This document shows positions 1 through 64,000 of a DNA stretch of 64,000 bases, in pieces; position 1 is the first letter of the stretch, and every line of letters starts with the position of its first letter. This stretch comes from Geminocystis herdmanii PCC 6308 (lineage in GTDB: Bacteria > Cyanobacteriota > Cyanobacteriia > Cyanobacteriales > Cyanobacteriaceae): NCBI RefSeq assembly GCF_000332235.1, contig NZ_CM001775.1, forward strand, positions 3,954,272 to 4,018,271. The letters run 5' to 3'. Made by a program: the position numbers and the translations under genes. The notes under the pieces were generated by a model. It searched no databases and was not told where the DNA came from. It was given only the letters and a program-made list of their open reading frames with translations.

Positions 1-189
1 CCCGATGAAATTATTTATCATCATCCTAGTATTACTTTAGCTGATGTCTATGGTGCTTTAAGTTATTATCATGATCATCGAGAGGAAATTAGACAACAAA
101 TAGAGGAAACAGAGGCTTTTGCTGAAAAATTACAAGGTGATAAACTATCTTTAATTGACAAAATATTAAAGGGTGATAATGTCAAATAA
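1..189 (+). CDS. DUF433 family antitoxin, C-terminal part (5' end outside window)
   Basis: The reading frame is open from the first base and ends with TAA at 187-189, so only about 62 C-terminal residues are present. The visible part includes HHPSITLADVYGALSYYHDH, which matches the helical DNA-binding C-terminus of DUF433 proteins. In cyanobacteria these are usually the antitoxin partners of DUF5615 PIN-like proteins. That partner follows directly: its ATG at 179 overlaps the end of this gene by 11 bases, as expected for a translationally coupled toxin-antitoxin pair. The pair is probably inactive because the downstream toxin frame is broken. Assignment rests on motif recognition and neighbour; the start cannot be seen. 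Confidence 0.8.
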   Translation, partial: PDEIIYHHPSITLADVYGALSYYHDHREEIRQQIEETEAFAEKLQGDKLSLIDKILKGDNVK

Positions 190-514
190 AATAAAATTTC
201 ATCTTGATGAAAATGTTAGTAATGCTATTGCCAATGGCTTAAGAATGCGGGGAATTAATGTGACAACATCCGTTGAAAAATGATTAATTGGTGCATCTGA
301 TGAACAACAATTGGCTTTTTCTTTATCTGAAAAACGAGTTATTTTTACTTTTGATGATGATTTTTTGCGTTTAGCATCTACTGGTATTAACCATTCTGGG
401 ATTATTTATGCTCAACAACAGCGTCAGTCAATAGGCAAAATTATCAGCAATTTAACCTTAATTTGGGAATGTTTAGAACCAGAATATATGTATAATAATA
501 TTGAATTTTTATAG
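179..514 (+). pseudogene. DUF5615 PIN-like toxin, interrupted by in-frame TGA
   Basis: Starting at the ATG at 179 the frame reads as a DUF5615 protein (early HLDENVSNAIANGLRMRGI, later VIFTFDDDFLRLA with the acidic cluster of the PIN-like fold). A TGA at 281-283 interrupts it after 34 codons; beyond it the same frame continues without a shift to TAA at 512-514. The residue at this place is normally glycine, so a single GGA to TGA change would explain the stop. Seen: one nonsense codon, otherwise intact frame. Inference: toxin lost by a recent point mutation while the DUF433 partner survives. Readthrough or a sequencing error remains possible. Confidence 0.85.
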
Positions 515-634
515 AAAAATTAATCAGTAATTGCAAGTTTTGAAAGATAAACAGTGAGGGAGATGTGATATTGTAAAGATTAGTCAAAATGCTGATCAAA
601 CATATATTAAAAATAGTAGAAAAATTATTTATTC

Positions 635-2083
635 ATGGCTTCCATTAAAGAATTACATCAACAAATTACCAGCAAACAACGATCGAGCCTAGAGATTACC
701 CAAGAATATTTAACCACGATCGAGCGCCTTGAACCACAAATCAAGAGTTTTTTATGCGTCACCAAAGAATTAGCCTTAGAAACAGCGCAACAAGTTGATG
801 AGAAAATCGCTAGGGGAGAAGAAATCGGCATTTTAGAAGGCATCCCCATAGCCATTAAAGACAATATGTCCACAAAAGGCATTCCCACCACTTGTGCTTC
901 TCGTATCCTCGAAAACTTTATCCCTAGCTATGAATCCACCGTCACCCAAAAATTAAGAGATCAAGGTGCAGTAATTTTAGGTAAAACTAACTTAGATGAG
1001 TTTGCTATGGGTAGTTCAACGGAAAACTCAGGCTATCAAGTTACTGCTAACCCTTGGGATATAACTAGAGTGCCGGGAGGCTCGTCTGGAGGCTCTGCGG
1101 CTGCCGTTGCCGCTAACGAATGTGTGGTATCATTAGGCTCAGATACCGGAGGCTCGATTCGTCAACCTGCTTCCCTGTGCGGTGTTGTGGGTTTAAAGCC
1201 TACCTACGGTTTAGTATCCCGTTTCGGTTTAGTTGCCTATGCTTCCTCTCTTGATCAAATTGGTCCTTTTGGGCATACTGTAGAAGATACTGCTATTTTA
1301 TTACAGTCGATCGCAGGGTATGATAGTAAAGATTCTACCAGTTTAAAAGTAGAAATACCTGATTATACTCGATCGTTCTCCACCGACTTAAAAGGCTTAA
1401 AAATCGGCATTATTAAAGAAACCTTCGGGGAAGGATTAGACGATATTGTAGCACAAACCGTCGATCGAGCGGTGGAAGAATTAGTCGAATTGGGTGCGAT
1501 CGTAAAAGAGATTTCCTGCCCCCGTTTTCGCTACGGATTGCCTATCTATTATATCATTGCCCCTTCCGAAGCCTCCGCCAATCTTGCCCGTTACGATGCC
1601 GTTAAATATGGCATACGAGAAGAATCTGAAAACCTTCTTGAAATGTACACCAGTACTAGAGCTAAGGGATTTGGCGCAGAAGTGAAACGGCGTATCATGT
1701 TAGGCACTTATGCTTTATCCGCAGGTTACTATGATGCATATTACCTCAAAGCGCAAAAAGTCCGTACATTAATTAAAGAAGACTTTGATAACGCTTTTCA
1801 AGATGTGGATGTGTTAATTTCTCCCACCGCACCAACTACAGCCTTTAAAGCTGGAGAAAAAACCGATGATCCCCTTAGTATGTACTTATCAGATTTAATG
1901 ACTATCCCCGTCAATCTTGCAGGTTTACCCGGTATGAGTATTCCTTGCGGATTTGATAGCCAAAATTTACCCATCGGAATGCAGTTAATTGGGAATGTGT
2001 TAAGGGAAGATGTCTTATTTAAAGTGGGTTACGCCTATCAACAAACCACCGATTGGCACAGCAAAAGCCCTAGTTTGAGATAG
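635..2083 (+). CDS. gatA: Glutamyl-tRNA(Gln) amidotransferase subunit A
   Basis: The 482-residue product is the amidase subunit of GatCAB, which releases ammonia from glutamine and, with GatB, converts Glu-tRNA(Gln) to Gln-tRNA(Gln) in the cytoplasm. The amidase signature is complete: Lys75 in IAIKDN, the glycine/serine loop GGSSGGS at 148-154, and [11 protein letters not shown] with Ser174. Lys75, Ser150 and Ser174 form the Ser-cisSer-Lys triad of the family. Length is normal for GatA. gatB and gatC are not in the window, which is common in cyanobacteria where these genes are scattered. A stem-loop with a T-run follows at 2179-2202. Confidence 0.97.
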
Positions 2084-2116
2084 AGTAAAAATTAGTTTTA
2101 CCCTGTCAAAATGAAC

Positions 2117-2142
2117 TATAGCAATCCTAAATGATTTATGGA
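2117..2142. repeat. Dispersed repeat, TATAGCAATCCTAAATGATT type
   Basis: The words TATAGCAATCCTAAATGATT recur with changes at 6577-6605 (same orientation) and at 48507-48536 (opposite orientation). All three lie between genes. Sequences of this kind are common in cyanobacterial intergenic DNA; no function is visible. Confidence 0.5.
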
Positions 2143-2178
2143 CAATCCTCCTTTAATTCCCCCAACTTTGGGGGTTAG

Positions 2179-2202
2179 GAGGCGAAAATAGCCTCTTTTT
2201 TT
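2179..2202 (+). terminator. Rho-independent terminator after gatA
   Basis: A stem GAGGC / GCCTC with a seven-base loop is followed directly by seven T residues. It lies about 95 bases after the gatA stop codon and points in the gatA direction. Confidence 0.6.
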
Positions 2203-2244
2203 GCAAATATTCGTATTTCAAGTTGCTTTAGGGAATTAGAAAAT

Positions 2245-2583
2245 TTATCCGAGTAGATTAGGATAAAGGAATTTAGTTAATCCTATTAGTAAAGCAACTA
2301 AAATACCCCCTCCTACACTCCGAGCGATAATATCAAGGTTATCTAATCTTTTCCCTAATCCGTTTTGCCCTTCTTTGAGAGTAGCTATATCAACTTTGAT
2401 AGTAGTTAACTCCTCAAATACTTTTTCAAATTTACTATCTATTTTTTCGTTGCCTTGCTCAATTTTACGATCGACTTGCTCAATTTTACGATCGATTTGC
2501 TCAAATTTACGATCGACTTGCTCAAATTTAGAGTTAATTAAATCCTTTAACTCTCTTAAATCATTATCTGTTACGGTACTCAT
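2245..2583 (-). CDS. Small coiled-coil protein with C-terminal membrane anchor
   Basis: I do not recognise a named family. The 112-residue product begins with a hydrophilic helix made of seven-residue repeats (FEQVDRK, FEQIDRK, IEQVDRK, IEQGNEK at about residues 20-47), a typical heptad pattern, followed by more coiled coil to about residue 85. Residues about 88-106 (ARSVGGGILVALLIGLTKFL) form one hydrophobic membrane segment. The expected form is a tail-anchored oligomer. At DNA level the heptads are a 21-base tandem repeat and several units carry CGATCGA. Similar short proteins of this layout are widespread in cyanobacteria with no known job. An AGGATTTT stretch lies before the start, a fair ribosome site. 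Confidence 0.7.
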   Translation of the reverse strand: MSTVTDNDLRELKDLINSKFEQVDRKFEQIDRKIEQVDRKIEQGNEKIDSKFEKVFEELTTIKVDIATLKEGQNGLGKRLDNLDIIARSVGGGILVALLIGLTKFLYPNLLG

Positions 2584-2699
2584 GGTAAAATCCTCATTAA
2601 GGTTATAAATCAGGTTGGGAGTAATTAGCTGTTACTCCTAACTCTCATTTTAATCTCAAATATCCTTAAAACTGGCTCTTAATTTTCAGAATTTTTTAA

Positions 2700-2726
2700 T
2701 TGTTAATTGTTAATTGTTAATTGTTA
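2700..2726. repeat. Heptamer tandem repeat TTGTTAA (4 copies) touching a stop codon
   Basis: Four contiguous units of TTGTTAA run from 2700 to 2726; the last unit diverges at its final base. The TTA at 2724-2726, read on the minus strand, is the stop codon of the antiporter gene. Confidence 0.8.
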
Positions 2727-4928
2727 CAGTTGACTCAAAATTTCCGATTTACCAAATACCAAGATATTATCTCCTGCTTTAATGTCTTTCTCCAGATTCG
2801 GAAAACGAATATATTGGTTTTTGCGTCTAATACCTTGAATCATTACTCCTAAATCCTGTTTATCCTTGATTTCTTCTAATTTTTCTGTGGCAAGTTGCGT
2901 ATTTTTAGGAATCGATACCCAAAGACAAGATTCTCCTTCTTTCGGTAACATGACTTTCTCCTTTGCAATATATTCAAAAGCCTCAAAATCTTCCGATGTA
3001 CCAACTAATAACAATCGATCGAACTCTTGTAAAATAGTTTCAGCAGGTGGATAATCGATTTTTTCGCCATTAGCGCGCACAATCTCAATGATACTAACTC
3101 CCGTGAGGCGACGTATATGGGCTTTTTCTAAAGTCAAATTAATTAAGCAAGAATCCGCAGGTAAGGTAAACCATTTATTCTCCATAGTGCTGACGGCTTC
3201 TTGTAATTCTCTTAAAATTTCTTCGCTCGATCGTTCAGGTTGTAATGTTTGATATTGAGATTCCCTAATTTTTTGAATATCTTGCACAACCATAGCATTA
3301 GGTAATCCTAACACTCTTAATAAATGCCCTGAAAGCTCTAAACTAGCTTCAAATTCGGGCTGTATAACTTCTTTTGCCCCCAATTGATACAACATTTCGA
3401 TGTCTTCCGCATCATTGGCACGAATTACCGTATCTAACTCAGGATTTAATTGTAATGCCCTTTTGACACATAATCTCGAACTCATGGAATCTGGAAGTGC
3501 GATCGCCATTGCTTTAGCGCTACATACCTCAGCTTTTTCCAGAACAAATAAACTAGAAGCACTACCATAGAGATAGGGTATATTTTTTTTCCGTAATTTT
3601 TTAATTTTTTCTTCTGATTGATCAATAACTAATACTTTATACCCTTGATTTAACAATAATGTCACCACATTTTTACCTACCCTACCATAACCACAAACAA
3701 TAATATGATTCTCCATGGTAGATTCCCAAGACACTTCTACTTTATTCAAATCCATTAACCAACCTTCAAAAACAGAAGAAGATTCCGCTTTCGATAAAAT
3801 AATCGGTAAAAATTGTAACACAAAAGGTGTAACAACTAAAGTCATGGCAGTTGTGCCTAACACCAACATATAAACATTTTCAGAAATTAGGTTAAAACTA
3901 CGCCCTTTATCCGCCAAAACGAAAGAAAACTCCCCAATTTGTGCCAATCCTAACCCCGCAATCAAAGCAGTTTTTAAAGGATAGCGAAACAATACAACTA
4001 AAGGAGTAATAATTAAAGACTTACCCACTAACACTAAAGATACTAACCCTAAAATTAAAGGTAAATGATCCCAAAGAAACACAGGATCGATTAAAATGCC
4101 AATAGAAACAAAAAAGGCAGCCGCACAAATATCCCGTAAAGGCTCAACATAATCAAGGGTTTGATCTGAATATTCTACCTCAGAAATCATTAAACCAGCG
4201 ACAAAAGCCCCCATTTCTGTAGATAAGCCAATTTCTCCTGTGAGTAAGGCGATACATAAACATAAAGCCACTACTCCTAATAAAAAAATCTCCTTACTTT
4301 CCGTTTTTGCCAATAATTTTAGATATGGTGGAATCAACCACTTACCAACTACGATCGAACCTAAAGCAAATAAAGCTAACTTGAGTAAAGCAACCCCAAT
4401 GGCGATACCAATTTCATCGATGGGTTGATTTAAAGCAGGTAACACCGCCAACATTAACCCTAAAGCCAAATCTTGCACAATCAGAATACCTAACATAACT
4501 TGACCGTGAGACGTACCAGTTTCATTAGATTCCATCAAGGCTTTTAAGACTACGGCGGTGGAAGATAGAGAAAGAAGCTCTCCTAAAAATACACCTTGAG
4601 GTATAGTTGATACCCAACCTACGGTAATAGAAACAAAAGCTGTAATGGCTATGGTTAAAGCAATTTGTAAACCACCGCCTCCCAAACTAATATTTTTAAC
4701 CTTATTCAATTCTGCAAAGGAAAACTCAACACCGATGGCAAACAAGAGGAAAGTTACCCCTAACTCCGCCACAGTTTCCACGATTTCATAATCATGAATT
4801 AACCCTAACTCAAAAGGACCTAAAATAGCTCCTGCCAATAAATATCCTAAAATGACAGGTTGTCGCAATATAGAAGCTAATAAACCACCAATGGCGGCGG
4901 CGGAAAAAAGTGCGATTAAATCAGTCAT
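2724..4928 (-). CDS. CPA2-family monovalent cation:proton antiporter with TrkA domains
   Basis: The 734-residue product has three parts. Residues 1-390 hold about 12 hydrophobic segments of the Na+/H+ exchanger fold (CPA2, KefB/RosB type). Residues about 405-525 form a TrkA-N domain with the dinucleotide-binding motif HIIVCGYGRVGKNV. The remainder contains TrkA-C-like regulatory domains, the last ending near LVFGKSEILSQL. Proteins of this layout exchange K+ or Na+ for protons in the plasma or thylakoid membrane and are gated by nucleotide binding; the ion cannot be decided from sequence. The gene stands alone; the stop codon is supplied by a heptamer repeat. Confidence 0.92.
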   Translation of the reverse strand: MTDLIALFSAAAIGGLLASILRQPVILGYLLAGAILGPFELGLIHDYEIVETVAELGVTFLLFAIGVEFSFAELNKVKNISLGGGGLQIALTIAITAFVSITVGWVSTIPQGVFLGELLSLSSTAVVLKALMESNETGTSHGQVMLGILIVQDLALGLMLAVLPALNQPIDEIGIAIGVALLKLALFALGSIVVGKWLIPPYLKLLAKTESKEIFLLGVVALCLCIALLTGEIGLSTEMGAFVAGLMISEVEYSDQTLDYVEPLRDICAAAFFVSIGILIDPVFLWDHLPLILGLVSLVLVGKSLIITPLVVLFRYPLKTALIAGLGLAQIGEFSFVLADKGRSFNLISENVYMLVLGTTAMTLVVTPFVLQFLPIILSKAESSSVFEGWLMDLNKVEVSWESTMENHIIVCGYGRVGKNVVTLLLNQGYKVLVIDQSEEKIKKLRKKNIPYLYGSASSLFVLEKAEVCSAKAMAIALPDSMSSRLCVKRALQLNPELDTVIRANDAEDIEMLYQLGAKEVIQPEFEASLELSGHLLRVLGLPNAMVVQDIQKIRESQYQTLQPERSSEEILRELQEAVSTMENKWFTLPADSCLINLTLEKAHIRRLTGVSIIEIVRANGEKIDYPPAETILQEFDRLLLVGTSEDFEAFEYIAKEKVMLPKEGESCLWVSIPKNTQLATEKLEEIKDKQDLGVMIQGIRRKNQYIRFPNLEKDIKAGDNILVFGKSEILSQL

Positions 4929-5129
4929 GAATCTTATTCTAATTTTTCTTTTTCGATTATACTGAGTTCTAGCACTAGAACTAAAATACTGAAAGGATGA
5001 TGCAAAAGTCTTTTGATTACGAAGTGTTGATTAACAGCTTATTACCTAATTCTCTAATACCCTATTCTCCATCTTCATCACTGAGATATTTGTTAAAGTA
5101 GAAAAAACTGAAATCGATAACTTATTTTT

Positions 5130-5822
5130 ATGGCAACCTTAGTTTCACCCGTCAATTTGTTGACAAAAAAAGAATACTTTAATCAATGGCAATCGGCAAC
5201 TTGGGAAGATTATTTATATTGTGCTGATTCCAAAGAATTAGAAGACGTTAAATTATATTTTTATAATAATCAATTATTAATTCAAATGAGTACAGAAGGC
5301 ATTGATCATTCCAGCATATGTAATTTATTTATTATTTTATTCTATATTTGGTTTAGTCAAAATCCAGAGCAAAATTACACCTCTTGTGGAGGATGTTTGT
5401 TAGAAAATCAAGAATTAAAAATGGCTTTTGCTCCTGATTTAGTATTATATTTAGGAGACAATAATCTGAAAAGAAAAGAAGGTGAAAGACGTTATCTTGA
5501 TGTCTCAAAATCGGGCATTCCTAATTTAGTGGGAGAAATTTCTGATACCACTTTACCTAATGATTTAGATAAGAAAAAACATCTTTACGCTAGTTTACAA
5601 ATCCCTGAATATTGGGTAGTTGATGTACAAGGAAGACGGGTTTTTTGTTTTCATTTAGACGCAAATAATATTTATCAAGAAGCAGATTTTTCTCTTACTT
5701 TACATAATTTACCCATTAGTTTATTAAATGAAACTTTAAGTCTTTTAGATAGTCAAACTAATGGTAGTGTTGCCTCTTGGTTTGCTCAACAAATTCAAGG
5801 ATTTAACAATAATAATAGTTAA
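5130..5822 (+). CDS. Uma2 family (DUF820) putative restriction-endonuclease-fold protein
   Basis: The 230-residue protein shows the Uma2 pattern of a PD-(D/E)xK nuclease fold: APDLVLYL (Asp), LVGEISDTT (Glu) and DKKKHLYASLQIPEYWVVD (Lys and the typical end of the core). These proteins are extremely numerous in cyanobacteria and their function is not established; many lie near mobile or toxin-antitoxin genes. It is only distantly similar to the three tandem Uma2 proteins at 37.9-40.3 kb. The stretch ATTTGTTAAAGTA just upstream recurs after the gene at about 5897, perhaps a duplicated promoter part. Confidence 0.85.
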   Translation: MATLVSPVNLLTKKEYFNQWQSATWEDYLYCADSKELEDVKLYFYNNQLLIQMSTEGIDHSSICNLFIILFYIWFSQNPEQNYTSCGGCLLENQELKMAFAPDLVLYLGDNNLKRKEGERRYLDVSKSGIPNLVGEISDTTLPNDLDKKKHLYASLQIPEYWVVDVQGRRVFCFHLDANNIYQEADFSLTLHNLPISLLNETLSLLDSQTNGSVASWFAQQIQGFNNNNS

Positions 5823-5925
5823 TTTACCCTGCATTTCGATCGAATTTATATATTAGACTTCTCTAAATAGATTTATGATTACTCGATCGAAAATATTTGT
5901 TAAAGTAAAAAAACTAATTATTTAG

Positions 5926-6192
5926 TCAATCTCGTATAAATAATTCTTCATTGTCTTCTAACTCAGGTAACAAAAGTAAAGAAGATAATTGCTGATTAGT
6001 TTCAATATCTGGTAAAATTTCTTTAGCAACATTACATTTCACGGGATTCTTGCCTAAATCCCAAATCGAAGGTTTTTTCTTAATAGTAGTAATTATTAAT
6101 TTATCATCTTGCTGGATAATTTCTATTTCCTCTGACTCTCCTAATAATTCTTTGGGAATCATAACTCCTTTATTAGTAACTTTTAATTTCAT
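5926..6192 (-). CDS. AbrB/MazE-like antitoxin or regulator
   Basis: The 88-residue protein opens with MKLKVTNKGVMIPKELLG followed by EIEIIQQDDKLIITT, the beta-hairpin pattern of the AbrB/MazE/SpoVT swapped-hairpin DNA-binding domain. The second half (residues 45-88) is acidic, as in antitoxins that wrap a toxin. No PIN or MazF gene is next to it, so it is either an orphan antitoxin or acts with a distant partner. No recognisable toxin remnant is visible between 5823 and 5925. Confidence 0.65.
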   Translation of the reverse strand: MKLKVTNKGVMIPKELLGESEEIEIIQQDDKLIITTIKKKPSIWDLGKNPVKCNVAKEILPDIETNQQLSSLLLLPELEDNEELFIRD

Positions 6193-6298
6193 AATTTTGT
6201 ATTAATTATATTGTTTAATTTGATTAAATCTATTTAACAAAATATCTTGTTAAACTTTTTTTTACCTCTTCTACGAAGATAAAGAATGATAAAGCAAA

Positions 6299-6544
6299 TT
6301 AATCATTATCGTCATTGTCTTCATCGTCTTCTTGATTGTCGTCATCATCATCATTATCGTCATCATCGTTATTATCATCACTTTGATTATTGTCGTTAGA
6401 AGAAGGATTTTGCTGTGTGTTATCTTCAGAATTGTTACTAGGAGAAGATGAGGGAGTTTGGTTTTGATTTTCATTATTAGCAGATTTGCCACAGCCTACG
6501 ATCGTAGTTATCAATAGTAAAAACACAATGATTATAGGTTTCAT
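6299..6544 (-). CDS. Small acidic lipoprotein
   Basis: The first 18 residues are hydrophobic and end in LLITTIVGCGKS, a lipobox-like sequence with Cys18, so the product should be lipidated and anchored in a membrane. From residue 20 on it consists of Asn/Gln/Ser and then a run of Asp, Glu and Asn to the end (81 residues). Such an Asp-rich tail could bind divalent cations, but this is inference. The DNA of the tail is a degenerate GAT/GAC repeat and may vary in length between strains. No family recognised. Confidence 0.6.
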   Translation of the reverse strand: MKPIIIVFLLLITTIVGCGKSANNENQNQTPSSSPSNNSEDNTQQNPSSNDNNQSDDNNDDDDNDDDDDNQEDDEDNDDND

Positions 6545-6952
6545 AGTTAAATATCGTTAATTAGTAATAACTATTATATAGCAATCAGGAATCATTTGTG
6601 AGAAATAAATTATTAGAAAAAATATCGAAGATACGACTAATCTTGCCTTTTGCCTTTTGCCTCTTGCCTTTGATGATAAGATAATTTTCACAACTCATAA
6701 CTGACTGCTATATTCTCTAATAAACGTGTTTTCATTTCTGATTCAGCAGAAATTTTTGCCTTAATATTTAATACATATGAATATTCAGATCAAATCTTGT
6801 ACTAAAATTAGACACAAAACATAGATATAGAACTTTCTTTTTTGTTCTAATAGATTTAGACCTTAATTATGATTTTACCACCGTAGAACAGGCATCTTGC
6901 CTGTTTTTCTGAAGATGTCTAATGAATTCATCAGTTTTTATAAAAAATAAAA
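6545..6952. other. Gene-free stretch made of dispersed repeats
   Basis: No coding sequence is visible. The stretch holds a TATAGCAATC-type repeat (6577-6605), a run of TTGCCTT-like heptamers (about 6647-6673), and the hairpin repeat at 6872-6922. It separates two minus-strand genes, the lipoprotein gene and cobN. Confidence 0.6.
6872..6922. repeat. Hairpin repeat AACAGGCATCTTGCCTGTT, copy 1
   Basis: A perfect 8-base inverted repeat, AACAGGCA / TGCCTGTT with loop TCT, is preceded by TTTTACCACCGTAG and followed by a T-run and (A)GATGTCTA. The same block occurs at 48339-48390 nearly unchanged. On the plus strand it looks like a terminator, but no plus-strand gene ends before this copy. Confidence 0.75.
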
Positions 6953-9900
6953 TTACTCGATCGAACCTTCAGCTTCATGGGCAATTTGTCTTAATTTATC
7001 CAACATTTCTTGAGAGACATTTTGCCACAAATTACGTTGATTTGCTTCGATTAATCTTTCTGCTATATCCCTTAATGCCCAAGGGTTTTTTTCTTGGATA
7101 AATTGTTGTACTTTTTCATCGAATAAATAACTTTTAGCTACCCCTTCAAACATAAAATTAGGCACATTTTTAGTAGTAGCAGAATAAGCGAATAAATAAT
7201 CGACAGTGGCACTCATTTCAAATGCTCCTTTATAGCCATGACGCATAACTCCTTCTATCCATTTCGGGTTAATAACTCGACTGCGATAAACCCTTGCAAT
7301 TTCCTCTTTTAATGCCCTAACTTTGGGGTTATTAGGTTGGGAATTATCCCCAAAATAAGTGACAGGATTTTCTCCTTTTAAATGTCTCACCGCAACGGTT
7401 AATCCTCCTTGAAATTGGTAATAATCATCGGAGTCTAATAAATCATGTTCTCGATTATCTTGGTTATGTAAAACTATCTGTAATGTTTTCAATCTTTGTT
7501 CAAAAACTTCGGGCATAGATACCCCTTTATTTCCCTCATAAGCATAACTACTCCAGTTCAAATAAGCCCTTGCTAAATCAGCATCATTTTCCCAATTTTG
7601 CGACTCAATTAAACCTTGTAAACCAGCACCATAAGCACCGGGTTTTGAGCCAAATAAACGATAACTTGCCCTCTGTTTTGCCTCATTTTCTTCTAAACCT
7701 TTATCTAACCAATATTTAGTCTCTTTTTCTACTTGTAAAGCAAGGGGATTTTGCTCTTTTTCTTCGGTCAGGGTTGACAAATGTACGATCGCTTTATATA
7801 ATAATTCCAGTATTGTGGGAAATCCGTCACGAAAAAAACCCGAAACTCTCACAGTTACATCTATGCGAGGTCTCCCTAACACAGATAGGGGTATAATTTC
7901 ATAGTCAACCACCCTACGACTAACCCCATCCCAAACGGGTTTGATGCCCATGAGTGCCATAATTTGAGCGATGTCATCCCCTCCCGTGCGCATGGTGGAA
8001 GTACCCCAGACAGAAATCGCCAAGGTTTTGGGATATTCACCGTTTTCTTGGGTATAACGATCGATTACCGCCTCCGCAGCTTTTCTTCCTACATCCCAAG
8101 CGGTTTCACTGGGAATTGCTCTTATATCCACTGAATAAAAGTTACGCCCTGTGGGTAAAACATCCGCCCTGCCTCGACTTGGTGCGCCTGATGAGCCACT
8201 AGGAATAAATTTGCCTTCTAATCCTCTCATTAAATTGATGATTTCTCGATCGCTTTTTAGGAGGTTGGGTAATAAATTATTGGCTATCCAATTAAGAGAT
8301 TTTTCAGTGTTTTTTCCTAAGCTAATTTCTTGATAATTTTCTCCTGCTATTAGTTTTTCTACTAGATTATTTGCTAAGGTTTCTAAGTAATCTTGATCTC
8401 CCCTAGCCCCCCTTAATAAGGGGGGAATAGTTGAGGAATCAGTCTCGTTTAATAAGGGGGGAATAGTTGAGGAATTAGTTTCGTTTAATAAGGGGGGAAT
8501 AGTTGAGGAATTAGTTTCGTTTAATAAGGGGGAAATAGTTGAGGAATTAGTCTCGTTTAATAAGGGGATAATTTCAGAGGAAAAAGTCCCCCTTACTAAG
8601 GGGGATTTAGGGGGATCATTTTTTAAGGGAGATTTTATCGAATCTAAATCTTCTTGAATTGCGTCAATTAATCCTAAGTTATTATAACTGCTAAATCGTG
8701 CGATCGAAATAATTAAATCTCGTAATTGTCTTCCTTGAGGGCATTGTCCAAAAATATGTAAACCGTCTCTAATTTGAGCGTCTTTTAATTCACATAAATA
8801 ACTGTCAGCAGTGGTTAAAAATTGCGAAAACGTATCTTGATTTACTTCTTTAATGGCTAAATCTTCATTGAGGTTAGTCGTTTTTGTTAAGTTTAAGATT
8901 CGATCGAATATAATTTTTAGACGACTAGGATTAAGACTTTGTGCCTGATAATATTCATCAATTAAAGCCTCTAATTCTAATAAATCACCGTATAATTCAG
9001 CACGAGTTAAAGGAGGAGTTAAATGATCAATTATTACCGCATTTGCCCGGCGTTTTGCCTGTGAACCTTCCCCCGGATCATTTACAATAAAAGGATAAAA
9101 ATTAGGTAACGTATCTAAAGTAATTTCAGGGTAACAATTTTCAGATAAAACCAAACTTTTTCCCGGCAACCATTCTAAATTACCGTGTTTTCCCACATGA
9201 ATAATGGCATCAGCTTTAAAAATTTCCCTCACCCAATAATAGAAAGCTAAATAATGATGAGTTGGCTCTAAATCTGGGGCATGATAGTTTAAACTAGGAT
9301 CAAAATCGTAACCTCTTGAGGGTTGAATACCAATAAAAATATTATCTAATTGTATTCCCGAAATGGGGATTATTTTTTTCGATATAAGGGTATCTGGATA
9401 CGAATGATAATCATTCGCATACGAGGTTATATTTTTCCATCGAGTATTGATTTGTTGTTGGGTTTCTAAGGGTAAGGTTGCAAAATAAGTCTCATATTCT
9501 TCTAGGGATAAATATTGATTAATTTTTCTTTGGGATTGCATTTCTAAATCATTAGTTACCCCTTCAATTAACTTAAATATTAACTCGTCACCGTTGGCTG
9601 GAATATCTTTAATTTGATAACCTTTTTCTTGTAAAGCCTTCAATATATTAATACAACTTGCAGGAGTATCTAAACCAACGCCGTTAGCAATTCTTCCGTC
9701 TTTATTAGGATAGTTAGCTAAAATTAAGGCTACTTTTTTTTCTGAGTTACTAACTTTACTTAAATTAACCCATTTTTTTGCCAATTTTGCTATATAATTA
9801 ACTCGATCGAGCAAAGGTTCATAAATTACTATATCGGTTTCTAATTGGGGATGCCAAGTCGCTACAGATTTAAACGAAATTGCCCTTGTGATAATCCTTC

Positions 9901-10966
9901 CATCGACTTCGGGAAGGGCAACATTCATGGCAACATCTCTCGGAGATAAACCTTGAAAATTATCCGCCCAATATTCTTTTGTACTGCCACTGAGGATGAC
10001 TTGCAAAACGGGAATATCTAAAGTTTGCCAAATTTTAGCGTTAGTTTCATTGCCAATTTTTGCCACAGAAAAGCTAGTGGTATTGAGTATTAATTTGACT
10101 TGATGATGTTGTAATAATTTAATTAATTCTGCTTGAGTATCTGTTTCTTGAAGGGAGGATACATAAATAGCAATACTGCTTAAATTTTCTTGGTTTAATG
10201 CTGTGGATAAAGCATCAATAGGTTTAAGATTTCCCGAGAGAAAGTGCGATCGATAAAATATAATAGCTGTATCAATTTGTTGCTTATTTTCTTCTAATTT
10301 ATTGTGTTGAGAGAAAGCTATTTTTTCTTGGGAAGATTTAGTGTTATCTTGAGGGGAATTGGTGAGAGATTCAATATTTCTCCCCCTCGTCTCATGGGAG
10401 AGGGGGTTGGGGGGTGAGGGTTGATAGATACCTAAACGATCGATCGATCGAGGTGAATTAGGTTTAAAATTAGTATGGAAAAAACTATCACTAAGATACT
10501 TAAATGCGTTGACAAAATTTTCAACCCCCCCCTCGATTAAGTATTGCCAAAAATGATTAACGATGGATAAGGAAACGTTAGAATGACTAATTAATTCTAC
10601 ATCAGGTCGATCGTCACCGGGTAAAATCAGTAAATGGGCGTTAGTTTGGCTAACTATGTCTTTGCACACTTCTAAGCCATAACTCCAATAACTTCTTCCC
10701 CCCAAAAGGCGCAAAATAATGACTTGGGCTTGTGATAAAATCTCCTCTCCATAGGTATCAATGGTTAATTCCTGCTGTAACTGCAATAAATTAACGACTC
10801 GAATTTGAGGGAAATCCGCCGGTAGAGAGTCTAAACTGGAGGCTATCGTCTGAATATCTGTATCGGCACTGGTGAGGAAGATAATGGGTGCAGGATTTTG
10901 TTGAATAATAATCACTCCTTCGGTGTCGGGATTCCATCCCCCGGGAGTAGCTGGGATTCGGTGCAT
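6953..10966 (-). CDS. cobN: Cobaltochelatase subunit CobN
   Basis: The 1337-residue product is the large ATP-dependent subunit that inserts cobalt into hydrogenobyrinic acid diamide, or a close relative of it. Family signs include PGDDRPDVE near residue 115, KHGNLEWLPGKSLVLS around 595, NDPGEGSQAKRR around 635, and GVMRHGYKGAFEM near the C-terminus. It is somewhat longer than usual, and two non-conserved insertions explain this: about residues 180-200 (PSPPNPLSHETRGR) and about residues 785-855 (five tandem copies of a 12-residue unit like PPLLNETNSSTI). Both are in-frame dispersed repeats at DNA level. No chlH-type or cobalamin riboswitch sequence is visible upstream, and the partner genes are absent. 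Confidence 0.93.
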   Translation of the reverse strand: MHRIPATPGGWNPDTEGVIIIQQNPAPIIFLTSADTDIQTIASSLDSLPADFPQIRVVNLLQLQQELTIDTYGEEILSQAQVIILRLLGGRSYWSYGLEVCKDIVSQTNAHLLILPGDDRPDVELISHSNVSLSIVNHFWQYLIEGGVENFVNAFKYLSDSFFHTNFKPNSPRSIDRLGIYQPSPPNPLSHETRGRNIESLTNSPQDNTKSSQEKIAFSQHNKLEENKQQIDTAIIFYRSHFLSGNLKPIDALSTALNQENLSSIAIYVSSLQETDTQAELIKLLQHHQVKLILNTTSFSVAKIGNETNAKIWQTLDIPVLQVILSGSTKEYWADNFQGLSPRDVAMNVALPEVDGRIITRAISFKSVATWHPQLETDIVIYEPLLDRVNYIAKLAKKWVNLSKVSNSEKKVALILANYPNKDGRIANGVGLDTPASCINILKALQEKGYQIKDIPANGDELIFKLIEGVTNDLEMQSQRKINQYLSLEEYETYFATLPLETQQQINTRWKNITSYANDYHSYPDTLISKKIIPISGIQLDNIFIGIQPSRGYDFDPSLNYHAPDLEPTHHYLAFYYWVREIFKADAIIHVGKHGNLEWLPGKSLVLSENCYPEITLDTLPNFYPFIVNDPGEGSQAKRRANAVIIDHLTPPLTRAELYGDLLELEALIDEYYQAQSLNPSRLKIIFDRILNLTKTTNLNEDLAIKEVNQDTFSQFLTTADSYLCELKDAQIRDGLHIFGQCPQGRQLRDLIISIARFSSYNNLGLIDAIQEDLDSIKSPLKNDPPKSPLVRGTFSSEIIPLLNETNSSTISPLLNETNSSTIPPLLNETNSSTIPPLLNETDSSTIPPLLRGARGDQDYLETLANNLVEKLIAGENYQEISLGKNTEKSLNWIANNLLPNLLKSDREIINLMRGLEGKFIPSGSSGAPSRGRADVLPTGRNFYSVDIRAIPSETAWDVGRKAAEAVIDRYTQENGEYPKTLAISVWGTSTMRTGGDDIAQIMALMGIKPVWDGVSRRVVDYEIIPLSVLGRPRIDVTVRVSGFFRDGFPTILELLYKAIVHLSTLTEEKEQNPLALQVEKETKYWLDKGLEENEAKQRASYRLFGSKPGAYGAGLQGLIESQNWENDADLARAYLNWSSYAYEGNKGVSMPEVFEQRLKTLQIVLHNQDNREHDLLDSDDYYQFQGGLTVAVRHLKGENPVTYFGDNSQPNNPKVRALKEEIARVYRSRVINPKWIEGVMRHGYKGAFEMSATVDYLFAYSATTKNVPNFMFEGVAKSYLFDEKVQQFIQEKNPWALRDIAERLIEANQRNLWQNVSQEMLDKLRQIAHEAEGSIE
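8415..8594. repeat. 36-bp in-frame tandem repeat inside cobN (about 5 units)
   Basis: Units begin at 8415, 8451, 8487, 8523 and 8559 (the last one partial), exactly 36 bases apart. Each starts with AATAAGGGGGG and ends with TTTCGTTT. On the minus strand one unit codes for 12 residues, for example PPLLNETNSSTI. The flanks carry CCCCCCTTAATAAGGGGGG-type palindromes that are common between cyanobacterial genes. Confidence 0.92.
10375..10432. repeat. GC-rich dispersed repeat inserted in cobN
   Basis: The segment contains CTCATGGGAGAGGGGGTTGG, a sequence type usually seen between cyanobacterial genes, here read in frame as PSPPNPLSHETRGR. It interrupts an AT-rich, poorly conserved part of cobN. 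A related hairpin (TCTCC CATA GGAGA) lies at 45471-45498. Confidence 0.6.
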
Positions 10967-11075
10967 TTTGAGAATTAATAAATTAAATATGTTCTTTTGC
11001 TACTATATCGATTATTTGATTATTAGACATATCTAATTTTATTATAGAATTATTAAAATAACTTACATCTTTGTT

Positions 11076-11104
11076 GCCTCTTGCCTTTTGCCTTTTGCCT
11101 TTCA
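11076..11104. repeat. TTGCCTT-type heptamer repeat
   Basis: Four contiguous seven-base units of the form TTGCCTT or TTGCCTC. The same family occurs at 6647-6673 and, inverted, near 61186-61215. Confidence 0.7.
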
Positions 11105-11189
11105 TAAAGTAAACATACAATTAATTTTGCCTACTCACTTAACAGTTTGATTTAACCTAATACCTAACACCTTTCTTCATCAAAATGCT

Positions 11190-11756
11190 ATGAGGAAACG
11201 CCTAATTAAGATTATGAATAGAGAATTTATCAGTCAATTTGTCGAAATAAAATCTCCTTGGTTAACGCTAATCGGAGAGAAAATAAAAAATTCTCAAGGG
11301 CAAATTTTGGACTATTGGAGAGTTGAAAAAGATGATTCTCTGATTATTATTATTGAGCATAAAAATCAATTAATTTTTCCTCAGTTAATTTTTCGTGAAG
11401 GTATTAAAAAAGTTACCCTTGATTTTGCGGGAGGTAGAGTTAATTCCAGTGAAACTTTAGAAAATAATGCTTTATGGATTTTAAAAAAAGAGTTAAATAT
11501 TTCATCACAAAACATTAAAACTCTCATTCCCATTAATCGTGAGGGATGGATAATTAACAGTTCATTTAGTAATCAGTTACTATGGGGTTTCTATGGTTTG
11601 ATTGATGATGATGTGAGTCTCGATCGAAATTTTATTGGTGCTACTTATAATCTTACGAAGGAAGATTTATCTAATTTACTAAATAATTTAACCTGTCTTC
11701 AGTGTCGATCGTTACTATTAGAGAGTATTTGTCAAGGAATTGTTGCGACTTCTTAA
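11190..11756 (+). CDS. Degenerate Nudix-like protein
   Basis: The 188-residue protein has the shape of ADP-ribose pyrophosphatase-type Nudix proteins (two N-terminal beta strands, then FAGGRVNSSETLENNALWIL). The Nudix box should read G-x5-E-x7-R-E-U-x-E-E-x-G-U; here the first Gly and Glu are kept, but the REU part is replaced by WIL and only one of the two metal-binding glutamates of EE remains (KKELNI). It is therefore probably not a normal pyrophosphohydrolase. The ATG at 11214 (MNREFISQF) is an equally good start, giving 180 residues. It stands alone between repeats. A non-catalytic role or a decaying gene are both possible. Confidence 0.6.
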   Translation: MRKRLIKIMNREFISQFVEIKSPWLTLIGEKIKNSQGQILDYWRVEKDDSLIIIIEHKNQLIFPQLIFREGIKKVTLDFAGGRVNSSETLENNALWILKKELNISSQNIKTLIPINREGWIINSSFSNQLLWGFYGLIDDDVSLDRNFIGATYNLTKEDLSNLLNNLTCLQCRSLLLESICQGIVATS

Positions 11757-11840
11757 AGAAACGGTATAGAATTTAACTGAAAGATTTATTTTTTTTCTCT
11801 ATAGCATTTTCAATTTACTAGGTCACACAATCAAAATTTT

Positions 11841-12083
11841 ATGACTACTTACACCCTCCCAACAATTTCCCCCTATTATTACACCCTTGACTTTATTAAA
11901 GACGAAATCAGAGCCTTACTAGAAAGGGGTAGCATCAGCCGTCATCAGCCTATTTATAGCTTGGCTAACTATATTCCCCCCAGAGAATGGTTATCCGTGG
12001 AAAAACAACTAGAAGAAAAAGATTTTTTATTGCGCGATCGTATCGGTGATTTGTTAGGCTCAGAACATTGGGATAATGATTAA
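11841..12083 (+). CDS. DUF4327 family protein
   Basis: The 80-residue protein matches the small cyanobacterial DUF4327 family: SRHQPIYSLANYIPPREW in the centre and FLLRDRIGDLLGSEHW at the end are its conserved blocks. Function is unknown. The protein is soluble, without signal or membrane segment. The hairpin at 12090-12110 probably ends its transcript. Confidence 0.88.
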   Translation: MTTYTLPTISPYYYTLDFIKDEIRALLERGSISRHQPIYSLANYIPPREWLSVEKQLEEKDFLLRDRIGDLLGSEHWDND

Positions 12084-12089
12084 TAAAAT

Positions 12090-12110
12090 AGGGGCTAATT
12101 ATTAGCCCCT
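12090..12110 (+). terminator. Stem-loop after the DUF4327 gene
   Basis: AGGGGCTAAT and ATTAGCCCCT form a perfect ten-base inverted repeat with a one-base centre. No T-run follows, so it may be a weak terminator or an RNA-stabilising hairpin. Confidence 0.45.
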
Positions 12111-12223
12111 GACAAACTCATGATTCAAAGAAATACTCTATTGGGATAAGTTGCGTGTATTAATTTCACCCCCTTGTTAACTTTCCCATTCATTTTAATT
12201 ACAAATAATTATCGAATTACTAT

Positions 12224-12400
12224 TTAACGAAAGCGTTTTTTGCGACGAGCAACGGCTTTGCGTTTTTTCTTTTCGATGGGGGTTTCAAAGTGACGCAGAC
12301 GTTTAATATCTGCAAAGATACCTGCTTTGGAAACTTGTCTTTTAAAACGACGTAAAGCTGATTCTATATTTTCATTTTGTCCCACAACCACTTGGGTCAT
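12224..12400 (-). CDS. rpsU: 30S ribosomal protein S21
   Basis: A 58-residue frame starts at ATG 12398-12400 ([20 protein letters not shown]) and ends with [13 protein letters not shown] and TAA. This is the typical basic S21 protein of the small ribosomal subunit, which sits near the 3' end of 16S rRNA and helps initiation. The ribosome site GGAGGATAT lies seven bases before the ATG, the best Shine-Dalgarno in this area. The gene is monocistronic here and short enough to be missed by a 60-codon cut-off. Confidence 0.96.
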
Positions 12401-12591
12401 GTAATATCCTCCTTGCTATTTTACGATTTTTTTACTAACCTATCATTATATCTTACCTTGATCAGAATAACACCCTGATCAGTTTTTTGTTTTAATACTT
12501 AAACAAAACGAAGAAAGAAATTAGAGCAAATTCGTAGGAACTGAGGTGATATTAGGTTCTAATTTTTATATAGTACAGAAAAAAATGCTTG

Positions 12592-12608
12592 GGTGGGCAT
12601 TGCCCACC
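12592..12608 (-). terminator. Hairpin GGTGGGCATTGCCCACC, terminator for the RTX gene
   Basis: GGTGGGC and GCCCACC pair perfectly. Read on the minus strand the stem is followed by CAAGCA and seven T, so it can end the gene that stops at 12626. The same 17-base palindrome is found after zds at 41915-41931, so it is a dispersed element reused at gene ends. Confidence 0.55.
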
Positions 12609-12625
12609 TTAGTTTTATTGATATT

Positions 12626-15600
12626 TTAACCAATGATAAAGTCAGTATTTAACAATGCTGACGTAACACCACTATCAAAGATAAAGCCTTCACCTCCAAT
12701 GGTCGTACCATTACTATTATAGAAAACAGTACCAGTTCCTTGACTATGGACAATACGAGCAGTGCTACCTTTTGCTAAATCATCCGTAGCAACCGATGCA
12801 AATTGACTAATTGCTAAAACATCACCAATATTACCTGTTAGACCAAATGTAATTCTGCCTAGAACAAATTTATCTCCTTGATTCCGATTAAAATCAATGA
12901 TAGTGTCATTGCCAATATCAGGAGAGGAAAAAGCAGAATTAGTAACATATTGGAATCGATCGGCACCAGCTCCTCCTGTTAAGGTGTCATTACCAGCACC
13001 ACCAATTAAAGTATCATTCCCTTCATTACCGATAAGAAAATCATTTCCAGCCGCCCCAGAAAGAATATTATTACCACTATTCCCAGTAATACGATTACCA
13101 CCGCTAGGATTAGTGTCATTATTACCAGTACCATTAATGTTAGCTGAACCCGTTAACTGGAGATTTTCGACATTTGTACCAAGGGTATAGGTAATGGAAG
13201 AAAGAACTAAATCTGTACCTTGATTAGCCAATTCCGTAATTACAACACCAGTATTGTTAATGATATAAGTATCGTTACCGTTACCTCCCACAAGGGTATC
13301 TCTGCCTCCTAAACCATCGAGAAAATCATTACCATCTAAACCGATGAGGTTATTAGCTAAACTATTACCAATTAAACGGTTATTAAGACTATTACCAGTA
13401 CCTTTGACGGCTGAACCGATGAGGGTTAAATTTTCGACGTTACCATCTAAAGTATCATTATTGACGGAGATAAAAGCGGTATCAATACCACCGTTTAAAG
13501 TATCTACCTCAATAATAACATCGCCTAGACTGTTAATGTAGTAATAATCATGACCCAGTCCACCAATCATGGTATCATTGCCTAAACCACCATCAATCAC
13601 GTTAGAGCCGAAAGTAAGGTTAGAGCCTGAATTACCAGTAATTACGTTATTTAAAGCGTTTCCAGTACCATTGATGTTGGCTGTACCAAGAAGAGTCAGA
13701 TTTTCGACATTATCGGTCAAGGTATAAGTAATAAAAGTTGTAACTAAATCAGTTCCCTGAGTAACTCCTTCAATGACAACATCTCCAATATTGTCAACAA
13801 CATAAACATCATTGCCTTCATGACCATATAAGGTATCAATTCCAATACCACCATCGAGAGTGTCATTACCGATTTGCCCTAAGAGAACATCATTACCAGT
13901 TCCACCAAGAAGAATATCATCACCTCCCTGACCATCAAGAGTATTATTTCCGCTATTACCAGTAATAATATTATTTACCGTATTTCCTGTGCCATTAATG
14001 TTGGTAGTGCCTAATAGGGTTAAATTTTCAAAATTAACTTTCAGTGTATTAGAAACTGTCGATTGGACGGTATCAATACCTTGATTAGCCGCTTCTGTCA
14101 AGGTTTCAAGCACACTATCAGTGACATAGAGATCATCTCCGGCACCGCCGATTAAGGTATCTTTCCCATTACCTCCCACGAGAGTATCATTCCCCGCATC
14201 ACCGACTAAACTATCATTACCATTACCACCAAGGAGGCTATCGTTACCATTACCACCAAGGAGAGTATCATTCCCCTCACCCGTATTAAGAGTATCATTC
14301 CCATCTCCCGCCGTCAAAGTATCATTACCGATATTAGTGGTAATAATATTATTAGAGGCGTTGCCTGTGAGGTTAAGGTTAATAGTACTTAAAAAGACGA
14401 AATTTTCAATATTTGTCGGTAATGTATAGCTTCTGGTTAATTCTGTGCCAGTATAAGAGGCTTCAATGGTGTCAATTTCTGTTACGGAGGAAGAACTTTC
14501 TGTAATTTGGTCATTTTCTCCCAGATTAATGCGATATAAGTCTCCACCGGTTCCACCAATCAGAACATCTTGCCCTTCTCCACCATCGAGGGTATCACTA
14601 CCGGCACCTCCATCAAGAGTATCACTACCTTCATTACCTAATAAAATATTAGACATACTATTACCTTGTGCTTTCGATGCTAGTCCGGCCAAGGTAATAT
14701 GGTTGACAAAACGATTATCACCGGCATCACCTATTGTATAAGGTACTACAGTATTATAGCTAACGATTACGAGATCTCCACCTGAGTCGGCAAGATCTTC
14801 TCGAATTCGATCATCAGCACTATCTACAAAATAAGTATCATCCCCTCGTCCACCAATTAAAATATCAGTACCTCCGTTTCCGTCAAGGAAATTTCTCCCA
14901 TCATTACCGATAATTTCATTCGCTAATGCGTTACCAGTACCAGAAAAATCCCCATTACCCGATAATCGTAGGTTTTCTAAATTAGCACCTAAAATATAGT
15001 CAGAATTAGTGATGACAGTATCAGTACCCCCCGTAGCAGTTTCCAAAATTAAATCTACCATATCCCCCGTGTTATCGAGGATATAAGTATCATTTCCCGC
15101 ACCACCTTTGAGAGTATCAACTCCTCCGTTACCATCGAGGGTATCGTTACCTGCACCGCCATCGAGGACGTTATTACGGTTATTTCCTGTGAGATAATTA
15201 TCTCCAGTATTTCCTGTGGCATTAATAGCTAATAAACCCGTAAGGGTAATATTTTCTAAATTAGCTTGATTGGCGATGGTATAACTTCCGTAGGCGACGC
15301 TGACAGTATCAATACCTTGATTAGCACCTTCTACAATAATATCAGAGGCACTGTCAATAATATAGGTATCGTTACCTGGACCACCAACTAAAGAATCGAC
15401 ACCACTACCACCATCAAGGGTATCATCGCCAAATCCTCCTATCAGGGTATCAGCACCTCCAGCACCGACTAAATTATCATTTCCATCTTGTCCATCGAGG
15501 CGATTATTGGCACTGTTTCCTTGAATTAAGTTGCCATATTCATTCCCAACTCCACTGACAGCAGTGCCTGTTAAGGTCAAATTTTCAATATTACTACCTA

Positions 15601-16312
15601 GACCAAGTACCCTTAGATCATAGTTAGTAGAAATTTGAATAGTGTCAATGCCTCCACCATCGGTTTCGCCAATAATTACATCCGAGGCATCAATGACATA
15701 AGTATCATTGCCACCACCACCGTTTAGGGTATCAACTCCTGCACCACCGATCAGAACATCATCTCCCGCACCACCAAAGAGACTATCATTTCCTGCTCCA
15801 CCGTTAAGAGTATCGTTACCAGAGCCACCATCTAAGGTATTATTGCCACTATTACCAATGATGATATTGGCATTGGCGTTGCCTGTACCGTTTATATTAG
15901 CTGTTCCTGTTAAAGTCAAAGACTCCACATTTGCTGATAAAGTAGTGGTTACGTCAGCCCTTAAAACATCTGTAATTGTACCGAAAGTTGTAGCTAATAA
16001 TGTCTGAGTGGCTAGATTATTTGTATCAAAAACGTTGACAAAAAAAGTTTCGTCAGCTTCTATAAAGCTATCGTTAGTTATGTTAATAGAGATGGTTTTT
16101 ACTCTTTCTCCCACAGCAAAGACTAGGGGGCTATTATTTACTGCGGTAAAATCTAAACCGGCAATAGCGGTATTGTTAAAGGTGCTGACATAATAGGTTC
16201 TATTTGCCTGTAATGGATCAGATGCTGGTTCGGAAAGCTCGATGGTGAAGGTTAAGGTGGTGTTGAGTCCTTCAACGGCAATGCCGTTACTGAAAATATT
16301 TACGTCTATCAT
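12626..16312 (-). CDS. Large Calx-beta / RTX calcium-binding repeat protein
   Basis: From the ATG at 16312 (MIDVNIFSNG) the product has about 1228 residues; an in-frame ATG lies nine codons upstream at 16339 but its extra residues look random. Residues about 1-105 form a Calx-beta domain (TYYVSTFNNTAIAGLDFTAV, ITNDSFIEADETFFV). The rest consists of many RTX nonapeptides (GGxGNDxLx, e.g. LFGGAGDDVLIGGAG) alternating with blocks ending in NVENLTLLGTANINGTGN. The C-terminus (about 130 residues, DRFQYVTNSAFSSPDIGNDT and on) resembles the serralysin-type C-terminal secretion region. RTX repeats bind Ca2+ and such proteins are usually exported by type I secretion; no transporter gene is nearby. No enzymatic domain is visible, so a surface or structural role is likely. 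Confidence 0.88.
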   Translation of the reverse strand: MIDVNIFSNGIAVEGLNTTLTFTIELSEPASDPLQANRTYYVSTFNNTAIAGLDFTAVNNSPLVFAVGERVKTISINITNDSFIEADETFFVNVFDTNNLATQTLLATTFGTITDVLRADVTTTLSANVESLTLTGTANINGTGNANANIIIGNSGNNTLDGGSGNDTLNGGAGNDSLFGGAGDDVLIGGAGVDTLNGGGGNDTYVIDASDVIIGETDGGGIDTIQISTNYDLRVLGLGSNIENLTLTGTAVSGVGNEYGNLIQGNSANNRLDGQDGNDNLVGAGGADTLIGGFGDDTLDGGSGVDSLVGGPGNDTYIIDSASDIIVEGANQGIDTVSVAYGSYTIANQANLENITLTGLLAINATGNTGDNYLTGNNRNNVLDGGAGNDTLDGNGGVDTLKGGAGNDTYILDNTGDMVDLILETATGGTDTVITNSDYILGANLENLRLSGNGDFSGTGNALANEIIGNDGRNFLDGNGGTDILIGGRGDDTYFVDSADDRIREDLADSGGDLVIVSYNTVVPYTIGDAGDNRFVNHITLAGLASKAQGNSMSNILLGNEGSDTLDGGAGSDTLDGGEGQDVLIGGTGGDLYRINLGENDQITESSSSVTEIDTIEASYTGTELTRSYTLPTNIENFVFLSTINLNLTGNASNNIITTNIGNDTLTAGDGNDTLNTGEGNDTLLGGNGNDSLLGGNGNDSLVGDAGNDTLVGGNGKDTLIGGAGDDLYVTDSVLETLTEAANQGIDTVQSTVSNTLKVNFENLTLLGTTNINGTGNTVNNIITGNSGNNTLDGQGGDDILLGGTGNDVLLGQIGNDTLDGGIGIDTLYGHEGNDVYVVDNIGDVVIEGVTQGTDLVTTFITYTLTDNVENLTLLGTANINGTGNALNNVITGNSGSNLTFGSNVIDGGLGNDTMIGGLGHDYYYINSLGDVIIEVDTLNGGIDTAFISVNNDTLDGNVENLTLIGSAVKGTGNSLNNRLIGNSLANNLIGLDGNDFLDGLGGRDTLVGGNGNDTYIINNTGVVITELANQGTDLVLSSITYTLGTNVENLQLTGSANINGTGNNDTNPSGGNRITGNSGNNILSGAAGNDFLIGNEGNDTLIGGAGNDTLTGGAGADRFQYVTNSAFSSPDIGNDTIIDFNRNQGDKFVLGRITFGLTGNIGDVLAISQFASVATDDLAKGSTARIVHSQGTGTVFYNSNGTTIGGEGFIFDSGVTSALLNTDFIIG

Positions 16313-16505
16313 AATAAACTTTAATGTTATACATATCAAATATTATAACATGGAATCAATAATAATGTATCCGAATAAATACTTAATTGATGTTAATCAT
16401 AATAAACTGACTTAAATGTGATAAAAGGTCTTTGAGGTAAAACAACAAGGCTGTTTTTTTGATAAGATTATGGGGTAAGTATGAAATACGGGGACACAAA
16501 ATATT

Positions 16506-17999
16506 ATGGCGAAAACCAGAACTGTTTATATCTGTAATGCCTGTGGTGCAGAATCTTCTCAGTGGTTTGGTAAATGTCCTAGTTGCGGTGTTTACGGTAC
16601 TTTAGAAGAACAAATTTCTAATAATACCAATAATGGTAATTTTAGTCGTGCTGGTTGGCAATCTCAAAGTCGTACTCAAAACAAAAAAGAAAGCCCCGCA
16701 CAACCTCGAATCTCTGTGAAATTTTCAGATATTACAGAAGAGGAACAACCCCGTATGGACTCAGGTTATCATGAATTGGATCGAGTTTTGGGAGGGGGAA
16801 TTGTACCCGGTTCATTGATCTTGATTGGGGGTGATCCGGGTATTGGTAAGTCAACTTTGTTGTTACAAACGGCGAATCAATTATCGATTCGGTTTCCTCG
16901 TATTTTATATGTGTCGGCGGAGGAGTCAGGGCAACAAATCAAATTACGAGCTTCTCGGTTAAGGGTTGGCTTGTCAGGGGATGACTCAGATTCAAGTAAT
17001 GGGCAGGAAAAAACTCCACTTCTTGAACCGAATTTATATATTTTGCCTGAAACGGATTTAGAGGAAATTTTGCGAGAATTGGAATCTCTCAAGCCTCAAG
17101 TGGCAATTATTGATAGTATTCAAACTTTACATTTTTCGACTATTAATTCTGCTCCCGGTTCGGTGTCTCAGGTAAGAGAATGTACTTCGGCTTTGATGCA
17201 GGTGGCAAAACGAGAAAATATTAGTCTGTTTATTGTTGGTCATGTTACTAAAGAAGGGGCGATCGCAGGGCCTAGGGTATTAGAGCATTTGGTAGATACT
17301 GTGTTATATTTTGAGGGCGATCGATATGCGTCTCATCGTTTGTTACGATCGGTCAAAAATCGTTTTGGTGCTACCCATGAAATCGGTATCTTTGAAATGG
17401 TAGATCATGGTTTAGATGAAGTAACTAACCCTTCAGAATTGTTTTTGAGTAATCGAGAGGAACAAGCACCGGGTACAGCTACGATCGTCTCCTGTGAGGG
17501 TACTCGATGCCTTGTGGTAGAGTTACAAGCCTTAGTTAGCCCCACTAGCTACACTTCTCCTCGTCGATCGACGACAGGAGTGGATTATAATAGGTTGCAA
17601 CAAATTTTGGCAGTATTAGAAAAAAGGGTAGGTATTCCTCTGTCGAAATTAGATGCTTATGTGGCTTCTGTGGGAGGATTGGCGGTGGAAGAACCAGCGG
17701 CAGATTTGGGTATGGCGATCGCCATTGTAGCTAGTTTTCGAGATCGTGTAGTCGATCCTCGTACGGTGTTAATCGGAGAAATCGGTTTAGGAGGACAAGT
17801 GCGCTTAGTGTCCCAAATGGAATTAAGATTAAAAGAGGCGGCTAAATTGGGCTTTACTCGCGCGATCGTGCCTAAAGGGCAAACATATCCTACTGATTTA
17901 GGATTGGAAATTATCGCTGTCAATAAAGTTATTCAAGCTATTGTGGTGGCTATTCCTAGTACTCAAAATGAAGATGAGGAAGATTCTGAAGAAAATTAG
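16506..17999 (+). CDS. radA: DNA repair protein RadA (Sms)
   Basis: The 497-residue product has all RadA parts: a four-cysteine zinc finger (Cys10, Cys13, Cys24, Cys27), a RecA-like ATPase with Walker A GGDPGIGKST at 108-117, the RadA-specific KNRFG motif near 283, and a C-terminal Lon-protease-like domain (about 390-485) ending in a conserved IVPKGQ-type block. RadA promotes branch migration during homologous recombination. Length is slightly above the common 450-460 because of the linker after the zinc finger and a loop near residue 160. It is transcribed alone, divergent from the RTX gene. Confidence 0.97.
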   Translation: MAKTRTVYICNACGAESSQWFGKCPSCGVYGTLEEQISNNTNNGNFSRAGWQSQSRTQNKKESPAQPRISVKFSDITEEEQPRMDSGYHELDRVLGGGIVPGSLILIGGDPGIGKSTLLLQTANQLSIRFPRILYVSAEESGQQIKLRASRLRVGLSGDDSDSSNGQEKTPLLEPNLYILPETDLEEILRELESLKPQVAIIDSIQTLHFSTINSAPGSVSQVRECTSALMQVAKRENISLFIVGHVTKEGAIAGPRVLEHLVDTVLYFEGDRYASHRLLRSVKNRFGATHEIGIFEMVDHGLDEVTNPSELFLSNREEQAPGTATIVSCEGTRCLVVELQALVSPTSYTSPRRSTTGVDYNRLQQILAVLEKRVGIPLSKLDAYVASVGGLAVEEPAADLGMAIAIVASFRDRVVDPRTVLIGEIGLGGQVRLVSQMELRLKEAAKLGFTRAIVPKGQTYPTDLGLEIIAVNKVIQAIVVAIPSTQNEDEEDSEEN

Positions 18000-18049
18000 G
18001 CTTTAATTTTTCTCACGCAAAGACGCTAAGATATTTACTGTTAAAATTT

Positions 18050-18913
18050 ATGAAAATATTGGTCACTATTCCTCATTTTTTTAAGCAACAAAAAAATGCT
18101 ATTCACGGCTCTCAAAAAAATCCTCAACCTAGAATACAAGCCTTAACTAATTCTATTTTATCTTTACAACAATTATTCGGCAAACCGCCGTTAATGATCA
18201 AAGTGGGTGAAAGAATTACTATCCCTGCTAATACTATACAATCTACCTCGATCGATATTGTTATTTGCACCACAGGAGAGGATCATTTAATTCCTTATTT
18301 ACCTTTACCTCAAGGTTTATTTATACATAATAAAACTAATGCTGAACCTCTTTTGTTAGGTTTTGAATGTCATAAAATTTTAAAAGACAATTTCGGTAAA
18401 TATGATTATTATTGTTTTTTAGAAGATGATTTAATTATTCGAGATGCTAACTTTTTTACTAAACTAAATTGGTTTAATCAGGTAACAGATTTTCAAAAAG
18501 TATTGTTTCCGAATCGTTACGAATTAGGCTTGAATGAATATACGGGAAAATGTTATGTTGACGGGGATTTATTGCCTAGGGTGACAGCACCTTTTCAAAA
18601 TGTTAATGATGAGCCAGAATTGAAAGGACAAATTATGAATATTCCTGTAGTTTTTAGACGGGCTTTAAATCCTCATTCTGGATGTTTTTTTCTTACTCAT
18701 GAACAAATGAAATATTGGACAGAAAAAGACTATTTTTTAGATAAAAATACGAACTTTATTAGCCCTTTAGAAAGTGCCGCTACTTTAGGTATCATGAAAA
18801 CATTTAAAATTTATAAACCTGCTCCTGAATCAGCTAATTTTTTGGAAATTAATCATCTTGGTAATGCTTTTTTCTGTCTTTTAGGTTCAGTCGTAAAAGT
18901 GCCTAAGAATTAA
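18050..18913 (+). CDS. Possible GT-A type glycosyltransferase
   Basis: I do not recognise a precise family. The 287-residue protein starts MKILVTIPHFF and contains YDYYCFLEDDLIIRDANFF near residue 125, which resembles the acidic metal-binding motif of GT-A glycosyltransferases, followed by LFPNRYEL and FRRALNPHSGCFFLTHEQM, a layout seen in uncharacterised cyanobacterial proteins with a glycosyltransferase-like fold. No signal peptide or membrane segment. It follows radA by 50 bases but need not be cotranscribed. The last codon and stop lie in a heptamer repeat (AAGAATT). Confidence 0.5.
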   Translation: MKILVTIPHFFKQQKNAIHGSQKNPQPRIQALTNSILSLQQLFGKPPLMIKVGERITIPANTIQSTSIDIVICTTGEDHLIPYLPLPQGLFIHNKTNAEPLLLGFECHKILKDNFGKYDYYCFLEDDLIIRDANFFTKLNWFNQVTDFQKVLFPNRYELGLNEYTGKCYVDGDLLPRVTAPFQNVNDEPELKGQIMNIPVVFRRALNPHSGCFFLTHEQMKYWTEKDYFLDKNTNFISPLESAATLGIMKTFKIYKPAPESANFLEINHLGNAFFCLLGSVVKVPKN

Positions 18914-18934
18914 GAATTAAGAATTAAGAATTAA
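18905..18934. repeat. Heptamer repeat AAGAATT (4 copies) over a stop codon
   Basis: Units start at 18905, 18912, 18919 and 18926. The first two supply the final Lys-Asn codons and the TAA stop (18911-18913) of the preceding gene. Confidence 0.85.
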
Positions 18935-19004
18935 ATTTTTATAAATTAATGATTTTTCTATTGCCTACAAATAATTTATTTTACTCAAAGTAAAATAGCC
19001 AAAA

Positions 19005-19790
19005 TTACTGAGTTTTAAGGTAGTTTAAAAACTCTATTAATTCGTGATCTGATAGTAAATGACGGGATTTTTTACCATAGGTTTCTAAGAGATATTTCTT
19101 ACCTTGCTCTTGTGTCCATTCTAATCTTTTCATTTCAATACTTGTTTGATCAATAATTTGACTAAAATCTAACGTTTCACTATATTCTAAGGGTAATGTG
19201 GGTTCGAGAATCTGCTCGATCGAACTTTCATCATCATTCACATTAGAAAATTGAATTAAATTGTCACTGGTATCCGTATTTTCTTCATTATATTTACTTT
19301 CAAACAAGGGAATATCCTCTATCTCTAAAGATAAACTATCATCTACCTCCGTATTGTCTGTTAATAAAGTACTAATTTCGGGCGGATTTTCTTTGATGTC
19401 GTTGCGATCGTATTCTTCCCATAAATCTTCATTTTCTTCTATGATTTCCGCTTCTTTCGGTAAGGGTAATTCTTGAATTATGGGGGGAGGGGTTGGTTGT
19501 GGTTTTGGAATTTCAGGTTTTGTTTTTACTATGACAGGCTCTTTTTTCGCAATTTTTGGGACTATTATTTCTTTTATGGGGTTTATATCCTCATCAGTTT
19601 GATTTTTAGTCCAATTTACCAGTTCGATCGCTCTCTTTCTGGCGTTATCTTCGGCTTTCTCCACTGTATCGGCGGCGGCTAATGCTGAACCTAAAACAAC
19701 TTCTTCTTGAATTACTGTTACTTTTACGATATATTTACCATGATCGATCGTCACGAATTCACTAATTAAGGCTAAGGGTTTTATCATCAT
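19005..19790 (-). CDS. Conserved cyanobacterial protein of unknown function
   Basis: From ATG 19790 (MMIKPLALISEF) the product has 261 residues; a longer form from 19832 has an atypical N-terminus. Residues 1-60 form a compact domain (DHGKYIVKVTVIQEEVVLGS, then a helix ARKRAIELV) reminiscent of small alpha-beta nucleic-acid-binding folds. A Pro-rich and then acidic, disordered linker follows (about 65-215). The last 45 residues (LEWTQEQGKKYLLETYGKKS, LSDHELIEFLNYL) form a helical domain conserved at the end of several cyanobacterial proteins. I infer a DNA- or RNA-related job only from the fold impression; low certainty. Confidence 0.55.
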   Translation of the reverse strand: MMIKPLALISEFVTIDHGKYIVKVTVIQEEVVLGSALAAADTVEKAEDNARKRAIELVNWTKNQTDEDINPIKEIIVPKIAKKEPVIVKTKPEIPKPQPTPPPIIQELPLPKEAEIIEENEDLWEEYDRNDIKENPPEISTLLTDNTEVDDSLSLEIEDIPLFESKYNEENTDTSDNLIQFSNVNDDESSIEQILEPTLPLEYSETLDFSQIIDQTSIEMKRLEWTQEQGKKYLLETYGKKSRHLLSDHELIEFLNYLKTQ

Positions 19791-19894
19791 AATCTTGATC
19801 AAATGACACGGAAAAATTTTATGTTGATACAATTATACTAGAAAATGACCAATTAATGTTTGTCATCCGTCTTCTTGTCTTCAGAGTCTAACTT

Positions 19895-21451
19895 TTAAGC
19901 TGCCACTAATACTTCTTTTTCGAGACTAAAATATTCGTTTAATTGTGCCTCAATTTGTTGTTTCACAATTTCTCGATATTCTAAAAAGTGTTCGTTATGG
20001 GCGCACATAGTTAAATAATGTTCCCATACTTCGGGATTTTGCTTGATAATACTAAATAAATGATGCCAGAATTTCCAACGGGTATCTCGTTTAATGCCTT
20101 GTCGCCAAATTACGATGGCTAATGCCTTCAAATCTACTAAAGTGGGTAATTTTGGAGCAGGTTTTGCCGTTGGTTTACCTAATTTGAGAAAACAATGATA
20201 AACTCGATCGAGATAGGCATGAGGATCATATAAACGCCAAAAAGCATCCACATATTCTTGAGCAATATCTTCAATGGGGCGAGTTGGGGTAAAATTCATC
20301 AGGGTAGTTTGATTGATATTACCATCTCTACCTTGGCGCAAACGTCCTTCTTTTTCTAAACGATGCCATAACGCTGTATTGGGCAAGGCTTGTAACATAG
20401 CAAAAGTTGTGGTAGGGATTCCTATTTGTTCCGCAAAACGAACAATGCGATCGCCAGCTCCTTTTTTCTCCCCGTCAAAACCGATGATAAAACCCGCCAT
20501 AGGGCGCAATCCGATACGAATAATTTTATCCACAGCATCCGCTAAAGAGCTACGGGTATTTTGAAACTTCTTAGTAAGCTGTAAGCTATCTTCATCAGGA
20601 GTTTCAATGCCTAAGAATACCGCATCAAAATAACAATCTACCATCAACTGCATTAATTCTTCATCGTCTGCTAAGTCAACGGATGCCTCCGTGTTGAAAC
20701 GGAAGGGATATTGATGTTTTTCCTGCCAAATTTTTAATTCTTTGAGCAATAATTTAACGTTGCGTTTATTGCCGATAAAGTTATCATCTACCATAAAAAC
20801 TCCCCTGCGCCAACCCAACTCATAGAGATAATCTAACTCTTGTAAAAGTTGTTCAGGAGTTTTTGTTCTTGGTTTTCGTCCATAAAGTACAATAATATCG
20901 CAAAATTCGCATTGAAAAGGACATCCCCTCGAAAATTGTACCGACATGGAATCATAAGCATCTAACTCTAATAACTCATAGCGAGGGATAGGGGTAGAAG
21001 TTACCGCAGGTTTTTCGGTGGTGCGAAAAGTGCCTTGGGTTTCCCCTTTTTCGATAGCTTCCACAAACATGGGCAGGGTGATTTCTCCTTCATCTAAGAC
21101 TAAAAAGTCCACGCCACTTTCTTCTAATTCATGGGGTACGGAAGTAGCGTAAGGACCTCCTACGGCAACGGATTTGCCTCGCCGTTTTGCTTCTTTTATC
21201 TGCTCGATTAAGTCGTATTTTTGCACAATCATAGCGGAAAAAATGACTATATCTGCCCATTGCCATTCTTCTTCGGTGACGGCACGAATATTTCGATCGA
21301 CCAGTTTAAATTCCCATGTTTGGGGTAAAATCGAAGCGACGGTAATTAACCCTAAAGGTGGTAATAATACTTTTCGATCGACCAACTCAAGGATTTTATC
21401 ATAAGACCAAAAAGTAGGGGGAAAAATGGGATAAATTAATAAAGCACGCAT
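19895..21451 (-). CDS. B12-binding domain radical SAM protein
   Basis: The 518-residue protein has an N-terminal cobalamin-binding-like domain (residues 1-150, with VFSAMIVQ and VAVGGPYATSVPHE), the radical SAM cluster motif CPFQCEFC (Cys177, Cys181, Cys184), a TIM-barrel core with FIIGFDGE near 325, and a C-terminal DUF4070-like region. Such proteins in cyanobacteria and other photosynthetic bacteria act on unknown substrates; some relatives are hopanoid methylases or bacteriochlorophyll modification enzymes. The specific reaction cannot be given. It lies alone between two minus-strand genes. Confidence 0.88.
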   Translation of the reverse strand: MRALLIYPIFPPTFWSYDKILELVDRKVLLPPLGLITVASILPQTWEFKLVDRNIRAVTEEEWQWADIVIFSAMIVQKYDLIEQIKEAKRRGKSVAVGGPYATSVPHELEESGVDFLVLDEGEITLPMFVEAIEKGETQGTFRTTEKPAVTSTPIPRYELLELDAYDSMSVQFSRGCPFQCEFCDIIVLYGRKPRTKTPEQLLQELDYLYELGWRRGVFMVDDNFIGNKRNVKLLLKELKIWQEKHQYPFRFNTEASVDLADDEELMQLMVDCYFDAVFLGIETPDEDSLQLTKKFQNTRSSLADAVDKIIRIGLRPMAGFIIGFDGEKKGAGDRIVRFAEQIGIPTTTFAMLQALPNTALWHRLEKEGRLRQGRDGNINQTTLMNFTPTRPIEDIAQEYVDAFWRLYDPHAYLDRVYHCFLKLGKPTAKPAPKLPTLVDLKALAIVIWRQGIKRDTRWKFWHHLFSIIKQNPEVWEHYLTMCAHNEHFLEYREIVKQQIEAQLNEYFSLEKEVLVAA

Positions 21452-21578
21452 ATATATATAAGGTCGTTTTTGTAGAAAAGTTTAATGATTATCATCAACT
21501 GTAACCTAAATTTTTGTAAAATTAACTAATTAGTGTCGAATAATCACCCTTGCCACAAAATCAATTAATTTCTTCAAA

Positions 21579-22940
21579 TTACTTTTGCGTCTTATCATTC
21601 AAAATATGTTGTTCGACAAAGTTCGTATAAACATTTCCTGCCAAAAATTCAGGATTCTCTAAAATTTTACGATGAAAATTAATAGTTGTCGGAACTCCAG
21701 TTATAGCACATTCTCTTAACGCCCTTTTCATGCGTTTGATAGCAGTATCTCGATCTTTACCCCAAACGATCAATTTACCGATAAGAGAGTCATAATAGGG
21801 AGGAATAACGTAGTCTGGATAAACAAAGGAGTCCATTCTAACACCCGGTCCTCCGGGGGGTAAATAAGCAATAATTTTGCCCGGATTTGGTCGAAAATCA
21901 TGATCTGGGTCTTCTGCATTTATTCTACACTCGATCGCATGACCTCTAAACTCAATATCCTGTTGACGGAAAGATAATTTTTCCCCTTGGGCGATCGCAA
22001 TTTGTTCTCTGATTAAATCTAACCCTGTAATCATTTCTGTTACAGGATGTTCAACTTGGATACGGGTATTCATCTCCATGAAATAGTAATTACCATACTT
22101 ATCCAACAAAAATTCTACAGTCCCAGCACCTACATAATTAATGGATTTAGCGGCTTTAACGGCGGCTTGTCCCATTTTTTGACGAATTTTGGGATTTAAA
22201 GCGGGAGAGGGAGCTTCTTCTAATAATTTTTGATGTCTTCTTTGAATAGAGCAGTCTCTTTCTCCCAAATGAACTACATTACCGTAACTATCTGCTAAAA
22301 TTTGAAACTCGATATGACGGGGTAACTCAATAAATTTTTCGATATAGACTCCAGCATTGCCAAAAGCGGCTTCTGCTTCTCCTTGCGCTGCTGCTAATAA
22401 GCGACTTAAATCACATTCTTGTTTAACTAATCGCATCCCTCTACCGCCCCCTCCTGCGGTGGCTTTGATAATTACGGGATAGCCTATTTCGGCGGCGACT
22501 CTAGCGGCTTCCTGTTCATCAGTAATCAAACCTTTACTACCGGGGATGGTGGGGACTCCTGCATTTTGCATGGTTTTTTTTGCGGTGGATTTATCCCCCA
22601 TAGCAATAATAGCTTCGGGACTAGGTCCGATAAAATGTAGTTGATGATCTGCACAAATTTGGGCAAAACGAGCATTTTCGGCTAAAAATCCATAACCCGG
22701 ATGGATGGCTTCTGCACCTCTAGTTAGGGCGGCAGAAATAATATTAGGTATGTTTAAATAACTTTTATTGCTTGGCGGAGGTCCTATACAGACGCTTTCA
22801 TCGGCTAGTTTGACATGAAGGGCGTTACGATCGATCGTTGAGTGAACAGCAACAGTAGCAATACCCATTTCTTCGCAACTGTGAATGATGCGTAGGGCGA
22901 TTTCTCCTCGATTAGCAATTAAAATCTTAGCAAAGGACAT
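21579..22940 (-). CDS. accC: Acetyl-CoA carboxylase, biotin carboxylase subunit
   Basis: The 453-residue product carries out ATP-dependent carboxylation of biotin on BCCP, the first half-reaction of malonyl-CoA synthesis for fatty acids. The N-terminal block [16 protein letters not shown], the ATP-grasp glycine loop GGGGRGM at 163-169, [20 protein letters not shown] near 285 and the C-terminal biotin carboxylase domain are all present, and the length is normal. accB is not adjacent. A 154-base heptamer array lies in the upstream region between this gene and fba. Confidence 0.97.
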
Positions 22941-23003
22941 TTTAAAACATAAAATCTAATATCTTTCGTATCATATTTGGTTTTGGCACTTATGGCAATT
23001 AGG

Positions 23004-23157
23004 GAATGGAGAATTGAGAATGGAGAATGGAGAATGGAGAATGGAGAATTGAGAATTGAGAATGGAGAATTGAGAATGGAGAATTGAGAATGGAGAATTG
23101 AGAATGGAGAATTGAGAATGGAGAATTGAGAATGGAGAATTGAGAATGGAGAATTGA
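23004..23157. repeat. 22-unit heptamer minisatellite GAATGGA/GAATTGA
   Basis: Twenty-two contiguous seven-base units alternate between GAATGGA and GAATTGA. In the second half the alternation is regular, giving a 14-base higher-order repeat. It is contiguous, without spacers, and belongs to the STRR class of cyanobacterial short tandem repeats. The same heptamer family occurs in seven other places in this window. Confidence 0.95.
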
Positions 23158-23235
23158 AAACTCGTCAATTTTTCTTCTAGTTCATCTGTCCACCTGTCTC
23201 TTAACCTATAACCTCATTATCAGCAACTCCTAGTC

Positions 23236-23268
23236 AAAAAAAAACCCCCATAAGGGAAGGGGATTTTC
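23236..23268 (-). terminator. Rho-independent terminator of fba
   Basis: On the minus strand AATCCCC pairs with GGGGGTT across an eight-base loop and is followed by a run of T. It lies about 30 bases after the fba stop codon. Confidence 0.75.
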
Positions 23269-23295
23269 GGAATTTCTAAGATTCTATGAATGAAT

Positions 23296-24375
23296 TTATA
23301 CAGCTACGGCTTTTTTGATAGTTGCACTTAATTCACCTTTAGCATATTTAGCCGCAAAATCATCGAGACTTACTTGTTTGATTTTACTTGCATTTCCAGC
23401 AGTCCAGAATTGTTGATAACGCTCTAAACAAACTTGTTTCATGTATTTGATAGAGGGTTTCAAGAAGTGACGAGGATCGAAGTTAGAAGGGTCTTTCATT
23501 GCCGCTTCACGGATAGCTGCTGTAATAGCTAAACGGTTGTCAGTGTCGATATTTACTTTACGAACACCGCTCTTGATTCCTTTTTGGATTTCTTCTACAG
23601 GTACGCCATAGGTTTCGGGAATATTTCCTCCATATTGGTTGATCATGTCTAACCATTCTTGAGGTACAGACGAAGAGCCGTGCATTACCAAGTGAGTATT
23701 AGGTAATTTAGCGTGGATTTCTTCAATACGGCTAATGGCAAGGATTTCACCAGTAGGTTTACGGGTAAATTTGTAAGCTCCATGGCTGGTTCCGATGGCA
23801 ACTGCTAAAGCGTCAACTTGAGTACGTTCTACAAATTCAACGGCTTCATCAGGATCAGTTAAAAGCTGAGAATGATCTAATTTACCTTCAAAACCGTGGC
23901 CGTCTTCCGCTTCACCCATACCAGTTTCAAGAGAACCTAAACAGCCTAATTCACCTTCAACACTCGCACCTACGGAGTGAGCAACTTTAACTACTTCAGC
24001 AGTAACGTTAACGTTATATTCAAAAGTAGCAGGAGTTTTCGCATCAGTTTGTAATGAGCCATCCATCATAACGCTAGTAAAACCGTTACGGATAGCAGAA
24101 TAACAAGTGGCGGGGCTATTACCATGATCTTGGTGCATAGCAATAGGAATATGAGGGTAGGTTTCAGCTGCGGCTAAGATGAGGTGACGAAGGAAGTTTT
24201 CTCCAGCATAGGTACGAGCACCACGAGAAGCCTGTAAAATTACGGGGCTATCGGTTTCGTGAGCGGCTTGCATAATGGAGAGAATCTGCTCTAAGTTGTT
24301 AACGTTAAACGCAGGAATACCATAACCATTTTCGGCTGCGTGATCTAACAATAGCCTCATGGGAACTAAAGCCAT
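23296..24375 (-). CDS. fba: Class II fructose-bisphosphate aldolase
   Basis: The 359-residue enzyme cleaves or forms fructose 1,6-bisphosphate and, in cyanobacteria, also sedoheptulose 1,7-bisphosphate in the Calvin cycle. The zinc/catalytic block HQDHGNS (His81, Asp83, His84) is intact, as are [12 protein letters not shown], the later zinc ligands in HGAYKF and VMHGSSSVP, and the substrate loop [11 protein letters not shown]. Length and ending match the cyanobacterial CbbA type. A good ribosome site (AAGGAGGACA) precedes the start at 24375. It has its own terminator and is monocistronic. Confidence 0.97.
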
Positions 24376-24544
24376 AAATGTCCTCCTTTATCTTTTGTTT
24401 ATTTATTTTAAAATTTTCTTTGTTAAGAATCTTAACTTATTATGGCTCAATCAGCAATTCGGATTTAAAAATGAAAGTTGAGAGAAATTTTTTTTGTTAT
24501 TATTAGTCTTTTTTCGATCGATCTCAATTATCCTTATGTACCTA

Positions 24545-27088
24545 TTAGGGAATTATTAAATTTCCTAAGTCATAAATACCTGTTTTATCCGCAGGAATTT
24601 CAAAAATGGTCGATCGAACTGGTTCTGTAAACAATTTTAGTTCGTAACGTCCGGGTTTTAATCCCAGTAAAGCAAATTTACCTACTCTATTAGTAAACAG
24701 AGTCACAGGAGTCCAATTACTGTCAGATAAAGATGTTACTTGTCCCGCTTGTAGTGCGATCGGCTCCCCTGCACTATTTTGCAATACTCCCCTTAAAAAA
24801 ACCGTTGCTTCAGTGCCGACAACAATTACAGTACCACTTTTATAACTAGGTAAAAGACTAAAAATTGTTTTGCCCAAATCATAACCCAAAGGCATATTCG
24901 GAGCATCCACTCGAATAGTTGTCACCGTATAAGAACTTAAATCAGGTACGATCGCAGAACCAAAAATGCTGGTTTGAGCCACATAACCATATAAATTAGG
25001 ATTAACTCCCACCAATTGATCAGCAAAATTATCATTACGCGCCACCATCACAAAACTATCATTAACAGGGCGAGTCCAACCAAAACGCCCATCCGCATAA
25101 ACAAAAGCCGTACCAAAACTAAAACTTGTGCCTTGACGAGATTGATCATAATCGTGATTAAGATTCATCGTACCAAAAAAACCTCGATAATCTAGCCCTA
25201 ATCTTGCCCCCACATAACTCGGCGAGGGATTATTTCTTAAGCCAATGCTTGTGTTAATACTGTTATAAGGTACAGGACTTCTTTTGTTCCATGTTATTTC
25301 ACTGATTTGTTCTCTTTGACTATTCAAGTCGTTTCTAAAAGTAAAAGATTGTTGTGATGAGGTTCGTAATAAGTTAAATAAAAATTGCGTTTCTTTTCTG
25401 CCTGATTGTTCTTGACGATTATTCATAGTAAGATTTAACTGAAAACCATTACCCAAATTCTGATTAATACCTAATGCGGCACGATAAGCATTCGGTTGAT
25501 TTAAACTACCTATTTGATAACCTAAATTAAGATTAATACCGAAACCATTAAATAAAGTTTGACCATAATTAAAACCAAAATTCCACGCTACATTATTAGT
25601 TGACTCGCTAAAAAGATTTAAAGGATTGCCAATACTCAGATTGCCAAAACGTTGAAAATAAGGACCTAAATATTCTACTTCAAAGCCAAAAGTTGGTAAT
25701 TTTGCTTGACTGCCTCCTAATGCTAAATATTGATAACGTAATCGAAAAGCATGATCAAAACCTATGGGGTTACTGCTTAACGCCATATCCCAACCAAGAT
25801 TACCTAAAGAAGTGGCTAAAGTTCCTTCAGTGCCGATAACTTGTTGCACTCCTGCTAGTTGCAGATAACCTCCTAGAGTAAGAGTCGGGGTGATGCCCTG
25901 TCGATAGAAACCGCCTACAATTGGTTTACTGCTATCATAACTTCGGGTGCTGTTTTGACTATAGGAAGGAATACCTAAAGCGAAAGCAAATTGTTGTAAA
26001 CCTACGTCTAATAAATCGGAAGCGAGGGGAAGGGCAAAAGAAAGATTACGAGTTTGTCCTGTATTGTCAGTAATCTGTAAGGTGACATTGTTCAAACCTG
26101 TATTAAGGGAGAAATTACGAATATCTTGAGGACCTGCTGGAAGTTGCAAAGTCTGTCGCAGTAAGCCATTGACGTATATTTCTACCCGTGAAGGACGTTC
26201 TAAAAAAAACTCAAATTGTCCTGTGGGTAAAGTGGATAAATAAGGTTGTAGGGAAAAATTGCGAATAACTCCAATTCCTGCCATGGGTACAAAACTTTGA
26301 TAACCTCGTGTTGAACTAAATAAATCCCCCATGATGTAACGAATACCACGCTCTGGATCGTCTTTCACTAGGCGAATATCGGCTCTAGTTAAGGGTGTAT
26401 CACTTTTTTCGGTAAAGCTACCACTGCCTTCTAAAACCCATCCTTGATAATTAATTGCTCCATCTAATCCTAGGTTAAAAGGTTGTCGCCCTAAATTTGA
26501 GCTACTTGTACCATCCCAAGCATAAAATTGATTTCCTCTTAAATTAATAAACGCACTAAGATTACTTGGTCTGAGAGCATTAGCGGCTTCTTTGGGAATA
26601 CGAGCATTGCCTGATCCATAAACAATGGTTTTACGGAGATTTGGAGGGATTTCTACTCGTAATTCTAACGATCGTTCATTAAAATTAGCATCGATTCCTG
26701 TGGATTGTAATGCCGAAAGGGTTAAATTACCACTTTGATCTACTAAACCTTCGAGACGGCTTTGAATATCTGGACGAGCATATTGTGCCATCTTTTTTAA
26801 GAAAGTATCTCCTGTAATTTGTAGATTACTACTACCACCTAAAGAAACAAAAATTATAATTTGTCCTTGCTCTAAATCATTAATATAAAAAGGGACGATA
26901 ACCCGTTGCACTCCTGTTGGCTTAGGACGTTTAAACACTCTCTCAAAAATTTCATCAGTATTTTCGTTTACTGTAGGGGTTTCTGGTTGGGGGGTTATTT
27001 CCTGCTCTGTATTTTGAGATATTTCTAGTAAGGATGAGGAGGCAAGGGGAATTGATGAATTTAAAGTAATTAACAGATTCCAATACAT
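24545..27088 (-). CDS. Fimbrial outer-membrane usher-like protein
   Basis: The 847-residue product has the layout of FimD/PapC ushers as found in cyanobacteria: an N-terminal periplasmic part with VIVPFYINDLEQGQIIIFV, a beta-barrel region rich in aromatic-ended strands (about 200-750, e.g. YIMGDLFSSTRGYQSFVPMAG and FEFFLERPSRVEIYVNGLL), and a C-terminal carboxypeptidase-regulatory-like domain (VFLRGVLQNSAGEPIAL ... GRYELKLF). Ushers translocate chaperone-bound pilus subunits through the outer membrane. The expected chaperone gene is found 2 kb away only as a truncated remnant (29260-29694), so this system is probably broken or was reorganised by the repeat-rich insert between them. The N-terminal signal sequence is short and atypical; the start may be elsewhere. 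Confidence 0.8.
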   Translation of the reverse strand: MYWNLLITLNSSIPLASSSLLEISQNTEQEITPQPETPTVNENTDEIFERVFKRPKPTGVQRVIVPFYINDLEQGQIIIFVSLGGSSNLQITGDTFLKKMAQYARPDIQSRLEGLVDQSGNLTLSALQSTGIDANFNERSLELRVEIPPNLRKTIVYGSGNARIPKEAANALRPSNLSAFINLRGNQFYAWDGTSSSNLGRQPFNLGLDGAINYQGWVLEGSGSFTEKSDTPLTRADIRLVKDDPERGIRYIMGDLFSSTRGYQSFVPMAGIGVIRNFSLQPYLSTLPTGQFEFFLERPSRVEIYVNGLLRQTLQLPAGPQDIRNFSLNTGLNNVTLQITDNTGQTRNLSFALPLASDLLDVGLQQFAFALGIPSYSQNSTRSYDSSKPIVGGFYRQGITPTLTLGGYLQLAGVQQVIGTEGTLATSLGNLGWDMALSSNPIGFDHAFRLRYQYLALGGSQAKLPTFGFEVEYLGPYFQRFGNLSIGNPLNLFSESTNNVAWNFGFNYGQTLFNGFGINLNLGYQIGSLNQPNAYRAALGINQNLGNGFQLNLTMNNRQEQSGRKETQFLFNLLRTSSQQSFTFRNDLNSQREQISEITWNKRSPVPYNSINTSIGLRNNPSPSYVGARLGLDYRGFFGTMNLNHDYDQSRQGTSFSFGTAFVYADGRFGWTRPVNDSFVMVARNDNFADQLVGVNPNLYGYVAQTSIFGSAIVPDLSSYTVTTIRVDAPNMPLGYDLGKTIFSLLPSYKSGTVIVVGTEATVFLRGVLQNSAGEPIALQAGQVTSLSDSNWTPVTLFTNRVGKFALLGLKPGRYELKLFTEPVRSTIFEIPADKTGIYDLGNLIIP

Positions 27089-27165
27089 AATACGATCGTG
27101 CTGATGATAATTAATTGAGAAAATAGTTATAATCTAAACACTTTTATTCTATTTTTGTGAGGATA

Positions 27166-27894
27166 ATGTTTTTAAGTCGTCAGATTTTCTCTATGATGTC
27201 ATTCTGTTTATGCCTAGGATCATCGGTGATGACACTCCAACCTTTACAGGCTCAAATTATTTACTCTGATCATACGATCGTTTCTTCCCTCACGAAAAGG
27301 GCAATTAATCAAACTTCTGATGATAATGCAGAAATTTTATTTGAACAGGGAGTTAATCAAGGGGAAACTGGTAATTATTCCTTAGCAGTGGCATTATTTT
27401 CTCAAGTAATCAGTTTAAGTCCTCTTTCTCCTGAAGCCTATTATAATCGTGGTTTGTCTTTTGAACGTTTAGGTAAATCTGATCAGGCGATCGACGACTA
27501 TAATGAAACTTTACGGTTAGATAATTTATATATTCCAGCCTATATCAATCGAGGAAATCTTTATAGTCAACAAGGTAATCATCAAAAAGCGGTAATGGAT
27601 TTTACTCGTGCGATCGAAGTTGATCCTAATCGTTATAAGGCTTACTATAACAGAGCCAATAGTTATTTTCAATTAGCCCACTATTCCCAAGCGATCGCAG
27701 ATTATGATAATGTTTTAATTTTACAACCCGATTATATTGATGCCATTTACAATCGAGGCTTAACTTATTATCAATTAGGTAAATTGGATGAAGCCAGAAA
27801 AGATTTATTTCAAGCCGCCCAACAATACCTTAATAAGCGCGATCGGCATAATTATTTAGAAGCATTAGATCGCATCACCGAATTAAACCTGTAG
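27166..27894 (+). CDS. Secreted or periplasmic TPR protein
   Basis: From ATG 27166 the product has 242 residues; a GTG three codons earlier (27157) also fits. The first 30 residues form a signal peptide (SMMSFCLCLGSSVMTLQPLQAQ). From about residue 55 there are about five tetratricopeptide units, e.g. PEAYYNRGLSFERLGKSDQA and PAYINRGNLYSQQGNHQKA, with the usual W/A/G/Y/A/P spacing. TPRs mediate protein contacts; the partner is unknown. It is divergent from the usher gene with about 70 bases between, so it may belong to the same pilus-like system; that is inference. Its stop codon is followed at once by REP-like repeats. Confidence 0.85.
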   Translation: MFLSRQIFSMMSFCLCLGSSVMTLQPLQAQIIYSDHTIVSSLTKRAINQTSDDNAEILFEQGVNQGETGNYSLAVALFSQVISLSPLSPEAYYNRGLSFERLGKSDQAIDDYNETLRLDNLYIPAYINRGNLYSQQGNHQKAVMDFTRAIEVDPNRYKAYYNRANSYFQLAHYSQAIADYDNVLILQPDYIDAIYNRGLTYYQLGKLDEARKDLFQAAQQYLNKRDRHNYLEALDRITELNL

Positions 27895-28026
27895 GGGCAT
27901 ATGGTATATGCCCCTCTCTCAATCATGTTATGAGATATGCTCCTCTCTCAATCTCAATCATGTTATGGTATATGCTCCTCTCAATCTCAATCATGTTATG
28001 ACATATGCCCCTCTCAATCATGTTAT
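27894..28026. repeat. Palindrome GGGGCATAT/ATATGCCCC and degenerate tandem copies
   Basis: A perfect nine-base inverted repeat, GGGGCATAT and ATATGCCCC with loop GGT, sits at 27894-27914, one base after the TPR gene stop. It is followed by about four imperfect tandem copies of CTCAATCATGTTATG plus an ATATGC(C/T)CCT half. The same palindrome starts a second array at 28893. Confidence 0.85.
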
Positions 28027-28131
28027 GGGGTGCAAACCTTGCGGGGTGCAAACCTTGCGGGGTGCAAACCTTGCGGGGTGCAAACCTTGCGGGGTGCAAA
28101 CCTTGCGGGGTGCAAACCTTGCACCCCTACG
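28027..28131. repeat. REP-like array, six copies of GGGGTGCAAACCTTGC
   Basis: Six exact 16-base units start at 28027, 28043, 28059, 28075, 28091 and 28107. The last is completed by ACCCCTACG, giving the palindrome GGGGTGCAA / TTGCACCCC. The array ends 14 bases before the RAYT stop codon side (28145). Confidence 0.95.
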
Positions 28132-28144
28132 GAAATATATGGGT

Positions 28145-28726
28145 TTAAAATGGCAAATCAATCAATAATTCTTGGGGATGATTTTTGTTATTTTCAGGAT
28201 CATCATCCCATTTTTGCGGATTATTGATAATGTATTTCCGAACATTATTTAAATGTTCTTCGCTTCTGATGATTGATTCATAATAATTTTTTTGCCAAAC
28301 ACACACCGTTGTTTCATTACAAATTTGTTTAATCCGTTTCGTCACCGCCGATTTAAACCCCCCAACCAATGACGAAAGCGATCGAGGTTTCCTCCGTAGG
28401 GGTGCAAGGTTTGCACCCCGAATATGGTTTACATCCGAAATATTATTTATCTTCTCATGGGTAATCGCCACCAATCCATGAAAATGATTCGGCATAATTA
28501 TCCATTCATCCAAAACAACTTCTTTTCGTATTTTTTCTGTATTAAGCCATTCTTCCGCAACAATATTACCGATTTGATTCAGAAACATTTTACCATCCCG
28601 AATTTCGCCGAATAAATGTTGTTTTTTCGCCGTGCAAATTGTCACAAAATATATGCCCGATTGTGAATAATCGTAATTTGGCAACCGAATCGATCGACGA
28701 TGATGATAATCGGGATTATATTTCAT
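28145..28726 (-). CDS. REP-associated tyrosine transposase (RAYT, Y1/HUH)
   Basis: The 193-residue protein shows the Y1_Tnp fold of RAYT enzymes: RRSIRLPNYDYSQSGIYFVT near the start, the HUH motif MPNHFHG (His81, His83) and the catalytic tyrosine region VWQKNYYESIIR (Tyr148/149). RAYTs cut and join single-stranded DNA at REP hairpins. Arrays of REP-like palindromes flank this gene on both sides (27894-28131 and 28787-28877), and one complete palindrome (28399-28419) lies inside the gene, in frame, giving HIRGANLAPLRRK between HUH and Tyr. That loop is variable in the family, so activity may be kept. No terminal inverted repeats or target duplication, as expected. Confidence 0.9.
   Translation of the reverse strand: MKYNPDYHHRRSIRLPNYDYSQSGIYFVTICTAKKQHLFGEIRDGKMFLNQIGNIVAEEWLNTEKIRKEVVLDEWIIMPNHFHGLVAITHEKINNISDVNHIRGANLAPLRRKPRSLSSLVGGFKSAVTKRIKQICNETTVCVWQKNYYESIIRSEEHLNNVRKYIINNPQKWDDDPENNKNHPQELLIDLPF
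28399..28419. repeat. REP-like palindrome inside the RAYT gene
   Basis: GGGGTGCAA, loop GGT, TTGCACCCC: a perfect hairpin preceded by CCGTA, the same element as in the flanking arrays, in frame with the transposase. Confidence 0.9.
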
Positions 28727-28786
28727 TATTCTTCATAATTCATAATGATTAATACAAATAAATTTTAATTCTTTATCGATTTATCG

Positions 28787-28877
28787 GGGTGCAAATTTAT
28801 CGGGTGCAAACCTTTTATATTGGAATGGGGTGCAAACCTTGCATATTGGAATGGGGTGCAAACCTTGCACCCCTACG
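28787..28877. repeat. REP-like array on the upstream side of the RAYT gene
   Basis: Partial and complete copies of GGGGTGCAAACCTTGC alternate with ATATTGGAAT; the last copy is closed by ACCCCTACG as in the other array. It lies about 60 bases upstream of the RAYT start. Confidence 0.85.
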
Positions 28878-28881
28878 TTTT

Positions 28882-29199
28882 TTAATTTGTTGGGGCATAT
28901 GGTATATGCCCGATATTGGCTGGTATATGCCCGATATTGGCTGGTATATGCCCGATATTGGCTGGTATATGCCCGATATTGGCTGGTATATGCTCGATAT
29001 TGGCGTTTATTTTTGGGGTGGAATTTTGACGCATTTTTGGGGCATAACCTTCTGTGGCGTTGGGTTTTAAAGTTAAGGTTTTTGGAGGCGTGGAGGATAT
29101 ATTTTGATCCCTTTTTGGCGGATTTTCTGCCATAACCACCGATGGAGTGAGGGTGATTAATAATAAACACAAAATTTTAAATAAAAGAGAAATTTTCAT
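28882..29199 (-). CDS. Small secreted protein with repeat-derived C-terminus
   Basis: A strong ribosome site (GGAGGTG) precedes the ATG at 29199. The first 24 residues are a signal peptide (ILCLLLITLTPSVVMAE), then about 40 residues of unknown type rich in Pro, Thr and Asn follow. From about residue 70 the protein is a perfect seven-residue repeat, ANIGHIP, four times. This part is encoded by the 21-base tandem repeat that belongs to the GGGGCATAT palindrome family, so it looks as if repeat expansion overwrote or extended the original 3' end. No family recognised. It lies between the RAYT arrays and a truncated pilus chaperone; a former link to the pilus system is possible. Confidence 0.6.
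   Translation of the reverse strand: MKISLLFKILCLLLITLTPSVVMAENPPKRDQNISSTPPKTLTLKPNATEGYAPKMRQNSTPKINANIEHIPANIGHIPANIGHIPANIGHIPANIGHIPYAPTN
28893..29005. repeat. 21-bp tandem repeat GGTATATGCCCGATATTGGCT (5 units)
   Basis: It begins with the palindrome-type start GGGGCATATGGTATATGCCC and continues as five units 21 bases apart (from 28901). It forms the C-terminal coding part of the small secreted protein on the minus strand. Confidence 0.92.
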
Positions 29200-29259
29200 A
29201 AAACACCTCCAATACCCTAGAGGAAGTTCTATGTTTGGGTTTTCTCCCTTTTAGGTAAA

Positions 29260-29694
29260 TTAACGATCGATTTCAAATGTAGCGGTAACTTCTCCTACGG
29301 GTAATTCTTGAGGCCAAGGAATGATAAATTGACGTTTGTTACCTGCAAGGATATTTTTCCCCTCAACGCCATTAAGTTGCTCTTTGGTTAGGGTAATAGA
29401 TTGATTTTGATTATTATTTGAAGTCAGTGTCATTTTTACTCCTCTTAATAATTCATGAGCAGTTCCTTTATTTTCCAGTAAAATAACTAATTGATCTTTA
29501 CCCTCGTCATTTTTTCGATGACTAACACTTTCTAAAACTACATCAGATTTGATATTTGGTGGGGTAATATAAATCGCCCCTTGATGATTAAATAGTGCTG
29601 AAATGTTAACACGAATACCTTGAGATGGTTGTTGTTCAATAGTCTCTGGTTGTTCTTCCTTGTTAACTGGAAGTGGTATTGTCTGTATCGCTCG
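29260..29694 (-). pseudogene. Truncated pilus-assembly chaperone gene
   Basis: The minus-strand frame is open for 144 codons between an in-frame TGA (29695-29697) and the TAA at 29260-29262. It reads GAIYITPPNIKSDVVLESVS, QLVILLENKGTAHELLRGVK, LTKEQLNGVEGKNILAGNKR, then FIIPWPQELPVGEVTATFE. This is the pattern of PapD-like molecular chaperones that accompany usher proteins in cyanobacteria. The first ATG is only at 29433, so the normal start, signal peptide and the beginning of the first Ig-like domain are missing. It is therefore a 5'-truncated remnant, next to transposase debris. An alternative, a very short active form from 29433, is unlikely. Confidence 0.65.
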
Positions 29695-29839
29695 TCAGTT
29701 AGTAGATTGAATTTGTTGTTTTTTTCTTATACCCCTATTATGACCAAAGCCCTTATCAATAACATCGGTTTTAATACTCAACTTTCTTTGAAGACGAAAA
29801 TTATCTCTATAGATAAATACTGAGTCATTAATACTGACT

Positions 29840-30010
29840 TTACACAATCTTTATATATTTACTTAGGTATTGCGGAAAAAGTCCATCTATATCTAAGATA
29901 ATTTGTTCGGGAGGCTTTGAATAACTTTCAATAAATTTATCCACAAAAAAACGTCGTAGTTTTTTTATTTCTTGACAGAAAATTTGGTTTACGTCTTTTT
30001 TTCAATTTTC
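29840..30010 (-). pseudogene. IS1380-like transposase fragment
   Basis: On the minus strand about 55 codons read IFCQEIKKLRRFFVDKFIES, then YSKPPEQIILDID, the region around the first catalytic Asp of IS1380-type DDE transposases. The frame is lost on both sides (unrelated sequence after LDIDG, a shift before the fragment). No terminal inverted repeats could be found. It is a short relic. Confidence 0.55.
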
Positions 30011-30100
30011 TCATGAATAATTCAGGCTAAAGAGGGATGGGGTATTCTTGCTCCCATTTTGATAAAAAATCTTTTTTGAAGATGTCTATTGATAAAAAAA

Positions 30101-30168
30101 GTTCGATTTATTGAACGATACTTTGTTAGCTATATAGTTTATTACACGGTGAGTTATTGATTAACAAC
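30101..30168. repeat. Double-palindrome repeat, copy 1
   Basis: GTTCGATTTATTGAAC, then after a short spacer a second (degenerate) palindrome TATAGTTTATTACACGG, then GAGTTATTGATTAACA. Copies with better palindromes are at 50633-50697 and 58196-58256. Confidence 0.75.
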
Positions 30169-30225
30169 TAAATTCTTTATTCCTAACACCTCATCTTCAC
30201 CAATAAAATTTATAATTCACCTAAT

Positions 30226-30825
30226 TTATAATTTTTCGAGGATTTTTTGTTCTAAATCTGTCAATTTTCGCCATTGTCCGGGGGATAATCCTGTTAAAGT
30301 TAATTCCAGATGAGAATTTATCCCCATTTTTACCCTAATTAATCTTAACGTAGGATGTCCAACCGATGCCGTCATTCTTCTCACTTGACGATTACGTCCT
30401 TCTGTTAACTGTAGTTCAATCCATGCTGTCGGAATTTCTCTGCGATACCGAATCGGCGGATTACGAGGAGGCAATTCTGGTTCATTGATTAGTAAATTTG
30501 CTCTAGCTTTTTTCGTTTTTTTACCTTGAATTATCACTCCTTGTTGCAATTGACGCAAGGCTTGAGGAGAGGGGATATTCTCTACTTGACTCCAATAAGT
30601 GCGCGGATGAGCAAAACTTGGTTCACAAAGACGATGTTTTACTCTATTATTATCGGTTAATAACAATAAACCTTCACTGTCCAAATCTAATCTACCCACA
30701 GAATAAATATTAGGTATCTCAATATAATTTTTTAGAGTTTCTCTTTGATTACTATGAAGACTATCATCAGTAAACTGACATAGAACATTATAAGGCTTAT
30801 AAAATAAAATATAACTATAACTCAT
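30226..30825 (-). CDS. 23S rRNA pseudouridine synthase, RsuA/RluE family
   Basis: The start at 30825 (MSYSYILFYKPYNVLCQFT) gives 199 residues; a longer frame from 30879 adds residues unlike the family. The catalytic block VGRLDLDSEGLLLLT contains the essential Asp, and GRNRQVRRMTASVGHPTLRL near the end is the typical RsuA/RluB/E/F motif. There is no N-terminal S4 domain, which fits RluE, the enzyme for a single uridine in 23S rRNA. The exact site cannot be assigned. It stands alone between repeats and a divergent gene. Confidence 0.88.
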   Translation of the reverse strand: MSYSYILFYKPYNVLCQFTDDSLHSNQRETLKNYIEIPNIYSVGRLDLDSEGLLLLTDNNRVKHRLCEPSFAHPRTYWSQVENIPSPQALRQLQQGVIIQGKKTKKARANLLINEPELPPRNPPIRYRREIPTAWIELQLTEGRNRQVRRMTASVGHPTLRLIRVKMGINSHLELTLTGLSPGQWRKLTDLEQKILEKL

Positions 30826-30979
30826 TGTGAATTTTTCAATAAACTTCAAACTTCGATCGAGTCTTAAATATAAATTCAAAATCTAATTTTGTCTAAAAAT
30901 ACTGTCAGTTGAAGGTTGAAGATTCGATCGGATTGTACCATATTTACGATTAAAGAATGATCATTTAGTGGTTTTGTTT

Positions 30980-30989
30980 CTGCTATAAT
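30980..30989 (+). promoter_or_regulatory. Candidate extended -10 promoter
   Basis: TGCTATAAT is an extended -10 element, about 100 bases upstream of the gene at 31091. No clear -35 is needed for this type. Not tested. Confidence 0.4.
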
Positions 30990-31090
30990 GTATGTAATTT
31001 TGAAAAACTCTAGTATGGCAGTGTATCTCAAATTTATCTAAGTTCGATAAAAACTTTAATTGTTAAACTGTACTTTTTTACCTATTTTTT

Positions 31091-31948
31091 ATGACTACTC
31101 CCCACTCAAACAAATCTACTTTAACAAATAAAGACTGGTATGCCATCGCTTGTAAAATTAGAACACAAAATCAAGAATTAAAACAAGAAACCAGTGAGTT
31201 AAAAACTTTAATTGAAGAACAAAAAAAACAAATTAAAGTTCAGGTAATTAAGAATCAAGATTTCCAAAAAAAATGTCAAGAATATGAGAAGAAGATACAA
31301 CAATTAGAAACAGAAATTAATGATAGTCATATCCGTATTGAGGAGCAAAATGAGCAGTATCAAAAACAGAAAATAGTTATGGAAAATTTAACTAAAGAAT
31401 TGAAAAAAAATCAACAATTAGCTGCTAATTTAGAACGGGATTGTTCTTTACTTCAAGACAACTATAATCAAGGGCAATATCATCTAAAACAAAAAGAAAA
31501 AGAGAACAAAGAATTACACATTAGATTGCAAAGACAACAACGCTATAACGCTCAATATAAAACCGCTTTAGATCATTATTTAACTAACTCAGACACTCCA
31601 AAAGATGTTAATAGTTTAGGGATAAAATCATGGTCAGATAATAATATATCTTCTCAGAATAATATCATAAATGGTACTTCGGAAACAGTTAATTCTATGG
31701 CAGAAATACCAACTTTTTTAAATAAAATAGATGAAGAAATTGCCCAGATTGATCGAGAAGTACTACAGCACGATCAAAATTTAGAAGATAATATAAAATC
31801 TCATAATGATTCTCTCAATAATCCTATTTTACCACCCCTAAAAGAAAATATATCCCCTAATCAAGAAATAAGTAAATCTGAGGAAAAAGACAACAAGAAA
31901 AAACCTCGCAATAAATCTTTCTTAAAATTACCTAAATTTGGTAAATAA
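31091..31948 (+). CDS. Coiled-coil protein of unknown function
   Basis: The 285-residue protein begins with a short ordered segment (NKDWYAIACKIRTQNQELKQ) and runs as a Lys/Glu/Gln-rich coiled coil to about residue 160. Residues about 165-250 look disordered, and the end is basic (KKKPRNKSFLKLPKFGK). The WYAIACKIRTQNQEL-type opening is conserved in cyanobacterial proteins of this kind, as far as I can recall. No catalytic motif, signal or membrane segment. Role unknown; a structural or scaffold function is inference. Confidence 0.6.
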   Translation: MTTPHSNKSTLTNKDWYAIACKIRTQNQELKQETSELKTLIEEQKKQIKVQVIKNQDFQKKCQEYEKKIQQLETEINDSHIRIEEQNEQYQKQKIVMENLTKELKKNQQLAANLERDCSLLQDNYNQGQYHLKQKEKENKELHIRLQRQQRYNAQYKTALDHYLTNSDTPKDVNSLGIKSWSDNNISSQNNIINGTSETVNSMAEIPTFLNKIDEEIAQIDREVLQHDQNLEDNIKSHNDSLNNPILPPLKENISPNQEISKSEEKDNKKKPRNKSFLKLPKFGK

Positions 31949-32033
31949 ATTCTAAAAATTAATTTAGTGAGAAATCTCAAATAACATTATAAGATAAAGA
32001 TATTAGATCAATGATATGGAGCAATTATCACCT

Positions 32034-32156
32034 ATGGATGTTAAAATGTTAATAGTAATCCTCACAGGATTATTTATCGTCTCAGCGTTATTTTTCGGTA
32101 CTAAAAACGGTTATTATGATACAGATGATTATGATGGTAACGGTTCGGCTCACTAA
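32034..32156 (+). CDS. ndhP: Small membrane protein, probable NDH-1 subunit P
   Basis: A 40-codon frame starts at 32034 with MDVKMLIVILTGLFIVSALF, one transmembrane helix, and ends FFGTKNGYYDTDDYDGNGSA plus His. An in-frame ATG at 32016 would add six residues, but GGAG at 32018-32021 is well placed for 32034. The short helix plus the conserved NGYYDTD-x-YDGNGSA tail agrees with my memory of NdhP, the single-helix subunit of cyanobacterial NDH-1L; this name is given with reserve. The gene ends 11 bases before the next gene, so they may be cotranscribed. It is too short to appear in a 60-codon list. Confidence 0.55.
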   Translation: MDVKMLIVILTGLFIVSALFFGTKNGYYDTDDYDGNGSAH

Positions 32157-32167
32157 AATTAGTATCT

Positions 32168-33814
32168 ATGATTAAGCGGCAAGAAATATCTTCAATACCG
32201 CCAATACCTCTTTCCTGTTATCCCTTCGGTGTGGGTAATTATACGGAAGGGGTTGCCATCTTACTCAACATTGGCAATTATCGCATTTTAATTGATTGTG
32301 GTATCGGTGATCTTAATTCTTTATTGGTGAATAATCAACCTCCTGCAGATTGGGTTTTTTGTAGCCATGCCCATCAAGATCATGCTCGTAGCTTATTGTA
32401 TCTTCGTAAAAAATTTCCCAAGTTACCCATCTACAGTAGTGATGTCACGGCAAAGTTATTGCCTCTAAATTGGTTACAAGAAGAAAATATCAACTCCCTT
32501 CCCATTGCTCAAGTTTTGCCTTGGCGATCGACTATTAGTTTACAATCAGACTTAACCGTAGAATTATATCCAGCGGGTCATTTACCCGGAGCGGCTTGTT
32601 TTCTGTTTCAATATACTTATGGTGGGCGAGTTTATAAAATTTTTTACACAGGGGATTTTTGTCTCTCCAATTTACAACTGGTGGAGGGTTTATCTTTAGA
32701 TAGTCTGCGAGGCTTAAATCCCGATGTGCTGATAATTGAAGGTAGTTACGGCACAGCGAGACATCCCCATCGCCGTCAACAGGAAAAGCATTTGATGGCA
32801 AGAATCAAAACTGCTTTAAATAGTAAATTTAATGTAATTTTACCAGTACCTACTTTTGGTTTAGGACAAGAAATGTTAAAATTGCTTCGATCGCACCATG
32901 AATTTACAGGCATAAACCTAGATATATGGGTAGATGGAGACTTACCCCAAGCCTGTGACTTATACTTAGAACTAATAGACTACTTTCCCCCCAATGTCCA
33001 GAATTTTGCCAAACATCAACCCCTATTTTGGGATGACAAAATTAAACCGAGAATGCGCCGAGTCACCGAAGAAATACCTCGTCATGATTTAACCACTTCT
33101 TCTAGTATCGTCTTAACCGATAAATTAGAGCATTTAGAAGCCTATTGTGTCAAAAGTCAAGAAAAATGGTTAGTATTAGTACCTGAACAATCAAAAATAA
33201 ATCATAGCTCTATATTTAAAGAATTTTCTCGTAAGATTAACCCTCAAAATATTATCATCGAAAACTATCTTTTAGCAGAACATAGTGACGGAAGAAACAC
33301 AACTCAACTTATTCACAATTTACGACCTCAACATATTGTATTCATTCATGGTTCACCCAATTATTTAAGCGACTTAACCAGTTTAGAAGAATTACAAAAT
33401 CGTTATCAATTACATTCACCTTCCGTAGGAGTAAAGGTAGATTTACCCATTGGAGCGAAGTTTTTACAACCAAAAGTCAACCCTCAAACTAACTATGAAG
33501 GGGAGTTAAATGAAACGGGGGCATATATTACTATTACTTTACCAGAACAGATCACTAGAGATGTGCGTTGGCAAAATTTCGGTGATACGGGATTAGTAGA
33601 GGCACGTTGGCAAGGAGAAGAATTAGTGTTAAGAGGATTATCTCAACGGGAATTGTTACAACAAAATAACCTCTTGCGCCGTCAAATCAACCCCGAATCT
33701 TGCGGTAATTGTCTTTATTATCAAGAAGAATATTGTAATAATAATAACTCTCCCCTTCATCGTTTAAAAGTACCCACTGATGGCTATTGTCCACTTTTTG
33801 AGGGAATTATTTAA
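32168..33814 (+). CDS. MBL-fold / beta-CASP metallohydrolase
   Basis: The 548-residue protein has the metallo-beta-lactamase motif SHAHQDHARS near residue 62, PAGHLPGAACFLFQY and FYTGDFCLSN further on, and the beta-CASP region with LVPEQSKINHSSIFKEFSRK followed by AEHSDGRN and the C-terminal His motif FIHGSP. This is the arrangement of CPSF73/YSH1-like nucleases. The last 40 residues contain four Cys (CGNCLYYQEEYC and YCPLF), perhaps a metal site. RNA processing is the likely role, inferred from the family. Standard RNase J would be longer in another way; this is a separate cyanobacterial branch. Confidence 0.85.
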   Translation: MIKRQEISSIPPIPLSCYPFGVGNYTEGVAILLNIGNYRILIDCGIGDLNSLLVNNQPPADWVFCSHAHQDHARSLLYLRKKFPKLPIYSSDVTAKLLPLNWLQEENINSLPIAQVLPWRSTISLQSDLTVELYPAGHLPGAACFLFQYTYGGRVYKIFYTGDFCLSNLQLVEGLSLDSLRGLNPDVLIIEGSYGTARHPHRRQQEKHLMARIKTALNSKFNVILPVPTFGLGQEMLKLLRSHHEFTGINLDIWVDGDLPQACDLYLELIDYFPPNVQNFAKHQPLFWDDKIKPRMRRVTEEIPRHDLTTSSSIVLTDKLEHLEAYCVKSQEKWLVLVPEQSKINHSSIFKEFSRKINPQNIIIENYLLAEHSDGRNTTQLIHNLRPQHIVFIHGSPNYLSDLTSLEELQNRYQLHSPSVGVKVDLPIGAKFLQPKVNPQTNYEGELNETGAYITITLPEQITRDVRWQNFGDTGLVEARWQGEELVLRGLSQRELLQQNNLLRRQINPESCGNCLYYQEEYCNNNNSPLHRLKVPTDGYCPLFEGII

Positions 33815-33850
33815 CAATTAACAAACAATTAAGAAAATATCCCCTCTTAT

Positions 33851-33893
33851 TCTTGTCTTCGGAGTCTTCCAAGTCATTCATCATCTATTTTTA
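33851..33893. repeat. 43-bp dispersed repeat, copy 1
   Basis: The stretch around TCTTCGGAGTCTTCCAAGTC recurs in inverted orientation at 45519-45561 with few differences. Both copies are intergenic. Confidence 0.75.
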
Positions 33894-34010
33894 TTGTTCA
33901 CTCAGGTGTATATTGGATAACTGTGACTAAAATTTTGCACTTATTTAAAAGACAAAAGCGTTTATATTTTAAAACAAATTAATGCACAATCCTCAAAGAA
34001 GTTGCTTATA

Positions 34011-34047
34011 ATTCCTCATTCTTAATTCCTAATTCCTCATTCATTTA
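34011..34047. repeat. Heptamer repeat ATTCCTC/ATTCTTA at the psb27 stop
   Basis: Five seven-base units start at 34011, and the last runs into the TTA (34045-34047) that is the psb27 stop codon on the minus strand. Confidence 0.75.
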
Positions 34048-34455
34048 ATAGCCTTTTTTGAGAGCAAATTCTACTTGTTTAAACTCTTGATTTAAACGGG
34101 TTTTTAGTTTATCAGGTAAAGGGCGATTACCATAAGAAGTATAATAACCTGCTAAAGAATTAACGGCGGTTTGCATAGTAGTAAAAGATTTTAAACCACT
34201 GTAATTACTATTTTTGCGATAGCGAGAAATATAGTCATTGATTTGTTGTTTTGCTTCTTTTTGAGTGGCTTTTTTGGTTTCCATATCGGTATCATCAGGA
34301 AGTGCGATCGCAGTAGTTAATGTTTCTAATACCGTTAAGGTATCATCGGCATATTTACCTGTTAAATTAGCGGAGGCGGTATCTATATAACCGACAAAAC
34401 TAATGGTAACAACTAAAACTAAAACAAGAATTTTTGATAGTACAGACTTAATCAT
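34045..34455 (-). CDS. psb27: Photosystem II assembly protein Psb27
   Basis: The 136-residue protein contains the Psb27 core: YADDTLTVLETLTTAIALPD, INDYISRYRKNSNYSGLKSF and AVNSLAGYYTSYGNRPLPDK. Psb27 binds CP43 on the lumenal side during PSII assembly and repair. The N-terminus is a signal peptide, ILVLVLVVTISFVGYIDTASA. Unlike the lipoprotein form known from Synechocystis and Thermosynechococcus, there is no cysteine after the signal; an AxA-type site (TASA-N) suggests cleavage by signal peptidase I instead. Otherwise length and core are normal. Confidence 0.95.
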   Translation of the reverse strand: MIKSVLSKILVLVLVVTISFVGYIDTASANLTGKYADDTLTVLETLTTAIALPDDTDMETKKATQKEAKQQINDYISRYRKNSNYSGLKSFTTMQTAVNSLAGYYTSYGNRPLPDKLKTRLNQEFKQVEFALKKGY

Positions 34456-34609
34456 GTTTATTTATAACTATAATTTTATTAGTTATAGATAATTTTATCA
34501 GTATAGGGTGATCAACTTAATCAACTCGATCGAATCCTCATCAATAAAGTAAGTTGTAAGTTATTTTATTAATTTTAAAATTCACAATCTATTTTGCACA
34601 AGTACTTAC

Positions 34610-36757
34610 CTACCAATCACCTCCTGCACCTCCTCCGCCACTGTCACCTCCGCCAAAACTTCCACCACCATTGCTACTACTACCACCATCGCTATAGCTA
34701 TCACTGGCAACATAAACCACCATCGGAATTATTCTTTCTATTTCCTGTACATAATCACAACATTGACAACGAGAATTAATTAATTCAATACCTGTATTAT
34801 TTGTTGTAGCTTGACGGGTAACTTTAGTAGTTTTAATCATGGTTAACTCATGACAATGAGGGCAATATTGAAAACGAGAATTATTGCTAGTATAAGCACG
34901 AATATATAAATTTTGTTGCTGATAATCTGTACTTAAAGGAAATTTCCACCCCTCAAATTCTACACTACCAATTTTTTGGGCTACTTGTTGGGCGGGAGTT
35001 AACAAAGAAGTTAAAATCGAGGGCTTAACATATTCCATCGGCGATCGAGATTTACTACAATAATATCTAGGTGCTTTACTATAGTCGAGAGGATTTTTTT
35101 GTAAAATAAAATATAAGTAAATATTAGTACTAAATATAGCCATAATTGCTGACAAAAAAGTTAAAAATAAACCTAATAAATTATTCTGTACTAATAAAGG
35201 TTTGAGAGAGCTATTATTTAATAATAAAACAAATAAATCGATCGTCAAGTTTTTGACATAAGAAAAGAGATATGATACACGAGGAATTATATTTTCTTTA
35301 GTACCTGTGATGATCATTAATAAAATAGCAATACTGAAAATAATGCTTAAACTAATACCCATTATCCACAGGATTTTTATTCCTAACTTTTTTCCCTCAT
35401 TAATTCTTATGTATTTTTCGGATTCATCAACTAAAATAAATTCCCCCATAATGAAATAAATTAATGAGAGTATAATTAAACTAAGGAAAAAATAGTGAGC
35501 AATATGATTAATAATCCCGTAGAAAAATAACCAGTTTATAGCAAAACTTATGGTAAAACTCAAGAGGATAAAAAGACTTTTAGCTCGATAACTACCATTA
35601 AAGATTAATAAATTAACTAACTTCAATAATGGAATAATTGTTAACAAAGAAAGGCAAAAACTAGCGAATAATAAAAAGTTATGGATATTTTCTAATACAT
35701 TAACAGGTTTTGCAAAATAAAATATTGTACCAAGAATAACATTGATAAAGATAAATACGATCGAAAATATTAAAAAACTAATGGGTTTAAGAAATTTAAT
35801 TTGTTTTGCTTTGTCTTCAATTAACGCCTCAAAATGTTCCATAAAAAAGAATAAAAATATTGCCCAAATAATGATTAATAAATGAAAAGTAATTAGTAAA
35901 GATGAATTGGGATACCGAGTAAAATTTTCCAGAAAATTATTGAGATTAAGATAAATTGATGATTGTAATAAGCCTTGAAGAATAAAAAAGTTAACAAGAA
36001 AAGAAAATACCAAACAAAAAATAAAATTCATGATGGTAAAAAGCCATGAAGTAGGATATTTTTTATTGCTTTCTAGGTAAATAATTTCTCCCTTTTCAAC
36101 ATAAATTGGGATAGTTAACTTTTTTCTCTCTTTATTAAGTAAAAAACTACTTCCTAATCCTGAAACAAACATTACAATAAGTAAATTATTGTTATTGTAG
36201 TCTGCAAGATAACTACTGTCGAATTCATCAGCTAAATTAACCGCTTGAATTAAGGCTTTTGTACCATCTAAAATACCTTTATCAAAATTACCTTTTTTAA
36301 ATTCAGGGGTAATTTTTTGATTAATAATATTACCCACTTTGGCATCGGGTAAAATGCTTTCGATACCATAACCCGTTTCAATTTCTACCCTTCTATCTTG
36401 TATAGATACCAAAAACAAAATACCATTGTCCACACCTTTTTTGCCAATACCCCAATGATTAAATAACTCCGTAGTAAATTGCTTTGGTGTAGGAGAAGGT
36501 TGGGTTGTTGTGACTGTCACAATCGCAATTTCAGTCCCATTTTTAGCTTCTAATTCACTTATTTCTCGGTTGAGTTGCTGTTTGGTTTTTTCACTTAAAA
36601 TATTTGCCATATCGCTTACCCAACCGTTATAATTGTGTTGAGGATTTGGCACTTCTTGAGGTGTTAAAGCATGACTAATTAAAGGAAAAATAAAGATAGA
36701 TAAACAAAGTAAAATCCCCAAAAAAAACTTTTGATAAGCAATTTTTATTTTCATCAT
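34610..36757 (-). CDS. TPM domain membrane protein (YgcG type)
   Basis: From ATG 36757 the product has 715 residues; an upstream ATG at 36814 would leave only 22 bases to the divergent gene. After a signal peptide (LGILLCLSIFIFPLISHA), residues about 30-170 form the TPM domain (YNGWVSDMANILSEKTKQQL, VETGYGIESILPDAKVGNII). The middle holds about ten hydrophobic segments. Near the C-terminus two CPHC/CQCC pairs may bind zinc, and the end is Gly/Ser-rich (SFGGGDSGGGGAGGDW) as in YgcG. TPM proteins are tied to membrane-protein repair, in plants to PSII (TLP18.3). The LemA gene next door is a usual partner. Confidence 0.85.
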   Translation of the reverse strand: MMKIKIAYQKFFLGILLCLSIFIFPLISHALTPQEVPNPQHNYNGWVSDMANILSEKTKQQLNREISELEAKNGTEIAIVTVTTTQPSPTPKQFTTELFNHWGIGKKGVDNGILFLVSIQDRRVEIETGYGIESILPDAKVGNIINQKITPEFKKGNFDKGILDGTKALIQAVNLADEFDSSYLADYNNNNLLIVMFVSGLGSSFLLNKERKKLTIPIYVEKGEIIYLESNKKYPTSWLFTIMNFIFCLVFSFLVNFFILQGLLQSSIYLNLNNFLENFTRYPNSSLLITFHLLIIIWAIFLFFFMEHFEALIEDKAKQIKFLKPISFLIFSIVFIFINVILGTIFYFAKPVNVLENIHNFLLFASFCLSLLTIIPLLKLVNLLIFNGSYRAKSLFILLSFTISFAINWLFFYGIINHIAHYFFLSLIILSLIYFIMGEFILVDESEKYIRINEGKKLGIKILWIMGISLSIIFSIAILLMIITGTKENIIPRVSYLFSYVKNLTIDLFVLLLNNSSLKPLLVQNNLLGLFLTFLSAIMAIFSTNIYLYFILQKNPLDYSKAPRYYCSKSRSPMEYVKPSILTSLLTPAQQVAQKIGSVEFEGWKFPLSTDYQQQNLYIRAYTSNNSRFQYCPHCHELTMIKTTKVTRQATTNNTGIELINSRCQCCDYVQEIERIIPMVVYVASDSYSDGGSSSNGGGSFGGGDSGGGGAGGDW

Positions 36758-36836
36758 TGTTTCACCGTTCATTATTTTATCTTTAGGGTAAACTGATTTT
36801 AGAAAAATAGACAATTATATTAAGTTTTGTAAAAAA

Positions 36837-37589
36837 ATGAGTCAACATCAAGAGCCTAAAATTCCTGACAGTATTGCGAATGAAGTTCTGCAAAAGGCTT
36901 CAGAATTATATGCTCAAAGCAATACTCAAGGATATTCTTTAACGGAATTACAAGAAATAGGTGAAAAGGTAGAAATTCCTGCCGAAATTATGTCTGAAGC
37001 CTTGAATCAGGTAAGAGAAAAACATCGTCAACTGCAAATTATTAAGGAAAAAAAAGAACAACAATTAAAAATTATTAAACTTAGTAGTTTTATTCTGGGT
37101 ATATTAATTACTATGGCAACGATTTTTAGTTATAACATCCTTAATAGTCAAAGGGAAGAAGTTAAGGCAAGATGGGCTCAAGTAGAAAATCAATTACAAA
37201 GAAAAGCTGATTTAATTCCTACTTTAATTAATTTAACTCAAGCTCAGGCTAATCAAGAAAACCAACTTATTTTATTATTAGAAAATGCTCGTCAAGAATA
37301 TTTAAAAGCTGATAATTTTCAGGAAAAATTAGTTTCTACTGAAAGGATTAATGAGGCTATTAATCAGTTTAATCAATATGCTTTAAATAATCACAATTTA
37401 GCATCTTCTCAGGTTTTTATTAATCTACAATATGAAATTGCTGGAACTGAAAATAGAATCGCAACAGAAAGAATGCGCTACAATCAATCGGTACAAAGAT
37501 ATAATCAAAGTGTTCGATCGTTTCCTTTATCAATTATCGCTAATTTAACTAATTTTCAAGAAGAATCTTTTTTTCAAGCTAACATATAA
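36837..37589 (+). CDS. LemA family protein
   Basis: The 250-residue protein has a cytoplasmic N-terminal extension (residues 1-80, helix-rich: ANEVLQKASELYAQSNTQGY), one membrane helix (about 81-101) and a LemA domain with EVKARWAQVENQLQRKADLI and YNQSVQRYNQSVRSFPLSII. LemA proteins are membrane-anchored helical bundles of unknown biochemical role, typically genetically linked to TPM proteins, as here (divergent neighbours). The N-terminal extension is longer than in standard LemA (about 185 residues) and resembles a helical dimer domain seen in other cyanobacterial proteins. Confidence 0.85.
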   Translation: MSQHQEPKIPDSIANEVLQKASELYAQSNTQGYSLTELQEIGEKVEIPAEIMSEALNQVREKHRQLQIIKEKKEQQLKIIKLSSFILGILITMATIFSYNILNSQREEVKARWAQVENQLQRKADLIPTLINLTQAQANQENQLILLLENARQEYLKADNFQEKLVSTERINEAINQFNQYALNNHNLASSQVFINLQYEIAGTENRIATERMRYNQSVQRYNQSVRSFPLSIIANLTNFQEESFFQANI

Positions 37590-37916
37590 AGGTAAAAAAT
37601 TAAACATTTCCAATAATTAAAAATACAATCAATTCTTGTTAATAACTTGTGAATTTAAGTTTATTTTTTAATGATCCTTCTTTGAAAATAATAATTTCTG
37701 GAGAAGTCTATTGGGCATCAAATTCAAGTTACATTTGAGTTATAAGTGAATGCTTTTTAAAGTGCAAGATGCTAGTATGATAGGGAATGTCAAGAAAAGT
37801 TAAGACTCATTGTTCGTTGTTATTACAATCTTTTTTAATGGAGAAAGTAGGTTCGATCGAACAGTTCTAATATAATAAAAGTTATGATAGAAAGAAATTT
37901 ACCAAAAATGTAAGTT
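37590..37916. other. Gene-free stretch with a zds remnant
   Basis: The first 160 bases are AT-rich with nothing recognisable. From 37759 the stretch repeats the zds promoter and part of its 5' coding region (separate entry), and from 37868 it carries the leader that is duplicated before the second Uma2 gene. Confidence 0.6.
37759..37862 (+). pseudogene. Duplicated zds promoter plus internal zds fragment
   Basis: 37759-37815 resembles 40374-40426, the region just before zds (AAGTGCAAGATG, then AAGAAAAGTTAAGA). 37816-37862 resembles 40611-40660 inside zds (TATTACAATCTTTTT, AATGGAGAAAGTAGGT, CGATCGA). Between the two parts about 180 bases of zds, including the start codon, are missing, and a four-base gap is present. 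It cannot code for anything; it marks a duplication event that now brackets the three Uma2 genes. Confidence 0.8.
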
Positions 37917-38657
37917 ATGACATCTTCTCTGACTTTAACCCCCGTTACCGAAAACAAACTTGATACTTGTCATGAGATAATATATCCTCAAGGAGAGTTT
38001 TGGAGTGACGAACCACCATTGGAAACTTATCAACATTTACAACAAATTATTATCTTACTCAAATCCTTACAATGGTTGTGGCAGGATAAAAACGACTATT
38101 TTTGTGCCGGTAATTTAACTATTTATTATAGTCCCAATCAAAAAAAATCAGAGTATTTTCGAGGACCAGATTTTTTCGTAGTCTTAAATACGACTAATGA
38201 TGAAACTCGCAAAAGTTGGGTAGTGTGGGAAGAAGGGGGAAAATATCCTAACGTCATAGTAGAAATCTTATCGGATAGTACTGCTAAATTCGATCGAACT
38301 GAAAAAAAAGAGATTTATCAGGATATATTTAGAACACCAGATTATTTTTGGTTCGATCCTTTTACCTTAGAATTTCAAGGATTTACCTTAATTAGTGGCA
38401 CATATCAACCGATTCCCTCCAATGAACAAGGGTGGTTATATTCAGAACAATTAGAGTTATATTTAGGGTTACATGAGGGAAAATTGCGTTACTTTACTCC
38501 TGACGGTGAATTAGTTTCCACTCCCGAAGAATCTGCTATTCAAGAAAAACAAAAGGCACAAGTAGCCGAAAATCTCGCTCTTCAAGAAAGACAAAAAGTC
38601 GATAAATTAGCACAAAAATTAAGGGAATTAGGGATTAACCCTGATGAAATTATCTAA
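37917..38657 (+). CDS. Uma2 family protein, tandem copy 1
   Basis: The 246-residue protein has the nuclease-fold pattern GPDFFVVLN (Asp), NVIVEILSDSTAKFD (Glu) and KKEIYQDIFRTPDYFWFDP (Lys), followed by QGFTLISGTYQPI and a charged coiled-coil tail ending KLRELGINPDEII. It is nearly identical to the next two proteins over residues 20-200. Its 49-base leader, ending in AAAAATGTAAGTT before the ATG, is repeated before copy 2. Function of Uma2 is not established. Confidence 0.88.
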   Translation: MTSSLTLTPVTENKLDTCHEIIYPQGEFWSDEPPLETYQHLQQIIILLKSLQWLWQDKNDYFCAGNLTIYYSPNQKKSEYFRGPDFFVVLNTTNDETRKSWVVWEEGGKYPNVIVEILSDSTAKFDRTEKKEIYQDIFRTPDYFWFDPFTLEFQGFTLISGTYQPIPSNEQGWLYSEQLELYLGLHEGKLRYFTPDGELVSTPEESAIQEKQKAQVAENLALQERQKVDKLAQKLRELGINPDEII

Positions 38658-38723
38658 ATCTATTTAGGAGTTTTAAATATAATAAAAGTTATGATAGAAA
38701 GAAATTTACCAAAAATGTAAGTT

Positions 38724-39527
38724 ATGACATCTTCCCTGACTTTAACTCCCGTTACAGAAAACAAACTTGATACTTGCCATGAGATAATATATCCTCAAGG
38801 AGAGTTTTGGAGTGACGAGCCACCATTGGAAACTTATCAACATCTACAACAAATTATTATCTTACTCAAATCCTTACAGTGGTTGTGGCAAGATAAAAAT
38901 GATTATTTTTGTGCCGGTAATTTAACCATTTATTACAGTCCAAATCAAAAGAAATCAGAGTATTTTCGAGGACCAGATTTTTTCGTAGTCTTAAACACTG
39001 ACAATGATGAAACTCGTAAAAGTTGGGTAGTGTGGGAAGAAGGGGGAAAATATCCTAACGTCATAGTAGAAATCTTATCGGATAGTACTGCTAAGTTCGA
39101 TAGGGAAGGTAAAAAAGCTATTTATCAGGATATATTTAGAACACCAGATTATTTTTGGTTCGATCCTTTTACCTTAGAATTTCAAGGATTTACCTTAATT
39201 AGTGGTACATATCAAGCTATAACTCCTAATGAACAAGGTTGGTTATATTCAGAACAATTAGAGTTATATTTAGGGTTACATGAGGGTAAATTGCGTTACT
39301 TTACCCTTAATGGTGAATTAGTGGCTACTCCTGAAGAATCTGCTACTCAAGAAAAACAACAAGTCCAAATTGAACGTCAACAAAAAGAATATGAAAGACA
39401 ACAAGCTCAAATTGAGCGTCAACAAAAAGAATATGAAAGACAACAAAAAGACTTAGCTTTACAAGAAATTATACAATTAAAAGAGAAATTGAAACAATTA
39501 GGTATCAATCCCGATGATTTAATTTAA
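38724..39527 (+). CDS. Uma2 family protein, tandem copy 2
   Basis: A 267-residue paralogue of copy 1 with the same first 180 residues apart from a few changes (for example FDREGKKAIYQD in place of FDRTEKKEIYQD). The C-terminal coiled coil is longer through repeats of QIERQQKEYERQQ. The distance between the leaders of copies 1 and 2 is about 808 bases, the size of one duplication unit. All putative catalytic residues are kept, so it could be active. Confidence 0.88.
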   Translation: MTSSLTLTPVTENKLDTCHEIIYPQGEFWSDEPPLETYQHLQQIIILLKSLQWLWQDKNDYFCAGNLTIYYSPNQKKSEYFRGPDFFVVLNTDNDETRKSWVVWEEGGKYPNVIVEILSDSTAKFDREGKKAIYQDIFRTPDYFWFDPFTLEFQGFTLISGTYQAITPNEQGWLYSEQLELYLGLHEGKLRYFTLNGELVATPEESATQEKQQVQIERQQKEYERQQAQIERQQKEYERQQKDLALQEIIQLKEKLKQLGINPDDLI

Positions 39528-39587
39528 ACACTATTAATTCTTGTTTTACAATGTTCATAAGCTAATTATTTATTATCAGGTGATATT

Positions 39588-40292
39588 ATGTCAACTCAAA
39601 TTCTTATACCACCAGAAGTTACCAAAAATGAGATAATATATCCTCAAGGAGAGTTTTGGAGTGATGAACCACCATTGGAAACTTATCAACATTTACAACA
39701 AATTATTATCTTACTCAAATCCTTACAGTGGTTATGGCAAGATAAAAAGGATTATTTTTGTGCCGGTAATTTAACTATTTATTATAGTCCCAATCAAAAA
39801 AAATCAGAGTATTTTCGAGGACCAGATTTTTTCGTAGTCTTAAACACTGACAATGATGAAACTCGCAAAAGTTGGGTAGTGTGGGAAGAAGGGGGAAAAT
39901 ATCCTAATGTTATAGTGGAAATCTTATCGGATAGTACTGCTAAATTCGATCACGAAGTGGCGCTGCGCGATCGATCTGGAAAAAAAGAGATTTATCAGGA
40001 TATATTTAGAACACCAGATTATTTTTGGTTCGATCCTTTTACCTTAGAATTTCAAGGATTTACCCTCATTAGTGGCACATATCAAGCTATAACTCCTAAT
40101 GAACAAGGGTGGTTATATTCAGAGCAATTAGAGTTATATTTAGGGTTACATGAGGGTAAATTGCGTTACTTTACTCCTGACGGTGAATTAGTTTCCACTC
40201 CCGAAGAATCTGCTATTCAAGAAAGACAAAAGGCAGATAAATTAGCACAAAAACTAAGGGAATTAGGCATTAATCCTGATGATATTGTGTGA
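39588..40292 (+). CDS. Uma2 family protein, tandem copy 3
   Basis: A 234-residue paralogue with a different N-terminus (MSTQILIPPEVTKN, then the shared EIIYPQGEFWSDEPPLETY). Between the catalytic Glu and Lys it has a ten-residue insertion (HEVALRDRSG after KFD) that copies 1 and 2 lack, encoded by a sequence with GCGCTGCGCGATCGATC, a HIP1-like motif. This lengthens the loop next to the active-site lysine and may disturb activity. Zds follows after 143 bases. Confidence 0.87.
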   Translation: MSTQILIPPEVTKNEIIYPQGEFWSDEPPLETYQHLQQIIILLKSLQWLWQDKKDYFCAGNLTIYYSPNQKKSEYFRGPDFFVVLNTDNDETRKSWVVWEEGGKYPNVIVEILSDSTAKFDHEVALRDRSGKKEIYQDIFRTPDYFWFDPFTLEFQGFTLISGTYQAITPNEQGWLYSEQLELYLGLHEGKLRYFTPDGELVSTPEESAIQERQKADKLAQKLRELGINPDDIV

Positions 40293-40434
40293 ATATATAA
40301 GGGATTTTAAATATATTAAATATAATCAAGGGATTGAGATTGCTTAGTTTCCTCACAATGACAAAGTTTTCCAAAGTGCAAGATGTCAGTATAATAAAAA
40401 ATGTAAAGAAAAGTTAAGAAAAATTAGAACGACA

Positions 40435-41886
40435 ATGCGAGTTGCCATCGTGGGTGCAGGATTAGCAGGATTAGCCACCGCCATTGATTTAGTTGACGCT
40501 GGTTGGGATGTCGAAATATTTGAATCTCGCCCTTTTGTGGGAGGTAAGGTGGGCAGTTGGGTTGACAGTGACGGTAATCATATCGAGATGGGTTTACACG
40601 TCTTTTTTGGTTGCTATTACAATCTTTTTGCTTTAATGGAGAAAGTAGGTGCGATCGATAACTTAAGATTAAAACAACATACCCATACCTTTATCAACGA
40701 AGGGGGTAGAGTGGGAGAATTAGACTTTCGTTTCATCACGGGCGCACCCTTCAATGGTTTAAAAGCCTTTTTCACCACCTCTCAACTATCGGCGGTGGAT
40801 AAAATCGCCAACTCTTTAGCTTTAGGCACAAGCCCCATTGTACGAGGTTTAATCGATTTTGAAGGGGCAATGCGCAATATTCGAGCCTTAGACGGCATTA
40901 GTTTTGCTGACTGGTTTCGTAAACACGGAGGTAATCAAGGAAGTCTTGATAAAATGTGGAATCCCATTGCTTATGCTTTAGGGTTTATCGACACGGAAAA
41001 TATTTCTGCCCGTTGTATGTTAACCATTTTCCAATTTTTTGCGGCAAAAACTGAAGCCTCTGTATTGCGAATGTTAGAAGGCTCACCCCATGAATATTTA
41101 CATAAACCCATCGTTAACTACTTAGAATCCAAAGGAGTAAAAATCCATACCCGTCGCCAAGTGAGAGAAATTCAGTATCGAGAAGGAGAAGAAACCCTCG
41201 TCACTGGTTTATTAGTCGCCAAAGGAGACACAGAAGAATTAATTACCGCAGATGCTTATGTTTGTGCCTGTGACATACCCGGTATTCAAAAAGTTATCCC
41301 TCAAGGTTGGCGTAAATGGAAGGAATTTGATAACATCTATAAATTGACTGCTGTACCAGTAGCGACAGTTCAGCTACGTTTTGATGGTTGGGTGACGGAA
41401 TTAGAAGACGAGGAAAAACGTAAACAGTTAGAAAAAGCTGAAGGTATCGATAACTTACTTTATACTTGTGATGCCGACTTCTCTTGTTTTTCTGATTTAG
41501 CCTTATCTAGCCCTGCGGATTATTATCGAAAAGGGGAAGGTTCTCTGTTACAATTAGTGTTGACTCCGGGTGATCCTTTTATTAAGGAAAGTAATGAAAA
41601 TATCGCTAACCATGTGTTAAAACAAGTTCATAAGTTATTCCCTTCTTCCCGTGACTTAAATATGACTTGGTATAGTGTGGTTAAATTAGCTCAATCCCTT
41701 TACAGAGAAGCACCGGGCATGGATGTTTACCGCCCTTCACAAAAGACTCCTATCTCTAATTTTTTCTTAGCAGGTAGTTATACTCAACAAGATTATATCG
41801 ATAGTATGGAAGGTGCAACCATTTCGGGTAAACAAGCTGCCCAAACAATTCTGAAATCTCATACAAAAGTATTAGCTATTAAATAA
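40435..41886 (+). CDS. zds: Zeta-carotene desaturase (plant type)
   Basis: The 483-residue FAD enzyme (CrtQ) desaturates 9,9'-di-cis-zeta-carotene to prolycopene on the way to beta-carotene. The N-terminal dinucleotide motif [17 protein letters not shown], the [14 protein letters not shown] block, [11 protein letters not shown] and the C-terminal FAD signature [20 protein letters not shown] are typical of the CrtP/CrtQ type. Length is normal. The promoter region is duplicated upstream of the Uma2 cluster. The hairpin at 41915-41931 follows. Confidence 0.96.
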
Positions 41887-41914
41887 TTTTGTTTGTTACT
41901 GTTAAATCCTGATT

Positions 41915-41931
41915 GGTGGGCATTGCCCACC
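41915..41931. terminator. Hairpin GGTGGGCATTGCCCACC after zds
   Basis: A perfect seven-base stem with a three-base loop, identical to the hairpin at 12592-12608. It lies between two converging genes (zds and an SDR) and could act on either; no strong T-run on either side. Confidence 0.5.
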
Positions 41932-41953
41932 CTACTTAAGTACTTCGATCAAA

Positions 41954-42751
41954 CTATTGATTTTGACGGAATTGTTTTTCCACTCCGTTGACGATTAATT
42001 CCCTAGGGAAAAAGCGACTGAGATTAACAACAATTTGATTACCAATGCCTCCTGTAACTACGTTTGCTTGAGATTTTTCTAAGGCTGAAAGGGCATCTTT
42101 TACCACGTCTTCAGCTTTGGCTAGGGCATTTTTGTTGCTGTCTTCCATACCGGGGAAATTGGTAAATTCTGCTACTTCAGGAAATTTCGATTCCGTTGGA
42201 CCGGGACAAAGTGCTAATATTTTGATACCATAAGTTTTATATTCTGCCCATAATGCCTCTGAAAATGACAAAACAAAGGCTTTGGTAGCGGCATATACAG
42301 ATAAATAAGGTAAAGGTTGATAACCTGCGATCGAGCCTACATTGATAATCTCTCCCCTACCTTGAGATTTCATTTCCGTTAAGAATAAGTAGGTTAACTC
42401 CACTAATGCAGTGATATTTAGCTGTATCATGTCTAACTGTTTTTGTAAGACTCGATCGGTAAATCTACCATAATCTCCAAAACCGGCATTGTTGATTAAT
42501 AAGTCAACAAAAATATTATCTTGTTTGACTTGATTAAAAACGATTTCTCCTGCGCCAGAAACCGTTAAATCTTGACAAATTACTTTAACTTTGATGGCAT
42601 ATTGAGATTCTAATTTCTCTTTTAATTCTACTAATAAAGAGTTCGATCGAGCCACAATAATTAAATTATAATTGCGTTGGGCTAATTCTTCTGCAAAAGC
42701 CTTGCCAATACCAGAAGAAGCGCCAGTTATTAATGCTGTTTTCATCATCAA
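41954..42751 (-). CDS. Short-chain dehydrogenase/reductase
   Basis: The 265-residue protein has the classical SDR pattern: cofactor loop ITGASSGIGKA near residue 8, NNAGFGDYG near 88, Ser in NVGSIAGYQP, and the catalytic YAATK near 154. Asp or Arg residues after the second strand (VARSN) point to NADP(H). It resembles the broad DltE/YqjQ-like SDR group; the substrate is unknown. ATG codons at 42751, 42748 and 42745 are all possible starts. Confidence 0.85.
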   Translation of the reverse strand: MMMKTALITGASSGIGKAFAEELAQRNYNLIIVARSNSLLVELKEKLESQYAIKVKVICQDLTVSGAGEIVFNQVKQDNIFVDLLINNAGFGDYGRFTDRVLQKQLDMIQLNITALVELTYLFLTEMKSQGRGEIINVGSIAGYQPLPYLSVYAATKAFVLSFSEALWAEYKTYGIKILALCPGPTESKFPEVAEFTNFPGMEDSNKNALAKAEDVVKDALSALEKSQANVVTGGIGNQIVVNLSRFFPRELIVNGVEKQFRQNQ

Positions 42752-42808
42752 ATTATTTATTAGGGTGTTAGGGAATAGGGAATAGGGAATAATTTTTAAT
42801 TTTTAATT

Positions 42809-42840
42809 CTCCATTCTCCATTCTCCATTCTCCATTATTA
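42809..42840. repeat. CTCCATT heptamer repeat touching a stop codon
   Basis: Four units (42809-42836) end one base before the TTA (42838-42840) that is the stop codon of the minus-strand coiled-coil gene. Confidence 0.85.
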
Positions 42841-43968
42841 TTTCCCTTTTTGTTGATTTTTAGCTTGTTCTAAAGCGACTTCTTTCATTGCTTCAAAAGA
42901 GTTACGATTTGATGTTCCTTCAATAGCTTTTATGGCTAAATCTTGGACTTGTTTTAAGGCAGAATCAAGTTGTTGAGATAAAGAATTAAGGCGATTTTCA
43001 TTACTTAAAATAGTGGATTCTAAAGCCTGTATTCTGAGTTGATAATTTTGAGTTTCTCCATCAATTTCTTTATGTCTTAAATCAGCTTTTACCTTAGCTT
43101 GATAGTTACCTATTCCTTTGCCTTCCTCTTTAGCTTTTTTCACTTCATTTTCTAATTTTGCTTCAAATTCTGCAACTTTTTGTTTTGCTTCACCATATTC
43201 TTTTTCTTTCTCACTAATGACTTTTTCTCTTTCTTCCCAAATTTTTTCCTGTTGTTTTTTCGCTTCTTCTAAGTCTTTGTATAATTGAGTTAATTCTTGT
43301 TCATAATTTTCTCGATCGAGCTGTCGAGTTAATTGTAAATTATAGTTATACTCTTCATTTTCTCGCTGTTTATTTTTAGTATAAATATCGTTACGTTGTT
43401 TAACTTCTCTTTGCTTATTTTCCTGCTCTTTTGCCCACTCTTTTTTAGCAGTTAAGAGTTGCTCCCCTAAAGTTTCTTGTTGTTGACTATATTCATCAGA
43501 AAAATTTTTTTGACTTTCTTCATAGGTAGTTAATAAAGTTAATAAAGTATCTTCTTCAACACTTTCTAAATCATGCAATTCTTGCAGTTGATTAACTTCT
43601 AACTCAATATCATTTTCTAACTTTTCTAAGGCGGAGGCTTCCGTAATTAATTGCTCAGAAAGTTGACTAACCGCACTACCAAAACCAACTTGCAATTTTT
43701 CTAAACTAGCAATAATTTGCTCAATATTATTCATAGATGTAATGGAAGATTTAATAGGGATATTTGAGATATTTTCAATGGATTTAGGTGTAATTTGTAC
43801 AGGGGAATTAGTTACCATAGTTTTGGCATTTTCAACAGCTTTTTGTTGTACTTGAGCTTGTTTTTGAACTAAAGTAATTTCTTTTTCTAACTTAGCCTTT
43901 TCCTGTTGTAATTCTTGATAAGCCTCTAAAATTTGGGCTTTGGTACTTTTAGAATTTACTGTTGTCAT
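42838..43968 (-). CDS. Coiled-coil protein A of an XRE-linked locus
   Basis: No named family recognised. The 376-residue protein is almost all coiled coil: residues 1-40 (STKAQILEAYQELQQEKAKL), a linker with Pro and Ile to about 75, then IIASLEKLQVGFGSAVSQLS and further helices, a central KQRENEEYNYNLQLTRQLDR block, and an end SALKQVQDLAIKAIEGTSN. It is homologous along its whole length to the upstream protein B: both share TK-x-QI at the start, Y-x-LQ-x-x-R in the centre, W-x-ERE, and Q-x-LA at the end. No catalytic motif. It lies 39 bases after gene B, forming an operon transcribed away from the XRE gene. Filament or scaffold formation is inference. Confidence 0.7.
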   Translation of the reverse strand: MTTVNSKSTKAQILEAYQELQQEKAKLEKEITLVQKQAQVQQKAVENAKTMVTNSPVQITPKSIENISNIPIKSSITSMNNIEQIIASLEKLQVGFGSAVSQLSEQLITEASALEKLENDIELEVNQLQELHDLESVEEDTLLTLLTTYEESQKNFSDEYSQQQETLGEQLLTAKKEWAKEQENKQREVKQRNDIYTKNKQRENEEYNYNLQLTRQLDRENYEQELTQLYKDLEEAKKQQEKIWEEREKVISEKEKEYGEAKQKVAEFEAKLENEVKKAKEEGKGIGNYQAKVKADLRHKEIDGETQNYQLRIQALESTILSNENRLNSLSQQLDSALKQVQDLAIKAIEGTSNRNSFEAMKEVALEQAKNQQKGK

Positions 43969-44007
43969 ATTTTACCTCTAAAATTTTAATTATTTACTCT
44001 ATTTACT

Positions 44008-44988
44008 TTAATTATTATTAGGTTGAAATGCTCTTAAAGCTAAGTTTTGAGCTTGATTTGTTACCTCTTTTAATTGAGTAATAATTTCTTCAATTTGCTG
44101 GTTTTGTTGCTGAATTTTTGCTTCTAAAGACTGCATTTTGAAGTCATAACCTTGTTTTGCAGACTCCCACTCTTTTTCTATTAGATTAGCCTTAATTTGT
44201 GCTTCTCGATCGGCTTCTTTAATTGCTTCACTACGAGCTTTATTTACTTCGGTTTTAATTTGTTCATCAAACCCTGCAATTTTCTCTTGATTTTGAGTAA
44301 ATTCTGCTTCTTGATTAGCCAAAATATTTTCTCTTTCTTTCCATAGTTTATTTTTATCCACATTAGCTAAAGTTAGCTCTCTTTCTTGGAGTCTTTTCCC
44401 TTCTTCATATTCATCCATTTCTATTTTTCTGTCTATCTGTAATTGATAGGTAAAATCAGCTTCTAACTGTTGTCTTTGTTGAGTTAGTAAAGCAGATTCT
44501 TCAGCAATTTTTAAGTCAAATTCTGTTTGTTCTTTTTCCCATTCTTTGCGATATTTTTCTTGTTGTTTAGCAATATCATCTAAGGCATTTTGAGTCGAAT
44601 TTTCAAGGGTTTTAATTCTCTCTTGATGTTCTTGTCTGAGAATATATAAAGCATCCGCAACTAAACGAACTTTTTGCAATTCTGTCAACTTTTCTTGTTC
44701 AACAATAATCGCTTTTTTTAGTTCCGTTAAAACATCTGATTCACTCTCTAATCGATTAGCGATTTCTTTGGTTAAATTACTAAAATCTAACTGTAAAGTT
44801 GCCATACTATTAACAATATTATTAACAGTATAATCAGCAACTTTGGCTAACAAAGCCTTATTTTTTTCCTTCTCAACGGCTTCCTCTTTTGTCTCAATTT
44901 TCGACTCTTGTTGTTGATACTCTACAACTAACTTCCCGAAGGCAGACATTATTTGTTCTTTGGTTTCTCGTATCTGTGTTTGACTCAT
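44008..44988 (-). CDS. Coiled-coil protein B of an XRE-linked locus
   Basis: The 326-residue paralogue of protein A starts SQTQIRETKEQIMSAFGKLV and consists of coiled coil, with NNIVNSMATLQLDFSNLTKE, DFTYQLQIDRKIEMDEYEEG, LWKERENILANQEAEF and the end NQAQNLALRAFQPNNN. It is about 50 residues shorter than A. The gene is the first of the operon; its start (44988) faces the XRE gene across 101 bases containing three identical operator-like sites, one of which lies 11 bases from its start. I would expect repression or autoregulation by the XRE protein. Function unknown. Confidence 0.7.
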   Translation of the reverse strand: MSQTQIRETKEQIMSAFGKLVVEYQQQESKIETKEEAVEKEKNKALLAKVADYTVNNIVNSMATLQLDFSNLTKEIANRLESESDVLTELKKAIIVEQEKLTELQKVRLVADALYILRQEHQERIKTLENSTQNALDDIAKQQEKYRKEWEKEQTEFDLKIAEESALLTQQRQQLEADFTYQLQIDRKIEMDEYEEGKRLQERELTLANVDKNKLWKERENILANQEAEFTQNQEKIAGFDEQIKTEVNKARSEAIKEADREAQIKANLIEKEWESAKQGYDFKMQSLEAKIQQQNQQIEEIITQLKEVTNQAQNLALRAFQPNNN

Positions 44989-44998
44989 AACAGTAAAC

Positions 44999-45079
44999 TT
45001 GACTTTTTATTCAACATGATATTATCATCATAACTAATGTTGATTTTTTCGTCAACAAAAATGTTGATTTTTTATTCAA
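44999..45079. promoter_or_regulatory. Three TTGA-N8-TCAA operator-like sites
   Basis: The 101-base space between the divergent genes contains TTGA-N8-TCAA at 44999-45014, 45040-45055 and 45064-45079, the middle one extended to TGTTGA-N8-TCAACA. All spacers are T-rich. Centre distances are 41 and 24 bases. Dyads of this size fit binding by a dimeric XRE helix-turn-helix protein, whose gene starts at 45090. Confidence 0.7.
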
Positions 45080-45089
45080 GTTAGGAAAA

Positions 45090-45437
45090 ATGGAAGAAAC
45101 AATAACTTTTGGCAGTGTGATTAAAGAAGCCAGAAAGAAAAATGGTTACAGTCAAAGGGATTTGGCGCAGATATTAGGTATCGATTATAGTTACCTGTCG
45201 AAGTTGGAAAATAATCGAGGAGAATACGCTCCCAAGGAGGATTTAATTCGTTATATGGCTTTATATTTGGAGTTAGATGAGGAGGAGTTGATTTTTTTAG
45301 CGGGAAGGATTCCTGCGGAAGATGAAGATTTGATTAAGCAACACTATCAAAATATGCCGTTACTTTTTCGCAGAATGCGGGAAAATCCAGAGTTTGCAGC
45401 GAAGATTTTTCAACAAGCCCAAGAATCTGATCATTGA
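45090..45437 (+). CDS. XRE-family helix-turn-helix regulator
   Basis: The 115-residue protein has an N-terminal HTH_3 domain (residues 8-66): FGSVIKEARKKNGYSQRDLA, then QILGIDYSYLSKLENNRGEY, and LIRYMALYLELDEEELIFLA. The remaining 45 residues are helical and may mediate dimer contacts. It is encoded divergently from the two coiled-coil proteins, with three dyad sites between, so it probably controls that operon and itself. The hairpin at 45471-45498 may end its transcript. Confidence 0.9.
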   Translation: MEETITFGSVIKEARKKNGYSQRDLAQILGIDYSYLSKLENNRGEYAPKEDLIRYMALYLELDEEELIFLAGRIPAEDEDLIKQHYQNMPLLFRRMRENPEFAAKIFQQAQESDH

Positions 45438-45470
45438 GGAGTAAAGGATTTCGACAGTCTGTTAACCCTT

Positions 45471-45498
45471 ATTCTCCTCTCCCATAGGAGACGAGAAT
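45471..45498 (+). terminator. Hairpin after the XRE gene
   Basis: ATTCTC-C-TCTCC, loop CATA, GGAGA-C-GAGAAT: an eleven-pair stem with one symmetric mismatch. A short TTTA follows. Similar GGGAGA-type hairpins occur elsewhere, including within cobN, so it is also a dispersed element. Confidence 0.45.
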
Positions 45499-45518
45499 TT
45501 AATGAATTTGACATAAAA

Positions 45519-45561
45519 AAAATAGATGATGAATAACTTGGAAGATTCCGAAGACAGGAAG
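45519..45561. repeat. 43-bp dispersed repeat, copy 2 (inverted)
   Basis: Matches 33851-33893 in opposite orientation over about 43 bases, including GATGATGAAT and TTCCGAAGACA. Confidence 0.75.
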
Positions 45562-45573
45562 ACTCCGAAGAGA

Positions 45574-45816
45574 GCTACTCCTGATTTATGGTATTATTAT
45601 CGATAACTACCATCCCACATTCAAGACCTTGCTGATAAATGTTATGATTTATTAAAAGAAAATCTCTATTATCCCTCATTATACTTGAAGAAGGTAGGAC
45701 GTTTTTAAACGGTTAGAATTGGCATTCATTATAAAGCTATTGCCATCGAAGATGGACAAGATATTGCTTGGTTTTGGATTGAACATCATGCAGAATATGA
45801 CAAAATATTAGGGTGA
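45574..45816 (+). pseudogene. HigB/RelE-like toxin remnant with two stops
   Basis: One frame reads TPDLWYYYR, stop (TAA 45604-45606), LPSHIQDLADKCYDLLKENL and YPSLYLKKVGRF, stop (TAA 45706-45708), then TVRIGIHYKAIAIEDGQDIA and WFWIEHHAEYDKIL, TGA 45814-45816. This is the pattern of small RelE/HigB-like toxins, with a Trp or Gln codon expected at each stop. The start is missing, replaced by the 43-base repeat. At 45819 an ATG opens ten codons (MKTQPFRYE) before a stop: a possible stub of the antitoxin start. The pair is dead. Confidence 0.75.
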
Positions 45817-45840
45817 TAATGAAAACCCAACCTTTTCGAT

Positions 45841-48321
45841 ATGAATAAGATAGATAATAATTTCGACTGGCAAAGAATCGCAAAATCTTTAGAAATAGAA
45901 AAAGAATTTGGTTATAAAAATATTCAAGGAAAACAATATCGCTTCAATGAATTTTTATGCTTAACTTTTGGTAATGTACCCCCTGTTAACAATTTATTAA
46001 TCGCTTTTAAATGGCAAAAAATTGCTAAACAATATGCTATTTATCCTCAATTAACTTTACAGGAAAGAATCGATTTAATTAAGAATACAGAAATTTTAAT
46101 TACGGAAATTCAAGCGAAACAAGATAATAATTTTCAAAGTTATGAAACTCCCCCAGTCATCGAACAAAAAATTATTAAAAACACTGAAATAAAAACTGTT
46201 AATACTCCTAAGAAGAATATCACCTTAGATGATCCTGTGATTAATTTAGAGAGTATCTTTTATAAACAAAAAGAACCTTTGATGAAATTAGGTCTTTATA
46301 AAGTTAGAGATTTATTGTTTTATTATCCTAGGGATCATATTGATTATACCCGTAAAGTGAACATTTGTGATTTAGAACCAGGGGAAACTGTTACCCTCAT
46401 AGGTAAAGTCAAAAAATGTGATTGTTTTAGTAGTCCAAAAAATAAAAAATTAACGATTCTTAATATAATTATTAAAGATCAAACTGGAGAGTTAAAACTT
46501 AATCGTTTTTATGCTGGAAATTATTATAGTAATCGAGGTTGGCAGGAAAAAATGAAACGGATGTACCCTAGTGGTGCACTAATTGCGGTTTCGGGTTTAG
46601 TTAAGGAAAATAAATACGGTATCACCCTTGATAATCCTGAGTTTGAGGTGTTAGACAGTCACGGCGATAATATTAATTCCTTCAAAATTGGTAGTTTATT
46701 GCCTGTTTATCCTTTAACGGAAGGTATCCCTGCGGATGTGATTCGTAAGGGAGTAATGGAGGCTATCCCCTTGTTAAAACACATTGATGATCCTTTACCT
46801 GCTATACTTAAACAACAGTACGACTTGATTGATTTACAACGGGCTATCGCACAAATACATTACCCTGAAGATCAAGAAATATTAAGTCATGCGAGAAGAA
46901 GACTAATTTTCGATGAATTTTTCTATCTTCAACTAGGCTTTTTAAACCGTAAACAACAGGAAAAAGAAAGCCGTCAAGCGGTAGCTTTTACCCCCCATGG
47001 GCAACTAATTGAGCAGTTTAACCAGATTTTACCCTTTAAGTTGACTAACGCCCAAAAACGAGTTATCAATGAAATTGAGCAGGATTTACAATCGGATTCT
47101 CCGATGAATCGCCTTGTACAAGGAGATGTAGGTTCAGGAAAAACGATCGTAGCTGTATTTGCTCTTTTGACGGCGTTACAATCAGGCTATCAGGGGGCAT
47201 TGATGGCGCCCACAGAGGTTTTAGCAGAACAACATTACAGGAAGATAGTAGAGTGGTTTAATCTTCTCCATTTACCCGTAGAATTGCTTACGGGGTCAAC
47301 AAAGATGGCTAAACGGAGGGAGATACACGCCCAACTCCAAAGTGGAGAATTACCCCTTTTAATCGGCACTCATGCTTTAATTCAAGACCCTGTAAACTTT
47401 TGTAATCTAGGGTTGGTTGTCATCGATGAGCAACATAGATTCGGAGTGCAACAACGATCGAGATTACTGGCGAAAGGGAAAGCACCTCATGTGTTAACCA
47501 TGACGGCGACACCGATTCCTCGCACCCTTGCCTTAACGTTACATGGTGATTTGGATGTGAGTCAAATTGACGAGTTACCCCCCGGCAGACAACCGATTCA
47601 AACTACGGCTTTGACGGGAAAGGAGCGCCTCCAAGCCTATGATTTAATTAAGCGAGAAGTGGCACAAGGAAGACAGGCTTATGTGATTTTTCCCATGATT
47701 GAAGAATCAGAAAAGCTAGACGTGAAGGCGGCTGTAGCCGAGCATCAAAAATTTAGTGACAAAATTTTCCCTGATTTTAATGTGGGTTTACTTCATGGTA
47801 GGATGAGTTCGATCGAAAAGGAAACAGCTTTAAACGGCTTTCGGGATAACGATATACAAATTATTGTTTCTACCACCGTTATCGAGGTTGGGGTAGATGT
47901 ACCTAATGCGACAGTTATGTTGATCGAAAATGCCGAGAGGTTTGGCTTGTCGCAACTGCATCAGCTAAGGGGGAGAGTTGGTAGGGGAAGTCATAAATCT
48001 TACTGCTTGTTAATTAGTGGTAGTAAAACAGGGGATGCCATGCAGAGATTAAGTGTTTTAGAACAATCACAAGACGGTTTCTTTATTTCGGAGATGGATT
48101 TGCGTTTAAGAGGGCCGGGTGAAGTATTAGGTAGTCGTCAATCTGGTTTACCAGACTTTGCTTTAGCTAGTTTAGTGGAAGATCAAGAAGTGTTAGTATT
48201 AGCTAGGGAAGCGGCCGAAAAAATCCTTTTACAGCATAAATATTTAAAAGATACTCCCTCTTTAAAAGATGAATTAGAGAGACGTTATAAAAAGTTAATT
48301 GGTACGCAAATTTTAATGTAA
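45841..48321 (+). CDS. recG: ATP-dependent DNA helicase RecG
   Basis: The 826-residue helicase remodels stalled forks and Holliday junctions. Residues about 1-135 are a cyanobacterial N-terminal extension. The wedge/OB domain follows (YYPRDHIDYTRKV near 160; VTLIGKVKKC). Helicase motifs: Walker A GDVGSGKT, DExH as DEQHRFG, MTATPIPRTLALT, ending in VIENAERFGLSQLHQLRGRV and GRG. Length is normal for cyanobacterial RecG. The start at 45841 lies directly after toxin-antitoxin debris. A palindrome and hairpin follow the stop. Confidence 0.96.
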   Translation: MNKIDNNFDWQRIAKSLEIEKEFGYKNIQGKQYRFNEFLCLTFGNVPPVNNLLIAFKWQKIAKQYAIYPQLTLQERIDLIKNTEILITEIQAKQDNNFQSYETPPVIEQKIIKNTEIKTVNTPKKNITLDDPVINLESIFYKQKEPLMKLGLYKVRDLLFYYPRDHIDYTRKVNICDLEPGETVTLIGKVKKCDCFSSPKNKKLTILNIIIKDQTGELKLNRFYAGNYYSNRGWQEKMKRMYPSGALIAVSGLVKENKYGITLDNPEFEVLDSHGDNINSFKIGSLLPVYPLTEGIPADVIRKGVMEAIPLLKHIDDPLPAILKQQYDLIDLQRAIAQIHYPEDQEILSHARRRLIFDEFFYLQLGFLNRKQQEKESRQAVAFTPHGQLIEQFNQILPFKLTNAQKRVINEIEQDLQSDSPMNRLVQGDVGSGKTIVAVFALLTALQSGYQGALMAPTEVLAEQHYRKIVEWFNLLHLPVELLTGSTKMAKRREIHAQLQSGELPLLIGTHALIQDPVNFCNLGLVVIDEQHRFGVQQRSRLLAKGKAPHVLTMTATPIPRTLALTLHGDLDVSQIDELPPGRQPIQTTALTGKERLQAYDLIKREVAQGRQAYVIFPMIEESEKLDVKAAVAEHQKFSDKIFPDFNVGLLHGRMSSIEKETALNGFRDNDIQIIVSTTVIEVGVDVPNATVMLIENAERFGLSQLHQLRGRVGRGSHKSYCLLISGSKTGDAMQRLSVLEQSQDGFFISEMDLRLRGPGEVLGSRQSGLPDFALASLVEDQEVLVLAREAAEKILLQHKYLKDTPSLKDELERRYKKLIGTQILM

Positions 48322-48390
48322 TAAGTTCGATCGAACTTATTTTACCACCGTAGAACAGGCATCTTGCCTGTTTTTTTTGGAGATGTCTAT
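48320..48390 (+). terminator. Palindrome and hairpin repeat ending recG
   Basis: A perfect 22-base palindrome (AATAAGTTCGA and its complement, 48320-48341) begins inside the recG stop codon. It is followed by the repeat ACCACCGTAG-AACAGGCA-TCT-TGCCTGTT and eight T (to 48372 and on), a good intrinsic terminator. The second part is the same dispersed element as at 6872-6922. Confidence 0.7.
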
Positions 48391-48506
48391 TACTTAAAAT
48401 TTTTAAGTTAAAAATCCCCCTAATCCCCTAATACCTTAATTCCCCAACATTTTTACCAACTTACTTTGAAATAGCCTTGCTTAAAAAAAGGGGAAATAAG
48501 TTTAAG

Positions 48507-48536
48507 TTTCTCACAAATGATTTAGGACTGCTATAG
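48507..48536. repeat. TATAGCAATCC-type repeat, inverted copy
   Basis: CTCACAAATGATTTAGGACTGCTATA is the reverse complement of the family seen at 2117 and 6577 with small changes; here shown in shortened form: AAATGATTTAGGACTGCTAT. Confidence 0.5.
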
Positions 48537-48582
48537 TGTCATGGTTAGTAAAAAATAAATAGCTCGAATTATATATTATTTT

Positions 48583-49791
48583 ATGAATATTATACAGTTA
48601 GATGTAAGACAAACAATTCTTATTGCTATTTTAGTCTTATATATCGGGAAGTATTTGACAAAAAAAATAGGGTTTTTACAAAATTTTAATATCCCTGATG
48701 CGGTTTCTGGAGGGGTTTTAGCTTCATTATTTTTTGGTATTTTATATGCTATTTTTCAATTACAGGTAGAATTTAGTTTAAATATTCGTGATGCGTTATT
48801 AATAATCTTTTTTACTACGATCGGACTTTCTTCTAAGTTAAAAACGTTATTACAAGGGGGAAAACCTTTATTAATCCTTTTGGGTGTGGCAGTCAGTTTC
48901 CTCTTTTTGCAAAATTTAACGGGATTGGCGGTTGCTTCGATTATGGGGTTAGATAAGCGTATTGGCTTGATTTCTGGTTCGATTTCACTTAGTGGTGGCC
49001 ATGGTACAACCATCGCCTGGGCGCCCATTTTTCGAGAGACTTACGGCATTGAGAATGCTTTAGAAATTGGTATCGCTAGTGCTACTTTTGGCTTGGTTTT
49101 AGGGGGATTAATAGGAGGACCTGTAGCACAATGGTTGATTGTAAAAAATAAGCTGAAAATGAATGATTCTGAGGAAAATTTAACCGTAGGCATCAAACGG
49201 GAGCAACAAAATATTAAAATCGATTACGATACGATGTTATATAGTTTGTTTGTTCTTGGTATTACCATTGGCGTTGGATTACAAATCAATTATTTAGTAT
49301 CTTTGATGGGGGTGAAGTTGCCTGATTTTGTGGCTTGTTTATTGGCGGGAATTATCCTTACTAATACTATACCTTTGATTTTCAAAAAATTACCTTGGCC
49401 TACGGATACCCCTTCTTTAGCTTTAATTGCTGATGTGAGTTTAGGTTTATTTTTGGCAATGTCATTGATGAGTTTACAACTTTGGACATTGGCAGGAGTG
49501 GGAGGTTCGATCGTAATTTTACTATTAGCTCAATTTTTGTTAAGTATTATTTACACTACCTTTCTTGTCTTCCCCATTATGGGTAAAGATTATAATGCCG
49601 CCGTCATTGCTTCTGGCTATGTAGGGTTAAGTTTAGGTGCAACTCCCACTGCGATCGCAAATATGACAGCCGTAACCGAAAAATTTGGGGCATCTGCTCA
49701 AGCCTTTATCATTGTGCCTTTAGTGGGGGCGTTTTTTATTGATATTGTTAACGCTTTTGTGATTCAGCGATTTTTGAATTTATTAAGTTAG
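48583..49791 (+). CDS. gltS: Sodium/glutamate symporter
   Basis: The 402-residue membrane protein matches GltS: about ten hydrophobic segments, GLSSKLKTLLQGGKPL after the third, the conserved LSGGHGTTIAWAPIF re-entrant loop in the first half and GYVGLSLGATPTAIANM in the second, with VPLVGAFFIDIVNAFVI at the end. It imports glutamate with Na+. It has no gene partner; the response-regulator gene follows 87 bases later. Confidence 0.93.
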   Translation: MNIIQLDVRQTILIAILVLYIGKYLTKKIGFLQNFNIPDAVSGGVLASLFFGILYAIFQLQVEFSLNIRDALLIIFFTTIGLSSKLKTLLQGGKPLLILLGVAVSFLFLQNLTGLAVASIMGLDKRIGLISGSISLSGGHGTTIAWAPIFRETYGIENALEIGIASATFGLVLGGLIGGPVAQWLIVKNKLKMNDSEENLTVGIKREQQNIKIDYDTMLYSLFVLGITIGVGLQINYLVSLMGVKLPDFVACLLAGIILTNTIPLIFKKLPWPTDTPSLALIADVSLGLFLAMSLMSLQLWTLAGVGGSIVILLLAQFLLSIIYTTFLVFPIMGKDYNAAVIASGYVGLSLGATPTAIANMTAVTEKFGASAQAFIIVPLVGAFFIDIVNAFVIQRFLNLLS

Positions 49792-49878
49792 CTTAATATG
49801 TTGATCAATTTTATAGTTCATACTTGGTAAAATGTATAATTTCCCATAGGTACTTAATTACCGATAAATCATCACAAT

Positions 49879-50550
49879 ATGAATAAAATTTTAGTAATAG
49901 AAGATGAACAAAAATTGGCAAAATTTTTGGAGTTAGAATTACAGTACGAGGGTTATGAAGTAATTGTCGCTAATGACGGTATGACAGGATTAACCATGGC
50001 GAGAGAAAGCAATCCTGATTTAATTTTGCTAGATTGGATGTTACCTGCTGTCTCAGGTTTAGAGGTTTGTCGTCGTTTACGCACTTCTGGCAGTAAAACC
50101 CCTATTATATTATTAACTGCTAAGGATGAAATTAGCGATCGAGTGGCGGGATTAGATGCTGGTGCTGACGATTATATTGTCAAACCCTTTAGTATCGAGG
50201 AATTATTGGCAAGATTCCGCGCTCATTTACGCCGTAGTAACGAAGAAGACCCAGATCAACTACAATTCCTTGATCTTACCCTCAATCGCCGTACAAGGGA
50301 AGTCAAAAGAGGAGAAAGATCGATCGAACTCACCGCCACAGAATATGATTTAATGGAATACCTAATCTCTCATCCTCGACAAGTATTAACTAGAGATCAA
50401 ATTTTAGAAAAAGTGTGGGGTTATGACTTTGGCGGAGACTCTAACATTATAGAGGTTTATGTACGTTACCTACGTTTAAAACTGGAGTCGAATAAGGAAA
50501 AAAGAATTATTCAAACCGTCAGAGGAGTTGGTTATGTCTTAAAAGAATAA
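49879..50550 (+). CDS. OmpR-family response regulator
   Basis: The 223-residue regulator has a receiver domain with Asp9/Asp10-Glu acidic pocket, phospho-acceptor Asp52 (LLDWMLP), Thr80 and Lys102 (DDYIVKPF), and a winged-helix DNA-binding domain (EYDLMEYLISHPRQVLTRDQ, VYVRYLRLKLE, RGVGYVLK). No sensor kinase gene is next to it, so it is an orphan or pairs with a distant kinase. The subgroup (RppA, ManR, NblR and others) cannot be fixed here. Right after its stop codon three TGGAGAA heptamers start. Confidence 0.95.
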   Translation: MNKILVIEDEQKLAKFLELELQYEGYEVIVANDGMTGLTMARESNPDLILLDWMLPAVSGLEVCRRLRTSGSKTPIILLTAKDEISDRVAGLDAGADDYIVKPFSIEELLARFRAHLRRSNEEDPDQLQFLDLTLNRRTREVKRGERSIELTATEYDLMEYLISHPRQVLTRDQILEKVWGYDFGGDSNIIEVYVRYLRLKLESNKEKRIIQTVRGVGYVLKE

Positions 50551-50571
50551 TGGAGAATGGAGAATGGAGAA
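50551..50571. repeat. TGGAGAA heptamer repeat (3 copies) at a stop codon
   Basis: Three exact units begin at the first base after the response-regulator TAA (50548-50550). Confidence 0.85.
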
Positions 50572-50572
50572 T

Positions 50573-50604
50573 TAAGGTGGTTTCCAAGAAAGAATATACC
50601 AATC
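50573..50604. repeat. Left end of a MITE-like element (solo end)
   Basis: TAAGGTGGTTTCCAAGAAAG and the following bases to 50604 are identical to 54593-54624, the left end of the MITE-like element. No right end is present here; another repeat follows at once. Confidence 0.7.
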
Positions 50605-50632
50605 CCCCCTAAATCGTCTTCAAAAATTTTGA

Positions 50633-50697
50633 GTTCAATTTATTGAACGTTAAATATTAGCTGTGTAATTCATTACACGGTGGGTTATTGATTAACA
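50633..50697. repeat. Double-palindrome repeat, copy 2
   Basis: GTTCAATTTATTGAAC (perfect) and, after a spacer, GTGTAATTCATTACAC (perfect), then GGTGGGTTATTGATTAACA. Related copies at 30101-30168 and 58196-58256. Confidence 0.85.
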
Positions 50698-50699
50698 CC

Positions 50700-50785
50700 C
50701 TCCCTAACTCCCTAACTCCCTAACTCCCTAACTCCCTAACTCCCCAACTCCCTAACTCCCCAACTCCCTAACTCCCTAATTCCTT
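50700..50785. repeat. Octamer repeat CTCCCTAA (about 10 copies)
   Basis: Eight-base units CTCCCTAA or CTCCCCAA run from 50700 to about 50785 and end six bases before the stop codon of the kinase gene at 50791. Confidence 0.92.
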
Positions 50786-50790
50786 AATCC

Positions 50791-52104
50791 TTATTTAAGT
50801 CTTTGATAAGCGGTTACTAAACCATTGTCATCTCCCACATTACCGGGGAATAAAACTACAGGTAAATTAGGGAAAAGATGATGATTGTCAGGGGTAATTA
50901 TAACCGAACATCCCGCTAAAATTTGTCCTAATAATCGAGCTTCTTTTAAAGCTAAACCATCGCTTAACACATCATTAGAAGTGATACCACCTTTACTAAT
51001 TAAAAAGCCAATATCCGCAGGTAAACCTTTGACAATATCCATCAACACCGCAGAAACTTGCTTCCCAAATTCGAGTCTGGTATCAATGTCAGGAAAACTT
51101 AATTCTTGACGACTGGTATAAACTACAGGGGTTTTATTCTCATTCAAGGCTTGGGTAATTTTCTCTAATGCTGATTCAATTATCTGGTCTCGATCGAGCA
51201 AATTATCCCTTAAAATAGTAACATCGATTTCAATGCCCACAATATCAGGTTGTTGTAATAATTGCTTTAGTTGTTGAGTGGTTTTCTTGACGTGGGAGCC
51301 GACTATGATTACTCCAGAGTTATCCGTGGGTTTATATTTTGCCATAGCTTCCGCCGAGATAGGTTGTTTTCCTAAACCTGCCAAAGAAGTCAAAATACTG
51401 GCAGCACTACGGAAAAGGAACTTTTTGCCCTCTTGAGCAATTTGGAGCAAGTCTTGAGCGAATTTATCTAAATCCTGTTGATTTTCACCATCGACTACCA
51501 CACATTGATTATGTTGCAATGCTCGGAGACGGTTTTGTGTGCCGTTGCGGATGTCATCCAGTAAAAATCTTTCCACTTTATCGGCAGTAATTTTACCGTT
51601 AGTTTTTTCTTCCACATAATCAGGAAGATAGCTATATTTGTAACCAAACACGGAATCTTGAGCAAATTCTGTTTGATGCACGGGAGTTTCAACACCATTA
51701 ACTAAGAGATAGTGAATGGAGTCACGGGTAATTCTTCCTCCTTCAAAAAAGGCTGGTATCAAAAAATGTGCGTCAAATTCCCCTAACTCTTGGGCAATCA
51801 CATCGGTTTCTAGGGGATAATGCCCTCTTAAAGTAGAGTCCGATCGACTTACCACTAAATACTCTTGTATTCCTTCCAGTTCGATCGCGCTTTTCAGATT
51901 ATGGCAAACTTCTTGAGTGACTATTTTTGCTTCATCGGGAGTTAATGCCCTTGTGTTGGTTAAAATAAAGAAAATGGGGGCGCTATCTCGTAAACCGTCT
52001 CGCAGGGTATCAATATCCCATTGCATTAATAATAAACAACTATGGACAGTTTGAGAACCAGTCGGATCATCATCTAATACGATTATTTTTGGTTGTTGAT
52101 TCAT
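50791..52104 (-). CDS. Four-carbon acid sugar kinase family protein (DUF1537)
   Basis: The 437-residue protein matches the OtnK/DtnK family: N-terminal IIVLDDDPTGSQTVH, SRSDSTLRGHYPLETD near residue 87, FFEGGRITRDSIHYLL, and C-terminal LISKGGITSNDVLSDGLALK plus the nucleotide-binding LFPGNVGDDNGL. Family members phosphorylate acid sugars such as erythronate or threonate. No matching dehydrogenase or isomerase is adjacent, so the substrate is unknown. Its upstream region is a composite of tandem repeats. Confidence 0.88.
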   Translation of the reverse strand: MNQQPKIIVLDDDPTGSQTVHSCLLLMQWDIDTLRDGLRDSAPIFFILTNTRALTPDEAKIVTQEVCHNLKSAIELEGIQEYLVVSRSDSTLRGHYPLETDVIAQELGEFDAHFLIPAFFEGGRITRDSIHYLLVNGVETPVHQTEFAQDSVFGYKYSYLPDYVEEKTNGKITADKVERFLLDDIRNGTQNRLRALQHNQCVVVDGENQQDLDKFAQDLLQIAQEGKKFLFRSAASILTSLAGLGKQPISAEAMAKYKPTDNSGVIIVGSHVKKTTQQLKQLLQQPDIVGIEIDVTILRDNLLDRDQIIESALEKITQALNENKTPVVYTSRQELSFPDIDTRLEFGKQVSAVLMDIVKGLPADIGFLISKGGITSNDVLSDGLALKEARLLGQILAGCSVIITPDNHHLFPNLPVVLFPGNVGDDNGLVTAYQRLK

Positions 52105-52377
52105 AAAAATTAGGTGTTAGGTGTTAGGTTTTAGGTGTTAGGGAGTTGGGGAGTTGAAGGAATTGGGGGAAGAGGGGGAGTTGAGGAAGTTGGGAAGAGG
52201 GGGAGTTGAGGAAGTTGGGAAGAGGGGGAAGAGGGGGAAGAGGGGAATTAATTGTTAATTGTTAATTCTTAATTGTTAATTCTTAATTCTCCATTCTCCA
52301 TTCTCCATTCTCCATTCTCCATTCTCCATTCTCCATTCTCCATTCTCCATTCTCCATTCTCCATTCTCCATTATTGA
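52105..52377. repeat. Composite tandem repeat region
   Basis: The whole 270-base gap is repeat: TTAGGTG units (52110-52140), GGAGTTG/GGGAAGA units (52140-52245), TTGTTAA/TTCTTAA units (52246-52288), and 12 exact CTCCATT units (52289-52372). There is no room for an ordinary promoter of the acid-sugar kinase gene except within the repeats. Confidence 0.93.
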
Positions 52378-53361
52378 TTAGCCTCCAATTTGAGACATAG
52401 TACGATGATAAGTTTCTATGCCTGAGTCTCTTTCTTTAAAATTAATATCGGGTTTTATTAATAATAATTGGGCGACTTTTTCTCTAATTTCGGCGGTGTT
52501 AATACCTTCTCTTAAGGCTTGTTTTAAGTTAATTTGCCCTGTTTCATTTAACAAACAAGGGCGTAACCAACCATCAGCAGATAAACGTATTCTATTACAT
52601 CGATCGCAAAAACATTCAGACATTTGAGAAATAAATCCTAAAGTGCCTTGACTATCAGGAATTTTGAACACTTCCGCAGGGCCATTTCCTGTTATATTAG
52701 CTTCTTGTAAACCCCATTTATGCTTAATTTTTTCCTTAATTTCTACGGAAGGAATCCACGCTTTTTCACCGAATAATTGACTATTACCAATGGGCATAAA
52801 TTCGATAAATCTGACGTGCCAATTTTTGTTAATGGTTAACTCTGCTAAGTCTAAAATTTCATGATGATTAATATCTGGAATAATGACTACATTTAATTTT
52901 AAGGGGTTAAATCCTACTTCATAAGCCTTTAAGATTCCATGCCATGTTTTTTGCCAACGACTCTTACCATTGTTACCGATAATTCGATCGAACGTGTTAG
53001 CATTAAGAGAATCTAAACTAATATTAATACGTTTTAAACCAGCTAAAAAAAGTGACTCTGCTTTTTCTTCTAAAAGATAACCATTAGTAGTTAAAGATAA
53101 GTCTTTTGTTTCGGGTAAAGTCACAATTTCTGTGATAATTTCTGTTATATCCTGTCTTAATAAAGGCTCACCTCCCGTGAGACGAAATTTAGTAAAATCT
53201 AAAGGAATAAATACTTGTTTTAATAAAGTTAATAACTCATTTTTTGTCAATAATTCTTGCTTTAAAATATAGCTTAATTCTGCATCATTAGGCATACAGT
53301 ATTGACAACGAAAATTACACTTATCGATTAAACTTATCCTGAGATAATCTACTTTATTCAC
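52378..53361 (-). CDS. moaA: GTP 3',8-cyclase MoaA
   Basis: The 327-residue radical SAM enzyme performs the first step of molybdenum cofactor synthesis. The N-terminal cluster motif is CNFRCQYC (Cys15, Cys19, Cys22), followed by [14 protein letters not shown]; the second cluster is bound by [15 protein letters not shown] and the Cys of LRPCL. The C-terminus ends in the Gly-Gly (SQIGG) required for activity. Length is normal. moaC and moaE are absent here. The stop codon is five bases from a CTCCATT array. Confidence 0.96.
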
Positions 53362-53445
53362 AGAGTTAAATTCTTTATTTAGGGGTTACTGAAAAAGTTT
53401 TTTAGAGAGTAATGAGTAATGAGTAAAAAAAATTTTTAGGTATTA

Positions 53446-53476
53446 ATTCTCAATTTTCCATTCTCAATTCTCAATT
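53446..53476. repeat. TTCTCAA heptamer repeat over a stop codon
   Basis: Units like TTCTCAA and TTCCATT run from 53446 to 53476; the TCA at 53471-53473, read on the minus strand, is the TGA stop of the DUF2237 gene. Confidence 0.7.
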
Positions 53477-53836
53477 AATTATAGAATGTTCTTGTAAAAC
53501 TTCGATCGGTATATATTCAAGGGTTTTTTCATGGGTAGAAGCGAGAATAATGGGAGGTGCGAATCCTGCGTTTAAGGCTTCCTGCCAACGAGCTACACAT
53601 ATACACCATTTATCTCCGGGTTTCAAGCCTTGAAAACCAAACATTGGCACAGGAGTAATTAAATCATTACCTTGTCTTTTGCTGAAAGCTAAAAATTCTG
53701 CGGTGACTTGCGCACAAACTAAGTGTAATCCTCTATCTTCTGCACTGGTTTCACAGCATCCTGTACGAAAAAATCCTGTCATGGGAGATTTGCAACAAGT
53801 TTCTAAAGGATTTCCTAGTACATTTTTAGTTGTCAT
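53471..53836 (-). CDS. DUF2237 family protein
   Basis: The 121-residue protein contains the DUF2237 pattern: NVLGNPLETCCKSPMTGFFR, GCCETSAEDRGLHLVCAQVT, and GFQGLKPGDKWCICVARWQE, with several conserved Cys that may bind a metal. The family is widespread in bacteria and algae; function unknown. The final Ile-Ile-Asn codons and stop come from the repeat. It lies in the same direction as the TIGR04282-type gene but 105 bases apart. Confidence 0.9.
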   Translation of the reverse strand: MTTKNVLGNPLETCCKSPMTGFFRTGCCETSAEDRGLHLVCAQVTAEFLAFSKRQGNDLITPVPMFGFQGLKPGDKWCICVARWQEALNAGFAPPIILASTHEKTLEYIPIEVLQEHSIIN

Positions 53837-53941
53837 AATTATTATTGATCATGAGTAATTTTGCTTTATTTTATTATAATTTATTCCTGATCTTTTACTC
53901 AATTTTCTTTGCTAATTATTTTATTTATTGACTTTTATCTA

Positions 53942-54553
53942 TCAATATTCAAATGAAACAAAATATAAATCGCCCGCTCGATCGATGTCTCTGAGTATTG
54001 GGAGTTGATAGGTGCTATAATTAAGTGTTTGTACGATCGACATTGTTTGAGAAAAAACTTGATTTGTTCCCCATTTGATATTATCAAATAAAGATTTTTC
54101 TAAGGAATTTAAACCTAAGAGATAATAGCCACCATCGAGGGCTTTACCGATAACTAAATCATGGTTATTTAAAGCTAGAAAAGCCTCTCGTAAAATATCA
54201 ACATTTAACTCTAAACAATCGACACCAATAATTATTACTTGTTCGTTTTTCTTCTCAAAATTATCCTTAAAAGCCCTATACATTTTTTCCCCTAAATCTC
54301 CTTCAATTTGAGGATAGAAATTATATTTATCTCCTAACCATTGTTGCATTAATTCTTTGTTACCTCCTTGAAAATAGATATTAACTTCTATGTCAATTAT
54401 ATTAGTTAATAGTTCGATCGAGCTTAGGGTTGTTTCTGTCATTAACCGTTGTAAATTAGCTGATTTTTCAGCACCAATAGCAGGAATTAATCTTGTTTTT
54501 GTCTTACCAATTTCAGGGTAACGAGTAAAAATTATTATGGCTTTTTTTTTCAT
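53942..54553 (-). CDS. TIGR04282/DUF2064 family nucleotidyl- or glycosyltransferase
   Basis: The 203-residue protein matches the GT-A-like TIGR04282 family: AIIIFTRYPEIGKTKTRLIP near the start, QIEGDLGEKMYRAF, IIGVDCLELN and DGGYYLLGL in the centre. In cyanobacteria this family was proposed to act in arsenosugar synthesis or similar transfer of sugar moieties. No arsenic genes are near. The gene is preceded by a MITE-like element. Confidence 0.85.
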   Translation of the reverse strand: MKKKAIIIFTRYPEIGKTKTRLIPAIGAEKSANLQRLMTETTLSSIELLTNIIDIEVNIYFQGGNKELMQQWLGDKYNFYPQIEGDLGEKMYRAFKDNFEKKNEQVIIIGVDCLELNVDILREAFLALNNHDLVIGKALDGGYYLLGLNSLEKSLFDNIKWGTNQVFSQTMSIVQTLNYSTYQLPILRDIDRAGDLYFVSFEY

Positions 54554-54594
54554 AGATATAAAATTATTATAAAATTATTAAATCACTAATAATA

Positions 54595-54698
54595 AGGTGG
54601 TTTCCAAGAAAGAATATACCAATCTTCTCAATGATTCCCCCTTTTTTAAGGGGGGTTAGGGGGGATCGATCAGGTATAATTATTGTCAGAAATCACCT
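54595..54698. mobile_element. MITE-like element with imperfect terminal inverted repeats
   Basis: The ends are AGGTGGTTTC...AATATACC (left) and, reading the other strand from the right, AGGTGATTTC...AATTATACC: about 30 bases of imperfect inverted repeat. Inside lies the palindromic CCCCCTTTTTTAAGGGGGG core. Length is 104 bases, no coding capacity. Its left end recurs at 50573-50604. A target duplication could not be seen clearly. It adjoins a truncated BrnT remnant. Confidence 0.6.
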
Positions 54699-54708
54699 AA
54701 GTATATCT

Positions 54709-54792
54709 TGGGCATTGTCATTTATACTGAAAGAGCGGAAAAATTGGGATTATTTCATCGATAAAAACCTCTAAACAGGAAAGAAAACTATA
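54709..54792 (+). pseudogene. BrnT-like toxin remnant (C-terminal part)
   Basis: One frame reads GIVIYTERAEKLGLFHR, stop, KPLNRKENYM. This resembles the end of BrnT toxins (pattern V-x-TERGEK-x-RIIS-ARKA-x-x-E-x-x-Y). The upstream part is absent; the MITE-like element lies ten bases before. The match is short, so this is a tentative call supported mainly by the BrnA-like gene that follows. Confidence 0.4.
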
Positions 54793-54814
54793 TGAGTAAA
54801 AAATTTTTGTTGAT

Positions 54815-55072
54815 ATGTCGAAAGAAGAAAGACAAAAAATTTTATTTGAGATGTGTGATGAGGAAATTGATTTTACTGATATACCAGAAATTAATCAAGA
54901 TTTTTTGAAGACAGTAAAAAAAATCGAACATCCTCAAAAATCAAAGACAAATACCATTAAAATTAAACCTCATTTACTAAACTGGTTTAAAAATCATGCT
55001 CAAGAGAATAGTTATGAAGTATTAATAAATAATGTTCTTGAAAACTATATTCAGCATCAAATAGAAAATTAA
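54815..55072 (+). CDS. BrnA-like antitoxin
   Basis: The 85-residue protein has an acidic first half (MCDEEIDFTDIPEINQDFL, the D-x-x-DIPE motif of BrnA-type antitoxins) and a ribbon-helix-helix-like second half (TIKIKPHLLNWFKNHAQENS, then VLINNVLENYIQHQIE). BrnA neutralises BrnT and binds the operator. Its toxin partner appears lost apart from a C-terminal fragment upstream. The ATG at 54790 belongs to another frame and leads to an early stop. Confidence 0.7.
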   Translation: MSKEERQKILFEMCDEEIDFTDIPEINQDFLKTVKKIEHPQKSKTNTIKIKPHLLNWFKNHAQENSYEVLINNVLENYIQHQIEN

Positions 55073-55113
55073 ATTAATTAGACTTTATTTGAGGGATAAT
55101 TGACAATATTTAT

Positions 55114-55899
55114 TTAGTAATCTATAATCAGTTTTATGTCTAAATCTTGGTAAAATTCTTCTTGATATAATTCAACTTTCGATTGAGAAGATAATAATAA
55201 TAATGCCCAAAAAACACCTACTTTATCTTCTACTTTTTCTTGTTTATAGGATTGCCAATTATTAACTAATCGATCGAGCTTAATATATTCGTTATGATGA
55301 TTATGAGTCAAATTTTGGGTTAAAAAATCATTAATTTGTTGAGCCAATTCTGTTAAATTTTCATTATGGGCTAAATCCGTAATAGTTTTCAAAGCCTGTT
55401 TGCGAGTATAACCTTTTTTTGTCTTATTCAAAGGTAAATCATGATTAATTTTTTTCTCCTCTAATTCACTTTCCATAGCTTGTAATTGAGTGATTAATTC
55501 TGCTAAAGTCACCTTTCTTGTTTTGGGAGGAGGTGCAGATGTTCGCCTTTTAATATGTTTATCGATGTCACTATTTCTAAAATTACGTCTAAGGGCATCT
55601 AATTCGCCGTCTTCCTGAAAATCTTCATAATTTTCCTCATTTTCCTCTGGTTGACTCAATTTTTCGAGGGTTTCCGCTTTAAATAATACTAACATGGAAG
55701 CCCATAACATTACTTGTCCAGATTGAGACAAATCCATCGTCTGTAAATCGATATTTTGACTGTCATTTATGCCTAATTCTGCCAAAAATCGATCGATTAT
55801 CTCAATTACCTGCACATCCCAAGGGTTTATCTCCCCTTTTTGTGCTAAATCTATTAATAACTCAATGGCTTGACTAGCTGGACTTTTTTTTGTATTCAT
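55114..55899 (-). CDS. scpA: Segregation and condensation protein A
   Basis: The 261-residue kleisin connects SMC heads and ScpB in chromosome condensation. The N-terminal block AIELLIDLAQKGEINPWDVQ, VIEIIDRFLAEL, ASMLVLFKAETL, and the C-terminal winged-helix region (GVFWALLLLSSQSKVELYQE, F-x-DIKL) are typical. An acidic linker (EENEENYEDFQEDGELD) follows the first domain, usual in cyanobacteria. scpB is not present. The gene is monocistronic. Confidence 0.92.
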   Translation of the reverse strand: MNTKKSPASQAIELLIDLAQKGEINPWDVQVIEIIDRFLAELGINDSQNIDLQTMDLSQSGQVMLWASMLVLFKAETLEKLSQPEENEENYEDFQEDGELDALRRNFRNSDIDKHIKRRTSAPPPKTRKVTLAELITQLQAMESELEEKKINHDLPLNKTKKGYTRKQALKTITDLAHNENLTELAQQINDFLTQNLTHNHHNEYIKLDRLVNNWQSYKQEKVEDKVGVFWALLLLSSQSKVELYQEEFYQDLDIKLIIDY

Positions 55900-55936
55900 C
55901 GATGAGGTGTTAGGTTTTAGTTGTTAATTAATCACT

Positions 55937-55956
55937 CACCGTGAAATAAATTTCAC
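55937..55956. repeat. Palindrome CCGTGAAATAAATTTCACGG
   Basis: A perfect nine-base inverted repeat around AA, part of a longer dispersed sequence (TAATAGCGAAAGTCTGCTAA follows) located between scpA and pdxA. It resembles the GTTCAAT/GTGTAAT double-palindrome family in style. Confidence 0.7.
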
Positions 55957-55993
55957 GGCTAATAGCGAAAGTCTGCTAAAGCGACTGAATTCT

Positions 55994-56037
55994 TCATTCC
56001 TCATTCTCCATTCTCCATTTTCCATTCTCCATTCTTA
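55994..56037. repeat. CTCCATT-type heptamers coding for the PdxA tail
   Basis: About six units of CTCCATT, TTCCATT and TTCCTCA type; on the minus strand they encode [13 protein letters not shown] and the TGA stop. Confidence 0.85.
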
Positions 56038-57064
56038 TACGATTCTGGCACAACTCGATCGCCCACTCAATCGATGCTATCATGCTACTAGGATTAGCAA
56101 TACCTTGCCCAGCAATATCAAAAGCTGTACCATGATCAGGAGAAGTACGCACAAATGGTAAACCTATAGTAGTATTCACCGCTCGATCGAAAGCCATAGA
56201 TTTCACAGGTATTAAACCTTGGTCATGGTATAGGGCTAAAAAACCGTCAGCAGTCGCAGTATTTGAATCATGATACCATGCTTGAGCAGGTTTTACCCAT
56301 AAAGTGTCAGGAGGAGTTAACCCTGTTAATTGAGCCTCTGGATAGCGTTTACGGGCATTGTCTAACCAATCATTTAACCAGTCTTTTTCTTCCGTGCCCA
56401 ATTTTCCATTCTCTCCACTATGGGGATTTAATCCAGCTATGGCAATATGAGGATTGGGCAAGTTAAAATCTTCCTTGAGGGTGTGTATCAACAAATCCAG
56501 TTTATCATCCATCAGAGAGGGGTTAAGGGTGTCGGCTACGGTTTTTAAGGGTATGTGAGTTGTAGCTAAAAGAGTTCGCAAAGTCCATGCCGTATAAGGA
56601 GATTTGCCCACAAACATCATCCCAAATTTATCTACTCCCGACTTCTGGGCTAATACTTCTGTTTGCCCCGGATAATTATATCCTGCTTGTTGCCATAAAA
56701 ATTTGGCAATGGGTGCTGTGACAATACCATCAAATTTACCATCTAAGGTGAGTTCGATCGCCTTTTCCAAATACAAAAAACTCGCTTTTCCCGTGTCACT
56801 ATTCCCCTCCCCCCAATTAATTTCAGGAAGTGTTAGTATATCTATGATATTTAATTGATCAGGATTTACTAAATCAACATTAGTCTTATTCTGTAAATCA
56901 TTATATGCCTTTATTAAGCTCGATCGACAACCAATGATAGTGATATTAGCTTGAGCAGAAAAACGATGATTAGCCAAAGATTTCAGGATAATTTCTGAAC
57001 CAATACTAGCAGGATCTCCTAAAGTAATAACAAGGTTAATTTTATTCGTATATTTAAAAGTCAT
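55994..57064 (-). CDS. pdxA: 4-hydroxythreonine-4-phosphate dehydrogenase
   Basis: The start at 57064 ([20 protein letters not shown]) gives 356 residues; a longer frame from 57142 would overlap the divergent gene. PdxA oxidises 4-phosphohydroxy-L-threonine for pyridoxal phosphate synthesis. Conserved parts: [30 protein letters not shown] with the His/Gln region, [46 protein letters not shown]. The natural end should be near ELCQNRI; the last 13 residues ([13 protein letters not shown]) are read from CTCCATT-type heptamer repeats, which also supply the stop. The tail is probably harmless. Confidence 0.94.
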
Positions 57065-57112
57065 AGGTAGAAATAAATAATTGATTAAAGTATTTTTAGA
57101 TAAGGATTTTTT

Positions 57113-57703
57113 GTGACTATAGAAAATATTACTCTCCTTCAAATTTTAGCTATCCTATCAGCATCTGCGGCAGGAGGTTTAAGAATTGCTTTACCTTTAC
57201 TTATTATTGGCATTGCACGTCTTGATCAATTATGGACTAATATCCCTTTTTTATCCCATATTAACCCTCAAATTATTGTCGGTGTTTTAACCAGTTGGAC
57301 TCTCTTTGAATTATTTGGGACAAAAAAACTTTTAGGTTTAAGAATTGTCCAAATTATTCAGCTGATATTTAGCCCTTTTGTCGGTGCATTTATGGCTATT
57401 GGAATGGCGGCTTTAATTGAAGTAAAAATTACGCCATTATGGTTATTAGGATTAACAGGGGGCTTATTAGCATTAGTTTTAAAATTAGTATTAGTAGGAT
57501 GGTTTTTTCGATGGGGGAAAATGCCAATTATTGTTATTTTTTTAGAAGATTTTTTATCTGCTATTTTAGTTATTTTTGCCCTTAAATCTCCTGAAAATGG
57601 TGGTTTAATTGCCATGATTTTATTATGGTTAGCCTTGCGTAGTTCTAATGAATGGAAATATCGATTTAAAACCAAAAGTGACTTAGAAACAAAAACCAAA
57701 TAA
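57113..57703 (+). CDS. DUF4126 membrane protein
   Basis: The 196-residue protein starts at GTG 57113 with AAGGAT eleven bases before it. It has about five hydrophobic segments and the DUF4126 pattern: [20 protein letters not shown] near the start, [20 protein letters not shown], and [16 protein letters not shown]. Role unknown; the AAGGLR-type repeats resemble small transporter-like membrane proteins. It is divergent from pdxA with 48 bases between. Confidence 0.82.
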
Positions 57704-57846
57704 GATACAAATTTTATGAATTTTTTACTAATCTTATAGAGCATGAATATTTATTTACATTAAATTTTAATAGTGAAGATTATATTTACTAAAATAAATC
57801 ACTAATAGATTAAGATAAATAATTGTATTTTATTAAAAATTAAGCC

Positions 57847-58059
57847 ATGATTAATAAATTTAAAAAGTATTTTTCAACCTATTTATTTAGGTTTTTTATG
57901 GGAATATTCCTTTTCAATCTTACTCATCCATTAAGCATTTATCCAGCCGTGGCACAATTAGAAAATACTTGTACCTCTTTGGATTCGATCGAAGTGCGCC
58001 AGTTGACGATCAAACAAATTACCCGTGAAAGTCATTTATCTTTAGGTAAAGGATCATAG
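57847..58059 (+). CDS. Short secreted protein, possibly truncated
   Basis: The 70-residue frame has a signal peptide (FFMGIFLFNLTHPLSIYPAVAQ) and then only about 35 residues, LENTCTSLDSIEVRQLTIKQ and on to LSLGKGS. No family recognised. The sequence stops abruptly at TAG, followed by GGGCTGGG and AT-rich DNA, so it may be the 5' remnant of a longer gene. The AVAQ cleavage site is convincing. Confidence 0.45.
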   Translation: MINKFKKYFSTYLFRFFMGIFLFNLTHPLSIYPAVAQLENTCTSLDSIEVRQLTIKQITRESHLSLGKGS

Positions 58060-58195
58060 TTTTTTGATGGGCTGGGTTTTTTCATTCTCAAATTTTGATT
58101 TAACTCAAAACTATAATTGACAAAAAATCTAGCCATTTTTATTGATTAGAAAATCAATTATTATTTAAAATTGTGATATTTTTTATGAAAATTGA

Positions 58196-58256
58196 GTTCA
58201 ATTTATTGAACGGTATCTATTAGATGTTTAATTTATTACACGTTGGGATAATGGTT
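58196..58256. repeat. Double-palindrome repeat, copy 3
   Basis: GTTCAATTTATTGAAC (perfect), CGGTATCTATTAGATG, then a degenerate second palindrome around TTTATTACACG. Confidence 0.75.
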
Positions 58257-58302
58257 GTGAATCCTACTGGTATAATTTTCGTAACCTCGCAATGACAATA
58301 TA

Positions 58303-58339
58303 GAAAAAAAATAGGGCAGACAATGAAGTCCACCCTATT
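58303..58339 (-). terminator. Terminator of the rbcLXS operon
   Basis: AATAGGG and CCCTATT, with inner GAC/GTC pairs, form a strong stem; on the minus strand eight T follow. It lies 28 bases after the rbcS stop. Confidence 0.85.
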
Positions 58340-58366
58340 AATTATTTAAGATTTAAAAGATTAATC

Positions 58367-58702
58367 TTAGAAACGACTTGAGTTAGGTTTGTGAACGATG
58401 AAACTAACAGTTTGGCACTGTCTGAGGTTATCAAAAGCAATAACTCTGATATAAGAATCGGAATATTGTGCTTTACACTCACGCACTTCGTTTAATACTT
58501 CTTGGGGAGAGAAAGCATTAAATAAAGGTAATTTCCATAAAGTCCAGTGGTGATCGGTAGGTAAAGGGTCTTTTTCAAATTCGATCGCAGGAATAAATCC
58601 TTGATCTAATAAGTATTGAACCTGTTTAACAATTTGTTGATCGGTTAAAGGAGGTAAATAAGATAAAGTCTCGTAACGACGCTCTTTTCCTAAAGTTTGC
58701 AT
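58367..58702 (-). CDS. rbcS: Rubisco small subunit
   Basis: The 111-residue protein is the small subunit of form IB ribulose bisphosphate carboxylase. Conserved parts: [49 protein letters not shown] and [20 protein letters not shown]. It stacks on the L8 core in the carboxysome. It starts three bases after rbcX ends, so it is translated from the same mRNA. Confidence 0.97.
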
Positions 58703-58705
58703 TTT

Positions 58706-59119
58706 TTATTCTTCCTTGTTTTCTGATGGATTAGATTCTAAGTTTGGTTCATCTATCGAAGATGACGTTAATGAAGAAGATTGAGTTTGGGTTAAACGCT
58801 CTAAAAGATGACGGCGGTGTTCCATATTCGATTGCTCGATATTTGTCTTCACCATTTCGGGTAAAAACTCCACAATTTGCTCTGCTAAATCTTGCCTTAC
58901 TGTAAGAATCCTTAATACTAACTCTTTATTTTCCTTCATCAAATCATTGATGTAATTATCACTATCTTGGACTTTTTTTCGATCGCTATAATCATTAAGC
59001 CATATCGCTTGTCCGGGGTTAGTTTCTGAGAGTTGTTCAATAATGACTCTTACGGCTTGATAAGTGAGATAACTTTGCAAAACTTTTGCTGTATCCTTAA
59101 CGACTTGTTTATAAGTCAT
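58706..59119 (-). CDS. rbcX: Rubisco assembly chaperone RbcX
   Basis: The 137-residue helical protein binds the C-terminal tail of RbcL and stabilises its dimers during holoenzyme assembly. Typical parts: VVKDTAKVLQSYLTYQAVRV, QLSETNPGQAIWLNDYS, NYINDLMKENKELVLRILTV and VEFLPEMVKTNIEQSNMEHR. The disordered Ser/Glu-rich end is variable in the family. Its place between rbcL and rbcS is the standard order in many beta-cyanobacteria. Confidence 0.96.
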   Translation of the reverse strand: MTYKQVVKDTAKVLQSYLTYQAVRVIIEQLSETNPGQAIWLNDYSDRKKVQDSDNYINDLMKENKELVLRILTVRQDLAEQIVEFLPEMVKTNIEQSNMEHRRHLLERLTQTQSSSLTSSSIDEPNLESNPSENKEE

Positions 59120-59321
59120 AAATTTTAATTAGTCTCAGTGATTATCAGAATTTTTATAAGTACAATTACTCAAATAACTCAATTATTTTGTTCATTAATG
59201 ACTATTTACCTTAAAAATTCATCGGTAGGGCGATACACACCCCACCAAAATCAGATTTTTATATACTAAGGAAACACAAAGACTTACAATTCTGACGATC
59301 GAACCTGAATACCACTAAAAC

Positions 59322-60740
59322 TTAGAGAGTATCAACGGTGTCAAACTCGAACTTGATTTCTTTCCAGAGTTCAAGAGCTGCTGCCAACTCAGGACTCCAA
59401 CGTCCAGCTTCACGAAGTACCTCATTACCTTCACGAGCTAATGAACGACCTTCGTTACGAGCTTGAACACAGGCTTCTAAAGCTACACGGTTAGCGGTTG
59501 CACCTGGAGCGTTACCCCAAGGGTGTCCTAAAGTACCACCACCGAACTGTAAACAAGAATCGTCACCGAAGATTTCTACAAGCGCGGGCATATGCCATAC
59601 ATGGATACCACCAGAAGCAACAGGCATTACACCGGGTAAAGAAGCATAATCTTGGGTAAAGAATACACCACGAGAACGATCTTCTTCTACATAGTCTTCA
59701 CGCATTAAGTCAACGAAACCTAAAGTTACAGCGCGATCGCCTTCTAATTTACCTACAACAGTACCAGAGTGTAAATGATCACCACCAGACAGACGGAGAC
59801 ATTTAGCTAAAACTCTGAAGTGAATACCGTGATTTTTTTGACGATCGACTACTGCGTGCATTGCACGGTGAATGTGGAGTAATAAACCGTTATCACGACA
59901 CCATCTGGCGAGGGTAGTGTTAGCAGTGAAACCACCAGTAAAGAAATCGTGCATAATGATAGGAGTACCGATTTCTTTAGCGAATTCAGCACGTTTCATC
60001 ATTTCTTCACAAGTACCTGCGGTAACGTTGAGGTAGTGACCTTTCATTTCATTGGTTTCAGCTTGTGCTTTGGAGATAGCTTCTTGTACAAACAAGAAAC
60101 GATCGCGCCAACGCATGAAAGGCTGAGAGTTGATGTTTTCGTCATCTTTTGTGAAGTCTAAACCACCACGAAGACACTCATAAACTGCACGACCATAGTT
60201 TTTAGCCGATAAACCTAATTTGGGTTTAATAGTACAACCCAAGAGAGGACGACCGTATTTGTTTAATAAGTCACGCTCAACAGTAATACCATGAGGAGGA
60301 CCTTGGTAGGTTTTGATTAAAGCAACAGGGAAACGAATATCTTCTAAACGTAATGCACGGAGAGCTTTAAAACCGAATACGTTACCAACTAAAGAAGTTA
60401 AAACGTTGGTAATAGAACCTTCTTCAAATAAATCTAAAGGATAAGCAACGAATACGAAATATTGGTTATCTTCACCGGGTACAGGCTCAACGTTGTAACA
60501 ACGACCTTTATAACGATCTAAGTCGGTTAAACCATCAGTCCATACAGTAGTCCAAGTACCAGTCGAAGACTCAGCCGCTACTGCTGCCGCACACTCTTCA
60601 GGGGGAACTCCCGCTTGGGGAGTCATTCTGAAACAGGCTAATAAATCAGTATCTTTAGGGGTATAGTCAGGGGTGTAATAAGTCAGGCGGTAGTCCTGTA
60701 CACCAGCTTTAAATCCACCTTTGGATCCAGCTTGTACCAT
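59322..60740 (-). CDS. rbcL: Rubisco large subunit, form IB
   Basis: The 472-residue protein carries out carboxylation of ribulose 1,5-bisphosphate. Active-site parts are intact: [11 protein letters not shown] with Lys172 (spinach Lys175), [10 protein letters not shown] with the carbamylated Lys198 (spinach 201), the loop-6 region [11 protein letters not shown], and [16 protein letters not shown]. The C-terminal end [10 protein letters not shown] is recognised by RbcX. A strong ribosome site (GGAGGAAACG) precedes the ATG. There are 202 bases to rbcX and a long leader of about 650 bases to the next gene upstream. Confidence 0.98.
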
Positions 60741-61396
60741 TTGTCGTTTCCTCCAAGTATATAAATTTTCTTTATAGCTATATATTTAACAACTTCAATA
60801 ATCGGAAGTTCATTTTAAGCCTTTTACTTTTCGAGAACAATCTTATCATGAAGGGGATCAAGTTTTGCACAAAGAAAAAATTTTTTTCAACTATTTTCGA
60901 TTATTATTATTTCTATTTTTTATCAGGTTAACTAATCTTAATTTTCTTGACTTAATCACCCTGCTCACTTTATGATACTTGATCCTATTTTTTTCTTTAC
61001 CGTTAAAACGTTATTTTATACATATTTCGTTACACAGTAAAACCAGAAAAGTCACTAAGTTATTATACTCATTTAAAAAACTTATTGATGAAAGTAGGAG
61101 ATAGGAGGGAGGAAACAGGAGATAGTAGAAATTGAGATAAACATCAGTGATACTTGGCGAGGGCATAATTTGAGTTTGGTGAAGGTAGGCAAAAGGCAAG
61201 TAGGCAAGAGGCAACTATACATTTTGCAACATCAGATTATAACCTTGATGAGTATAAATTGATTTTTAGTAAGAAAATGAAATATCAATATTAGACATTA
61301 ACTAGATTTGATACGATAGAGATCGACATCAAAAAACTTTTATTTTTCAGTATTTCTCCTATATCCTGTCTCCTAACTCCTATCTTCTTTTAAATT
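60741..61396. promoter_or_regulatory. Long upstream region of rbcL (655 bp without gene)
   Basis: The first 200 bases upstream of rbcL are very AT-rich and must contain the rbcL promoter and leader; I cannot point to a certain -10 or an NtcA/RbcR site by eye. 61095-61135 is purine-rich (AGGAGATAGGAGGGAGGAAA), 61186-61215 has GGCAAAA/GGCAAGA heptamers, and 61353-61390 is pyrimidine-rich, roughly complementary to 61095-61135. No RNA gene seen. Confidence 0.45.
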
Positions 61397-61981
61397 ATGG
61401 TTAAATTTGTCCTCGCTTCAGCATCTCCTGCCCGATTGAAACTCTTAAAAATGGTAGGTATTAATTCGATCGTCCATAGTAGTAACTATGATGAATCTTT
61501 AATTAATCTTACCGATACAGAAGCATTAGTTAACACCTTAGCGCAAAAAAAAGCGGAAACCGTAGCGGAAAAATTCCCTTGCGCCTTAGTCTTAGGATGT
61601 GATTCTGTCTTAGAAGTAGAAGGAGAAATCTATGGTAAACCAGATAACCCCCAAATTGCTGTTAGTCGATGGCAAAAAATGAGAGGCAAAATCGGTAAGT
61701 TATATACTGGTCATGCTTTAATTGATACTAACAATAATGAAAAAATTATTCTTTGTGGCATTACAGAAGTTCACTTTGCTAATATTGACGATGGCTCGAT
61801 CGAATCCTATGTTAATACAGGAGAACCTCTAAAATGTGCGGGGAGTTTTGCCTTAGAAGGTAAAGGAGGATTATTTATCGATAAAATAGTCGGTTGTCAT
61901 AGTAACGTGATAGGCTTAAGTTTGCCGTTATTACGCACAATGTTAGCAGATTTAAACTATAAAGTTAGTGATTTTTGGTAA
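61397..61981 (+). CDS. maf: Maf-like nucleoside triphosphate pyrophosphatase
   Basis: The 194-residue protein has the Maf pattern: [19 protein letters not shown] at the start, [20 protein letters not shown] with the conserved Asp, [20 protein letters not shown] and [20 protein letters not shown] (usual E-P-x-x-x-AG). It hydrolyses non-canonical NTPs. The upstream 30 bases are a pyrimidine-rich repeat. Exact substrate class is not decided. Confidence 0.92.
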
Positions 61982-62044
61982 GTTAATCGAGAAAATTTGA
62001 GTTAAGCTAATTGAAACAAAAAAAATTGAGGTTATCTATTTATA

Positions 62045-62374
62045 ATGAGCAAAATCGAAGAAATTAAAGCCAAAATCAGAGAAGGAAACATCGAAACTGC
62101 CATGGCAATGGCAATGGCAGAAGCCATGAAGTTAGAAATAATTACCACCGTTAATGATAGTGATACCCTCTCTCACTCTCAATGTTATCGTAGTAATCTC
62201 GATTTATTAAATAATGAAATAGATCACCAAATTGATGATCAAAAAAATAGTGAACAATTGGAAAATTTACATTTTCAAGAAGTAGGAAAAGCCCACGAAA
62301 AAATTTTACAAAATGTTCAAAGTTTACAAAAAATGTTTACTTTGTTGCAAGATAATTTAAGTGAATTAAACTAA
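62045..62374 (+). CDS. Conserved short protein, paralogue of the next gene
   Basis: The 109-residue protein starts SKIEEIKAKIREGNIETAMA, then MAEAMKLEIITTV, and continues with a polar coiled-coil region to QNVQSLQKMFTLLQDNLSEL. The first 40 residues align with the start of the next protein (I-x-x-K-I-x-x-x-I-x-x-x-x-x-x-x-A, then LKI-x-x-x-T). The third part is also shared (KxLE-x-x, W/H-x-K-x-x-x-x-L-x-x-x-Q). I do not recognise a family; this layout is known to me from other cyanobacterial genomes as unnamed proteins. It is 53 bases before its paralogue, in one operon. Confidence 0.65.
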   Translation: MSKIEEIKAKIREGNIETAMAMAMAEAMKLEIITTVNDSDTLSHSQCYRSNLDLLNNEIDHQIDDQKNSEQLENLHFQEVGKAHEKILQNVQSLQKMFTLLQDNLSELN

Positions 62375-62426
62375 CAATAAAATTGAGATTAATTATATAT
62401 TATTTAATAATGGAGGGATCTAACTC

Positions 62427-63338
62427 ATGAGTAACTATGACAAAATTAAAGATTTAATCGAGAAAAAAAAATTATCTCAAGGTTTATTATTGGCGTTAAG
62501 TAATAGTTTAAAAATTAAATTAGTCACTAAAACTAAAGGAAAAGAACAAGTTAATAACATTGAAACTGAAATTGATTTAGTCAAAGGATTAAATACAGAA
62601 ATTAACGATAAAAGTTTACTATCTTCAAATAATTACACTCTCAATTTTCATAAAAAACAACTAGAAAATATTTATGATACTTGGGATAAAAATAGGGAAA
62701 CTTTAGTTAAAATTTTTCAAATAATAAATGGTAGCTCGATCGAGCTACACCACTCCGTGAGCGAACTTAATACATTAGCATATCCATCAGATGACTTTAT
62801 GGAATCTGATGATAGTTTTGAAAACGACTTTAATGATTTTGAATCAGAATCCGCCCTGGAAAATTCTCTTTTTGAGGAAAAATCTCTAACAGAAAACCCC
62901 TTAAATGAAGAAGAAGATAACAGCAATGTTGATAACGAAACCTCAGAAAATTGGATAGATGACTTAAACAACGACTTAGATGACGATATAGAAGACTCTT
63001 TTCCCCAAGATGAAGAAGACGAAGAAAACTCCTCAGAGGAAAACTCCTTTGAGATGATGATAGAAGAAGAAGATATTTTTCTGTCGCAGAATGATGAAAG
63101 TGAGGCGGAATCTGTAGAAGAATCCATAGAAGAAGATGAAGACTGGGACGATTTTATGGTAGAAATGCCCGAAGAAGAAGCCGTAGTTTCCGAAGTGATA
63201 GCCAGTGATGATGAAGCAATATCCTCCGATGTGGAAATGGATGATGATTGGGAAGAATGGTTAGATGAAGATAACTTACCGTCTCATATTGATGGAGAAT
63301 ATACCCCCGATGCCATCGATTGGAGTGAAGAAAACTAA
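62427..63338 (+). CDS. Acidic protein with Trp motifs, paralogue of the previous gene
   Basis: The 303-residue protein shares its first ~115 residues with the previous one (SNYDKIKDLIEKKKLSQGLL; LALSNSLKIKLVTKTKG). From about residue 125 on it is strongly acidic and probably disordered, with four evenly similar tryptophan motifs: ENWIDDL, EDWDDFMVEM, DDWEEWLDED and the end AIDWSEEN. Such acidic D-W-x-x-[FW]-[LM] motifs may be binding motifs for a partner. A good ribosome site (GGAGGGATC) precedes the ATG. The kinase gene follows 235 bases downstream. Confidence 0.65.
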   Translation: MSNYDKIKDLIEKKKLSQGLLLALSNSLKIKLVTKTKGKEQVNNIETEIDLVKGLNTEINDKSLLSSNNYTLNFHKKQLENIYDTWDKNRETLVKIFQIINGSSIELHHSVSELNTLAYPSDDFMESDDSFENDFNDFESESALENSLFEEKSLTENPLNEEEDNSNVDNETSENWIDDLNNDLDDDIEDSFPQDEEDEENSSEENSFEMMIEEEDIFLSQNDESEAESVEESIEEDEDWDDFMVEMPEEEAVVSEVIASDDEAISSDVEMDDDWEEWLDEDNLPSHIDGEYTPDAIDWSEEN

Positions 63339-63573
63339 AGACAACCTGAGTTTCGAGATTTTAACCCTTATTTTATCAATTTTCGGAGATGTCTAATATT
63401 ATCTCCGATGTCTTATTTTTTATTTTCACCGATAAACTTTATCTCCCAGAGAAGACATCAAGCGGTTTTTTCAGAAAAACTAAATTTTTATTCTTACCAT
63501 TGAAAAATTACGATAAACTAATAGTACGTCTTGAGATGAAAATAAAATTAACTCACGGTCGAAAGGAGAGTGA

Positions 63574-64000
63574 ATGAGCGTTATTTATTGCCTCAACCCC
63601 CACTGTGAAAACCCACAAAATGATACCAAAACTAAAAAATGTCGAAGTTGTCAGTCAGACCTGATACTTCATAAGCGCTATGTCGCCATCAAAAAAATTG
63701 GTAGAGGAGGTTTTGGCACAACATATCTCGCAGTGGACATGGCACAAAAAAATCAGTATTGTGTGGTTAAACAACTAGAATTGGCAACAGCCAATCCAGA
63801 ATCTCATCGCACGGCTTTAGATTTGTTTGCCAGAGAAGCGAAAACCCTCGCTAAACTGGATCATAAACAGATACCAAAACTTTTAGATTACTTTGAAGAA
63901 AATGAACAATTTTACCTCATTCAAGATTTTGTTTTAGGTAAAGACTTAGAAAAAGAAATCAAAAAAGGCGGTATTTATCAAGAAAGTTCGGCAAAGCAGT
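63574..64000 (+). CDS. Serine/threonine protein kinase, N-terminal part (continues outside window)
   Basis: The ATG at 63574 follows GAAAGGAGAG. The first 40 residues form a four-cysteine zinc-ribbon-like module (CLNPHCENPQNDTKTKKC, CQSD), then comes a Hanks-type kinase domain: glycine loop IGRGGFGTTYLA, VVKQLEL with the ATP-binding Lys, and FAREAKTLAKLDHKQIPKLL with the alpha-C Glu. The gene runs off the window at residue 142. This layout (zinc ribbon plus kinase) is common in cyanobacteria, often with WD or repeat domains after it. Targets unknown. Confidence 0.93.
   Translation, partial: MSVIYCLNPHCENPQNDTKTKKCRSCQSDLILHKRYVAIKKIGRGGFGTTYLAVDMAQKNQYCVVKQLELATANPESHRTALDLFAREAKTLAKLDHKQIPKLLDYFEENEQFYLIQDFVLGKDLEKEIKKGGIYQESSAKQ

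Follow-up and report, generated by a model that had tools for sequence, protein, structure and literature searches.

The window analyzed here, a 64,000-nucleotide stretch of Geminocystis herdmanii PCC 6308 that belongs to one contig of 4.26 Mb, carries two adjacent genes for coiled-coil proteins (hereafter A and B) and, on the opposite strand, a gene for an XRE-family repressor. It is likely that A and B are a co-assembling pair of the ZicK/ZacK type under this dedicated repressor, and that in most relatives an M78 protease releases the pair from repression under stress. The ZicK/ZacK pair as such is already known, whereas the conserved promoter–operator architecture and the connection with an XRE(-M78) switch are new. 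An earlier preliminary description of this DNA had delimited the same three ORFs, and our coordinates agree with it (Table 1).

Table 1 Genes and predicted regulatory sites of the A–B/XRE locus in the window
Feature	Position	Strand	Remarks
Coiled-coil protein B, 376 aa (ZacK-like by gene order)	42838-43968	-	Shares 47-50% identity with the second member of the Nostocaceae pair; AF2 model
Coiled-coil protein A, 326 aa (ZicK-like by gene order, as it leads the pair)	44008-44988	-	Orthologous and in tandem in 61/61 loci; shares 41-42% identity with the first member of the sphR-linked Nostocaceae pair
Operator-like palindrome TTGACTTTTTATTCAA	44999-45014	.	Contains the -35 box of the XRE promoter
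XRE promoter-like site TTGACT-18 nt-TATCAT	44999-45028	+	Back to back with the A–B promoter
A–B promoter-like site TTGACG-17 nt-TATGAT	45027-45055	-	Same geometry at 26/26 operator pairs
Operator-like palindrome TTGATTTTTTCGTCAA	45040-45055	.	Reverse complement begins with TTGACG, the -35 box of the A–B promoter
Third operator-like palindrome TTGATTTTTTATTCAA	45064-45079	.	Between the A–B -35 box and the XRE start codon
XRE-family repressor, 115 aa, N-terminal helix-turn-helix and three C-terminal helices	45090-45437	+	HTH_19/HTH_3 matches; AF2 model

A and B could be aligned over 284 residues with 28% identity (E = 1e-27). When one profile was made from 61 A proteins and one from 61 B proteins, each matched the other set from end to end (E = 1e-26 to 1e-71). 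These reciprocal matches indicate that A and B are true homologues rather than a coincidence of low-complexity sequence, in agreement with the earlier proposal that they are full-length paralogues derived from a duplication. Pfam and NCBIfam contained no family for A or B, returning only noise below the threshold, and a search of positions 42000–46500 against Rfam detected no RNA. The AF2 model of B consists of an N-terminal helix (residues 6–49), a disordered linker, a single helix of 271 residues (80–350) predicted mostly with high confidence, and a short C-terminal helix. The long α-helical rod of the ZicK/ZacK type was thus recognized, from the model of B alone, and the predicted head–rod–tail layout is what would be expected of an intermediate-filament-like protein, which is no proof of polymerization. 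A fold search with the B model against a viral fold library gave no match, as is expected for a single long helix. Elsewhere in the window, three tandem paralogous ORFs of 234 to 267 aa (family f14; positions 37917–40292), which we take to resemble Uma2-type proteins, lie upstream of a carotenoid-desaturase-like gene (40435–41886).

Co-occurrence and gene order, the check that the preliminary description had proposed, were surveyed in 61 loci. A and B were in tandem on the same strand in all of them, with A leading and a median gap of 70 bp, and the XRE gene was linked to the pair in 28. Matches to B were found in 130 of 196 sampled genomes of the order, nearly all with exactly two per genome; in a sample of 244 genomes from the phylum, all 42 genomes with a match belonged to this same order, some of them with short remnants only. 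Short B-type remnants were located at L163:8474-8794, where the remnant adjoins a probable XRE gene, and in five genomes (G224, G255, G128, G509, and G100), which suggests gene decay in some lineages. When the 196 genomes were assigned to classes by hand and irrespective of kinship, 85 carried A–B and XRE, 39 A–B alone, 19 XRE alone, and 53 neither (p = 1e-8). The XRE gene is absent from Nostocaceae that retain A–B, indicating that it is not obligatory for the pair.

The A and B profiles both detected gp268 of Bacillus phage G (phrog_29668; L200:4001-5029), with 27% identity over 359 aa (profile E = 2.5e-31). Judged from these alignments, gp268 is a genuine distant member of the A/B family: it has a similar length and N-terminal motif, but it is a single gene in a jumbo phage. 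In a tree rooted on gp268, all 61 A proteins grouped together with a support of 0.996, and all 61 B proteins formed a second, weakly supported clade (0.50). The duplication that gave A and B thus probably preceded the diversification of the order. The membership of gp268, and the presence of XRE–ImmA pairs in many bacteria and bacteriophages (PMC7907104), would fit a domesticated module of a phage or integrative element, in which an ImmR-like repressor and phage-type structural or cytoskeletal genes were kept by the host. However, no phage other than phage G gave a match in a search of 50,697 records, and viral contigs queried with the B alignment or gp268 yielded no further phage homologue. 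Moreover, no phage hallmark genes were seen beside the pair, and the tree agrees with a single ancient duplication that predates the diversification of the cyanobacterial order. We therefore regard such an origin as very unlikely.

The identity of the pair is best seen from gene order. In nine loci, mostly of Nostocaceae (L057, L058, L061, L071, L079, and L159–L162), the pair is divergent from genes for SphR–SphS–PhoU (response regulator, histidine kinase, and PhoU protein), and in several of these HisA lies downstream; window A and B correspond to the first and second genes of these pairs, respectively, at the identities given in Table 1. In Nostoc 7120, sphR, sphS, and phoU are all4503, all4502, and all4501 (PMC7564538). 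Because these three genes adjoin the pair in Nostocaceae, the place of the pair is that of alr4504–alr4505. We take alr4504 and alr4505 of Anabaena 7120 to be ZicK and ZacK. Window A and B would accordingly be unicellular-cyanobacterial orthologues of ZicK and ZacK, matched through synteny, with the Alr4504 and Alr4505 sequences themselves outside the comparison. Like ZicK and ZacK, they are encoded by two adjacent paralogous coiled-coil-rich genes on the same strand, an arrangement kept in 61 of 61 loci, and their orthologues hold the ZicK/ZacK position in Nostocaceae. The locus had been described as unnamed, which proves to be mistaken for a pair of the ZicK/ZacK type with a role described in Anabaena; the statement that no known family is recognizable is true of Pfam and NCBIfam but, given the match by synteny, wrong in substance.

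ZicK and ZacK are reported to be strictly interdependent, to form a heteropolymer, and to be tied to the shape of the Anabaena trichome (PMC7766704). Expression of alr4504 and alr4505 increases ~4-fold and ~20-fold, respectively, with BMAA, and the genes are under NtcA (PMC8147232). Geminocystis is unicellular whereas Anabaena is multicellular, so a role in the trichome is impossible for the window pair. With no trichome to stabilize, and given that sequence cannot reveal filament formation, A and B could instead serve as a scaffold or tether that forms no filaments, such as an adaptor linked to the membrane or nucleoid, and resemble ZicK/ZacK at the family level only. The orthologous positions and the obligatory pairing nevertheless fit the reported requirement of the ZicK/ZacK polymer for two subunits (PMC7766704), and we consider a non-filamentous function quite unlikely compared with a co-assembling pair.

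Regulation also sets the window pair apart from ZicK/ZacK, since an XRE repressor is linked to it, while neither XRE nor operators are present in the Nostocaceae loci. In five Nostocaceae loci without XRE operators (L061, L159, L160, L161, and L162), an NtcA-like box, GTAN8TAC, was observed 48 to 57 bp upstream of the A start codon. In the window, three TTGA-N8-TCAA palindromes are found within 81 bp between A and XRE (44999–45079). A pair of these palindromes, 34 to 43 bp apart, is present upstream of A in 26 loci; in all 26 it overlaps the -35 box of the A promoter, and the promoter reading toward A has a spacing of 17 or 18 nt in every one of them. The A–B and XRE promoters were both recognizable in 17 of the 26 loci, compared with 2% when the middle part was shuffled. 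The promoter assignment rests on this conservation across loci and not on a scan, because promoter and terminator counts across the region were not above the shuffled background. Where small genes lie between XRE and A (e.g., L048, L050, L051, and L064), the operators sit before the first small gene, and the layout of operators and promoters is conserved across the order. Predicted palindromic operators thus cover the target promoter, as in systems of the CapH/CapP and DdrO/IrrE type.

At loci with no XRE gene next to the pair, operators were found upstream of A in 8 of 8 cases with an operator-type XRE elsewhere versus 1 of 25 others (Fisher p = 6e-7), the 25 being loci with no XRE found, unknown XRE status, or an Argonaute-linked XRE only, with all classes assigned by hand and phylogeny ignored. 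Among four congeners, the A–B/XRE promoter is the only multi-site palindrome cluster common to all, which supports a role of the XRE protein as a dedicated regulator of A–B. The window genome contains further intergenic clusters of two or three palindrome copies (G000:C1:3232951-3233047, 3236890-3236935, and 3300893-3300998; L002, L093, and L004). A wider regulon based on these three clusters was considered and dropped; since the congeners lack them and one lies between convergent genes, we regard them as lineage-specific intergenic repeats or decoys. Three small protein families with no confident Pfam match (~90–160, 230–280, and 70–136 aa) are encoded between XRE and A (L048, L050, L051, L064, L067, L070, and L054) or adjoin XRE together with a CBS-domain histidine kinase, and genes of these families also occur near XRE in the absence of A–B (L169, L177, L178, and L180). 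It is possible that these families are further targets of the repressor.

The XRE protein matched HTH_19 and HTH_3 (E = 8e-12), confirming the earlier assignment of the opposite-strand gene, as well as capH of PADLOC (2.6e-8). Its AF2 model contains eight helices, of which three are extra and C-terminal, a helical domain that is also present in repressors of the CapH/CapP and DdrO/IrrE type; Foldseek matches included SinR, DdrO (full length), ImmR, and CapH, all with E > 0.001. An M78 (ImmA/IrrE) ORF follows on the 3′ side of the XRE gene, on the same strand, in 49 loci and within 32 bp in 45 of these. HExxH is present in 48 of 48 M78 ORFs and a downstream Cys-Arg in 47 of 48, and the M78 proteins of the relatives matched capP of PADLOC (1.8e-18). 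No M78 protease was found in the window or in any of the five genomes of the genus, although 49 related loci carry one. Because an M78 protease gene comes next after XRE in most relatives, the switch resembles CapH/CapP or DdrO/IrrE.

As in CapH/CapP, the relatives encode an XRE repressor and an M78 protease in one operon, the two proteins match capH and capP, respectively, and the HEIGH motif and downstream Cys-Arg of M78 are conserved; by contrast, the target here is a coiled-coil pair and not CBASS, and M78 is missing from the window genus. With DdrO/IrrE of Deinococcus, the window locus shares an XRE protein with a helical C-terminal part, DdrO (6rnx) being among the top full-length fold matches (E = 0.003), but the window XRE has a single dedicated multi-site target in the genus, and the M78 proteins of the relatives are shorter than IrrE. 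The operator motif of DdrO presumably also differs from the window palindromes. In Anabaena 7120, the gene for NsrX, likewise a cyanobacterial XRE regulator, is followed by that for the IrrE-domain metalloprotease Alr1977, a likeness of gene arrangement; NsrX is described there as a secondary regulator of nitrogen genes, and alr4504 and alr4505 are not mentioned (PMC12584617).

The scores against capH and capP could also point to an accessory module for anti-phage or stress defense, in which XRE(-M78) senses DNA damage or phage and frees A–B, whose polymer then blocks or isolates the invader. At nine loci (L175, L176, L185, L186, L190, L192, L193, L195, and L196), genes for a class II prokaryotic Argonaute and for a Cas4-like nuclease do lie beside a related XRE–M78 pair, sometimes accompanied by an MMADHC-like ORF. 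However, the Argonaute-linked XREs form separate branches and mostly lack the TTGA-N8-TCAA operator, and neither A nor B matched any defense protein in PADLOC. In addition, the genes around A–B differ between genera and include no recurrent defense genes, and the pair occurs in most genomes of the order, unlike patchy defense islands. A defense function is therefore unlikely, and the accessory defense module suggested in the preliminary description finds no direct support, its sole echo being the Argonaute-flanking pairs.

For a ZicK/ZacK-type pair under an XRE repressor, we infer the following mechanism. A and B, as interdependent intermediate-filament-like coiled-coil proteins, would co-assemble into a cytoplasmic polymer or scaffold. 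An XRE dimer would bind the TTGA-N8-TCAA palindromes that overlap the two -35 boxes of the bidirectional promoter, and would in this way silence A–B and the XRE gene at once. DdrO is cleaved by IrrE under oxidative stress (PMC7907104), and CapH is cleaved by CapP upon ssDNA activation (PMC13273310); by analogy, stress would release A–B. In most relatives, the M78 protease would inactivate XRE on a stress signal and filament production would be released, whereas in Geminocystis, where M78 would have been lost, another signal must act. The filament is probably made only once such a signal lifts repression. Of the earlier idea of a two-component filament under dedicated control, the ZicK/ZacK-type pair, the linked XRE, and the conserved candidate operators have been borne out, while filament formation itself is what we infer.

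ZicK/ZacK is reported to stabilize the linear trichome of Anabaena. That unicellular relatives possess this pair, with a repressor and operators of its own, suggests that the first job of the filament was a different one, possibly under stress, and that multicellularity was a later use of a ZicK/ZacK-type filament. Tentatively, the ancestral job of ZicK/ZacK across cyanobacteria may have been a stress-induced cytoskeletal response under an XRE/M78-type repressor, predating the shape of the multicellular trichome and later rewired to NtcA, a view that we hold with some doubt. The locus offers a defined regulator and a defined, predicted 16-bp operator, and it suggests that XRE–M78 switches, which are known for DNA repair and phage defense, may also be able to control a cytoskeletal element.
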